38,833 nucleotides of DNA, from the IMG/VR virus record IMGVR_UViG_3300033233_000091, positions 1-38,833 of that record, one strand, 5' to 3'. Both the position numbers and the translations under genes were made by a program. The notes beneath the pieces are model-generated. The model was not told the origin of the DNA. It saw only the letters and a list, made by a program, of their open reading frames with translations, and did no database searches. Origin of the DNA: a virus. This document shows positions 1 through 38,833 of this stretch, one piece after another; within the stretch, counting starts at the first letter, position 1; every line of letters begins with the position of its first letter.

Positions 1-120
1 CATTCATTCAATTGTAATAAAAGGTGCATAATACTTTGTCTCCATGGTAAACATTGCAGGCATAATCATTTCTGTGGCTCGGGAAAAATAAATATTTGCT
101 TTACTAATCCTTCTATTTGC
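1..120. repeat. Terminal direct repeat, left copy (assembly circle closure)
   Basis: Bases 1-120 match 38714-38833 base for base except at position 6 (A here, C in the right copy). Such end identity is what an assembler produces from a circular or circularly permuted genome. The mismatch changes a Gly codon (GGA, minus strand) to TGA and so cuts the primase-helicase gene at coordinate 4; I read it as an end-of-contig error. A genuine 120-bp terminal repeat is possible but less likely, because an essential gene spans it. Confidence 0.9.
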
Positions 121-2106
121 TAAATCATGAACTAATTGCCTCATATATTTGACATCTCTATCATCGTTAACAATAAAGTCATCACCAACAAAAGGTGTTC
201 TGAAATAAGGCAAGCGTCTATTCATATAAGCAACTGATATATCATCAGCATGTAGAGTAAAGAAATGGTCAGGTTTCCTAAAAAACAAATTATACAATCG
301 CAAAACAGATGTCTTACCGCAACCAGTTGAACCAATCAAAACAAAAATCGGGTTCATGCTAAAACAATCATACCGACGCAAATAAAAAATTGAAAATAAA
401 GCTACCCAACAAGCAAGTTTGAAAATAAAATATTCGTCAGGCAACTTGTATAAAATGTGATTGATTATCTGTTTAAATATTTGATAACTACCGCTTGTCT
501 CGGTATAGAAATTTGAAAACGGATGGTCTTCTAAAGAGGCAGTAATAAAATTTTTCAATCGTATGATAGGACGAGGTTCGGAATAATACTTAAACCCAAG
601 CATGTCAGGTTCAATAATTACAGGAATTTCTCGGTAGAAGAAAGTAAGAATATCTTTGTATCTTTTTTTATCTGAAACTGATAACATCTCGGCTTCCTTA
701 AAACCCTTCTCAAAACTCATTTGAACAATGAACTCATCGATTTGGTTTGACCCTGCTACTATTATTTTAGCTTTACTAACATTCTCCCCTTCAATTTTAT
801 TGATTGCAAACCATACAGGATAAAAGAACCTACAAACATACTTCAACTCTAATCCATCTGTTTGCTCATTCTTCTTGATAGGAATACGGCAAAAATACAT
901 CTTATCTACTACTTCAAACCCATCTGGTAAATGGAACGCTGGAAGTATCGGAAGAGTTGCTTTGTTAAATTTTGGGCATGTTTGCGGGCACCCAAATTCT
1001 CGATTAAATCGACGACACGACCAAAAAACTAACGGAAAATTCCTCTTAACAAACCAATCGAAAAACTTCTTCGTCTTCTCTCTTGCTTTGTCTGGTGGCT
1101 CTTTTTTGTATAGACTTGCATTATCTAAAAGCTCTTGTAAAACTTTTCCTCGCTCCTCTTCATTCTTAGCAAAATATTGATAAAGCAAATAATAATACCA
1201 TATGGCAATCTTCCATTCCGTAAAGCTATGTGTATCCCAAGAATTTAAGATGTTATTCAATACAGGGCAAAATGTCTCGGTATATTTCTTAACCGATTTG
1301 ACATCATACAAAGCATAGTATAAACTCGTTGAATAATCGTTTTCAAAATCTACTTTGTTATGTAAAATATTGGTCAGTTCTTCATCTGAGGATTTCTCAT
1401 CTATTGCAATGACTTTAGAATACAAATCCCAAAAACTTTCATACCATAAACCTTCATATACAACCAGTCCATCAGCTCGAGTATAAAACCCCTCTAAAGG
1501 TATCAACTTATCTAAATACACATGAGGTAACTCTTTCTCTATCAATTGCTTAATCTGATTAAAAAATGTAGACAAAAACATGTTAAAAGTTGAGAATAAA
1601 ACATTGTCTTCCTTAATCAAATACTTCTTACTAAGCCAAAGAAAATGATAGCCTTTTGTGGTTTTGATGACATAAGTTGGTGTGTAATTGTGTTTGTTTA
1701 GTATTTCAATAATTTGGTTGCAATCTTGCTCAGTTATATCATCAATATCTATGACCATTAAAAAGAATGTATCTTCAAGCGTTGACCTACTTGGATAATC
1801 TGTATAAAAACCTGTTGATATTCGAAGTTTAATGTTTCGTGGTTTTAGTTTCCGTTTGGTAAAGAAAGATAATAAATAATGCAAATAGTGATTGTATAAG
1901 ATTGGCTTAGGACCTTGGAAAACTTTTTTCTCACCGCTTGCTGTCTCCACAAATAAATAAACATTTGCATAATCTGATTGATACCTCTGGTATTGGTCAA
2001 ATATCTTAGCTAATAAAATGTTATTGTTTGCAAAAATCGTATCATGGAAATATTCTATCGTTTGACTTAATAATGCATCTGTGATTTCTTGAATTGGATT
2101 ATCCAT
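4..2106 (-). CDS. Primase-helicase, N-terminal 700 residues (gene continues across the join)
   Basis: Replication protein that would prime and unwind DNA at the fork. Residues 1-250 resemble an archaeo-eukaryotic-type primase: an acidic motif LMVIDIDD (about 117-123) and KGYHFLWL (151-158). Cysteines at 364, 373 and 377 may bind zinc. A helicase ATPase domain follows, with Walker A GSTGCGKTS (592-600) and Walker B VGDDFIV (640-646). Start: ATG at 2106 with GGAG about nine bases upstream. The stop at 4-6 is created by the A at position 6, which differs in the other copy of the terminal repeat. Reading through gives a protein of about 960 aa ending at 37937. Domain assignment is from motifs only; the helicase could be SF3 or another AAA+ type. 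Confidence 0.85.
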   Translation of the reverse strand: MDNPIQEITDALLSQTIEYFHDTIFANNNILLAKIFDQYQRYQSDYANVYLFVETASGEKKVFQGPKPILYNHYLHYLLSFFTKRKLKPRNIKLRISTGFYTDYPSRSTLEDTFFLMVIDIDDITEQDCNQIIEILNKHNYTPTYVIKTTKGYHFLWLSKKYLIKEDNVLFSTFNMFLSTFFNQIKQLIEKELPHVYLDKLIPLEGFYTRADGLVVYEGLWYESFWDLYSKVIAIDEKSSDEELTNILHNKVDFENDYSTSLYYALYDVKSVKKYTETFCPVLNNILNSWDTHSFTEWKIAIWYYYLLYQYFAKNEEERGKVLQELLDNASLYKKEPPDKAREKTKKFFDWFVKRNFPLVFWSCRRFNREFGCPQTCPKFNKATLPILPAFHLPDGFEVVDKMYFCRIPIKKNEQTDGLELKYVCRFFYPVWFAINKIEGENVSKAKIIVAGSNQIDEFIVQMSFEKGFKEAEMLSVSDKKRYKDILTFFYREIPVIIEPDMLGFKYYSEPRPIIRLKNFITASLEDHPFSNFYTETSGSYQIFKQIINHILYKLPDEYFIFKLACWVALFSIFYLRRYDCFSMNPIFVLIGSTGCGKTSVLRLYNLFFRKPDHFFTLHADDISVAYMNRRLPYFRTPFVGDDFIVNDDRDVKYMRQLVHDLANRRISKANIYFSRATEMIMPAMFTMETKYYAPFITIE

Positions 2107-2122
2107 AATAGAACTCCTTCAT

Positions 2123-2647
2123 TTACAATCTACAACAACCTGTATAATTATTAGAATTTTTCTTGTTTGTATCATTATAATTATTACCGCCACAAGTGTG
2201 ACAACCTATATCATCATAATCAATTGATTTTTTATTCAAATTACGCCATATTTGTTGTAACCAACCTTTTAACATTTTCCTCCAATTAACTTTTTTCACT
2301 AAAATAATCCAATAATCATAAAAATGATCAGTTTTAAAAAAAGTTATTAATTTCCCCTCTTCTTTTATTTCCCATTTATCCCACATCTTTCTTTCTTTTG
2401 CTGTAGGTCTTACTTGATACACTTCATATCTAATTTCTTTAATTTTATCCCCATTAAGTTTTAATTTCACTTTTTCTTTGCTTTTCGCACAAAAATGATT
2501 ACTTTTATAAATAAATACTTCTTGTGGTATTTTACCAAAACAATTTTGAAAAGCTTCAATACATTCCCGCCGTTTTTTTTCATACAAATCATCTTCTTGT
2601 TGTTGATTTCCTAAATAAATTTGCTGAATTAAAACTTCATTCATCAT
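2123..2647 (-). CDS. Hypothetical protein with Cys/Asn-rich tail
   Basis: 174 aa, function not recognised. The body is basic and charged, and the last 30 residues change character: Asn-rich, with the cysteine motif CHTCGG and a CC pair near the end, which could bind metal or simply be a disordered tail. It overlaps the helicase gene upstream by 11 bases and sits 16 bases before the primase-helicase, so it belongs to the replication operon. Two adjacent ATG codons (2647, 2644) follow an AGGGGGTG site; either could start it. Confidence 0.7.
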   Translation of the reverse strand: MMNEVLIQQIYLGNQQQEDDLYEKKRRECIEAFQNCFGKIPQEVFIYKSNHFCAKSKEKVKLKLNGDKIKEIRYEVYQVRPTAKERKMWDKWEIKEEGKLITFFKTDHFYDYWIILVKKVNWRKMLKGWLQQIWRNLNKKSIDYDDIGCHTCGGNNYNDTNKKNSNNYTGCCRL

Positions 2648-3800
2648 TTAAGCACCCCCTCTTTTTCAATTCTTCAAGCACATCCCCCTTTCGCTTAAGT
2701 ATCTTCCAAACTTTAGGGTCAATTCCCTTTTTATCAATCAATCTTTGCAAATAAACTTTATCCTCTTGCCCATACCGCCAAACCCTACTCAATGCCTGCT
2801 CATATACCCGCCATGCTAAAGGGAGACAAAGAAAGATAATATTCTTATACCTTGTTAAATTAATTCCTTCTGAGATACAGTAGGTTGCTAAGATAGGTTT
2901 CTCTCCTTCCTTCAATGCATCTTCTAAATCCCTCTTGTCTTGCCCCGTCAAAAAATAAACATTCTTCCTACTAAGCTTCTTTACTATATGTTGCAATGGC
3001 TCAATAAAATAACTAAACACTACAGTCTGTGGGTTATCATTTATAAAATCAATTACATAATCAATCTTATCTTTCAATAAAGCACTCTTCCTATACTCAT
3101 ACATAAATGCTTGTAAGATGTTGTCTCCATCAATTTGTTTATCCTTTTGTTCAATTAAATATCGCTCTGACGAAAAATATTTGTCATCATCTATCAAACT
3201 GGGTAATTCAACAATGTCTGCCCGCCTTACAAAATCAACATATGGTAAAACATACCGCTCAATAAATTTGTCCTTTATCCCAGGTAAAAAATCAATAATG
3301 TAGTAAAACATCCCATCAATTCGAAAAAATGAATTCTTGTATTGAGTAAATGATAATTGATTAAACGGATGGTCTGGTCGTAAAATTCTTAATTGACTAT
3401 AGTAATCTTCAGGTTTTTCAAACGGTGTTCCGCTTAACATAACTTTATATGTCTTTGTAAATACTTTCATAACAAGCTTTGTAATCTGGGCTCGGATACT
3501 TTTTAACTTATGTGCCTCATCAAAAATAATCAAATTCCAAAACGCTTTCTTCAATATCTTAGGATAATGCAACCGAAAACTATCATAACTCACAATCTCA
3601 AAATTATTTAACTTTATACCCCACTTCTCAATTTCTTGATACCAGACCTGCTTAACTGATGCTGGGCACATAATAAGCACATTCCGAAAATTCTCAGCTA
3701 TCTTCAACGCCGTTAAAGTTTTCCCAGTTCCTGTTTCCCAAGCTAAATAAGAATACCCTTCGAACTTTTCTACAGCTCTTTGTTGATGCGGTAATAACAT
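2637..3800 (-). CDS. SNF2/DEAD-type superfamily 2 helicase
   Basis: 387-aa DNA-dependent ATPase with all core SF2 motifs visible: motif I ETGTGKT (22-28), motif II DEAH (94-97), motif III SGTP (123-126) and motif VI QALSRVWRYGQ near the C-terminus. The last is typical of the SNF2 branch. Compact phage proteins of this family usually act in replication or recombination, for example fork or branch remodelling. Its start lies 2 bases after the stop of the 65-aa gene upstream. No accessory domains are seen, so the exact substrate is open. Confidence 0.88.
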   Translation of the reverse strand: MLLPHQQRAVEKFEGYSYLAWETGTGKTLTALKIAENFRNVLIMCPASVKQVWYQEIEKWGIKLNNFEIVSYDSFRLHYPKILKKAFWNLIIFDEAHKLKSIRAQITKLVMKVFTKTYKVMLSGTPFEKPEDYYSQLRILRPDHPFNQLSFTQYKNSFFRIDGMFYYIIDFLPGIKDKFIERYVLPYVDFVRRADIVELPSLIDDDKYFSSERYLIEQKDKQIDGDNILQAFMYEYRKSALLKDKIDYVIDFINDNPQTVVFSYFIEPLQHIVKKLSRKNVYFLTGQDKRDLEDALKEGEKPILATYCISEGINLTRYKNIIFLCLPLAWRVYEQALSRVWRYGQEDKVYLQRLIDKKGIDPKVWKILKRKGDVLEELKKRGCLNDE

Positions 3801-3802
3801 TA

Positions 3803-4000
3803 CTAATCGCCTTTCATGTCCTCAAGTAAATCATATAACTCTTCAGCAAGCTGTTCTAAATCTAACTTCCCTGTCTCTTCATATCCTTCAAAATGCTCAC
3901 ATATCTTACAATATGCACTAACTAACCATTCATTCAATTTTTTCTTACTCAAATCCTCAGTCGCTTGGTCTAATAAATCAGCTATTATTACACTAAACAT
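3803..4000 (-). CDS. Small acidic hypothetical protein
   Basis: 65 aa, strongly acidic, apparently all-helical (many Leu, Glu and Asp residues in heptad-like spacing). It starts after a GGAGGG site and lies 2 bases before the SNF2 helicase and 9 bases after the nuclease, so it is co-transcribed with both. Not recognised. A small helical cofactor of one of the neighbouring enzymes is a guess from position only. Confidence 0.7.
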   Translation of the reverse strand: MFSVIIADLLDQATEDLSKKKLNEWLVSAYCKICEHFEGYEETGKLDLEQLAEELYDLLEDMKGD

Positions 4001-4009
4001 TCCACCCTC

Positions 4010-4900
4010 CTATAAGAAAATTCTCTTTATAGGCTTATATTCAACATATTGTTTCTTAATTTCCTCAGGTATATTGTAAAAGGCTCGTTGATATTCTGTG
4101 ATTTTAATAATTTTATCACCAATCTTATAAGTCCCTGCATCCCAGTCCTTCAATTCTTCTTTCAATTCTTTTTCTAACTGCTCATACTGTTTAAGTTTCG
4201 CTTTGATGGCGTAATAAATTTCAAGTTTCTTCATAAAATCAGGGCTTACTTCTACCGTTCTAACGGTGGCTTTCGCATCTTCAGGATAACATTGACTATA
4301 AAATGGGCAAGCTCGGCATAAATCATATTGCTCAATTGCCTTGGGTAAAGTCCCTTTTTGAAGATGTTCTTTAACATGGATAGCTCTTTCAATTATCTCT
4401 TCAATAACCGCTTGGTCTTTCTCTACATCAAAGAAATGATCCTCTCCAGTCCTTCTATCAATTACATAGAATACTCCATGCTCTCTTTTAAGCAATAAAA
4501 TGTAAGCTTGCATCTGGTAATAATACTTTTTTGTCAACTGATTATCATACAAACCAAAACTATCAAGAACCTGTTCATTTGCCGTGCTCTTTATCTCTAT
4601 GAAATCCCCACTTTCTAATACAATATCTACAACCCCCTTCATATCAAGCTCCTCATCTATCACGGGTAATTGGTAAGCCTTAACGGGGACTACCTTTAAC
4701 AACCGCTTCAATGCGACTTCTTCAAATTCATTTCCCACATCAAAAAATTTCTTAGCTTGTTTAACTGGTAATGGTGTCTGCCGTAAAAGAACTAATCTTC
4801 TTTCACAAGGATGCCATAACTCTGTTGGTGGAGTATGCTTTGGACAATAAGTTTCTTGGTCTTGTAAATTAATAAGCTGTTTCAATTCCTGTGCTTTCAT
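4010..4900 (-). CDS. Cas4/RecB-like PD-(D/E)XK exonuclease with predicted Fe-S cluster
   Basis: 296 aa. The PD-(D/E)XK nuclease core is visible: acidic residues in GNEFEE (about 56-61), D92 in GVVDIVLE, E102-x-K104 in FIEIKST, and the QMQAY helix motif (129-133). One cysteine before the core (C32, PCERRL) and three after it (C195, C198, C204 in CRACPFYSQC) match the 4Fe-4S arrangement of Cas4, AddB and related exonucleases. There are no CRISPR genes nearby. Next to a candidate single-strand annealing protein it probably supplies end resection for phage recombination. Start ATG 4900 follows AAGGAGG. Distal residues form a charged coiled coil. Confidence 0.87.
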   Translation of the reverse strand: MKAQELKQLINLQDQETYCPKHTPPTELWHPCERRLVLLRQTPLPVKQAKKFFDVGNEFEEVALKRLLKVVPVKAYQLPVIDEELDMKGVVDIVLESGDFIEIKSTANEQVLDSFGLYDNQLTKKYYYQMQAYILLLKREHGVFYVIDRRTGEDHFFDVEKDQAVIEEIIERAIHVKEHLQKGTLPKAIEQYDLCRACPFYSQCYPEDAKATVRTVEVSPDFMKKLEIYYAIKAKLKQYEQLEKELKEELKDWDAGTYKIGDKIIKITEYQRAFYNIPEEIKKQYVEYKPIKRIFL

Positions 4901-5375
4901 CCTTAGCCTCCTTTATAATTTTTGAATCATATACCAATTGATATAACATTGGCTCAACATCTTTTTGAACATAAGGACCAAACGGAGTAAAATAAACTTG
5001 AATACCACGATAAGTCAATCTTTTAATCAATGACCCCGCAAGACGCCTCTGAACCAATTTTGGTAAAAAACTTGCTTTTTCCTTAACCCAATCCTTAATG
5101 AACAAATACCTTTGCTTCAAATACTTATACTTCCAAATATTATACCACCATAAAAGTTCACTATTACTCCAATTCTTTACCTCATCCTCTAAATACTCTC
5201 TCCACTCATCCCAGTCCAAATAAACAATCCCTTTCATCCGCAACATCTCAGCTCGTGGAACTTTCAAAGCAATAAAACACCCACATCCATAATATTGATA
5301 CCCTAACAAATATCCTATTTCTAATGCTTTCTTTCTTACATCAATCCAAGACCTACAACCAATCCGTGAATACAT
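4869..5375 (-). CDS. Hypothetical protein between nuclease and annealing protein
   Basis: 168 aa, basic and rich in Trp and Tyr, not recognised. The N-terminus carries cysteines in a YYGCGCF stretch. The gene overlaps the nuclease by 32 bases, and its ATG overlaps the stop of the upstream gene, so translation is coupled on both sides. Its place between a nuclease and a candidate annealing protein suggests a DNA-binding or mediator role in recombination, which is inference from context. Confidence 0.72.
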   Translation of the reverse strand: MYSRIGCRSWIDVRKKALEIGYLLGYQYYGCGCFIALKVPRAEMLRMKGIVYLDWDEWREYLEDEVKNWSNSELLWWYNIWKYKYLKQRYLFIKDWVKEKASFLPKLVQRRLAGSLIKRLTYRGIQVYFTPFGPYVQKDVEPMLYQLVYDSKIIKEAKDESTGIETAY

Positions 5376-5842
5376 TACTTCATTACCTCTTCAATTGTCT
5401 TATTCGGTTGCTTATCAAACAATTCCTTTATCACTGTATTTATCACCGCCCCTAAGCATACCTCTGTCGCTCTCTTCATCGCTCTGGTCTCTGCTTTAGT
5501 CAATAAATTATGTAAATTATCAATTCCCTTAAGTTCAGCCCGCTCACAAACTCCTACTCCTTCACCTCGTCTTACAATACCATTTGGAAATACAACCTCA
5601 AGCTCTACTCGAACTAAGGCATAATCTTCTGTTATTTCTCTTTCAATAATCCTAAAATTATACCCAACAGGCAAACTGCTTAACAGGTTAAGAATTCCAT
5701 CCCGCTTTATCTCAATAATATCACCAACTTTCGTCTTAATCCTTGCAAAATCAGTTGGTTTGAGCACCTGCTTAGCAACCTGAACAATCTTTTCTGCTGT
5801 CGCAAGCTCTTTTCTGTCTTCAATTATTTGAACATCAGTCAT
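5375..5842 (-). CDS. Probable Rad52-superfamily single-strand annealing protein
   Basis: 155 aa. A beta-rich middle (about 60-98) followed by a helix with KAETRAMKRA (116-125) resembles the Rad52/Sak/DdrA group, in which a similar K-A-E-T-x-A-x-K-R-A helix is characteristic. These proteins bind single-stranded DNA and anneal complementary strands, and phages often pair them with an exonuclease such as the one encoded two genes downstream. The assignment rests on this motif and context, so an ERF-like or other ssDNA-binding protein remains possible. Start ATG 5842 after AAGGAGGA. Confidence 0.6.
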   Translation of the reverse strand: MTDVQIIEDRKELATAEKIVQVAKQVLKPTDFARIKTKVGDIIEIKRDGILNLLSSLPVGYNFRIIEREITEDYALVRVELEVVFPNGIVRRGEGVGVCERAELKGIDNLHNLLTKAETRAMKRATEVCLGAVINTVIKELFDKQPNKTIEEVMK

Positions 5843-6206
5843 TGCATTCCTCCTTTTTGATTTTTTCTAAACATTTGTCAAGCTCAGCTAATAATTCTTC
5901 CTTAGTCAATTTTTTCGATATCACATAATATTCAATCGCCTCACTTAACAACGCCCCTACCGCATTCTCTTCTCTTATCTTTAATTCCCATCTCGTATCA
6001 TCATAGAACAAATAACTTTTAGCCAATTCCGAACCATACACCGCTTCTAAAAACAAACATGTCTTATAAACCCGCTCCCACCCAAACCTATCATCACAAT
6101 CAATAACTGCATAGAACTTCAAAAATCTCTCCTTCCATTTTTTCACAATTTCCTCAAAATCATTATGCTCTACAACATCATACAAAGTCCTCAATTCATT
6201 AAACAT
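5835..6206 (-). CDS. Hypothetical protein, early operon
   Basis: 123 aa, mixed charge, Trp/Tyr-containing, helical in appearance, not recognised. An in-frame ATG exists at 6221, but the start at 6206 is better placed: GAGGAGGGT lies just upstream, and the longer version would put that site inside the coding region. It overlaps the next gene by 8 bases and the end of the ribbon-helix-helix gene by 8 bases, so it is translationally coupled in the recombination operon. Confidence 0.7.
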   Translation of the reverse strand: MFNELRTLYDVVEHNDFEEIVKKWKERFLKFYAVIDCDDRFGWERVYKTCLFLEAVYGSELAKSYLFYDDTRWELKIREENAVGALLSEAIEYYVISKKLTKEELLAELDKCLEKIKKEECND

Positions 6207-6537
6207 TTTTACCCTCCTCATTTATTATTTCCCAAATCGCTTCCTTAATCAAATCTGCAACCGAACGACCAGTCAATTCACTAATCTTAAGCATTTGTTT
6301 ATAAAGCTCTCTATCCACAGATGAACCAAGCCGTAAAACTTTAGCCTTCCGTTGCCATAATGCATTAACCCCAGTAATCTCATTAGTCAAATATGGTGAA
6401 TATTTCTCATATGCTTTATCCATCGCCTCATCAATTAAATCTGCTATTGACCAGCCAGTTTTACCTAAAAATTGAGCTATCCGTTGCTGAAGTGCTTCAC
6501 TTAACCTAAAAACAAAATTCCTTCTATCTTTCAACAT
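6199..6537 (-). CDS. Tandem ribbon-helix-helix DNA-binding protein
   Basis: 112 aa made of two similar halves. Residues about 5-45 (strand NFVFRLS, then helices with GWSIADLIDEAMDKAYE) and about 66-108 (strand KVLRLGS, then GRSVADLIKEAIWEI) each look like one ribbon-helix-helix unit of the CopG/Arc class. Joined in one chain they could form a dimer-like fold from a single polypeptide. Such proteins bind short palindromes, so this is the best visible candidate for reading the dyads at 12.3-13.2 kb. It follows a perfect AAGGAGGT site and heads the recombination genes, just downstream of the purine-rich gene-free tract. Confidence 0.7.
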   Translation of the reverse strand: MLKDRRNFVFRLSEALQQRIAQFLGKTGWSIADLIDEAMDKAYEKYSPYLTNEITGVNALWQRKAKVLRLGSSVDRELYKQMLKISELTGRSVADLIKEAIWEIINEEGKNV

Positions 6538-7102
6538 ACGCTACCTCCTTTATTAAGTTTATTTGCTTTTCCTTTCAACACAGCTTCTCTCCGCTTCTTA
6601 TCGGGTATAGTCAATTCTTTTCCTACTCCAATCGCCTCATTTTAAGTCAGTTCTTTGCCCTTTCAACTCGTCTCCCATCGAAACGGGTTATTTCCTGTTC
6701 TGTTCAGATTACTTCTATTCTATACCCTTTCCAGTCCCTTCCAATCATCTCAAATCCTCTTCGCCTCTCTTCCAGTCAAATCAAATTCCAATCAACTCAA
6801 CCCCTCTCAATTCCAACTCGTCTCCTTCCCTATCCTAACATCTCCTTACCCCTTCTTTTCTTATCACATTGCCTCCAGTCCTTTCCCCTTCTGGTCCTCT
6901 CCCCTCGCATCCATATTTCAAAACGGATCCAATCAGATCCAAGTCTAGTCAACTCGTGACACCTCTTTTCTTATCCGTTTCTACTCAGTGCCCCTCGAGG
7001 CGTTTCCCTCTTCAGATCAGCTCATTTCCATTCAAATCCATAAGATCATTTCAAATCAGTTCGACTAATTTCCCTTTCGCATCACCTCCTTTCTTCTCCT
7101 TC
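6538..7102 (-). other. Gene-free purine-rich tract (minus strand) between two operon genes
   Basis: 565 bases with no usable ORF on the transcribed minus strand; the ATG after AGGAGGTGAT at 7081-7090 meets a stop after five codons. In 6721-6900 I count 137 pyrimidines of 180 on the plus strand, so the minus-strand RNA would be about 76% purine. Short words recur: CAACTCGTCTCC at 6664 and 6814 (exactly 150 bases apart), CTTTTCTTATC near 6854 and 6965, and several CCAGTC. On the minus strand many of the purine runs resemble ribosome-binding sites. Function unknown; see findings. Confidence 0.75.
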
Positions 7103-7852
7103 TTATTTCTTTTTTACCGATATAACTTTTTTCTTTACACCATCAATTAACCTCTCAAACTCCACAACCTTAAACCGCCCATACTTTGCCCCTCTCCAAC
7201 TGCTTTTACCCCACATCTCCCCTTTTTCAAAAATCTCTAATATTTGCTTATATGTCAATTTTCCACCATAAACCTTCACAATAAACTCCTGTTCCAATGG
7301 TAAATCAAGCATCTCCGACCAAACTATCGTAACAATATATTGACCATATGTCCAACTCCTTAATGACCTCGATAACAAACCATCAGGCTCTTTAATCAGC
7401 TGTCCATTCCTTTGATAAGGTATCAGAAAATCTTTCTTATAATCACCCGTTTCTTCAACTGGACAAATATCTACATATCTGGATATTTGATTTTTCAATG
7501 AGTTCTGAAAATAATGCAATGCAACTTCCTTCATAAAACCTTTAATTTGATAATGGTAATCTGCTAAGTAACCCTCAGGAGTTCTTACAAAAACTTGCAA
7601 CCTACTCTTTTGTTCCTCTTCACTAATTCTCAACTCTTCCTTTGCCTGAAGATCCGCTTTAATACGCTCTATCTCCTTTTCTATCAACTGCTTTTCCTCT
7701 TCGTTCTTTGTCTTCTTTAGTTTCTTCTCAAGCTTCTCAAGCTCTTTCTCTGCCTTTTTTACAATATATTGCTGGGCTAAATCGCTTGCTGGGTTCAATG
7801 CTAAAACTGGAGTTAAATAACTAATCTTTACATAAAACTTGTCAATCTGCAT
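7103..7852 (-). CDS. Conserved phage-type protein with QIKGF motif, function unknown
   Basis: 249 aa. Residues about 26-84 form a very charged coiled coil, followed by a globular part with DYHYQIKGFMKEVA (about 98-111) and a Gly/Arg-rich end (WGKSSWRGAKYGRF). I recall phage proteins of unknown function, often encoded with recombination genes, that share the YQIKGF motif and a similar end; I cannot name the family or its activity. Start ATG 7852 after AAGGAGGTG. The purine-rich gene-free tract begins directly after its stop. Confidence 0.7.
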   Translation of the reverse strand: MQIDKFYVKISYLTPVLALNPASDLAQQYIVKKAEKELEKLEKKLKKTKNEEEKQLIEKEIERIKADLQAKEELRISEEEQKSRLQVFVRTPEGYLADYHYQIKGFMKEVALHYFQNSLKNQISRYVDICPVEETGDYKKDFLIPYQRNGQLIKEPDGLLSRSLRSWTYGQYIVTIVWSEMLDLPLEQEFIVKVYGGKLTYKQILEIFEKGEMWGKSSWRGAKYGRFKVVEFERLIDGVKKKVISVKKK

Positions 7853-7864
7853 AGCACACCTCCT

Positions 7865-8086
7865 TTATGAAGTTTTATCTAGTTTTTGAAGCAATTCAAA
7901 AGGATTTCCTAAAAATGATATATTTTCACAAATAAAAACTAACTCTTTTACTTCAGCTAAATTTGAAAGAATTAATCCATACTTCTGTGCATTATCCCAT
8001 TTGTTATAAATCTTAACAGTTCCATCGTTATCAAAATGAACCACAAAATTAGGTGTCTGGACATATTTAATTTTAATCTTATCCAT
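7865..8086 (-). CDS. Small hypothetical protein
   Basis: 73 aa, not recognised. The first half reads as alternating beta strands (FVVHFDNDGTVKIYN), the second as a helix. It starts after a GGGGTGGGG site and sits 12 bases before the next gene, within the same leftward operon. Single-copy in the window, no motif seen. Confidence 0.65.
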   Translation of the reverse strand: MDKIKIKYVQTPNFVVHFDNDGTVKIYNKWDNAQKYGLILSNLAEVKELVFICENISFLGNPFELLQKLDKTS

Positions 8087-8096
8087 TCCCCACCCC

Positions 8097-8483
8097 TTAG
8101 TTTTTTGTTATTATCTCTACCAAGGCTTTATATTGCCCAAGTCTTTTTGCCCAAGTATAACAATTAACCATCGTTCCTATGGTCTTTGAAAATTGCCAAT
8201 CCAAATCATACCCCACATCTGTGCCCTCTTCTAACAATCTAAACGCCACTTCAATAACCGATTTCCCCTCAACAGTAGGACTAATTTCTTCATCATCGCT
8301 CAACTCATCACTACTTACCCTCTTACTCGCTTTCAATGTAAAATCATCTGTCCATATTAACAAATCTGGCTTAAACCCAAATATTTCCTCAAACTTCTGC
8401 ATAAGTTCTTTTTTTCTTTCTTCTTCTTTTACTGCATTTTTTGTTTTATCAATCATTTGCTTTGCTACCTCTACCGCTTTCAT
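8097..8483 (-). CDS. Hypothetical protein, early operon
   Basis: 128 aa, acidic, not recognised. The N-terminal 35 residues look like a charged helix, followed by an Asp/Ser/Glu-rich stretch (SSDELSDDEE) that is probably disordered. It starts with ATG 8483 behind AGGAGGGG and overlaps the end of the 75-aa gene by 35 bases. Confidence 0.65.
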   Translation of the reverse strand: MKAVEVAKQMIDKTKNAVKEEERKKELMQKFEEIFGFKPDLLIWTDDFTLKASKRVSSDELSDDEEISPTVEGKSVIEVAFRLLEEGTDVGYDLDWQFSKTIGTMVNCYTWAKRLGQYKALVEIITKN

Positions 8484-8676
8484 CTTTACCCCTCCTGTAA
8501 GTTTTTATCCCCAATTTTTTCATTACCAACTCTTTAACCTTATCCTCTCCTCGCCATTCCCATAATCGCCTGCCTTCGTCAGTAAACAACAGCTCAAATA
8601 GTTTGCCTTCTTCAATTGCTTGCTCTACAATCCTTTCAAGACACGCCTCAGGAAATGGATAATAAGCTTTAAACAT
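8449..8676 (-). CDS. Small hypothetical protein
   Basis: 75 aa, not recognised. N-terminal half acidic and helical, C-terminal half basic (KTYRRGKDESGRGSK), so it might contact nucleic acid. Its ribosome site AGGAGGTAA is formed by the last codons and the stop of the 42-aa gene upstream, which makes its translation depend on that gene. Confidence 0.62.
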   Translation of the reverse strand: MFKAYYPFPEACLERIVEQAIEEGKLFELLFTDEGRRLWEWRGEDKVKELVMKKLGIKTYRRGKDESGRGSKAND

Positions 8677-8680
8677 AAAC

Positions 8681-8809
8681 TTACCTCCTAACCAACCGCT
8701 TTATCCTCTGCCATAGTCTTCGCCAAATACCCCGACGCTCAAATTCCTCACGCTTCATAAACACCAACCGACCGTCTTTCCAAAGTGTTAAGTATTTCGG
8801 CTCTCTCAT
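8681..8809 (-). CDS. Short basic protein (42 aa)
   Basis: A short ORF of 42 codons reading MREPKYLTLW..., rich in Arg, Lys and Trp, with net strong positive charge. ATG at 8809 is preceded by GAGGAGGTGG at good spacing, and its final AGG AGG TAA serves as the ribosome site of the next gene. That tight coupling is the main evidence that it is real. A small nucleic-acid-binding or membrane-active peptide would fit its composition, but no family is recognised. Confidence 0.6.
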   Translation of the reverse strand: MREPKYLTLWKDGRLVFMKREEFERRGIWRRLWQRIKRLVRR

Positions 8810-8822
8810 AGCTCCACCTCCT

Positions 8823-9071
8823 CTATATCATAGTTTCCTTTAATGTAGTATCCTTTAAAAAATTTTCGGAAGAAAAGACCCACAAACCGCTCAAATATTC
8901 CCATGCTGTTTCAAAATCTCTATCCTCTTCATCTTTCTTTAAATTGCAATAAGAAAAACTCCCATCGACAAAATAAAACCGTATTTCTCTTTCCTTCTCA
9001 TTTTCAACCAACTCAATAAACTTAACATTCTGTAAATTAATAATCCTTTGACCAATCTTGATTAATACCAT
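8823..9071 (-). CDS. Small hypothetical protein
   Basis: 82 aa, not recognised. It opens with a pattern typical of a short beta-sheet protein (VLIKIGQRIINLQNVKFIEL, then EIRFYFVDGSF), the kind of fold seen in small phage regulatory or inhibitor proteins. Starts after AAGGAGGGT, 21 bases downstream of the 108-aa gene. Confidence 0.62.
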   Translation of the reverse strand: MVLIKIGQRIINLQNVKFIELVENEKEREIRFYFVDGSFSYCNLKKDEEDRDFETAWEYLSGLWVFSSENFLKDTTLKETMI

Positions 9072-9092
9072 CGCTACCCTCCTTATTGATTT

Positions 9093-9419
9093 TTAACTAA
9101 ACAACATCTTCTTTAATTCTTCTTTCCTCTCTTCAGGCACTTTTGTTGCTAATTCTTTTACATAATCTAATAGTTTCTCATCTAATTCAACCATCTCTTC
9201 ATACGACAAAGCACTATAGAACTCGTCACCATCAAAAATAGTAGACAGCCAACTGCCCCAACTCCAACCCCATGACCGCTCAGGAGAACGCATATATCTT
9301 TGCAACACCAAATAAGCTCTTTCCTCATCCGATAAACCTAACCAACCCTCATACGGAAGAACATTCAAAACTAACTTCTCAAACCACTCTTCTAAACTAA
9401 GTTTTCTAAGCTCAGCCAT
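9093..9419 (-). CDS. Hypothetical protein, first gene after promoter P1; shares EERAYLVL motif
   Basis: 108 aa, acidic, with a Trp-rich middle (SWGWSWGSW) and a helix containing LSDEERAYLVLQRY. The same LxxEERAYLVL helix occurs in the 69-aa protein at 11913-12122, so the two may share a fold or partner. It is the first gene behind promoter P1, with a 30-base leader and a GGAGGT site, and probably leads the leftward operon 8.1-9.4 kb and beyond. No known family. Confidence 0.7.
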   Translation of the reverse strand: MAELRKLSLEEWFEKLVLNVLPYEGWLGLSDEERAYLVLQRYMRSPERSWGWSWGSWLSTIFDGDEFYSALSYEEMVELDEKLLDYVKELATKVPEERKEELKKMLFS

Positions 9420-9456
9420 AGTTAAACCTCCTCTTTGTTTTTTTTTCTTTGCTTAT

Positions 9457-9484
9457 ATTATACCACAATTTTTTAATTTGTCAA
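9457..9484 (-). promoter_or_regulatory. Promoter P1, sigma-70 type
   Basis: Minus strand: -35 TTGACA (9484-9479), 16-base spacer, -10 TATAAT (9462-9457). A perfect match to the bacterial consensus. Predicted start near 9450, a short A-rich leader, then GGAGGT and the ATG at 9419. One of a family of near-identical promoters in 9.4-13 kb. Confidence 0.85.
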
Positions 9485-9627
9485 TACCCTTAGCAAATAC
9501 CATAGTGACTAAACAAATACCTTGAACAATCAACAAACACTCCGCTGGCTCAAATGCTATAGTGCTTAAATTAGAAAACATCAAACGCCCTCATAAACCA
9601 ATAATTAAACTCTACAAGGTCAATTAG

Positions 9628-9664
9628 AAAAACCCGAGCCCCAAATGAAGCCCGAGCCTTTAAA
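9628..9664 (-). terminator. Terminator T1 after the 101-aa gene
   Basis: On the minus-strand RNA two CUCGGG arms (9656-9651 and 9638-9633) can pair with each other through C-G and two G-U pairs, extended by flanking AAAGG/UUUUU, and a U run follows. It lies 6 bases beyond the stop at 9670. The stem relies on G-U pairs, so the efficiency is uncertain. Confidence 0.5.
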
Positions 9665-9669
9665 AGTGT

Positions 9670-9975
9670 TTATTTTCTCTTTTTCCATTCTTTAACATAT
9701 CTACCATAAGAACCTTGAAACATTTCCCTATGCAACCTGTCCGCTTTTTCTTTAAATTCTTCAAGGTTATTTTCGCCATAATTATTTGATATATAGTCCA
9801 TAACGCTTTGAAAATCAGGTAATAAAACAAACTGTCCGCCCTTCCCCTCTTCGTAAATATCAATGTAAAAATCCCCCTCTTCAGCCGTAAAATGTCGCCC
9901 AATTTCAATACTTAAATCCCCTTCTTTAGCAATTAATCTTAATTCCTTTTCAGTTGCAAAGTCCTCAAATCTCAT
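9670..9975 (-). CDS. Hypothetical cassette protein behind P2
   Basis: 101 aa, acidic N-terminal half with alternating strands (LSIEIGRHF, DFYIDIYEEG), basic C-terminal tail (YGRYVKEWKKRK). Not recognised. It has its own promoter P2 and terminator T1, so it is an independent unit, a layout common for host-takeover or anti-defence genes of phages; that role is inference. Start ATG 9975 after GGAGG. Confidence 0.68.
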   Translation of the reverse strand: MRFEDFATEKELRLIAKEGDLSIEIGRHFTAEEGDFYIDIYEEGKGGQFVLLPDFQSVMDYISNNYGENNLEEFKEKADRLHREMFQGSYGRYVKEWKKRK

Positions 9976-9997
9976 AGCCCGCCCTCCTTTTTGTTTT

Positions 9998-10025
9998 TTT
10001 ATATCATAATTTTTAAATTTGTCAA
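9998..10025 (-). promoter_or_regulatory. Promoter P2, sigma-70 type
   Basis: Minus strand: -35 TTGACA (10025-10020), 16-base spacer, -10 TATAAA (10003-9998). It drives the 101-aa gene starting at 9975. The AAATT...ATT spacer resembles those of P1 and P3. Confidence 0.8.
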
Positions 10026-10030
10026 TAGCC

Positions 10031-10501
10031 TTAAACAGCCCGCCAATTAAAGAAGTAAACTGCTTGTATTATCCCACGATACCCATAATAAACTAAAAAA
10101 GCCATATCATCTATTAAATACAACTCTTTCAAGTAAGGTTTATCACCAAATAAACTTTCTATAAAGTCTGTAATATCTTTGTTAATCGCAATGTTTTCAT
10201 CTACATTTATTTTTAACTCAAATTTTGTCTTTTCTCTAAAACTTGTCTTTTTTAAATGATCATGAAACAACGCATACATAAACCCTACTGTTTTATCTAC
10301 ACGAAACCGAAACTCTCCAAATAAGCCAGCTTTTTTTAACAAGTCCTTTTTAACCACCCAACCCTCAAACCATTCCTTCCCTTCATCTATATTCCAACGC
10401 CTCGCAAAAACACCAAAAAACCCATCCACAAAACTAACCTTATAAGCATACTTGTTAAAATTCACTGCCTTAGTAAACAATTCTTTAATATCTTGACCCA
10501 T
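10031..10501 (-). CDS. Cassette protein, paralogue of the 150-aa protein at 10738-11190
   Basis: 156 aa, aromatic and basic, no known family. Two stretches align with the product of 10738-11190: GWVVKKDLLKKAGL with GRLVIKKDLLDMVGL, and DFIESLF with DFIENIF, followed in both by a strand pattern ending near GI(I/L)xAV. The pair probably arose by cassette duplication. Driven by P3, ATG 10501 after GGGAGG. There is no terminator before P2, so its transcript probably continues into the 101-aa gene. Confidence 0.7.
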   Translation of the reverse strand: MGQDIKELFTKAVNFNKYAYKVSFVDGFFGVFARRWNIDEGKEWFEGWVVKKDLLKKAGLFGEFRFRVDKTVGFMYALFHDHLKKTSFREKTKFELKINVDENIAINKDITDFIESLFGDKPYLKELYLIDDMAFLVYYGYRGIIQAVYFFNWRAV

Positions 10502-10528
10502 CGCTTACCCTCCCTTAGTTTGCTTTAT

Positions 10529-10556
10529 ATTATACCACAAATTTTTAATTTGTCAA
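10529..10556 (-). promoter_or_regulatory. Promoter P3, sigma-70 type
   Basis: Minus strand: -35 TTGACA (10556-10551), 16-base spacer, -10 TATAAT (10534-10529). The spacer is nearly identical to that of P1. A copy of GCTATAGTGATTAAA lies 14 bases upstream of the -35 at 10570-10584. Confidence 0.85.
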
Positions 10557-10569
10557 TAACTTCATAAGT

Positions 10570-10629
10570 GCTATAGTGATTAAACCGAAAAATTAACCAA
10601 CCCCTCAATATAATGCCTGAGTGATTAAG
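10570..10629. repeat. Two copies of the ATAGTGATTAA element upstream of P3
   Basis: GCTATAGTGATTAAA at 10570-10584 and GCCTGAGTGATTAAG at 10615-10629. Related copies lie at 9500-9514 and 9556-9570 (upstream of P1) and at 11293-11307 (upstream of P4). All are on the upstream side of the promoter, where an activator or repressor could act. No known protein site is recognised. Confidence 0.55.
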
Positions 10630-10701
10630 TAAGCTCAGATAGGAATTTTTGAACAGACTGCCTAAAACCATAATAACCAAACCTCTTGACCTAAGAATAA
10701 A

Positions 10702-10728
10702 GAACCCCAGGCATGAACGCCTGGGTCA
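10702..10728 (-). terminator. Terminator T2
   Basis: Perfect 7-bp inverted repeat CCCAGGC (10706-10712) and GCCTGGG (10719-10725) with a 6-base loop, 12 bases after the stop of the gene ending at 10738. On the minus strand it is followed by a weak U-rich stretch (GTTCTTTATT). Confidence 0.7.
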
Positions 10729-10737
10729 ATTAAGTCA

Positions 10738-11190
10738 TTAATCTTTAAACCCTGTAGATACGGCTAAAATCCCGCTATCATCGACCCAAACAATAGCAGA
10801 ATAATTTTTATCATTATAATAGATTTTTCTATTTACTTGTTTGTTAATTTGCTTAAAAATGTTTTCTATAAAATCAATATGCAACTTATGTCCTTTAAAA
10901 ATTTTATTGTTTATTACTGAGATTTCATAAGCAGGAATACCAAACAAATCAATTTCATTTTTCTTTTCAAAGTCTTCTAAATCATAAATAACAGCATCCT
11001 TAAAATGATAATCCCAAGCCTCTGAAAATTTTGGATACTCTGAATTAATATATTTTTGATAATCAAGCCCCACCATGTCAAGTAAATCCTTTTTAATAAC
11101 TAAACGACCCTCAATAGTTAAAAACCCATCATGAGTTAAACCTATTAATGCTTTTTTAGTGCAAAGCTTCCTAAACAACCTCTTCACCAT
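10738..11190 (-). CDS. Cassette protein, paralogue of 10031-10501
   Basis: 150 aa starting MVKRLFRK. The reading frame stays open upstream to 11373, but promoter P4 (11219-11246) lies inside that extension and GGGAGGT sits just before the ATG at 11190, so the short form is the real one. It shares VIKKDLL and DFIENIF segments with the 156-aa neighbour. No known family. It forms a closed unit: P4, gene, T2. Confidence 0.7.
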   Translation of the reverse strand: MVKRLFRKLCTKKALIGLTHDGFLTIEGRLVIKKDLLDMVGLDYQKYINSEYPKFSEAWDYHFKDAVIYDLEDFEKKNEIDLFGIPAYEISVINNKIFKGHKLHIDFIENIFKQINKQVNRKIYYNDKNYSAIVWVDDSGILAVSTGFKD

Positions 11191-11218
11191 AGCTCGACCT
11201 CCCTTAAGTTTTTCTTTT

Positions 11219-11246
11219 ATTATACCATAGTTTTTTAAAATGTCAA
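11219..11246 (-). promoter_or_regulatory. Promoter P4, sigma-70 type
   Basis: Minus strand: -35 TTGACA (11246-11241), 16-base spacer, -10 TATAAT (11224-11219). It drives the 150-aa gene starting at 11190. The DNA beyond it (about 11290-11385) is similar to the DNA beyond P3 (about 10610-10700), so promoter and upstream region seem duplicated together. Confidence 0.85.
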
Positions 11247-11421
11247 GACCCTTATTAATCGCTTTAAAACTCAAGTCCCACATGGATATAATGCCATAGT
11301 GATTAAGCAAACCCATATAAAAATTTTCAAACAGACCACCAAACATCATACCGAACCGACCCCTTGACCTCAAAATAAATCAATAATCTTGACCAAACAA
11401 TATTGGAATTAAACAATAAAG

Positions 11422-11449
11422 AAACCCAGGGCTTGACCGCCCCAGGTTT
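11422..11449 (-). terminator. Terminator T3
   Basis: Eleven-pair stem on minus-strand RNA between 11449-11439 and 11432-11422 with a 6-base loop. Two of the pairs are G-U, so the stem is complete only in the leftward transcript. U-rich sequence follows. It ends the P5 transcript, 8 bases beyond the stop of the 50-aa gene. Confidence 0.7.
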
Positions 11450-11457
11450 GGAATTAC

Positions 11458-11610
11458 TTAAGAAGATTTCTTTTTAGCAAAAGGATCAATAATGATCGCA
11501 CAAAAAGATTGCTTTTTAACTTGATTAACCGCCTTGTCAAGCTTTTCCTTTACCTCTTGTTTTAATTCTTCATTTGTTTTAACAACCTCTTGAGTTTTAA
11601 CTTTACTCAT
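11458..11610 (-). CDS. Short charged helical protein (50 aa)
   Basis: ORF of 50 codons, MSKVKTQEVV..., with a Lys/Glu-rich helix (about 5-34) followed by SFCAIIIDPF and a lysine-rich tail. ATG 11610 is preceded by AAGGGGTAGG. It is the last gene of the P5 unit, between the 84-aa gene and terminator T3, which supports its reality. Function unknown. Confidence 0.58.
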   Translation of the reverse strand: MSKVKTQEVVKTNEELKQEVKEKLDKAVNQVKKQSFCAIIIDPFAKKKSS

Positions 11611-11630
11611 AACCTACCCCTTTGGTTTAT

Positions 11631-11885
11631 TTATTCAATCCCATATTCAATTAATTGATCATAAAATTTGTCTGCAAGCTGTGGATTTTCGCTTAATTGA
11701 TAAAGAAACCGACTTATAAAATCCAATTCAACCGCCCCCGCATTGTCAAGAATTAACTTTAAAGCTTGCAAAATACTTAAAATTTGCTCTCTATCGTAAT
11801 TCTCAACCCCACCAATACCGTAAGATTTAAGAAACCAACCTAAAGGATCATTTTTACTTAGTTTAATTCTTTGAACCCTTGCCAT
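11631..11885 (-). CDS. Small hypothetical protein in P5 unit
   Basis: 84 aa, predicted mostly helical, acidic, not recognised. Second gene of the P5 transcript, starting at ATG 11885 behind a GGAGGTGGG site and ending 20 bases before the 50-aa gene. No similarity to the other cassette proteins was noticed. Confidence 0.65.
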   Translation of the reverse strand: MARVQRIKLSKNDPLGWFLKSYGIGGVENYDREQILSILQALKLILDNAGAVELDFISRFLYQLSENPQLADKFYDQLIEYGIE

Positions 11886-11912
11886 AATCCCACCTCCTCC
11901 TTTTTTAGTTTT

Positions 11913-12122
11913 TTAATTGACTAATGGATTTTGAATAAACTTAGCTTTCTTTTTAAGAACCAAATAAGCCCGCTCTTCAACTGTTAAATCATCAACCAAC
12001 CGATCGACTGTAATATCAAAAAAATTACTCAAAAACTCAACCTCTACCCTTGACAACTTGACCCTTGATAAATCCAATTTCCAATAACTACCCTTCAATA
12101 AATCCCTTACCTTTTCCATCAT
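11913..12122 (-). CDS. Small hypothetical protein with EERAYLVL motif, first gene of P5 unit
   Basis: 69 aa. The segment LTVEERAYLVLKKK matches LSDEERAYLVLQRY of the 108-aa protein at 9093-9419, where it likewise lies in a predicted helix; outside this the two are not obviously alike. Each is the first gene after one of the repeated promoters. ATG 12122 follows GAGGGGGTG. Function unknown. Confidence 0.65.
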   Translation of the reverse strand: MMEKVRDLLKGSYWKLDLSRVKLSRVEVEFLSNFFDITVDRLVDDLTVEERAYLVLKKKAKFIQNPLVN

Positions 12123-12151
12123 CTCAGCACCCCCTCATTATTTTTCTTTTT

Positions 12152-12179
12152 AGTATAACATACTTTTTAAAATTGTCAA
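12152..12179 (-). promoter_or_regulatory. Promoter P5, sigma-70 type
   Basis: Minus strand: -35 TTGACA (12179-12174), 16-base spacer, -10 TATACT (12157-12152). Predicted start near 12145; the first gene begins at 12122. Upstream of the -35, at 12196-12290, lies a run of ATAACC-like words. Confidence 0.82.
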
Positions 12180-12195
12180 GACCTTACCCGTAAAA

Positions 12196-12290
12196 TTTAT
12201 AACCAAACCAACCAAATCCATAACCATGCCCATAACCTAACCTATACCCATAACCAAACACATACCTTGACCTATACCCTAACCATCAAC
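12196..12290. repeat. Degenerate ATAACC / CCTATACCC repeats
   Basis: ATAACC occurs at 12199, 12220, 12232 and 12250, with CATACC and CTATACCC variants between, all within about 90 bases just upstream of P5. Similar words (ATAACCTAATAACC, 13133-13146) lie beside the dyad copy at 13156. Spacing is irregular, so this is not a simple tandem array. Confidence 0.55.
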
Positions 12291-12295
12291 CTAAT

Positions 12296-12310
12296 TTAGA
12301 ATTATTCTAA
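12296..12310. repeat. 15-bp dyad, copy 1
   Basis: TTAGAATTATTCTAA: perfect 7-bp arms around one base. An identical copy is at 13156-13170, a one-mismatch copy at 13091-13105, and a related dyad AAAGAATAATTCTTT at 12460-12474. Looks like the site of a dimeric DNA-binding protein. Confidence 0.7.
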
Positions 12311-12317
12311 TTTAGTA

Positions 12318-12435
12318 GGATATATGAGAAGAGATTTTCTCAGATTTTTTTTTTCAATTTTTTCATTTGTGAAAAATTTCACAAATATATTTTCTAAGCA
12401 ATTTTCATTTTTTACTTTCCTTTTCTCATATATCC
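12318..12435. repeat. Nested concentric inverted repeats
   Basis: Outer arms GGATATATGAGAA (12318-12330) and TTCTCATATATCC (12423-12435) are perfect complements. Inside them ATTTGTGAAA (12365-12374) and TTTCACAAAT (12377-12386) form a second perfect pair two bases apart. The two symmetries share a centre to within one base (12376.5 and 12375.5). Candidate origin, operator or resolution site. Confidence 0.75.
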
Positions 12436-12731
12436 CACTACTTTATAACAATTCTAAACAAAGAATAATTCTTTATTACTAACAATTCTAACTCAATTCT
12501 TACATAATTTGAAGGACTTCCGAAGCACCGAATTCTTGACCAAATTGTATTATTTATATATTTATATGTTTACCTTGTTTTATTGTTTATATATTTTATT
12601 GTTGACCAAAGAACTAATTGTGATTTAATTAACAAATGAACTGGTAAATTTTCCCCACTTTTTCCTTACAAAGCTTAATTTGCTATCTATCCATCTGATA
12701 TTATGTTATTTTTAATAAAAGTTAAGCTTGT

Positions 12732-12890
12732 GAATTATTTACCAAAGAATATGATAAATTGACCGACTATTTAACACTGATTTGACCCCTCTTTTTACAA
12801 AATTGTACAATTTGTGAATTGCTTACCATACCATAGTTTTAAAATTTGTCATTATTGAATTGTTTACCTAAGAATATGATAATTGACTGG
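12732..12890. repeat. 33-bp imperfect direct repeat, two copies
   Basis: GAATTATTTACC(A)AAGAATATGAT... at 12732-12764 recurs at 12857-12890 with a few substitutions and one base less before TTGAC. A shorter relative (GTGAATTGCTTACCA) lies at 12814. Copies are 125 bases apart in the non-coding region. Confidence 0.6.
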
Positions 12891-12931
12891 ACAAGCGACC
12901 GCCTAAAGCCAGAATAAGATTTTTAATTACC

Positions 12932-12960
12932 AATATAACCATAGTTTTTAGAATTGTCAA
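12932..12960 (-). promoter_or_regulatory. Promoter P7, orphan copy of the cassette promoter
   Basis: Minus strand: -35 TTGACA (12960-12955), 17-base spacer, -10 TATATT (12937-12932). A weaker relative lies at 12825-12852 (ATGACA, TATGGT). Neither is followed by an ORF, so they may be leftovers of lost cassettes or may make a non-coding transcript through the control region. Confidence 0.55.
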
Positions 12961-13090
12961 GTCCTTAAAATTCCGATTTTTAATCTAATATCTTATTTAC
13001 TCTTTTCTTTTTTCATTCATTTTTTCATTCTTTCATTTTTTCAAAAATTCTTTTACTTGCTCATGTATCCTATTTAAAACTCTTCTAATC

Positions 13091-13170
13091 TTAGAATTTT
13101 TCTAACCTGGATACCTATCGTCTGAAAAACTTATAACCTAATAACCAAACTAATCTTAGAATTATTCTAA
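13091..13170. repeat. 15-bp dyad, copies 2 and 3
   Basis: TTAGAATTTTTCTAA (13091-13105) and TTAGAATTATTCTAA (13156-13170), 65 bases apart. Copy 3 is identical to the dyad at 12296-12310. Confidence 0.7.
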
Positions 13171-13239
13171 ACAGGAAGCAATCAAGATATTCTTATATTC
13201 CCCGCTAAATTAATCAACAAATAAACTATTACCTCGATA

Positions 13240-13439
13240 GAACCATTACAAGATTAGATTAATTATCAATCCGATTTGCGAACCATTATAAAATTAGACT
13301 AATTATCAATTTGACTTACGAATGATTACAAAAATAAACCAATTATCAATTTGACTTGCGAATAAATGTTAGGTTGAAAGAATTATTAAATTGAAATTAG
13401 AATGATTACATGGTTGGATGAATTTTTAGGTCGGTCGGT
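13240..13439. repeat. 40-bp tandem repeats (iteron-like)
   Basis: Units at 13240, 13280 and 13320 are contiguous and 40 bases long, starting GAAYSATTAYAA and containing AATTATCAATY then GAYTTRC. Adjacent units agree at 33 of 40 positions by my count. A fourth unit (13360) is degenerate and a fifth (13400) keeps only its first third. No spacers separate them, so this is not a CRISPR. Directly repeated sites of this kind often bind a replication initiator. Confidence 0.8.
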
Positions 13440-13450
13440 GGATGTGAAAA

Positions 13451-13462
13451 GCCCCAGCGGGG
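13451..13462 (-). terminator. Possible leftward terminator
   Basis: CCCC (13452-13455) and GGGG (13459-13462) with a 3-base loop, followed on the minus strand by CTTTTC. It could stop antisense transcripts coming leftward from the portal unit before they enter the origin region. The stem is short, so confidence is low. Confidence 0.35.
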
Positions 13463-13508
13463 GTGGGTCGCCCTCGTATGTCGTTTATGCAGGGGGAGGT
13501 ATATAGGT

Positions 13509-13652
13509 TTGTTCATTGATTTATTAATTGATTTATTCGATGGTAAAGTTGCTGATTATTTATACGGAGTAGTGGGTTTGTTTTTTTTTAGGTCAAATTT
13601 TCGGTTTAGGGACTTGATTTTTGGTTTGGTATGGTTTAAGATAGGGTTGTAG
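13509..13652 (+). CDS. Possible small hydrophobic protein (47 aa, TTG start)
   Basis: Open frame of 47 codons from a TTG at 13509 that follows a very strong GGGGGAGGT site (13492-13500) at 8 bases. Its stop TAG overlaps the ribosome site of the next gene, as in coupled phage genes. The product is hydrophobic and aromatic (FIDLLIDLFDG..., VVGLFFF..., DLIFGLVWFKIGL) and could span a membrane. No family is known. The non-ATG start and low complexity keep confidence modest. Confidence 0.42.
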   Translation: MFIDLLIDLFDGKVADYLYGVVGLFFFRSNFRFRDLIFGLVWFKIGL

Positions 13653-13662
13653 GGGGTTAAGT

Positions 13663-14178
13663 ATGGGTCGGGGATTGAATTCGGTTCGTGATGCGTTGGT
13701 TTATGAGGTTGATGGGGTTGTGAAGGCGTATATTACGGTGAGTTTTGATGGTGAGGGTAATTTAAGGGAGGTATTTGTGAATGTGGGGAAGGCTGGGACT
13801 ACGCTTAATTCGATGTTTCAGGCGGTTGGTCGTGTTATTTCGGTTGGGTTGAGGGATAATGCTGGGTTGGTTGATAAATTTATTGATACGTTGAAGGGAG
13901 TGGGTGGTGGGGAGTTTTACAGGTGTGGTGAGTTGCGGGGGAAGAGTTTACCAGACATGATAGCGAAGGTTATGGAGGATGCGGTGCGGAGGAGGAGAGG
14001 GGATGTTAGGGGAGAAGTGAGGGTTGAAGAGGGAAATGAGAAGAAAGGAATTGAAGGGGGAGTGGAGAGGGTAGAGAGGCGGAAGGTTGGTGATTTATGT
14101 CCTGTGTGTGGGGAGTTGGCTGTAGTGAGGATGGGTAATTGTATGCATTGTGAGAATTGTGGATATTCTACATGTTAG
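13663..14178 (+). CDS. Stand-alone TSCPD domain plus zinc tail of class II ribonucleotide reductase
   Basis: 171 aa. Residues about 12-105 match the region near the C-terminus of adenosylcobalamin-dependent reductases (NrdJ): YITVSFDGEGNLREVFVNVG, then a helix with MFQAVGRVISVGLR, then KSLPDMIAK. After a linker, cysteines at 146, 149, 160, 163, 166 and 171 end in CGYSTC, like the redox-active zinc tail of NrdJ. The catalytic barrel is absent here and elsewhere in the window. It may act on the host enzyme, shuttle electrons, or have a new role. The DNA is markedly G-rich compared with most of the genome. Confidence 0.8.
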   Translation: MGRGLNSVRDALVYEVDGVVKAYITVSFDGEGNLREVFVNVGKAGTTLNSMFQAVGRVISVGLRDNAGLVDKFIDTLKGVGGGEFYRCGELRGKSLPDMIAKVMEDAVRRRRGDVRGEVRVEEGNEKKGIEGGVERVERRKVGDLCPVCGELAVVRMGNCMHCENCGYSTC

Positions 14179-14188
14179 GGGGTGTTAG

Positions 14189-14425
14189 ATGGCTCGTAGG
14201 GGCAAAAATAAGATTGATGAACCACATGATGGAGATATTAAGGAAGCGATTGATGGGTTTGTGGATGAAATTTTTGATGAGATTAGGGAGGAGTTGAGGG
14301 ATATATTGACTGAGATAGAGATTTATCAGCGGACATGGATAGTTCCTTGGTTTGTGCAGAGGTTATTGAATGATTTGTATATGAGGTTGGGGTTACTGTT
14401 GGATAAACTGGGGAGAAGTATGTAG
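14189..14425 (+). CDS. Small acidic helical protein
   Basis: 78 aa, very acidic N-terminal half (EAIDGFVDEIFDEIREELRD), then an amphipathic or hydrophobic helix rich in Trp, Leu and Arg. Not recognised. It follows the TSCPD gene by 10 bases and probably shares its transcript. Its last 33 bases overlap, tail to tail, the leftward gene at 14393, leaving no room for a separate terminator. Confidence 0.65.
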   Translation: MARRGKNKIDEPHDGDIKEAIDGFVDEIFDEIREELRDILTEIEIYQRTWIVPWFVQRLLNDLYMRLGLLLDKLGRSM

Positions 14426-14842
14426 GTTGATGGATTGGATTTCGTGCTTAATTGTTTCTAAGTCAAGTTTGTGCAGGATGAATAGTAGCAAGTCTTTAGG
14501 TTTGATTTGGTAGGTGTCTTGGATGTATTGAAGGATTTCGAGTGCTATTTTAGTGTCTTCGTTGATTGGTTTGAGTTTGGATTGTTCGAGGTTTTGGATG
14601 GCTTGAGTTCGTTCGATTAAGTTGACGAGTTTTTCTTTAAATGTGATGATTTGATTAAGGTTCTGAAGAGCGATATTTAGTTCGGCGTCGTCGTAGGCTA
14701 ATTCTTTGGCACGGATGGCGAAGATGTGTTCGAGGTCTTGGCATGCTTTGAGGAGGGCGATAAGGATTTTAGTATTAAGTAGTTCTGGGTTGATTTTGTC
14801 AAGGGTTAGTTGGTTTGTCTGTTGGTTTGATTGTTTGGTCAT
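14393..14842 (-). CDS. Hypothetical protein downstream of portal
   Basis: 149 aa, Gln/Asn-rich N-terminus, then predicted all-alpha (LLNTKILIALLKACQDLEHI and further helices). It starts 3 bases after the portal stop, so the two are made together. A structural or portal-accessory role (for example head completion) is plausible from position only. Unlike the early leftward genes, its coding strand is poor in G. Confidence 0.62.
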   Translation of the reverse strand: MTKQSNQQTNQLTLDKINPELLNTKILIALLKACQDLEHIFAIRAKELAYDDAELNIALQNLNQIITFKEKLVNLIERTQAIQNLEQSKLKPINEDTKIALEILQYIQDTYQIKPKDLLLFILHKLDLETIKHEIQSINLHTSPQFIQQ

Positions 14843-14845
14843 AGG

Positions 14846-16546
14846 TTAGTCTCCTTGTTCATTCTTCTTAGGTATGGGCACGCCAGTTAGTTCGGATAGG
14901 AGTTTGGGCATGTCGATGTTTTCCATGGATGGATGTTTAGATAGTTTGGAGATGAGGGCGAGGAGTTCATGGATTTTTTGTTGCTGTTCGAGTTGTGCTG
15001 GTTGCATGGCTTGGAGTAGTTGAGCTAATTTGTTAACTTCTACTATATCTGGTGGTAGGTCAAGTGTGTAGAGGATTTCGTGGATGAGTTTCTCAATGTT
15101 AAGGATGGGTAGGAGGTTCAATTGACCAAAGAGTTCGAGGAGGGACATGATTTTCTCGAGGCGTTCGTTCTTCTGGACAACATTTGTAAAACCACGGATT
15201 TTGAATTTAATTTGTGAGAGGACATCGTCTGGGGTAATAGTAGCAAGTATGTTCAATTCTTCAGGTGTAAGGAGTTGCTGTAGATTTGGTGCTTCGTATT
15301 TGAGGATGTAGTAAAGCAGTTTGGTAAGGAGTTGGGAAACGAATACAGTTTCTAAGCGTTCGATGAAGATAGCAAGGGTCATTTGGGTTTGTTGTGTCTT
15401 GAGGGAAACTTCTTTGGCGGTAACTCTTGAGCGGGATGATGGAAGACCCATGATAAATTCTGTGATTGCGGAAACATTTGTAGCTTCATTCTGAATGAGG
15501 TTGCGGATGGGCAAAGCATTAGGGTCAAAGTTTGCAAGTTTGATTGGACGGACGGCTTGAATTTCACCACCACCTCTGGTATAAAAAATCTTCCACGGCT
15601 TCAATTCATCAGATAAACTATCCTCTTCAATAACTGTCGTATCAACTTCGAAACCAAGCGTTAAATTAACTAATGCACTGTCTAATATAGCACGGGTTAG
15701 AATGGTATCTTGAACATAATATGGATAAACTAAATCGGCATAGGAGACTTGTGTATTAACGCCATAAAGGAATTCGACGACAAAAGGAGTTATTTTATCA
15801 GGCATTATTTCAGCGTTGATGATTTTAGTTTTGTTAAGGATTGTGTAGAGATGCGGAGCTATAATATCATTAGGTAGGAAAACAATACCATAGAATTTAT
15901 CAATGCGAACAACTTTATCATCGTAGACTTTCTGTAAATATGTGAGGACTGAATATTCTGGGTCATCTTGTGGTGCTATATAAGGTTTAAATTGGTCATA
16001 TGTTAAGTTGTATCTTCGTATGGCTTCGGGTATGGGTAGATATTCGGTAATGCAAACATAATTGAGGTCAGGTGTGATTTTGGAATGTAAAGGATTGATG
16101 ACTTGTAGGTCTAAGCGTTTGAGGTCTTCGTTGTATGTGATATAGATAAATCCGTAGCCAGATAAAAGACTGTAGAAAAGGACTTTAGATAGGGCATCTT
16201 TAACATTGAGGGTTTTGATGTAATGCTGTAAGATTTTGGTTAGGAGGATTTGTAGTTGTTCATTATCGGTGTCAATGGTGAAGAGGTTTTCAAAGGCTTT
16301 TTCAAGGAAAGAGCGTAGGTAGAAGTAGGCAAAGAAGATTTTTTGATAGAACATTGAAGAGAGGAATTTAGATTGCCATTCGTATGGTGGATCTGGGATA
16401 TTAGTTTCGCCATTTAATTCTTGCATATATCTGATTAGTGATGTGAGCCTGCGGGAATAAGCACTTTCAACAGATAACAATTGACCTAACACATAGCTTT
16501 CTATATCAGGGTAGTTGTAAATTTGATTATTGACTGATAAAATCAT
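14846..16546 (-). CDS. Portal (head-tail connector) protein
   Basis: 566 aa, usual size for podovirus portals. Recognisable features: an N-terminal helical region, a middle with INPLHSKI and clip-like strands, and the segment GGGEIQAVRPIKL...ALPIRNLIQNEA...TEFIMGLPSSRSRVTAKEV, which resembles portals of the T7/P22 type. The ring of this protein is the DNA entry port on the capsid. A TTG at 16588 extends the frame, but AGAGGT followed by ATG at 16546 is the better start. It is encoded leftward, away from terminase and capsid genes, which is unusual. G exceeds C on the non-coding strand over much of it. Confidence 0.75.
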   Translation of the reverse strand: MILSVNNQIYNYPDIESYVLGQLLSVESAYSRRLTSLIRYMQELNGETNIPDPPYEWQSKFLSSMFYQKIFFAYFYLRSFLEKAFENLFTIDTDNEQLQILLTKILQHYIKTLNVKDALSKVLFYSLLSGYGFIYITYNEDLKRLDLQVINPLHSKITPDLNYVCITEYLPIPEAIRRYNLTYDQFKPYIAPQDDPEYSVLTYLQKVYDDKVVRIDKFYGIVFLPNDIIAPHLYTILNKTKIINAEIMPDKITPFVVEFLYGVNTQVSYADLVYPYYVQDTILTRAILDSALVNLTLGFEVDTTVIEEDSLSDELKPWKIFYTRGGGEIQAVRPIKLANFDPNALPIRNLIQNEATNVSAITEFIMGLPSSRSRVTAKEVSLKTQQTQMTLAIFIERLETVFVSQLLTKLLYYILKYEAPNLQQLLTPEELNILATITPDDVLSQIKFKIRGFTNVVQKNERLEKIMSLLELFGQLNLLPILNIEKLIHEILYTLDLPPDIVEVNKLAQLLQAMQPAQLEQQQKIHELLALISKLSKHPSMENIDMPKLLSELTGVPIPKKNEQGD

Positions 16547-16556
16547 ATACGACCTC

Positions 16557-16606
16557 TTGTAAAAGTTTGTTAATTTATTATAATACAAGCAGAGGGTTTT
16601 GCAAGC
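16557..16606. promoter_or_regulatory. Overlapping divergent promoters for portal and tail genes
   Basis: Rightward: TTGTAA (16557-16562), 16 bases, TATAAT (16579-16584). Leftward: TTGCAA (16606-16601), 16 bases, TATAAT on the minus strand (16584-16579 region, within TATTATAATA). The same AT-rich symmetric core serves both directions, so polymerase binding one way should exclude the other. Confidence 0.55.
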
Positions 16607-17191
16607 ATGTTATATACTAAATATCGAAAGATAAGAAAGGCTGAGATAACTGGAACTTGGGGAGATTTTGATACATGGGAAGATTTTGGTAATACTTGGG
16701 GTGAATGGGAATATGAATGGCAAAGTTATACATTTGCTTGGTTAAAGGTTCCGCATGAAATTACAAATGCGTTTAAAAAAGTAGATTGGATAGGTTATGA
16801 AGGGTTAAAAAAGTATTTAGGGAAATTATTACCTGAGAGTTTCTATAGGCGATGGGGTTGGTTTAAGTGGGATGAAATTTTTAAGGAGAAAATTTTTGCT
16901 GTAGTTTTGGATTTTCCATTTAACGAGCCAATAATTGTTCATCAGGTCAATTTAGCAACATATCTAAAAATGAAAGAATTGATTGAAATATTATTTCCAG
17001 TAGCGACGCAGATTAATATGTCTACATCAACAAAAGATAATTTTATAGGATTGATTTTAAGTGGAATAGGTTGTCAAGTTGATGGTCAATTTGATTTTAC
17101 TTGCCAGATTGATAGTTATAGATGGGGTTATATTGATACTTGGGGAGATTTCCCAAATGACCAATGGGGTCCATCATGGTTAACAACATAA
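16607..17191 (+). CDS. Trp-rich tail protein
   Basis: 194 aa. A repeated Trp motif opens it (GTWGDFDTWEDFGNTWGEW, about 16-34) and closes it (IDTWGDFPNDQWGPSW). Motifs of this style, W-G-x-x-x-x-W, occur in phage tail and baseplate proteins. The centre looks like a mixed alpha/beta domain. Start ATG 16607 after AGAGGG. It overlaps the next gene by 28 bases. Exact tail position unknown. Confidence 0.6.
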   Translation: MLYTKYRKIRKAEITGTWGDFDTWEDFGNTWGEWEYEWQSYTFAWLKVPHEITNAFKKVDWIGYEGLKKYLGKLLPESFYRRWGWFKWDEIFKEKIFAVVLDFPFNEPIIVHQVNLATYLKMKELIEILFPVATQINMSTSTKDNFIGLILSGIGCQVDGQFDFTCQIDSYRWGYIDTWGDFPNDQWGPSWLTT

Positions 17192-18309
17192 ATGGTAATT
17201 GTGTGTCTGTGAATATAAGAAAGGATGAACTTTTATTTGAAACTCCGATTATAGTAGACACAATTAATGTAGCTGGTTATGTGTATGAATTAACTGATTG
17301 TGTAACAAGTGATAAATGTATTGGTGTTTATGATAGAGCTGGGCAACGGGTTGTGTATATTGATATTAGTAGTAAGCAAGTGTTTGAGCATACGGGATAT
17401 AATGATGTGGTTGGGCTGGTAGCGTATAAAGATAGTTTGTTTGTTATTCGGAATAGTGCAATAGATAAAATAAATGGAGAAACAAAGGTAAGCAAAGATT
17501 ATGTGGGTCGTAATTTCATTGGTGTAGCTCTGTATAATCCATTTTCTATTTTACTTCTTGAATACACAGATGTTCCGACAGTTCAATTTTATAGTTTACA
17601 AGAGCTTCTTGAATTAAGTGATTTGATACCGACTACATTCATGAGTGTCTACATACCTACAAGCTTTTATGATTATCACAATTTACTTGTTAAAGATGGA
17701 CTAATTTGGGTAAGAGGTCAGAATGGATTGGTTGGATTAAGTTTGCAGATGGTTGGTAATGCGGGGATATTGTTTAATATTGAAGCGTTTTATAATTCGT
17801 TTAGGGAGGTATTTAAAGATAAGCAATTAGACAGGTGGCATTTTAGGAAGTGTTTTAATCATAAGGTTTTTATGTTCAGTCATGAGGAGACTGGGCGGTT
17901 TATGTTTTTGGTTGATGATGATGTATATTTTGGGGATTTAGTAATTTTTGTTGATAGGGAATGGTTTTTTGATGTATCTGAGAAAGTGTTTTATAGGTAT
18001 CAATTTACTGATGAGCCAACGACTTATTATTATGACAAATGTTATGTTAATTTATTGTTTGATTTTGACTATTTACAAAAGTTCCATGGGTTTTATTATG
18101 ATGTGAAGAAATGTAGGGAGCGTTATATTATGTTTAATGTTATTGCAAATTATCGAGGAGATGAGCGATCTTTAGCGTTTAACTTACCTCTTGACGAACA
18201 TAATTTTAGATGTAATTTATATGGAGAGGAGTTCAGTTTAATATGGTATTTACCAATTGCAACCAAGATGAAAATTGCAAAAATAAACTTTAACGAGGTG
18301 GCGAAATGA
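17164..18309 (+). CDS. Putative tail protein, beta-rich
   Basis: 381 aa, mostly alternating hydrophobic and polar residues with aromatic strands, as in beta-propeller or beta-sandwich tail proteins (for example KCIGVYDRAGQRVVYID; DSLFVIRNS). Not a recognised family. A second ATG at 17176 could start it. It overlaps the genes on both sides, placing it firmly in the tail operon. Confidence 0.58.
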   Translation: MGSIMVNNINGNCVSVNIRKDELLFETPIIVDTINVAGYVYELTDCVTSDKCIGVYDRAGQRVVYIDISSKQVFEHTGYNDVVGLVAYKDSLFVIRNSAIDKINGETKVSKDYVGRNFIGVALYNPFSILLLEYTDVPTVQFYSLQELLELSDLIPTTFMSVYIPTSFYDYHNLLVKDGLIWVRGQNGLVGLSLQMVGNAGILFNIEAFYNSFREVFKDKQLDRWHFRKCFNHKVFMFSHEETGRFMFLVDDDVYFGDLVIFVDREWFFDVSEKVFYRYQFTDEPTTYYYDKCYVNLLFDFDYLQKFHGFYYDVKKCRERYIMFNVIANYRGDERSLAFNLPLDEHNFRCNLYGEEFSLIWYLPIATKMKIAKINFNEVAK

Positions 18310-18665
18310 GAATAACATATAGAACTGGTGCTGATTTAATTGCTCAAGCGTTCAATGGAACACAAATTGGCTTATTTGATGTAAACCAAAATGAACTATC
18401 TGGTGGTGGATATAGTAGGCAGAATTTCCCAGGGTTTACTTATTTAAATGAAGATGCGAATAATTTTTATTATGTGAATGCAAATACAATTATGTTTCCT
18501 GCAGCGACTGCAAATTGGTCAGATGTGTATTATATTGGATTGATTTCAAATAATCAAGTTGCTTTATTAGTATCTTTACCAAATCCAGCGACTATTAGGA
18601 CAGGACAACAATTAATATTTTTAGCAGGAATGATTGAATTTCAGATACCTAAACAGATAAGTTAA
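18306..18665 (+). CDS. Small tail-region protein
   Basis: 119 aa, beta-rich, Asn-rich, no cysteine, start overlapping the upstream stop by 4 bases (ATGA). Resembles small virion proteins preceding tail fibres, but no family is recognised. It lies 14 bases before the fibre gene. Confidence 0.6.
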   Translation: MRITYRTGADLIAQAFNGTQIGLFDVNQNELSGGGYSRQNFPGFTYLNEDANNFYYVNANTIMFPAATANWSDVYYIGLISNNQVALLVSLPNPATIRTGQQLIFLAGMIEFQIPKQIS

Positions 18666-18679
18666 TGGAGGGGTAAATA

Positions 18680-19978
18680 ATGGCATATGTTAAAAATCCA
18701 ATAACTTACCCAACTGGTAAAGTAAGCGAAGATACAGCGAAAATAAATACAAATTTTTCAATTTTAGCAGATGCGTTTTATAATTCTGATCCTGAGAATA
18801 GTCCGATTTATCGAGCTTGTTATGTAGGAATTACAGCACCATTAAATCCAAAAATAGGTCAAATATGGGTTGATACATCAGTTGCTCCACCAGTTATAAA
18901 AGTTTATAATGGAACAAATTGGTTAGAAGTTAAACCTGCAAGTGTAGATGAACCATCAACTCCTTATGTAGGTCAATTTTGGTTTGATACAACTATTTTA
19001 CCTCCAGTTTTAAAAATTTATGACGGGGCAAATTGGCAAGTAGTCAATGCTCCATATGAAGGAAATACTGCACCATCAAGTCCATATATAGGTCAATTTT
19101 GGTTTGATACATCAGTTAATCCACCAATTTTAAAAATATACGATGGAACAAATTGGCAATCGAATGTAAGTTATGCAAATTATGCAAGTAATGCAAATAA
19201 CGCCAATTATGCAAATAATGCTGACAAATTAGATGGACAAGATGGGAGTTATTATCTAAATAGAGCAAATCATACAGGGACACAGGCACCGAGCACAATA
19301 AGTCCTCAGGGTAGTGGTAGTGGATTAGATGCTGATACAGTAGACGGGTTTCATGCGAGCCAAACACCTGGTCCGAATGTGATAGTGCCTCTTGATCCGA
19401 ATGGGATTTTGGATTTGAGTACGACCTATGTGAAGAGTAATGTGTATAGTTTTAGGAGAGTTGATTTGACTAATGCAACGAGTGATTATTTGTTACAGGT
19501 TGGAGAAGAAGCTATAATTTATTTTGATACTACTAAGAGTACAACGAAAAATTTAAGAATAGCTACGCAAGGTGGGTTATATTTAATAGTTATTCAAGTG
19601 CCGTATAATACTAGTATTAATAATTCCAATTGTGCTTTATACCCTAACAATCAAACTTATACAAATGCTATAACAGAGCTTGCTACGTGGGCAGATGAAG
19701 GAGGTTCTGGTGTAGCAGTTTCGTCAAGTTCAAAATCTGCTTTTGATTTAAATAGAATGATAGAAGGAGGGTTACACGTATATTACGTATCAACATATAC
19801 AATAGGTAAATTTATGATAAGTTGGGGGGCAACTGTGGGTAGTGTTAGCTATGGTAGACTTTATTATTATGTTCAAAGATGGAATGATACGACGACAGCT
19901 TGGACAAGTTTGGGGACAATAGATACTGCTGGTAGTTCTAATGGAACTCTAACGATTTTGGTGAGGAGGTTAGTGTAA
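18680..19978 (+). CDS. Tail fibre / receptor-binding protein with triplicated module
   Basis: 432 aa. Residues 53-82, 92-119 and 131-159 are three copies of a module with IGQ(F/I)W(F/V)DT, PP(V/I)(L/I)K(I/V)Y(D/N)G and a closing NW. An Asn/Ala/Tyr-rich link (YANYASNANNANYANNADK) follows, then DGSYYLNRANHTGTQ and LDADTVDGFHAS, both classic tail-fibre motifs, and a C-terminal domain (about 240-432) that should contact the host. Strong GGAGG site before ATG 18680. Confidence 0.85.
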   Translation: MAYVKNPITYPTGKVSEDTAKINTNFSILADAFYNSDPENSPIYRACYVGITAPLNPKIGQIWVDTSVAPPVIKVYNGTNWLEVKPASVDEPSTPYVGQFWFDTTILPPVLKIYDGANWQVVNAPYEGNTAPSSPYIGQFWFDTSVNPPILKIYDGTNWQSNVSYANYASNANNANYANNADKLDGQDGSYYLNRANHTGTQAPSTISPQGSGSGLDADTVDGFHASQTPGPNVIVPLDPNGILDLSTTYVKSNVYSFRRVDLTNATSDYLLQVGEEAIIYFDTTKSTTKNLRIATQGGLYLIVIQVPYNTSINNSNCALYPNNQTYTNAITELATWADEGGSGVAVSSSSKSAFDLNRMIEGGLHVYYVSTYTIGKFMISWGATVGSVSYGRLYYYVQRWNDTTTAWTSLGTIDTAGSSNGTLTILVRRLV

Positions 19979-20409
19979 TGAAGGTATGGGCTTATATACA
20001 TCCAGAATTGAAGACGCTTTGCTGTGCGTTATTACCTGAAAGTGTTCCTGTAGGAGTTGAGGCGGTTGAGCTTGAGGTAGAGACGCCTGATGATGTGATT
20101 TATGACGGGATGCAGATACGGGTAAAGACAGAGGAAGAGAAGTTTCAAGAGGAGAAGCAGAAAAAGTTAGTTGAATTGAAGAGGTATGTAGCGGGGTTGC
20201 TTGCAACGACAGATTACATTATTACGAAGATAGCGGAGGCACAGGTGAGAGGGGAGGTAGAGAATGTAGAGGCGTTAAAGCAGAAGTATGCGGTTCAGTT
20301 GCAGGAGAGGGAAGAGATAAGGGAATGGAATGAGCAGATGAAGAAGACTATACAGGATGCACAGAATTTAGGGGAGTTGAGGGGGATAGTGATTGAGTAT
20401 AAGAGATAG
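19978..20409 (+). CDS. Probable tail-fibre-associated or assembly protein
   Basis: 143 aa, start overlapping the fibre stop (TAATG). N-terminal 55 residues look like a small beta domain; the rest is charged helix with LKRYVAGLLATTDYIITKIAEAQ and REEIREWNEQMK. The TDYI...R..IR.WN pattern recalls proteins encoded just after fibres and thought to aid fibre folding. Position supports this; sequence support is modest. Confidence 0.55.
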   Translation: MKVWAYIHPELKTLCCALLPESVPVGVEAVELEVETPDDVIYDGMQIRVKTEEEKFQEEKQKKLVELKRYVAGLLATTDYIITKIAEAQVRGEVENVEALKQKYAVQLQEREEIREWNEQMKKTIQDAQNLGELRGIVIEYKR

Positions 20410-20755
20410 GTTGTTGAGGATTTGGAATAGTAAATGGAACCCGTTTGGGAATTTTGACGAGCCGATACCGCCTGAGTGGTGTTTTGAGAAGTATGGCAAG
20501 GTGAAGGCGTATTTGTATTGGTATTTTATTAGGAACCCTCTTCATAATTTTGACCGTTATTGGGTAGGGACGGGCAATTATCCAGCTGAGTGGAAGGTGT
20601 GGCATAGCAGACGGAGTTGGAATTTGATTTTGCCGTTCTTTAGCTACAAAGGGAAAAGGGTAGAGTTTTATATTGGTTGGAGACCGAAGACGCTTGATAA
20701 TGGGGATATGGTTCAGATGTTGGGGTTTGCGTTAAGGAGGAGAAAAGATGCCTAA
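20393..20755 (+). CDS. Conserved phage protein with RNPLHNF...SYKGKR...GWRP pattern
   Basis: 120 aa, rich in Trp, Tyr and Arg. The order RNPLHNFDRYWVG, then LPFFSYKGKRVEFYIGWRP, then LGFALRRR matches a small-protein family I recall from many tailed phages near lysis genes (annotated as unknown function). TTG start at 20393, overlapping the previous gene by 17 bases, with GGGGG upstream. Its end overlaps the next ORF by 8 bases. Confidence 0.62.
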   Translation: MSIRDRLLRIWNSKWNPFGNFDEPIPPEWCFEKYGKVKAYLYWYFIRNPLHNFDRYWVGTGNYPAEWKVWHSRRSWNLILPFFSYKGKRVEFYIGWRPKTLDNGDMVQMLGFALRRRKDA

Positions 20756-20897
20756 ACAATTAGAAGATTGTGTGAAGCAGGTAATGCGAAAAGGACATAC
20801 AAAATCTGAGGCATATGCGATATGAGCAAAATCCACTGGCTGGGTCAGGGGACCTGGCGGTAAGTGGGTTAAGAAAAAGAAAAGGAGGAAGAAGTGA
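20748..20897 (+). CDS. Small phage protein with in-frame UGA (candidate selenoprotein or single-base lesion)
   Basis: From ATG 20748 (behind AAGGAGG) the frame reads MPKQLEDCVKQVMRKG... to SEAYAI, then TGA (20823-20825), then AKSTGWVRGPGGKWVKK... to a stop at 20895-20897. From memory, small phage proteins of this family carry Cys after AYAI and continue into a TGW/G-rich basic tail, so both halves belong together. The distal stop overlaps the GTG start of the next gene (GTGA), and its ribosome site lies in the distal half. Thirteen bases after the UGA comes an 8-pair hairpin with loop AGGG. Selenocysteine insertion is possible; a nonsense change or sequencing error is the simple alternative. 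Confidence 0.6.
20833..20867 (+). promoter_or_regulatory. Possible bacterial SECIS-like hairpin after UGA
   Basis: Outer stem CCACU (20833-20837) with AGUGG (20863-20867), then an internal loop. The upper stem is GCUGGGUC (20839-20846) with GACCUGGC (20851-20858), two G-U pairs, and an AGGG tetraloop. Position and a G early in the apical loop fit the known bacterial SECIS pattern. The sequence also codes for protein, so part of the pairing may be chance. Confidence 0.4.
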
Positions 20898-21169
20898 ACC
20901 CAGAGACAATAGTTTATTTATTGCTTGCTGGGTGTGTTGGTATATTGTTTAAAATAGTTTGGGATTGGTTGGTGGGGCTAAAGAGCCCAAATGGTGTAAG
21001 AGAAGTTTGTAAGCAGAGAATGGATATGTTTGATGATGAGATTTGTAGGTTGTATGAAAGATTAGAAAAAATTGAAGAGAAATTAGAAACAACATTAGAT
21101 AAAATTAATAAAAAGATAGATGAGAAATTTGAGCTGTTGATTAAAATGTTAACACAAGAGCGTTCTTAG
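20894..21169 (+). CDS. Small membrane protein with coiled coil, lysis cassette
   Basis: 91 aa, GTG start after GGAGG. One predicted membrane segment at about 6-28 (IVYLLLAGCVGILFKIVWDWL), then a long charged coiled coil (about 50-88). It precedes the holin-like and endolysin genes, so it may be a holin, pinholin or anti-holin. Family not certain. Confidence 0.6.
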   Translation: MNPETIVYLLLAGCVGILFKIVWDWLVGLKSPNGVREVCKQRMDMFDDEICRLYERLEKIEEKLETTLDKINKKIDEKFELLIKMLTQERS

Positions 21170-21179
21170 GAGGATATAG

Positions 21180-21446
21180 ATGAACAAATATTTACAGCAA
21201 TTTGGTTGGCATTGGATAATAATAGGTTTGGGATTGGTGTTTTTTATTACGGGGTTAATTGGTTTATTTTATGAGCCGTTTCAATTTGTGTTTAAGAAAG
21301 TGTTTCTTTTGTCTTTGTGGTATGTTTTTGCTTATTTGGTTAGGTTGACGAGAATAGGGCATATAGATTGGGAAGATGAGTGGGCTAAGAGGATATACTA
21401 TCTCGTTATTTTGCTCAGTAGTTCTTGGATTGTTGCAAGTGGCTAA
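21180..21446 (+). CDS. Putative holin
   Basis: 88 aa with two or three hydrophobic segments (WIIIGLGLVFFITGLIGLF, then VFLLSLWYVFAYLV, then YYLVILLSSSWIVAS) and a charged loop between the last two. Size, topology and place just before the endolysin fit a holin, which would form the membrane lesion timing lysis. The endolysin gene begins inside it in another frame (71-base overlap). No family-level match can be claimed. Confidence 0.6.
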   Translation: MNKYLQQFGWHWIIIGLGLVFFITGLIGLFYEPFQFVFKKVFLLSLWYVFAYLVRLTRIGHIDWEDEWAKRIYYLVILLSSSWIVASG

Positions 21447-21999
21447 TGCCTCGGAATGTTATAAGTTGATACCTAAAGCGAGGCAAGCCTCAGAGTTTGT
21501 GTTAGGTTTAAACTATCCCTATTGGTATAATGTAGGACAAATAGAAACAGAGACTAATTGCATATGGCGGACTTCTTTAGATGGATGGGGTTCAGTAGGT
21601 TATGCTCAATTGACGGAGCGATTTTTGCCTTGGTTAAACGAGAAGTTTCCTAATTGGAAGGTAAAAGGGCACATAGACCATTTTATGGCTCAAGCGTATT
21701 TGATTAAGCAGTTGATAGGTCAAGTAAGTTGCAGGAGGCTTTGGTGTGTTTATCAATGCTATAATCGGTCATGTTGGAAAGTAAATAGGGAAGCAGTGCA
21801 AGCAGGTTGTGTATGGGAGAGGGCATTTGAGTTATGTAATGAGAAGTTTGCAGAAAATATTTGTGTATGGAAGCGGGCAGGGCAATGTTTGCAGTGGCGG
21901 ACAAGTTGCGATATCAATTACAATTATGGATATAAAATTTGGAAAAATGGGATAAAGTATCGAGATGGGGTTATCGAGCGTGCTTACAGTTATTGGTAG
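21376..21999 (+). CDS. Secreted lysozyme/transglycosylase-like endolysin, Cys-rich
   Basis: 207 aa. N-terminal signal peptide (hydrophobic about 8-22, cleavage likely after VANA-S). The core QIETETNC (about 55-62) and GSVGYAQLT (about 72-80) resembles the catalytic Glu and GxxGxxQ-type motif of soluble lytic transglycosylases and related lysozymes, so it probably cleaves peptidoglycan in the periplasm. The mature part has eleven cysteines, suggesting several disulfides that would stabilise an exported enzyme at high temperature. The export signal means the holin may not be needed for its release. Confidence 0.68.
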   Translation: MSGLRGYTISLFCSVVLGLLQVANASECYKLIPKARQASEFVLGLNYPYWYNVGQIETETNCIWRTSLDGWGSVGYAQLTERFLPWLNEKFPNWKVKGHIDHFMAQAYLIKQLIGQVSCRRLWCVYQCYNRSCWKVNREAVQAGCVWERAFELCNEKFAENICVWKRAGQCLQWRTSCDINYNYGYKIWKNGIKYRDGVIERAYSYW

Positions 22000-22306
22000 G
22001 CGATTGTTTTGGATTTTATTGGTAGTAATTTTATTTGGGGTTATTATAGGGTTGATTATACATACAAGGAAGCAAGAAACTGTTTTTACTCAAGCAATCA
22101 GACAGCAAGAGCAGATGATTAAACTGAAAGAAGAACAGATACAGCAATTACAGGAGCAATTAGAAAGTTTGCAAAAAGAGCAAGTTTTGAGAGAAAAAAA
22201 GATAACAACGCTAAAAAAGCAAAAAGAGCAAATACAGAAGCCAAAGTCAGCTGAAGAGGTGATAAAGGAATTTAAGGAGCTTGGTTATGATGCGGTTGTT
22301 AGGTAG
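21965..22306 (+). CDS. Spanin-like inner-membrane coiled-coil protein
   Basis: 113 aa: one N-terminal membrane segment (about 13-32, FWILLVVILFGVIIGLII) followed by a long Gln/Glu/Lys coiled coil (about 36-98). This is the plan of an i-spanin (Rz). It overlaps the endolysin end by 35 bases. Spanins fuse inner and outer membranes at the last step of lysis, so this points to a Gram-negative host. Assigned by architecture and location, not by sequence family. Confidence 0.55.
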   Translation: MGLSSVLTVIGRRLFWILLVVILFGVIIGLIIHTRKQETVFTQAIRQQEQMIKLKEEQIQQLQEQLESLQKEQVLREKKITTLKKQKEQIQKPKSAEEVIKEFKELGYDAVVR

Positions 22307-22652
22307 TTTGTTAGTGTGTTTATTTTTAGCAAGCCAAGCGTATGCGGTTGATGTTTGTTTACCTGAAGAACAGGCTAAGCAGGTAGTAGTAGAATTAAAG
22401 CAGAAGAGGGTTTTAGAGCAAGAGGTTAAAGAATATGAGGCTTTAATTGAAAATTTAAAGAAGCAGAATGAAATCTTAAAGGAACAAAATCAGTTATTGA
22501 AAGAGCAGATAGAAATTTTTAAAAATCAGAGACAATTGTATGATACAGCATTGAAAGAGTGTGAAAAGAAACAAATGCTTACTTGGATTGAAAAAGGCAA
22601 ATATTTAGGTATTGGTATCTTGCTTGGCATATTAATTGGAGTGTTTAAGTAA
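22287..22652 (+). CDS. Exported coiled-coil protein with C-terminal membrane segment, possible spanin partner
   Basis: 121 aa. Signal peptide (LLGSLLVCLFLASQAYA, cleavage after AYA), Cys soon after (DVCLPEE), a coiled coil (about 35-90), and a C-terminal hydrophobic segment (YLGIGILLGILIGVF). Starts inside the previous gene in another frame, as Rz1-type genes do, but it lacks a clear lipobox and has its own membrane anchor, so it may be a different kind of envelope-spanning partner. ATG 22287 is chosen over the TTG at 22281. Confidence 0.52.
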   Translation: MMRLLGSLLVCLFLASQAYAVDVCLPEEQAKQVVVELKQKRVLEQEVKEYEALIENLKKQNEILKEQNQLLKEQIEIFKNQRQLYDTALKECEKKQMLTWIEKGKYLGIGILLGILIGVFK

Positions 22653-22961
22653 ATGTTTATCATAGCACCGTTAAAGGAAGCGACCAATTTAATCAATGGA
22701 GCGTATAGTGGACTAATTAGTAAAGTTCTTCCTACACAAGTTTATAAGTATGGGTATTTGATTTATAATATTAATGGGTCAGCAACTATAACAGTTAAAG
22801 TATCGACGGACAATGTAAACTGGTTGCAAGTTTATTCTCAAACGCTTAGTAATGTGTCAGGTTCACAAACCATAGAATTGGTAGGTCTATTTGTTAAGAT
22901 AGAGATTGATGCTAATGTAAGTGCAGGAAGTTTTATATCGTTTGTTAGGTCATCAATCTAA
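22653..22961 (+). CDS. Small beta-sandwich virion protein (possible decoration protein)
   Basis: 102 aa, begins immediately after the previous stop (TAAATG). Sequence alternates as beta strands (ATITVKVSTDNVNWLQVYSQTL, TIELVGLFVKIEIDA) with an S-x-D-x-x-x-W motif seen in capsid decoration or tail-surface domains. Last gene of this rightward unit; its end overlaps the convergent ATP-grasp gene by 9 bases. Role inferred from fold pattern only. Confidence 0.5.
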   Translation: MFIIAPLKEATNLINGAYSGLISKVLPTQVYKYGYLIYNINGSATITVKVSTDNVNWLQVYSQTLSNVSGSQTIELVGLFVKIEIDANVSAGSFISFVRSSI

Positions 22962-24176
22962 GTCAAGGATTTCGAGCATTTTTTGGAAGTTTTCGTAGTT
23001 TTCTTTCAAGGTATCGTATCCGATTTTTAAGTTTGGGGCTATGATTGTTTCTTCAATTTTTTTGACTTGTTCTTCAAGTTCTTCATAATCCACCAAGTAA
23101 TTTGAGTATAGAACGATGCATCCAACTGTAGGATAGCCCTTAATAGCGTAGAATGTAAGGTCTTTTTGCACTTTGGGTTTATAATAAGTTTGTAGAGCAA
23201 TGAAGTTTTCAAAGATGTATCTATCCTTAAAAGTAATTGGCACAAAGGTTTGTTCGGCTAATGGTAAAGATATTGGTATAACATAGATGTATTCAGCTTT
23301 TGGAATGAGCGGGGTATTGTTTCGGATGGCTTGATAGATATTAGAATAGAATTTCAAATAAGCGGTGCCTAAAGGTAGGGCAAGTCTCATGCAAATATCA
23401 ATTAAGTAAGGTTCGGTTTCTCCTTTGACTTTAATTTCTTCGGTTGAGAAGAAGCCTATATACTTCATTTGTTGTAAAAGGGTATCACACATTCTAAGAT
23501 TAAGAGCCCATGGTTTCATTAACACATCTTCTTTTCTTTTGATAACCTTAGCAATGTAAGAATTTTTGCTTTGTTCAATTCCTATAGTAAAGGGTGGTTC
23601 AATACCATTCCCGAGGCATAGGCAATCAATTCCAAATTCAATTTCAATATCTGATAGTATTTCTTCTTGATAGTAATCGATATCTTTAGCGAATTGTCCA
23701 GCTGTTTGGATGAGTTTCTGTTTATAAAATTCAAGTTCGTATTGGTTCCTAATGATTGCACTTTCAAAGGAGTTTCTATAGATTGGATCAACTTTGGTTA
23801 TTGCGGGGAAATTTAAATGTTCAAAGCTTACTACACGATAACGAGGAACTTTAGGCATTAATTGTTTTTGGAACAAACGATTATTTTCAAGCCGAGCTTC
23901 AACACCAGCACCGAAGACATCAATTTTTAATTGCTTAAATAATTCGATAAGGAAACCAAAGTAGCAATCAAGTGTTATGACTTTATCAATCTTGCTAAAA
24001 ATTTCTGGTGGTAAATCGGTTAGTATTTGAACATTTTGTATATTTCTACCAAAGGCAAGGTCTTCCATATCTGGGAATGCACTAATAAAATCAGCAAATA
24101 AATAAACCTCTTCATGTTTGGCAAATTCTTCAATATATCCACAATCCATTCCAGTTGTTAACCACAGAACAGCCAT
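22953..24176 (-). CDS. ATP-grasp-like ligase
   Basis: 407 aa. The N-terminal part ends in DVFGAGVEARLENNRLFQKQL (about 85-105), which resembles the start of the ATP-grasp core in PurD-type enzymes. EIEFGIDCLCLG and later TEPYLIDICMRLALP fit the metal- and ATP-binding strands, the last resembling the E-x-N/C-x-R-L element. It would ligate a carboxylate to an amine using ATP; the substrate is unknown. Phage ATP-grasp enzymes encoded among virion genes have been proposed to modify proteins or cell-wall peptides. Leftward in an otherwise late rightward region. Confidence 0.6.
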   Translation of the reverse strand: MAVLWLTTGMDCGYIEEFAKHEEVYLFADFISAFPDMEDLAFGRNIQNVQILTDLPPEIFSKIDKVITLDCYFGFLIELFKQLKIDVFGAGVEARLENNRLFQKQLMPKVPRYRVVSFEHLNFPAITKVDPIYRNSFESAIIRNQYELEFYKQKLIQTAGQFAKDIDYYQEEILSDIEIEFGIDCLCLGNGIEPPFTIGIEQSKNSYIAKVIKRKEDVLMKPWALNLRMCDTLLQQMKYIGFFSTEEIKVKGETEPYLIDICMRLALPLGTAYLKFYSNIYQAIRNNTPLIPKAEYIYVIPISLPLAEQTFVPITFKDRYIFENFIALQTYYKPKVQKDLTFYAIKGYPTVGCIVLYSNYLVDYEELEEQVKKIEETIIAPNLKIGYDTLKENYENFQKMLEILDLD

Positions 24177-24610
24177 TATGCTACCCCTTCATAAAAGAAT
24201 TTAACCCCTTGCTTATAATCCTCAATCAATAAATCTGCATATGGAGTTAGCTCATCTTGAATGACCCCAAATTTGCGTAAAAGATTGATGATATAATTAT
24301 ACTCGAAATAATTCAACCGACCAAAGCCAAGGTAGTATGTTTTATTACCATCTCGTAATTTAAATGAGAGGCAGAAGGGTTTATGTGGGTCTTGTAGTAT
24401 TTCTAATCGATGTTTGTTATCTCGGATGAATTCAGCAATGGCTAAAAGGTAATCTTCATTATCAGATCGTAGAACTATTACATCACCTTCTTTTATGCCA
24501 ATAATCATGTTTTTGTATTTAAGTAGGGCTCGTTTTTGATTGATATTATGGAAATCGGACGTTTCTACTAATTCAGGTATTGATGTAGCGGGAATAATTT
24601 TTCTATCCAT
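24176..24610 (-). CDS. Hypothetical partner of the ATP-grasp protein
   Basis: 144 aa from ATG 24610 (MDRKIIPATS...). A TTG at 24646 extends the frame, but it would lie within the promoter's -35 box, so I use the shorter form. Mixed alpha/beta, not recognised; KYKNMIIGIKEGDVIVLRSDN and YLGFGRLNYFEY are notable. Its stop shares a base with the ATP-grasp start, so the two are coupled and probably work together. Confidence 0.6.
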   Translation of the reverse strand: MDRKIIPATSIPELVETSDFHNINQKRALLKYKNMIIGIKEGDVIVLRSDNEDYLLAIAEFIRDNKHRLEILQDPHKPFCLSFKLRDGNKTYYLGFGRLNYFEYNYIINLLRKFGVIQDELTPYADLLIEDYKQGVKFFYEGVA

Positions 24611-24617
24611 CTTTTTA

Positions 24618-24654
24618 ATAATATACTTGTTTTTGCGAGAAGTCAAGTTATAAT
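24618..24654. promoter_or_regulatory. Divergent promoters giving nearly leaderless mRNAs
   Basis: Leftward: TTGACT (24646-24641), 17 bases, TATTAT (24623-24618), ATG at 24610. Rightward: TTGTTT (24627-24632), 16 bases, TATAAT (24649-24654), ATG at 24665. In both directions the predicted RNA start is only about 1-5 bases before the ATG, and neither gene has a ribosome-binding site. Confidence 0.6.
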
Positions 24655-24664
24655 TTAACTCAAA

Positions 24665-26122
24665 ATGCTACAATTAGCACTTTCACCAATTCAGGAAAAA
24701 ATCTGGGAATTATTTTTCAATTCGGATTATCGGTGGATTGTATCGGTTGGTGGTAAAGGTTCTGGTAAAACACAGCTTGCTATTTTTATTCTGTATGAAT
24801 TGTTAACTAATGAAAAGTATCGTGGGTCTCGTATTCTTATTGCTCGTGAAAGTTTAAGGGACTTGCGGAATACCTTAGTTGCAGGACTTGAGCGATTGTT
24901 AGCAGAAAATCCATATTTGAAGTCTCTCATCACAACGAATTTAAATTTGCAAGTAATAAGAAATGAAGCGACAGATGTAGAAATTTACTATTTATCTCTC
25001 AATGAAAAGAATGCTCAATATAAGTCTGTGTTATCTTATGAATTCAATGTGATAATTATTGATGAGGTTGATAGGATAAGTAGGGAAGCGTTTGTTGAAG
25101 TAAGCGAGCGTTATAGGTTGGTGCATGAATTTTCTAAGGGTATGTTGATACTTAATCCGTGTTCGCAGGAGCATTGGTTGTATAAAGAATTTGTAGAGAA
25201 AAACCGTGAGGATACTTATATTATTCGGTCATCTACTTATGACAATTATTTGATAACTCGGGTTAGCAAGAAAGAATGGGAAGAGATGATACCATATAGT
25301 TATGGTGGGAAAGAGTATTTTGTAAGCAATAACATTAGGTATGAGAAACTTTATGAGATAGGGGATATGGTGATTGCTAAGCGGTTTAATGTGTCTCATT
25401 CTTTCATAACTGAGATGGAGATGAAACCTTTAGGTTATAGGAAAATTATGCTTGATGGTGAGTGGGGAGCGTTTGATTATGGTGGTGGTTTATTTGATGA
25501 TGTATTTGATGAGCAAAACATTATTACGATTGATAACCGATTGATTGACATAACATTTGATTATACACTTTATTGTGGAGTTGATTTTGGGATTAGGCAT
25601 TCGGCATATGCATTGGTAGGGGTTGATTATTTAGGTAGGATTGTAATTTTAGATGATTATATTTCGGATAACCAACCATTGAAGGTGTTTATTGAGTATA
25701 TGTTAGAGCGATTTAAGAAGAAGTTTAATATTAAGCGACCACAGATAATAACTTATGTAGGAGATATTGCAGGAAAGAATAGAGAAATATATGATGGATA
25801 TGATTTGTTTACTAAGTTAAGAAAAGATTATGGACTTGTTTTTCGTGGAAATCGTGTAAGAATAGTTGAGAGCATAGCCATGATAAAAGACTTATTAGAA
25901 AAGAAGAAGTTATTAGTTAGCGACCAAGCTCACAGATCATTGGAAGGATTTTTAGGAAAGTTTCAAGCGGATCATCATGGCAATTATAAGAAAGATGGAT
26001 TTTATGAGCATTTGCTTGATGCGATAAGATATGTTATAGTAGAAATATATAAACAAAGTAAGCCACAGAAGAGTAGATACTTGAAGACACCATCTTATGC
26101 ATTCCCTACCAGTTATTTTTAA
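24665..26122 (+). CDS. Terminase large subunit
   Basis: 485 aa DNA-packaging motor. ATPase: Walker A GGKGSGKT (29-36) and Walker B IIIDEVD (130-136). RNase H-like nuclease: CGVDFGI (D307), YVGDIAG, and a late HLLDAIRY with the third acidic residue near 450. Length and order are usual for the family. No small terminase subunit is evident next to it. The start has no ribosome site and lies at the predicted 5' end of its mRNA. Confidence 0.93.
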   Translation: MLQLALSPIQEKIWELFFNSDYRWIVSVGGKGSGKTQLAIFILYELLTNEKYRGSRILIARESLRDLRNTLVAGLERLLAENPYLKSLITTNLNLQVIRNEATDVEIYYLSLNEKNAQYKSVLSYEFNVIIIDEVDRISREAFVEVSERYRLVHEFSKGMLILNPCSQEHWLYKEFVEKNREDTYIIRSSTYDNYLITRVSKKEWEEMIPYSYGGKEYFVSNNIRYEKLYEIGDMVIAKRFNVSHSFITEMEMKPLGYRKIMLDGEWGAFDYGGGLFDDVFDEQNIITIDNRLIDITFDYTLYCGVDFGIRHSAYALVGVDYLGRIVILDDYISDNQPLKVFIEYMLERFKKKFNIKRPQIITYVGDIAGKNREIYDGYDLFTKLRKDYGLVFRGNRVRIVESIAMIKDLLEKKKLLVSDQAHRSLEGFLGKFQADHHGNYKKDGFYEHLLDAIRYVIVEIYKQSKPQKSRYLKTPSYAFPTSYF

Positions 26123-26462
26123 ATTGAGTTTACCAAGGAATAAAATATTCCGTATTGAGAAAGATATAAATAACTTTTTGAAGAAGTTTGTCTTTATCAA
26201 AGCATTTAAATTATATTGTCCTGTGATAAGGGGGTTACCTGATTTTTTAGTTGTGAAAGCAAAGTATGATTTACCAAGTGGATTTTATGAGGTAAAAAAT
26301 TGGAATAATGGTTTAAGTGAGTATCAAATTAATATGTTGAATGTATTGAGTATGGCTTTTAATTGTGTAGTTGTGCAGTATAATAAGAAGGAGCATTGTT
26401 TATATTTTTATGAGTGGATACCTCTTGACAAAGAAAATGAATTGATGTATAATATGACATAA
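26097..26462 (+). CDS. VRR-NUC-like PD-(D/E)XK nuclease
   Basis: 121 aa. GLPDFLVV (P48, D49), FYEVK (E65, K67) and SEYQINML (Q77) form the compact active site of VRR-NUC or resolvase-like nucleases. Such enzymes cut branched DNA; next to terminase it may clear branches before packaging. It overlaps the terminase end by 26 bases and has no obvious ribosome site. Confidence 0.68.
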   Translation: MHSLPVIFKLSLPRNKIFRIEKDINNFLKKFVFIKAFKLYCPVIRGLPDFLVVKAKYDLPSGFYEVKNWNNGLSEYQINMLNVLSMAFNCVVVQYNKKEHCLYFYEWIPLDKENELMYNMT

Positions 26463-26472
26463 GGAGGAAGAG

Positions 26473-27120
26473 ATGGATCTGACCAAACTTTTTGAATGGT
26501 TAAAAGAACCTGTTAAGCTTGACAACCAAGAAACAAATGAAATACAAGAACAAACAGAACCGCCAATACAAGAACAAGAGGAGCAACAATTACAACAACA
26601 ACCACAGCAACAAATGCAAAGTCAACCAGAACAAAAATTTACACAAGCAAATCAATCACCATTCCCAGGGGCAGAATATTTGACTAATGCAGATTTACAT
26701 GATATAGCAGTTGGTAGGCAAAGATTTGTAGCTAAGTATGCTAATTTTGAGAATTTGAATAGTTTACTACAGACAATTGAACCTATTGCTTATCGGCAGT
26801 ATGTATTAGATGTTCAAGCGGGTAGGAGACAAGGGGACTATTACACATATCTTGAACGGGCAAAAGATTTAACACTTGAAGCAACAAAGACATTAGCAGA
26901 CCAATTAAGAAGACTACAACAGTATAATCCATATTACATACCAAACAAACAGCAAGGCAAACGACCTTATACAGTAAGGGATTTGATGAGGGATTACAAG
27001 AAAGCATTACCTTATATAACGACAAAGTATCACATGATTTACCATATGGATGACCAGACCGTTGACAGGGGTAGATTAGATTTATCTACTCCAAGCGGTC
27101 TACCAATAGAAAAACAATAA
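26473..27120 (+). CDS. Probable scaffold protein, Gln-rich
   Basis: 215 aa immediately before the major capsid gene, the usual place for a scaffold. Residues about 19-60 are almost only Gln, Glu and Pro; then helical segments (about 75-165) and a basic C-terminal part. Low-complexity acidic and helical character fits a scaffolding protein. AAGGAGG before ATG 26473. Confidence 0.58.
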   Translation: MDLTKLFEWLKEPVKLDNQETNEIQEQTEPPIQEQEEQQLQQQPQQQMQSQPEQKFTQANQSPFPGAEYLTNADLHDIAVGRQRFVAKYANFENLNSLLQTIEPIAYRQYVLDVQAGRRQGDYYTYLERAKDLTLEATKTLADQLRRLQQYNPYYIPNKQQGKRPYTVRDLMRDYKKALPYITTKYHMIYHMDDQTVDRGRLDLSTPSGLPIEKQ

Positions 27121-27136
27121 TAAGGAGGGATGAACC

Positions 27137-28243
27137 ATGGCTGATTTCTTTTGGGGAGATTTAGGGGCTGAAGGAGGCAATATATCGGCAGCCAACTTTT
27201 ATGATACAACAGATGCAAGAGCTGTTATAAGAACTGAATTATCCAAGGATTTATGGAAGATTACTTTTGCTTATTCAAACTTTAGGCGATATGTTGATAA
27301 AATTACTGGATTTTCTGAGAAGATGTCTGATAAGTTTATGGTGCCTAAAGACCTCTTTAGACCTGAGGATGCATTGTGGGATGAAGTAGGAGAATTTGAT
27401 GCTTTACCTGATTTTAATCTCAATTTTGGTAGGTTCTTAATTCAAATAGCTGAGAGAGGTAAACAGTTCAAGCATACTGAAAGGGCTGATTTATTCTCAT
27501 TTGTAGATATTGAAGGGCTTGCAAGGGAGAAGTTTAGTCAAATTGGTGTAGCATCGATTGAAAGAGACTTGTTAATGAATGCATTTGTTTACTTAGATGT
27601 TCTTGGAATTGCTCAATCTGGTGGTGATGTATACTATGAGACAGGTAAGACTTTAGCATCCACCAAACAATTTATGAGAGATGTTGATGGCATATTTACT
27701 CCAATAACAATTACTCAGGTAACTTATGATACAACTAACCATACTATTGATGGCAAGACACCTTCCAATTTAACAATGTCTCATATTCTTAGGTTTGCTC
27801 AGATTTTACACGACCTAAATGTTCCTTCCTATACAGGAGATGGTTATGGGACTTATTTAGTAATAATTAACAAGCAAGCTGAGAATAGGCTTTTGACTGA
27901 TCCAGTATTCTTCCAAGCTGTTACTTATTCTGGTGATGTTGAGAAACTTTATAAGGGATATATTGGTTCTTTCTATGGTCAGGAGTTTGTAAGGGATGAG
28001 GGTAAGTATATTGACAAGTTTGTTTGCTCAATAAATCCTGAATTACAGGGCAAGGCAATTTGTATCTTTTTAGGTAAGCAACCAGTGGTTGAAGCTGTGA
28101 TTAGACCTGAAGCTGTTTATGAAGAGAGACCTATGGACTATGGTAGGTATAAAGGAATGGCTATTAGGACTTACAGAGGAGAGAGCCCGACTTGGTTTAG
28201 TGCTGAAGGTCAGCCTGTAGGTGGTATTTTGGTTGCTGCTTAA
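27137..28243 (+). CDS. Major capsid protein
   Basis: 368 aa, strong ribosome site AAGGAGGG, the codon pattern of a highly made protein, and position after the scaffold. Segments such as FGRFLIQIAERGKQFKHTERADLFSF and VASIERDLLMNAFVYLDVL are consistent with HK97-fold coats of the P22 / N4 gp56 kind. It would form the icosahedral shell. Exact family needs a profile search. Confidence 0.75.
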   Translation: MADFFWGDLGAEGGNISAANFYDTTDARAVIRTELSKDLWKITFAYSNFRRYVDKITGFSEKMSDKFMVPKDLFRPEDALWDEVGEFDALPDFNLNFGRFLIQIAERGKQFKHTERADLFSFVDIEGLAREKFSQIGVASIERDLLMNAFVYLDVLGIAQSGGDVYYETGKTLASTKQFMRDVDGIFTPITITQVTYDTTNHTIDGKTPSNLTMSHILRFAQILHDLNVPSYTGDGYGTYLVIINKQAENRLLTDPVFFQAVTYSGDVEKLYKGYIGSFYGQEFVRDEGKYIDKFVCSINPELQGKAICIFLGKQPVVEAVIRPEAVYEERPMDYGRYKGMAIRTYRGESPTWFSAEGQPVGGILVAA

Positions 28244-28265
28244 TGATTAATCCAATGAGCAAACA

Positions 28266-28904
28266 ATGTGGACATCTAATGATGAATACATTCAACACAT
28301 CTTAAAATTTGCGGGGGTTCCATATGAGGAACCCCTTTCACTTTCTACTTTCTATAATTCAGTTTACAAACCACTTTTTCAAGAAGCTCTTTTAGAGATA
28401 CAGAAGTTTATTAATTTTTCCTTCATGCGGAAGGAAGGGGAGTTTGTTTTATCGGCTGGTAAATCGTCTATTAATCTTAATTTATCAAATATCAAATTTA
28501 TTCAAGCAATTTTCCCTAAAGGTAGCAATAAAGTATTAGAGGGATTTGAGTATGCAAAGTATGCAGGGACATTATTAGTAGGAAACCCGACGGCTTATTA
28601 TTTTGATGACAATACAATGACAATTTATTTTAATGCTACACCGATTGAAGATGTTGTTTACCGAGTGATTTATTATGAGTATGATTTAAATAGTGACCCA
28701 CATCCTGTATTGAATGAGGCACCTGAAGTGTTGAAATATTTATATCTTGCTAAACTTTATTTGCATTTAGGGGAATATGATAAATATGAGAATGCCTACC
28801 AAAAGTATATAGCGTTGTGTAAATTAGAAGATGGGTTGGAGAAAATAAAGAAAACAAGGACAACATTGTTAAAATTGAAGCATGGATATGAGGGTTGGTG
28901 GTAG
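28266..28904 (+). CDS. Head-tail adaptor-like protein
   Basis: 212 aa after the capsid gene. Helical start, then a beta region with YYFDDNTMTIYFNATPIEDVVYRVIYYEYD, which resembles adaptor or tail-tube A proteins of podoviruses that dock under the portal, followed by helices (LKYLYLAKLYLHLGEYDKYE). Start ATG 28266 with no good ribosome site. Confidence 0.55.
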   Translation: MWTSNDEYIQHILKFAGVPYEEPLSLSTFYNSVYKPLFQEALLEIQKFINFSFMRKEGEFVLSAGKSSINLNLSNIKFIQAIFPKGSNKVLEGFEYAKYAGTLLVGNPTAYYFDDNTMTIYFNATPIEDVVYRVIYYEYDLNSDPHPVLNEAPEVLKYLYLAKLYLHLGEYDKYENAYQKYIALCKLEDGLEKIKKTRTTLLKLKHGYEGWW

Positions 28905-29223
28905 ATTGAGAAATTATATAACGAAGGAAGAGCTTGATAAATTTTTTGCTAAATCTGGGTATGATAGGATTTATATAACGAATTTAGTAGCAACGGATTG
29001 GGGGTTTGCGAGTTGGGATGTAAGTAATGATGGATATTTATTTGTTATGTCTTGTTATGGGGATGCTAAGTTATGGAAAGAGTTTTTTATTAATTTAGCA
29101 AAGCAATTGAATTTAAAAGGAGTAAAATTTCTTACTAAGAGAAATCCTGAGGCATGGGAAAGATTGGTTAATGGTTTTGTTTTAGATGAATATGTGTTAA
29201 AATATGATATAACGGAGGAATAA
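28882..29223 (+). CDS. GNAT-like virion protein (T7 gp13-like position)
   Basis: 113 aa. GYLFVMSCYGDAKLWKEFF followed by LAKQLNLKGVKFLTKRNPEAWERLVNGF reads like a small acetyltransferase-type fold as in the podovirus internal protein gp13. It lies between the adaptor and the internal virion proteins, as in T7. It overlaps the adaptor by 23 bases; ATG at 28888 is an alternative start. Enzymatic activity is not implied. Confidence 0.45.
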   Translation: MDMRVGGRLRNYITKEELDKFFAKSGYDRIYITNLVATDWGFASWDVSNDGYLFVMSCYGDAKLWKEFFINLAKQLNLKGVKFLTKRNPEAWERLVNGFVLDEYVLKYDITEE

Positions 29224-29224
29224 A

Positions 29225-30202
29225 ATGGGTGGTGTTGTAGATGCAATTTTTGGTGGCGGAGATAATGAAACCACCGTAACATATGAAACTCCATCTCAGG
29301 TAGCTTGGCTTGCGGAACAAATTGTTAATGAACTACAAGCTTTAAGACCTCTTGCTGAGCAAGCTGTTCCTGGTGTTCAAAGTGCTATACAACAATTTAT
29401 ACAGCAATATCAAGATTGGTTAGCACGAAGTCCTGAGTTTTTTGAAGAGGCACGAAGAAACATAGGAGAGCTTGCTACACAAACAAGGCAACAATTACAA
29501 GATGTATTTGAAGGTTTAACAGAAAAAGCAGGTAGATTTTGGGATGAAGCAAGGCAAACTTTATTAACAGACATTCAAGAAGCTGAAGAAAAAATCCCAC
29601 AAATTTATGAACAAGCAAGAACACGAACTAAAGAATTAACACAGGAAGTTTTACAGGATGCATTAAGAAATACAATCAGAAAATTAGCATTACAAGGACT
29701 TGTAAGTCAAACTGCGGGCACTCAAGCAATGGCTGAACAATTTAGACAATATGAATATGAACCATTACAAAGATTAATTGAAGCTGAAACTGGAGCAAAA
29801 CAAAGATTACAAGAACAAGCTTTAGGATATAAGACTGATATAGGAGAAAAGAAAGCTGGTGCTCAAGAAAAAATATTAAGTGATTATGTAAGCAATGTTG
29901 CTAAAACATTACAAAGTGCAATGACATTACAAGCTGGGGTAACTGGGCAACAATTACAGCATCAATTATCTTTACCAGATATTTATCGAGCAATTATGCA
30001 AGCACAACAACAATATGCACTTACTCCGTTTGAATTGAGGCGTTCTGTCCTTGGAACATTAACGGGTTCGGCGGGGACATTACAATCATTATCCCCTGCG
30101 AATGCTACTCAATCAACAAGTGGTGGTGTTAATCCAGTTCTTGGTGGATTGGTAGGGACGGCGGGAACTTTAGGTTTATTTAAGTTATTTGGTATTATTT
30201 AA
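29225..30202 (+). CDS. Internal virion / DNA-ejection protein A
   Basis: 325 aa, long Gln/Glu/Ala-rich coiled coil (about 25-230) flanked by glycine-rich ends; the C-terminus (GGLVGTAGTLGLFKLFGII) is hydrophobic and could insert in a membrane. Such proteins are packed in the head or core and form the ejection channel through the host envelope (T7 gp14, P22 gp7 as analogues). GGAGG before ATG 29225. Confidence 0.6.
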   Translation: MGGVVDAIFGGGDNETTVTYETPSQVAWLAEQIVNELQALRPLAEQAVPGVQSAIQQFIQQYQDWLARSPEFFEEARRNIGELATQTRQQLQDVFEGLTEKAGRFWDEARQTLLTDIQEAEEKIPQIYEQARTRTKELTQEVLQDALRNTIRKLALQGLVSQTAGTQAMAEQFRQYEYEPLQRLIEAETGAKQRLQEQALGYKTDIGEKKAGAQEKILSDYVSNVAKTLQSAMTLQAGVTGQQLQHQLSLPDIYRAIMQAQQQYALTPFELRRSVLGTLTGSAGTLQSLSPANATQSTSGGVNPVLGGLVGTAGTLGLFKLFGII

Positions 30203-30213
30203 GGGGGTAAGTA

Positions 30214-30945
30214 ATGGCAGAAATGCAGGCTTTAGATCCTTTATCCTTACTTATGTTAATTAATGCTCAAATGTTTGGGAGAAACCCTTGGGATACGACT
30301 ACAGAAAGACCTACTACAAAAGACTTAGCAACTTTATCGGCTCAGAGGAAAAGTCCTTATGGTAAAGTAACAATTAAGCAACCTAAGATGACTTGGAGTG
30401 ATTTTATTCAGGCAGTAATTTTACCGATGGTATCGGATTTATTTACAGCAAGAGAATTGAAGAAGCCTATATTGGATGATAGAACAATAGATAGGTTAAA
30501 GAAAAATGTTCCTGATATAGATAAGTATGTGCAGAAGGATGAAAAGACAGGTCAGTATAAGTTTACAAATATAGATGAGGCACCACAGACTGTAAAAGAG
30601 GTGTATAACAAAATTAAAGAAATTGAAGAAGCGAGGCAAAAGATATTGAGTAATCCGAAGAATTTTTTAAGACCAGGGACTTTATCTTTAATAATGCAAA
30701 ATCCTAACATAGCAAGCACTTTATTTGATGTATCAGGACAGATTGAGCAAAGCGTTAAAGCAGGGAAGAAAAAAGAAACAATGAAAACCATAATGTCTAA
30801 AGCATTACAAAATTTAGGAATAAAACAAGAAGATTTAGAAGGATTAGATTGGGAAGATTTGCAATCATTAATGCCATTTATTCTTACAAGTATATTTAGC
30901 AATCTTACTCCAACAATTACAACAGAAACAGGAGCAAAGAAATGA
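30214..30945 (+). CDS. Internal virion protein B, unknown
   Basis: 243 aa, largely helical, Lys-rich, not recognised. Between two other predicted internal proteins, with a GGGGGT site upstream and a 4-base ATGA overlap downstream, so probably part of the ejection machinery. Confidence 0.58.
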   Translation: MAEMQALDPLSLLMLINAQMFGRNPWDTTTERPTTKDLATLSAQRKSPYGKVTIKQPKMTWSDFIQAVILPMVSDLFTARELKKPILDDRTIDRLKKNVPDIDKYVQKDEKTGQYKFTNIDEAPQTVKEVYNKIKEIEEARQKILSNPKNFLRPGTLSLIMQNPNIASTLFDVSGQIEQSVKAGKKKETMKTIMSKALQNLGIKQEDLEGLDWEDLQSLMPFILTSIFSNLTPTITTETGAKK

Positions 30946-31889
30946 GCAATTTAATAAATGATCCTTGGGATTATTTTATAGAAAATGCAATACCTTATCA
31001 AGGTAAGGTTGAAAAACAACAACAGTCTACTCAGCAAACTCAATCACAAACTAAACCAAAAACTAAACCAAAATCAAAACAAACTGCTACAAGTCAACAA
31101 TCATTAAAGCAAGATTTATTCAATGAAATTAAAGCTCTTATTACAGGTCAAAAAAGCCCACAAGAAAGCAAATTGTTCGAGGATATAAATAAAGAACGGG
31201 AACAGGTAGAAAAAGATTTACAAAGTGTCAGACAAGAATATAATGTTAAAATGAAAGAGCTTGCTGAGTTTACTAATAAATTTAATGATGCACATAGTAA
31301 GATGATTGGTTTATTTGCGTTGATGTTAGGAAAGAGTGATTTAGCAAAGCATACAAATGAGCATTTATTTGATAAGATGAGAGAGTTGGTGTTGCATTAT
31401 CCTGTTGATGTGGTTCCATTGGCAATGAGGAGTTTGATTACGGGTTATTTTGCGGGGAAGCAAGCTGGTATAGATACAGATGGTATGAGTGTAGGTGAAT
31501 TAATAACGATGGGGGAAAATCCTGAAATTGTATCAAAATTATCTCCAAAGAGTTTGGAATTCTTAGGTCAATTGATAGATGCGATGCCACAAATTTTCCA
31601 AATGAAAGTTGCACCATATAAAATTATGTTAGACAAATTACAGAATGAAGCGAAAATTTTGGAACAAAGACAAACACATTCGGAAAATATGTTAAACAAA
31701 TTATTACAACTTGAACAAATACGATTAGGAAAATTAACAGCTGTAGCGAATGTTTTATCGTTATTCGAGTATAGAGAAGGGCAAATACAAGTAAAAAAAG
31801 AAAAATTAGCATTAGACAAAGAAAAAGAAAAACAAAAAACAAGTAATTTCTTAACACCAAAAGATATCAAAATACTACCAAACCTTTAA
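30942..31889 (+). CDS. Internal virion protein C, coiled coil
   Basis: 315 aa. Residues about 20-55 are Gln/Lys/Thr/Ser-rich and probably unfolded; then a coiled coil (about 75-115), a helical domain containing LFALMLGKSDLAKHTNEHLFD, and a lysine-rich C-terminal helix. No family recognised. Placed directly before the 1437-aa protein, comparable with the middle core proteins of podoviruses. Confidence 0.58.
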   Translation: MSNLINDPWDYFIENAIPYQGKVEKQQQSTQQTQSQTKPKTKPKSKQTATSQQSLKQDLFNEIKALITGQKSPQESKLFEDINKEREQVEKDLQSVRQEYNVKMKELAEFTNKFNDAHSKMIGLFALMLGKSDLAKHTNEHLFDKMRELVLHYPVDVVPLAMRSLITGYFAGKQAGIDTDGMSVGELITMGENPEIVSKLSPKSLEFLGQLIDAMPQIFQMKVAPYKIMLDKLQNEAKILEQRQTHSENMLNKLLQLEQIRLGKLTAVANVLSLFEYREGQIQVKKEKLALDKEKEKQKTSNFLTPKDIKILPNL

Positions 31890-31891
31890 CC

Positions 31892-34800
31892 ATGGGGCTA
31901 ACTGATATAATTCACGATTTACGAATTAAGTTATTCGGTTATAATGAAGATGATATACATCAATTCATTGCATATCCAAAGAAATCGGAGCTAAGCAAAC
32001 TTCTAAAGGACAAGCGGTCAAGAGAGCAATTCTTTTCTACTGTTAGCCAATTAGCTCAAAAGAAAGGAATGGATCCAAATGTAGTATCACAAGCGGTATC
32101 AAGGTATATCTTACAAAAAGCAAAGGATAATGATTTAATAAAATCAGAAATTCTTACGACACCTCGTTTGCAGGATTATGAAATGATTATAGGACTTGAT
32201 GAGTTGGGAAGATATGCGTTTGGTGAAAAGGACCCTGGGATGGGATTTGTTCGTGTTATTGATGTCGCAAATGTTGGTAAAAAGATGCGAAAGGAAGAGC
32301 ATGATAAATTTGTCGCTAATGTAAGGAATACAATATACATGGCATATCAAGTTCACAAGACCATTGAACGGATAGATAAAGCGTTAGATGTAGCAAGTGA
32401 TTTATCATTAGTTTTTGGATTAGGTGGATTAGCAACGAAAGGAGCATTATGGTTAGGTAAGAGAGTATTAAAGGATGTAGCTAAAGAGACATTAGGGAAA
32501 TCATTACTTGTTAAAGTTGCGAATGAAGTTGCATCGCTTGGGATTAAGGCTGGGGATATTGCATTTGCTGGAAGTGAGCTTGGTAAAGCGACATTAAACA
32601 CGGTAGCAAAGGGGTTACCGTTATCACATTCATTAGATCATTTGGTATTTGGTGGTGGTTCTTTAGTTGGATTTTTAGGGTCAAGAACAAAGAAAGCAAA
32701 AGAAGCTATTCAGAAGATTGAAGGGACACCATATACAACGATTGATGATATTAAAAGAACGATAGTCGAAAAACAACTTCCTATCAATGGATATGCTTTA
32801 AATCTTACAGCAGATGAAGCATCTAAAATGTTTGTTGCAAAAATAAGAAGTTATGTTGAGGATAGAGCTGGTAAGAAATTGTCTTTAGAAAATTTAAAGA
32901 ATTTTAATGTTATAGCGATACAATTGTTGGAACAGTTCCAAAATCAATGGGAAATTAACCCATTACTTGTATCAAAGGCTTTTCTTGAGCCACATAAATA
33001 TGTGCATGAAATTCATGAAACATATGATGTGATAAAAAACTTTATAGCTACAAATGAAGAAAAATTTATTCAATTAATAAATGAGTTACCTGAAGGGCGT
33101 CTTGAACTTGTTAATACGGAACCTGAATTATTTGAATTTTTCCATATGAATACGACTAAAGTATTTGGGGATAGGATAAGGTTCTTATTAAAGAAATTTA
33201 AAGACGATGCAAATATTGATTTTAGTAAATTACGAGTAAGGTTAAAAGGCACTTTTGTAGAATTACAGCCTGAAGATATATATATGAAAGATTTTGAAAA
33301 TCTACTTAGTGATCATGTAAAAAATGCAATAAAAAATGAAGAAACATCAGTAGGAGTTGAGTTTATATTAAAAGATGAAAACAATAAAGAACAATTATTA
33401 AGAGAGTATAGCTTACCTACAATTTATATTCCTACTTATGATTATCGTAAAGTGATGGTTGTATCAATTAAAGAAGGCGAAGAAGAAAAAGAAATTTTAG
33501 TTGATATTCCAGCAGTATTAATAGGTGCTCTTGGGGAAAAGTTTAAAGGAGACCTCGCAAAAATTAATAACTTCTTAAGATTTTATGTAGAAAAAGTTAA
33601 AGGATTAGAAACAGGACAAGTGAAAGATATTTTTTACATTTATGACCCGATGAGCCAATTGTTCCCCTCTACGGTTATTCGTGAAATGGGTTGGGATAAA
33701 TTAAAAATTTTAGATGAATGGTTAAATCTCTTCCCTGATGAAGAACTAAAAGAAATAGGATTACATAAAGGTAGAGCTACAAAATTATTGGAATTTGGAG
33801 GAAATATATCTGAAGCGTTTAATCAATTTGCTATACGACAACAAAAAATTCATCTTGAAAATTTATTCAAAGAAATTAGAGCTGACTTAAAGAACTTATT
33901 AGGGTATGATCCAAAAGATAGAATACGAACTGAAACTTTAATTCAACAAGCATTAGAAGAGGCTGAAATAACTGATAATCCTGAAATAAAAAATGCAATT
34001 TATTATTATGCTGAACAAATTAAGCAACTTAAACCAATGATAAAAGATCTTAAAGCAAAGTTTACAGATCCTAAAAAAGCAAGTCTTGCCGAAAAATTAA
34101 CACGAAACTTTCAAAAAGCTGAAACAATAATTGAAAAATTAAGCAAAAATCCCATTGAAGAAACACGGAAAAAAGTGCTTGAACTAATTTATCAAGAAAA
34201 GGATCCTCGGTTCCTTAAACGGTATGGTCAAGGATTTGTCGATGTAATGATGCTTCATCAGTTGGATCCTGAGTTAGCTTTTGATTATTTAGCTCGAGCC
34301 TATACAAGACCTTGGACTGCTGATAAAAGATGGTTGTTAAGTTTTGTAAAACGCACTGATGAAAGATTATTTACAGATCCGTTTTTGAAAGATACAGATT
34401 TCGTTAAAACATTAGAGCTTATTCGTGATTACCAAGGAAGAGATACAGCAAGGAGTAAATGGCTTAAAACACTTGGTAAATTTTCAAGAATGTATACATG
34501 GATGTTACCACGGATTGCGATGGGTGCTGGTGTCCAGTTATTAAGTGCTATATCTCAGCGGTATCCAAGTTTTAGATTTTTCCAAGCACCAATTGAGACA
34601 ATAAAAGATGTAATAAAAAATCCCGAGCTTAGGGACTATCTGTTCAAACAAATTAAGGAAGAAATGCATGATGAAAATTATCTATCATTCTGGATTAGAG
34701 CTGTTGAACCATTTGTGCAAACAATTTTCTATAATGAACTACTTAAAAACCCAGAGTTCAGGAAGGAAGTATTAAAAGATTTTGGTCATATAGCGATAGA

Positions 34801-36205
34801 GGGATTTACACCTACGGATGCTAAGTTATTAGCTGAGCATTTAGCTAATTTGATTGATAGTCCTGCGGCAATTTCTCCATTTATGGGTGCAACTTTTGGT
34901 AAGTTAGCATATATACAGAGTTGGTTTCCGTATGTTGTAGCACCATTTCAAGTAGCTGTTCAGTCATTTGCTAAGAGTTTTACTTCTCCGAAATATGCTA
35001 TGAATTTCTTTAAACATTTGATACTTGGTGCAACTATTCTTCCAGCTACTATTACACAATTTAGTGGAGTTGCAGATACAATACAAAATACATATGACGG
35101 TTTATCAACTGTTTATCATACTATTGCATCAATTCTTACAGGTAATCCTGAACCAATACAATCATACCTTGAGAAACAAGAGCCTGCATTTGCATCAATA
35201 TGGAAATCTTTGTTTAGTAATTTAACTGGTATACCAAGGGATGAATTGACAGGTAGGTTATTCCATGATTTAGGTTTAATGTTAGCTTTACATGGTGATA
35301 ATGTAGCTTGGCAATATGTTAAGTCGGGGCTTGATTTCTTAGAAAAGCATTTAGATTTAGCAAATAAGAATTTATTCTCGGCTGGGTCTGTTAGCACATC
35401 ATTTGAAGTAACAATGCCTGTAGTGGAAACGGCTACAAGATTACTTAATAATTTGACTGTTTATGAAAAAGAGCAACCACAACAAGCAGGAAGAGCCATC
35501 TTAGAAACATTAATGCAAACCATACCAATTGCTAAGAACATCAAATCAGGCATCTTAAGTGAGCTAACTCAATATGGTAGGGTAAGTGATAATAGTGTGC
35601 TGAAATATTTTGATGATGAGGATTTAGCGAAAGCGACAGGTCTTGGATATTTTCTCGGAGTAATGGTTAAGCATCCTGTAACGGTAGCAAAAATATTTGA
35701 TACGATGTTCCTCGGTGGATTTGGTGAGGCTGTTGGTCGTGTGATAACTGGTGAAGAGAAACGAGCTTTATTCCTGCCTAAAGTTACTGATGCGAAAAGT
35801 TATAAATTGAAAGTTTTAGGTAATGAAGAATATGTGTTGCAATCCCTAAGGCAAATTGAGGATCCGTATACAAAGAAAAATATCCTTTTGCGGTTTGCTA
35901 ATGTGATGGATAATTACTTTAATGAACGATATATCAAGAAGACAGATAGGTCACCAGAAGAAGAGATTAGGATGTTTAAGAGTTATTTAACATTTTTGAC
36001 TTATGACCCGAGTGTTTTAGATGAGGCTGACCTTAAGTATATGGTAGAGGTTGCAAATAAGGCTGGATATTATTTTAAAGAGAAATATGGATTAGAAGAT
36101 CAGCAATTACATGAATTCTTAGCCAAAGCTTTGGATGAATTAAAAATCAGATCAAAACTTAGAAAACAGTCGCCTCGCCCTGAAACGGTATCTCAAAGTT
36201 CTTAA
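31892..36205 (+). CDS. Giant internal virion / ejection protein (1437 aa)
   Basis: By far the largest gene. Mostly helical, with hydrophobic stretches at about 168-188 (LSLVFGLGGLATKGALWLG) and around 1030-1070, consistent with the large ejection proteins of podoviruses (T7 gp16 as analogue by size and place). I see no convincing lysozyme or transglycosylase active site at its N-terminus, unlike T7 gp16. It has no ribosome site and starts 2 bases after the previous stop, so translation is likely coupled. Its last 47 bases overlap the convergent polymerase gene. Confidence 0.65.
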   Translation: MGLTDIIHDLRIKLFGYNEDDIHQFIAYPKKSELSKLLKDKRSREQFFSTVSQLAQKKGMDPNVVSQAVSRYILQKAKDNDLIKSEILTTPRLQDYEMIIGLDELGRYAFGEKDPGMGFVRVIDVANVGKKMRKEEHDKFVANVRNTIYMAYQVHKTIERIDKALDVASDLSLVFGLGGLATKGALWLGKRVLKDVAKETLGKSLLVKVANEVASLGIKAGDIAFAGSELGKATLNTVAKGLPLSHSLDHLVFGGGSLVGFLGSRTKKAKEAIQKIEGTPYTTIDDIKRTIVEKQLPINGYALNLTADEASKMFVAKIRSYVEDRAGKKLSLENLKNFNVIAIQLLEQFQNQWEINPLLVSKAFLEPHKYVHEIHETYDVIKNFIATNEEKFIQLINELPEGRLELVNTEPELFEFFHMNTTKVFGDRIRFLLKKFKDDANIDFSKLRVRLKGTFVELQPEDIYMKDFENLLSDHVKNAIKNEETSVGVEFILKDENNKEQLLREYSLPTIYIPTYDYRKVMVVSIKEGEEEKEILVDIPAVLIGALGEKFKGDLAKINNFLRFYVEKVKGLETGQVKDIFYIYDPMSQLFPSTVIREMGWDKLKILDEWLNLFPDEELKEIGLHKGRATKLLEFGGNISEAFNQFAIRQQKIHLENLFKEIRADLKNLLGYDPKDRIRTETLIQQALEEAEITDNPEIKNAIYYYAEQIKQLKPMIKDLKAKFTDPKKASLAEKLTRNFQKAETIIEKLSKNPIEETRKKVLELIYQEKDPRFLKRYGQGFVDVMMLHQLDPELAFDYLARAYTRPWTADKRWLLSFVKRTDERLFTDPFLKDTDFVKTLELIRDYQGRDTARSKWLKTLGKFSRMYTWMLPRIAMGAGVQLLSAISQRYPSFRFFQAPIETIKDVIKNPELRDYLFKQIKEEMHDENYLSFWIRAVEPFVQTIFYNELLKNPEFRKEVLKDFGHIAIEGFTPTDAKLLAEHLANLIDSPAAISPFMGATFGKLAYIQSWFPYVVAPFQVAVQSFAKSFTSPKYAMNFFKHLILGATILPATITQFSGVADTIQNTYDGLSTVYHTIASILTGNPEPIQSYLEKQEPAFASIWKSLFSNLTGIPRDELTGRLFHDLGLMLALHGDNVAWQYVKSGLDFLEKHLDLANKNLFSAGSVSTSFEVTMPVVETATRLLNNLTVYEKEQPQQAGRAILETLMQTIPIAKNIKSGILSELTQYGRVSDNSVLKYFDDEDLAKATGLGYFLGVMVKHPVTVAKIFDTMFLGGFGEAVGRVITGEEKRALFLPKVTDAKSYKLKVLGNEEYVLQSLRQIEDPYTKKNILLRFANVMDNYFNERYIKKTDRSPEEEIRMFKSYLTFLTYDPSVLDEADLKYMVEVANKAGYYFKEKYGLEDQQLHEFLAKALDELKIRSKLRKQSPRPETVSQSS

Positions 36206-37754
36206 ACAAGTAGCCCCACATTTCAGCTCCTGCCTCGTCTAAAGCCTTGATATATTCCTGAGCTTCTTCTTGGCTATCGCATTCTATTTGTATCTCATCA
36301 TGTATAAGATTAACTATCTTGGCATTAGGATATTTTTTCGTAAATAAGACGACAGTCCCCTTGAGCAGTTCAGCTCCTGTGCCTTGAATTGGGAAGTTTA
36401 GTGCAATGTTTAAATGCTCGGTGTAGCGGTTTCTTCGGAGGACTGTGCTAACTGGAATGGAACCATTTTTGAGAGTATTCATTGTTGATTGTATATGTTC
36501 GGAAACTCTTCGATGATAAGACATCCATTTAGCTCTTAGGAATTTAGTTTCTTCATAAGTCAAAAGGATGTTTGCTTCGTATAGGAGTTCTTGCAATGTT
36601 TGGACTGAGGCTCCATAGATTAAGGCAAAATTAAATTGTTTAGCAATATGTCGTTCTTGCTTTGAAATTTGGTCTATGGGTTTATCAAAGAGGAAGGATG
36701 CTGTCTTGCTATGTAGGTCTTCTCCGTTTCGGTAGGATGTAATAAAGGTTGGTATGTAATAAATTTGCCCAGCTAATCTTAATTCAATTTGGGAGAAATC
36801 ATACTTAAGGAATGGGCTCTTATAGAAGAGATACCGCAGGTGCCTTGGAATGTTAAGCAAGTTTGAATTGGAACAAGAAAGCCTACCTGTGATAGCTCCG
36901 CAAACATCATAATGACCATATAGCCGACCAGATGAACCTTTGTTTATCCATTCTTCCAAATAAGAGATTTCATCTTGCTGTTTCTTAAGAGATAGGATAT
37001 CATGTATGCATTGCTTTAATTTTTCATCTTTAGAAGTTAAGAAGTAATAAAGTAAGGTCTGTTTTTGAGCATCAGGTAAGTTAAGTTTTGTTTTGACTTG
37101 AGCTGGTGAAAATGGATTGAATTGATAAGCCCTCTGGAAAGCCATTAGATTTTGATGAAAGATAGGTTTCTTTTCTTGTAATAATTTGGATATTTCTTCA
37201 ATATTAACTGGAACGCCTCGTTTTTGTATCTGTAAAAGTCTAATCAAGAAAGCTTTGTCTAAAAGATATACAGGCTTAAATTTCTCATGCTTAGCAATTG
37301 TGTGCCGATAAAGTAAATCCGTAGCATTCAAATCTTCAGTCAAATAATCTTTTAATCGGTTGTCTAATAATCTAACGCCTTTCTCAAGGTCTTTGCGAAT
37401 TTTTGTTTTATCGGTTTTGTATTCATATAACTTAAAAAATTTACACAAATTCTCTAACCCAAACATACCTCTTTCAGGCTTCTCTATCTTATATTCAACT
37501 TGATATGCCTTCATAAACAGATAAGTATCGTCAAAACAATCTCTATTCGGTGGAATAAAATCAAGTATAGAAAAATCATAAAACAAATTATGTCCTACAA
37601 TCACATATCCATTACTTATCAAATCGTTCAAAAAATCTTTAAGCTTATCCGCATCTTCAAAATAGAAAAACTTCCCATCTACTTTAATACCACCAAGTAA
37701 TAATCTACCATATAATCCCTGTGTCTCTGTATCAAGAACAGCAACTTTTCTCAT
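36159..37754 (-). CDS. polA: Family A DNA polymerase with 3'-5' exonuclease
   Basis: 531 aa replicative polymerase. Proofreading domain: DTE (D8, E10), GHNLFYDF (D60), and YLTED (Y137, D141). Polymerase domain: motif A DFSQIELR (D319, E324), motif B RHIAKQFNFALIYG (R368, K372, F376, Y380), motif C HDE (485-487). There is no 5'-3' nuclease domain. Phe at 376 is the E. coli-type residue rather than the Tyr of T7. The frame opens at 37820, but AAGGAG followed by ATG 37754 and MRKVAVLDTE marks the true start. First half and second half of the gene differ in strand G/C bias. Confidence 0.95.
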   Translation of the reverse strand: MRKVAVLDTETQGLYGRLLLGGIKVDGKFFYFEDADKLKDFLNDLISNGYVIVGHNLFYDFSILDFIPPNRDCFDDTYLFMKAYQVEYKIEKPERGMFGLENLCKFFKLYEYKTDKTKIRKDLEKGVRLLDNRLKDYLTEDLNATDLLYRHTIAKHEKFKPVYLLDKAFLIRLLQIQKRGVPVNIEEISKLLQEKKPIFHQNLMAFQRAYQFNPFSPAQVKTKLNLPDAQKQTLLYYFLTSKDEKLKQCIHDILSLKKQQDEISYLEEWINKGSSGRLYGHYDVCGAITGRLSCSNSNLLNIPRHLRYLFYKSPFLKYDFSQIELRLAGQIYYIPTFITSYRNGEDLHSKTASFLFDKPIDQISKQERHIAKQFNFALIYGASVQTLQELLYEANILLTYEETKFLRAKWMSYHRRVSEHIQSTMNTLKNGSIPVSTVLRRNRYTEHLNIALNFPIQGTGAELLKGTVVLFTKKYPNAKIVNLIHDEIQIECDSQEEAQEYIKALDEAGAEMWGYLFKNFEIPFQGEATVF

Positions 37755-37926
37755 CTTTCTTCTCCTTTGGTTGAAAATGTTCACAAGCAGGAAGTAAAGG
37801 ATGTATCTCGGTTCGTGCATCTTCTAATGTGCATCGCCAATCATAACTTTTTCTCCTCTGGGCAAACTTACAATCCTTACATTGCTTTTTTGATGCTAAA
37901 ATTTTTGCTAATTCTTGTAAAGTCAT
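37732..37926 (-). CDS. Small four-cysteine protein upstream of the polymerase
   Basis: 64 aa with C16, C19, C32 and C48 (CKDC...RC...PACEHF), a pattern able to bind zinc or an Fe-S cluster. Its end overlaps the polymerase start by 23 bases and its start lies 10 bases after the primase-helicase stop, behind AGGAGG. Probably a replication accessory; no named family. Confidence 0.72.
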   Translation of the reverse strand: MTLQELAKILASKKQCKDCKFAQRRKSYDWRCTLEDARTEIHPLLPACEHFQPKEKKDEKSCCS

Positions 37927-37936
37927 TGTTATCCTC

Positions 37937-38833
37937 CTATTGCCATTTGTCTGCTATTTCATCTAATTCTTGTGTATGTATCTCTCCAAATTCTTGTTTA
38001 ATGATATCTCTAAAATCATATCCAGATAATTGTAAATACTGTAGAAACTTCTGAAATTCCTTCGGGAATTGAGTAATAAAATTGTTAATCGTGTCCTTAT
38101 GGTATGGGTCTTGTAAAATAAACTTCAGAGGATTACCTTTCACAATAACAAGCCAAAATGGATTTAAGTTCGGTTGCGATACCCAGTCCTTTCTATAAAC
38201 TTTAGTCAAGAAATTATAAAACAGGTGCAACCCTCCATTATAAAGCGTTGTATGCTCCAGCATGATTACTCTGTCTAAATTTTTATCACCTTGATACTTA
38301 ATCGTAGAAAGCATATCGTTAAATGTAATAAACTCAACTTCCTTGTCAAAAATACAAGGCTCAATTATCATATACTCTTTAAACTTCGGTGCAACTAAAA
38401 TATGTAAAACTTGTTTGAAATAAAAATCAGCCTTTTCTTTATCGTAAAGTTTGTGTAGCATAAATTCAAGCGAAAACAAAGTCTTAAGTAAGGGGTCATA
38501 ATCGTAAACAGCATAATCAACTTCTTTGTATGTTCCTTGTTGAATTAATTTGGCAAGCTCATCCTCATATGGTTGAAAAATTTCTTGATAAATTTCCAAT
38601 CCCCAGCCCCAATTATCGGCTAAATGGATTATGTATTCTCTGTAAAATTGTTCTATCTTATCAATGTAAGAAGGGTCTCTATAACCAATGTTAAATGTAA
38701 TTAATCTTCGCCACATTCCTTCAATTGTAATAAAAGGTGCATAATACTTTGTCTCCATGGTAAACATTGCAGGCATAATCATTTCTGTGGCTCGGGAAAA
38801 ATAAATATTTGCTTTACTAATCCTTCTATTTGC
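37937..38833 (-). CDS. Primase-helicase, C-terminal part (continues at window start)
   Basis: Open frame running off the right edge; bases 38714-38833 repeat 1-120, so this is the C-terminal 299 codons of the gene that starts at 2106. The combined protein is about 960 aa. This part follows the Walker B region and holds the rest of the ATPase domain and a helical C-terminus (for example GMWRRLITFNIGYRD and YNFLTKVYRKDW). The right copy reads GGA (Gly) where the left copy reads TGA. Confidence 0.85.
   Translation of the reverse strand, partial: ANRRISKANIYFSRATEMIMPAMFTMETKYYAPFITIEGMWRRLITFNIGYRDPSYIDKIEQFYREYIIHLADNWGWGLEIYQEIFQPYEDELAKLIQQGTYKEVDYAVYDYDPLLKTLFSLEFMLHKLYDKEKADFYFKQVLHILVAPKFKEYMIIEPCIFDKEVEFITFNDMLSTIKYQGDKNLDRVIMLEHTTLYNGGLHLFYNFLTKVYRKDWVSQPNLNPFWLVIVKGNPLKFILQDPYHKDTINNFITQFPKEFQKFLQYLQLSGYDFRDIIKQEFGEIHTQELDEIADKWQ
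38714..38833. repeat. Terminal direct repeat, right copy
   Basis: Same 120 bases as 1-120 with one difference (C at 38719, A at 6). Evidence that the window is a full circular map with a 120-base overlap. Confidence 0.9.

What the first reader, a model, noticed from the sequence alone, without database searches (positions are those of the whole stretch)
6538..7102. 565-base purine-rich transcript segment with no ORF inside a packed operon
The minus-strand RNA is about 76% purine in the counted part. It is studded with SD-like runs (AAGGAGA twice, several GAGGGG, AGGAGGTGAT) that lead to no gene, and has recurring short words with one 12-base repeat exactly 150 bases apart. A phage wastes little DNA, so it should have a function. 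Ideas: an RNA that titrates ribosome 3' ends or an RNA-binding protein, a triplex-forming DNA element, or a remnant of a decayed repetitive gene.
Basis: partly seen in the sequence, partly recalled or inferred. Interest (0 to 1): 0.6.

Follow-up and report, generated by a model that had tools for sequence, protein, structure and literature searches.

The report
Phage guide-RNA array, VIPR type
The 'empty' purine-rich stretch is most likely a guide-RNA array, built as G-A-N-N-N five-letter units with an extra G every five or so units, that works with the CRISPR-related RAMP protein encoded just upstream: a hot-spring-phage variant of the VIPR phage-versus-phage system reported in a 2026 preprint.

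Summary
In detail: 565 nt with no ORF, 71% purine, inside a packed operon. The RNA is a strict pentanucleotide array, (G-W-N-N-N)n (here mostly GANNN), with an extra G about every 5 units, giving a coherent 5.20-nt period. It scores 127-131 against at most 10 in shuffled controls. The gene just upstream (7103-7852) encodes a RAMP protein resembling CRISPR Csm3/Csm5/Cas7, with a G-rich C-terminal loop. Every relative that keeps this gene has such an array after it (17 loci, including Hydrogenobaculum phage 1). One relative lacking the gene lacks the array. A pattern scan of IMG/VR found the same arrays in unrelated phages; in 11 of 15 a homologous RAMP gene lies directly next to the array, and in a twelfth 543 nt away. 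This matches VIPR (Vipr protein plus vrRNA; preprint PMC13142463): RAMP-bound RNAs of alternating GGY/NN motifs that recognise DNA non-contiguously and repress competing phages. I read the segment as a vrRNA array, the 249-aa gene as vipr, and the ribbon-helix-helix gene as a possible accessory gene. It differs from the published consensus (GA for GGY, continuous array, regular hexamers). Targets were not found. Ribosome-decoy, triplex and decayed-gene ideas are not supported.

The parts
6567..7102 (-). vrRNA-like array: about 104 units of G-W-N-N-N (mostly GANNN) with an extra G (hexamer) about every 5 units
7103..7852 (-). 249-aa RAMP (Csm3/Csm5/Cas7-like) protein with a coiled-coil insertion (residues about 22-84) and C-terminal G-rich loop (WGKSSWRGAKYGRF); proposed vipr
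6199..6537 (-). 112-aa protein with ribbon-helix-helix domain(s) (Pfam RHH_3 with two stretches; PHROG Arc-like repressor); candidate DNA-binding accessory gene (vap)
6538..6566 (-). end of the array and Shine-Dalgarno (AAGGAGG from 6550) of the ribbon-helix-helix gene; about 30 nt, so little room for a structured 3' tail
6582..6656 (-). most conserved guide block (GAACT GACTT AAAAT GAGGC GATTG GAGTAg GAAAA ...), shared in register with L002, L003, L005 and in part with L007, L014, L034
6777..6847 (-). second conserved guide block (GAGAT GTTAG GATAG GGAAG GAGAC GAGTTg GAATT GAGAG ...), shared in register with L002, L003, L005; first modules also in L007

Best explanation
The segment is transcribed with the early operon and is an array of VIPR-type guide RNA. 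The RAMP protein encoded immediately upstream polymerises along it, about one protomer per pentamer, holding the fixed G-W of each unit and presenting the variable N-N(-N). The presented letters together specify a gapped DNA target, probably in competing phages or other mobile elements, and binding represses it. Shown here: the periodic non-coding array, its near-invariable linkage to a RAMP gene across unrelated phages, the RAMP-like fold, and the fast change of the variable letters against the slow change of the scaffold. Inferred from the VIPR preprint (PMC13142463): transcription into guide RNAs, RNP assembly, gapped DNA recognition, and action against competitors. The DNA-binding ribbon-helix-helix protein downstream may be the accessory (vap) gene.
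For: Period 5.20 nt in the 15 arrays tested, with no 3- or 6-nt period. HMM recovers G 86%, W 97%, three free positions, and extra G after 4-6 pentamers. Pentamer runs between hexamers are under-dispersed: variance 2.7-6.4 against 24-40 expected at random. No second array in the window (next best score 20). All relatives with the RAMP gene carry an array behind it whichever gene follows; L012, without the gene, has none. A blind pattern scan found arrays in unrelated phages of 32-54% GC. A leave-one-out HMM finds a RAMP homologue (E 1e-24 to 1e-63) directly beside the array (within about 35 nt) and on the same strand in 11 of 15 such contigs, and 543 nt away in a twelfth, L048. Profile-profile match between the two protein sets: 99.5%, E 3.6e-22. 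Full-length structural matches are almost all CRISPR RAMPs (Csm5, Csm3, type VII Cas7, Cas6; Z 7-8.4). Scaffold letters change at 0.10-0.13 and variable letters at 0.19-0.25 in homologous blocks. Published system; its SUSP1 array was read here as a positive control.
Against: No target found: 16 arrays against 0.43 Mb of related phages under several skip rules gave nothing beyond a post hoc hint, and two IMG/VR scans gave only unrelated, non-extending matches. The window consensus is GANNN, not GGYNN. No room for a 3' tail like that of SUSP1. Direct HMM match to the SUSP1 Vipr is weak and confined to the G-rich loop (21%, E 0.001). The structure model is of moderate confidence (pLDDT 68-70). 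No expression data.
Confidence: 0.88

Rival explanations
1. The RAMP protein coats this periodic RNA for another purpose (an RNA scaffold, a decoy of the host's CRISPR RAMP complexes, or autoregulation of the operon), without guide function.
For: No target identified. The host group may well have class 1 CRISPR (own knowledge, not tested). The array is continuous, without a separate tail.
Against: Three of every five letters are free and change faster than the scaffold, as expected of a guide. Homologous blocks are kept but reordered between phages. The experimentally tested relative is a guide system.
Confidence: 0.08
2. A DNA-level element: R-loop or replication origin, or half-helical-turn phased DNA (5.2 bp is half of 10.4 bp).
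For: Period 5.20 is close to half a B-DNA turn. Purine-rich RNA forms stable R-loops; the phage encodes a family A DNA polymerase.
Against: The inserted letter is almost always G at a fixed place in the unit, which helical phasing would not require. Linkage is to a RAMP gene across unrelated phages, not to replication genes.
Confidence: 0.02
3. A decayed or cryptic gene (protein-coding repeat gone to ruin, or plus-strand ORFs 6655-6948 and 6869-7150).
For: Long open frames on the pyrimidine strand.
Against: No 3-nt period in the window. No relative has an intact gene there. The opposite-strand frames are open because the array avoids C and stop codons are rare in its complement. Triplets read from the units keep as many stops as expected.
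Confidence: 0.01
4. Ribosome decoy: RNA that titrates ribosome 3' ends through its SD-like words.
For: AAGGAGA x3, AGGAGGTGAT x1.
Against: In relatives and distant phages the scaffold is GTNNN, without SD-like words, while the 5-nt phase and the RAMP linkage stay.
Confidence: 0.01

Closest known systems
VIPR (Viral Interference Programmable Repeat) systems, Vipr + vrRNA, type II of Escherichia phage SUSP1 (PMC13142463; KT454805)
   Same: Phage-encoded single RAMP with a C-terminal G-rich loop (SUSP1 GDWRPRFGRF, here GKSSWRGAKYGRF); adjacent long non-coding stretch of tandem pentanucleotides with fixed G + W/Y letters and variable letters; small DNA-binding accessory gene nearby
   Different: Scaffold GANNN (435 of 575 units in the window clade) instead of GGYNN (SUSP1: GT/GC 37 of 38 units; fifth letter G in 86%, against 29% here); one continuous array of about 100 units instead of several about 100-nt RNAs with tails; an extra G every 4-6 units; coiled-coil insertion in the RAMP
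CRISPR class 1 RAMPs (Csm3, Csm5, type VII Cas7, Cas6)
   Same: Fold over residues 1-245 outside the coiled coil, Z 7-8.4
   Different: No CRISPR array, no other cas effector genes beside it; 5-nt instead of 6-nt register
Phage large non-coding RNAs (Rfam, e.g. ROOL, GOLLD)
   Same: Long phage RNA of unknown role
   Different: No Rfam match; little structure (fold z -1.7); periodic, C-poor

Membership tests
VIPR | Phage- or provirus-encoded RAMP homologue with RRM core and G-rich loop (vipr) | tested here: met
   Structure comparison: full-length matches almost all CRISPR RAMPs, Z 7-8.4, moderate-confidence models; invariant W-G-x-S-x-W-R-x-A-x-Y-G-R motif; profile match to array-linked RAMPs 99.5%
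VIPR | Adjacent non-coding RNA of tandem pentanucleotides with fixed and hypervariable letters | tested here: met
VIPR | Exact GGY/NN consensus (the preprint also allows 'a related consensus') | tested here: inconclusive
   Window clade is GANNN with the preceding G relaxed; the preprint's figure of related consensuses (fig. S17) could not be read
VIPR | Invariable structured 3' tail after 9-16 repeats (described for the SUSP1 clade; array architecture varies among the seven types) | tested here: inconclusive
   The array runs to within about 30 nt of the next gene start; no tail seen; whole-array fold z -1.7
VIPR | Accessory (vap) gene with predicted DNA interaction | tested here: inconclusive
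   Ribbon-helix-helix protein next to the array, but in other relatives the next gene differs
VIPR | RNA made and bound by the Vipr protein | not testable with these tools
   needs small-RNA sequencing and pull-down
VIPR | Variable letters match DNA of competing elements by a gapped rule | tested here: inconclusive
   No significant targets in 0.43 Mb of related phages or two IMG/VR pattern scans
CRISPR-Cas class 1 | CRISPR array and multi-gene cas operon | tested here: not met
   No regular repeat array and no other RAMP or Cas effector recognised in the neighbourhood; a Cas4/RecE-like nuclease lies four genes further downstream in the operon
Rfam RNA families | Covariance-model match above the gathering score | tested here: not met

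The most novel reading that the evidence does not exclude
Phages of hot-spring bacteria (Hydrogenobaculum and probable relatives) and many unrelated phages carry a VIPR variant with its own code: GA or GT followed by three free letters, read in one continuous array of 350-840 nt, with an extra G every 4-6 units that keeps a 5.20-nt register and marks short modules which are shuffled between phages like cassettes. The window clade uses GA in place of GGY. If all three letters are read, the recognition rule would differ from the published two-letter, one-skip rule.
Probability: 0.45. Interest if true: 0.75.

Novelty: new variant of a known kind. Interest (0 to 1): 0.62.

Why it matters
It shows that an apparently empty, annotation-free gap in a phage operon can be a readable guide-RNA array, and gives a simple sequence signature (G-W every 5 nt, extra G about every 5 units, period 5.20) that finds such arrays without knowing the protein. 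It extends VIPR-type systems to phages of deep-branching thermophiles, including a GenBank phage annotated as hypothetical throughout (Hydrogenobaculum phage 1), and shows a different scaffold (GA) and array layout from the characterised one, which bears on how the code is read and on the origin of CRISPR RAMPs.

Tried and rejected
Rfam and tRNA scans of the whole window: nothing. blastn against phage records: nothing. Exact word repeats as the signal: near chance in the window. Decayed ORF or cryptic gene, also reading the three free letters as codons: stop triplets not depleted in the sense or antisense reading; a mild depletion in one shifted reading (z -2.7, -1.2, -2.3 in three sets) was not followed up. 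Target search with two or three letters per unit and 0-3 skipped bases, with and without an extra base at hexamers: no rule stands out; for the three-letter, no-skip rule 1 of 40 shuffles reached the real mean, but this rule was picked after the fact among many options. Its best hit lies in a large 1450-aa open frame of a relative (L067:13616), score 19.2, which 2 of 40 shuffled sets also reached, taken as chance. Two IMG/VR scans for gapped targets of conserved guide blocks hit only unrelated contigs of 39-48% GC and the matches did not extend. Genome-contig scan for the RAMP protein: none. Foldseek alone gave no significant PDB match; the coiled coil dominates such lists. Pfam, PHROGs, NCBIfam and PADLOC do not know the RAMP family.

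Full report
WHAT WAS CHECKED. The flanking genes belong to one minus-strand operon. Exact repeats are near chance for the composition, so they are not the point.

THE REAL PATTERN. Autocorrelation of the gap and of the corresponding gaps of relatives shows peaks at lags 5, 10, 15-16, 21, 26, 31 and 36; lag 6 is below expectation and lag 3 only marginal (combined Z 21 at lag 5). Fourier analysis gives a sharp common period of 5.20 nt with its half at 2.6, strongest for G. A cyclic hidden Markov model trained on 15 gaps learns, without being told the letters, a unit G-W-N-N-N (G 86%, W 97%) plus an inserted G, and beats a first-order Markov model by 844 log units. In the window the array runs from 7102 to about 6567 (about 104 units; score 127-131, shuffled window at most 10). 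The spacing string reads 5555565555565555556 and so on: one hexamer after about five pentamers, far more regular than random placement (variance 2.7-6.4 against 24-40). The modules are thus about 26, 31 or 36 nt long. Shine-Dalgarno-like runs and purine richness follow from a scaffold of GA.

LINKAGE TO A RAMP PROTEIN. Homologues of the upstream 249-aa gene were found in IMG/VR contigs and in Hydrogenobaculum phage 1. Every one is followed by a 350-840 nt non-coding array of the same period, whether the next gene encodes the ribbon-helix-helix protein or something else. In L031 an ORF sits between gene and array. L012 lacks the gene and the array and shows only a short stretch resembling the array's 3' end before the ribbon-helix-helix gene. 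The arrays share blocks of 12-30 nt that are often in a different order. In homologous blocks the scaffold letters change at rates 0.10-0.13 (mostly G to A, A to T) and the three free letters at 0.19, 0.25 and 0.25.

The 249-aa protein is unknown to Pfam, PHROGs, NCBIfam and PADLOC. AlphaFold models from 9 and 17 sequences are of moderate confidence (pLDDT 70 and 68). In both, the chains that align over the whole length are almost all CRISPR RAMPs (Csm5 9g9i_G Z 8.4, rmsd 4.7 A, 122 aligned; Csm3 6ifl_F Z 8.2, rmsd 4.3 A, 128 aligned; type VII Cas7 8z9c_A Z 8.0; Cas6 6dd5_A Z 7.4-7.9), while the other high rows match only the coiled coil of residues 22-84. The C-terminal WG-x-S-x-WR-x-A-x-YGR motif is invariant and looks like the RAMP G-rich loop.

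BLIND TEST. A scan of all IMG/VR contigs for the spaced pattern alone, (GWNNN)5 G (GWNNN)5 G (GW), returned 22 stretches. Four belong to the clade already known (L038, L049, L051, L053), one is a GTCTG microsatellite (L039) and one is a weak 3.5-kb region at the end of its locus (L040). Most of the rest have unmistakable arrays (scores up to 264, up to 237 units) in contigs of 31-54% GC. Leaving out L054 as a second site of the L044 contig, 15 contigs remain. With a leave-one-out profile, 11 of them have a RAMP homologue (E 1e-24 to 1e-63) directly beside the array (within about 35 nt) on the same strand, and in a twelfth (L048) it lies 543 nt away with a weak second RAMP-like frame next to the array. 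In L052 the gene lies downstream of the array as oriented. L044 and L057 have only weak candidates, and L058 starts inside its array. The profile of these proteins matches the profile of the window clade with 99.5% probability, E 3.6e-22. So the protein and the array form one system found in unrelated phages. A stricter scan for GA-only arrays returned only three contigs of the window clade: the GA scaffold seems particular to it, whereas distant arrays are 86% GT (1244 of 1450 units).

WHAT IT IS. A preprint of 2026 (PMC13142463, read) describes VIPR: a phage-encoded ancestral RAMP (Vipr) with RNAs of tandem YNNGG repeats (GGY/NN). The NN letters specify a gapped double-stranded DNA target with a one-base skip; the RNP represses competing phages, satellites and prophages; accessory genes are DNA-binding proteins or enzymes; seven types exist, some with 'a related consensus' and with staggered arrays. 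I read the SUSP1 locus as a positive control: its YNNGG tracts are visible and its Vipr ends in GDWRPRFGRF. Mapped onto this, the W here is the Y of VIPR, the two following letters its NN, the fifth letter its first G (86% G in SUSP1, 29% here), and the G its second G. Each of the three SUSP1 tracts that the finder parsed also ends in an extra G, which suggests, without proving it, that the hexamers here mark module ends.

HOW IT MOST LIKELY WORKS. Shown: a periodic non-coding array, near-obligatory RAMP partner, RAMP-like fold, conserved scaffold with fast variable letters, cassette-like shuffling. Inferred: RNP assembly with about 5 nt per protomer, presentation of the variable letters, gapped DNA recognition, repression of competitors, and an accessory role for the ribbon-helix-helix protein. 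Direct sequence similarity to the SUSP1 Vipr is limited to the G-rich loop, so placement within VIPR rests on fold, locus layout and RNA signature.

WHAT WAS NOT FOUND. Targets. Sixteen arrays were compared with 0.43 Mb of related phage contigs under rules with two or three letters per unit, 0-3 skipped bases and different treatment of hexamers; no rule is significant after allowing for the number tried. Two gapped-pattern scans of IMG/VR for conserved guide blocks returned only unrelated contigs whose matches stop at the searched core. The true competitors may not be in the data, or the code may differ from the published one.

NOVELTY. As a kind it is known since the preprint. The GA scaffold, relaxed first G, single continuous array with an extra G every 4-6 units and 5.20-nt register, and the thermophile-phage setting are not described in its main text; the supplement could not be read, so the layout may already be one of its seven types. 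I therefore call it a new variant of a known kind.

Noticed in passing
window 11886-13662: Large non-coding region between the leftward early genes and the first rightward gene, with a 40-bp tandem repeat (3.1 copies, 13240-13362) and CCATAACC-type repeats (12218-12294); possible origin or control region.
   Followed up: no
L003-L008, L012, L016 upstream of the ribbon-helix-helix gene: A strong sigma-70-type promoter (TTGACTTTTTTAAAAATTATGGTATAAT or close variant) sits between array end and ribbon-helix-helix gene in most relatives but is missing in the window, L002 and L014.
   Followed up: partly
L012:1700-1800: Relative without the RAMP gene and without an array; a short AAAATGAGGCGATAGGGG stretch resembling the array's 3' end is left before the promoter, suggesting loss of the whole unit.
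   Followed up: partly
L021 / KP282676 15036-15206: Annotated hypothetical protein ALG96926.1 of Hydrogenobaculum phage 1 lies inside the array and is probably not a gene.
   Followed up: no
L050:4156-5140, L058:4-1233, L057:1955-2745 and 3564-4865, L043:5608-6388: Very long arrays (150-250 units) in unrelated viral contigs; L057 carries two. L040:65-3570 scores over 677 units but weakly per unit.
   Followed up: partly
L031:4553-5020: An extra ORF (MKVLGVLCSCKFCSPNKVAYWYPCGC...) lies between the RAMP gene and its array, showing that the array is a separable element.
   Followed up: no
window 4010-4900 and 5375-5842: Cas4/RecE-like PD-(D/E)XK exonuclease (phrog_434 E 2e-17, PADLOC Cas4 E 1e-13) and, two genes upstream in the operon, an unclassified 155-aa protein that might be a single-strand annealing partner (guess from motif only).
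   Followed up: no
window 6655-6948 and 6869-7150, plus strand: ORFs of 97 and 93 aa on the pyrimidine strand are by-products of the C-poor array.
   Followed up: yes
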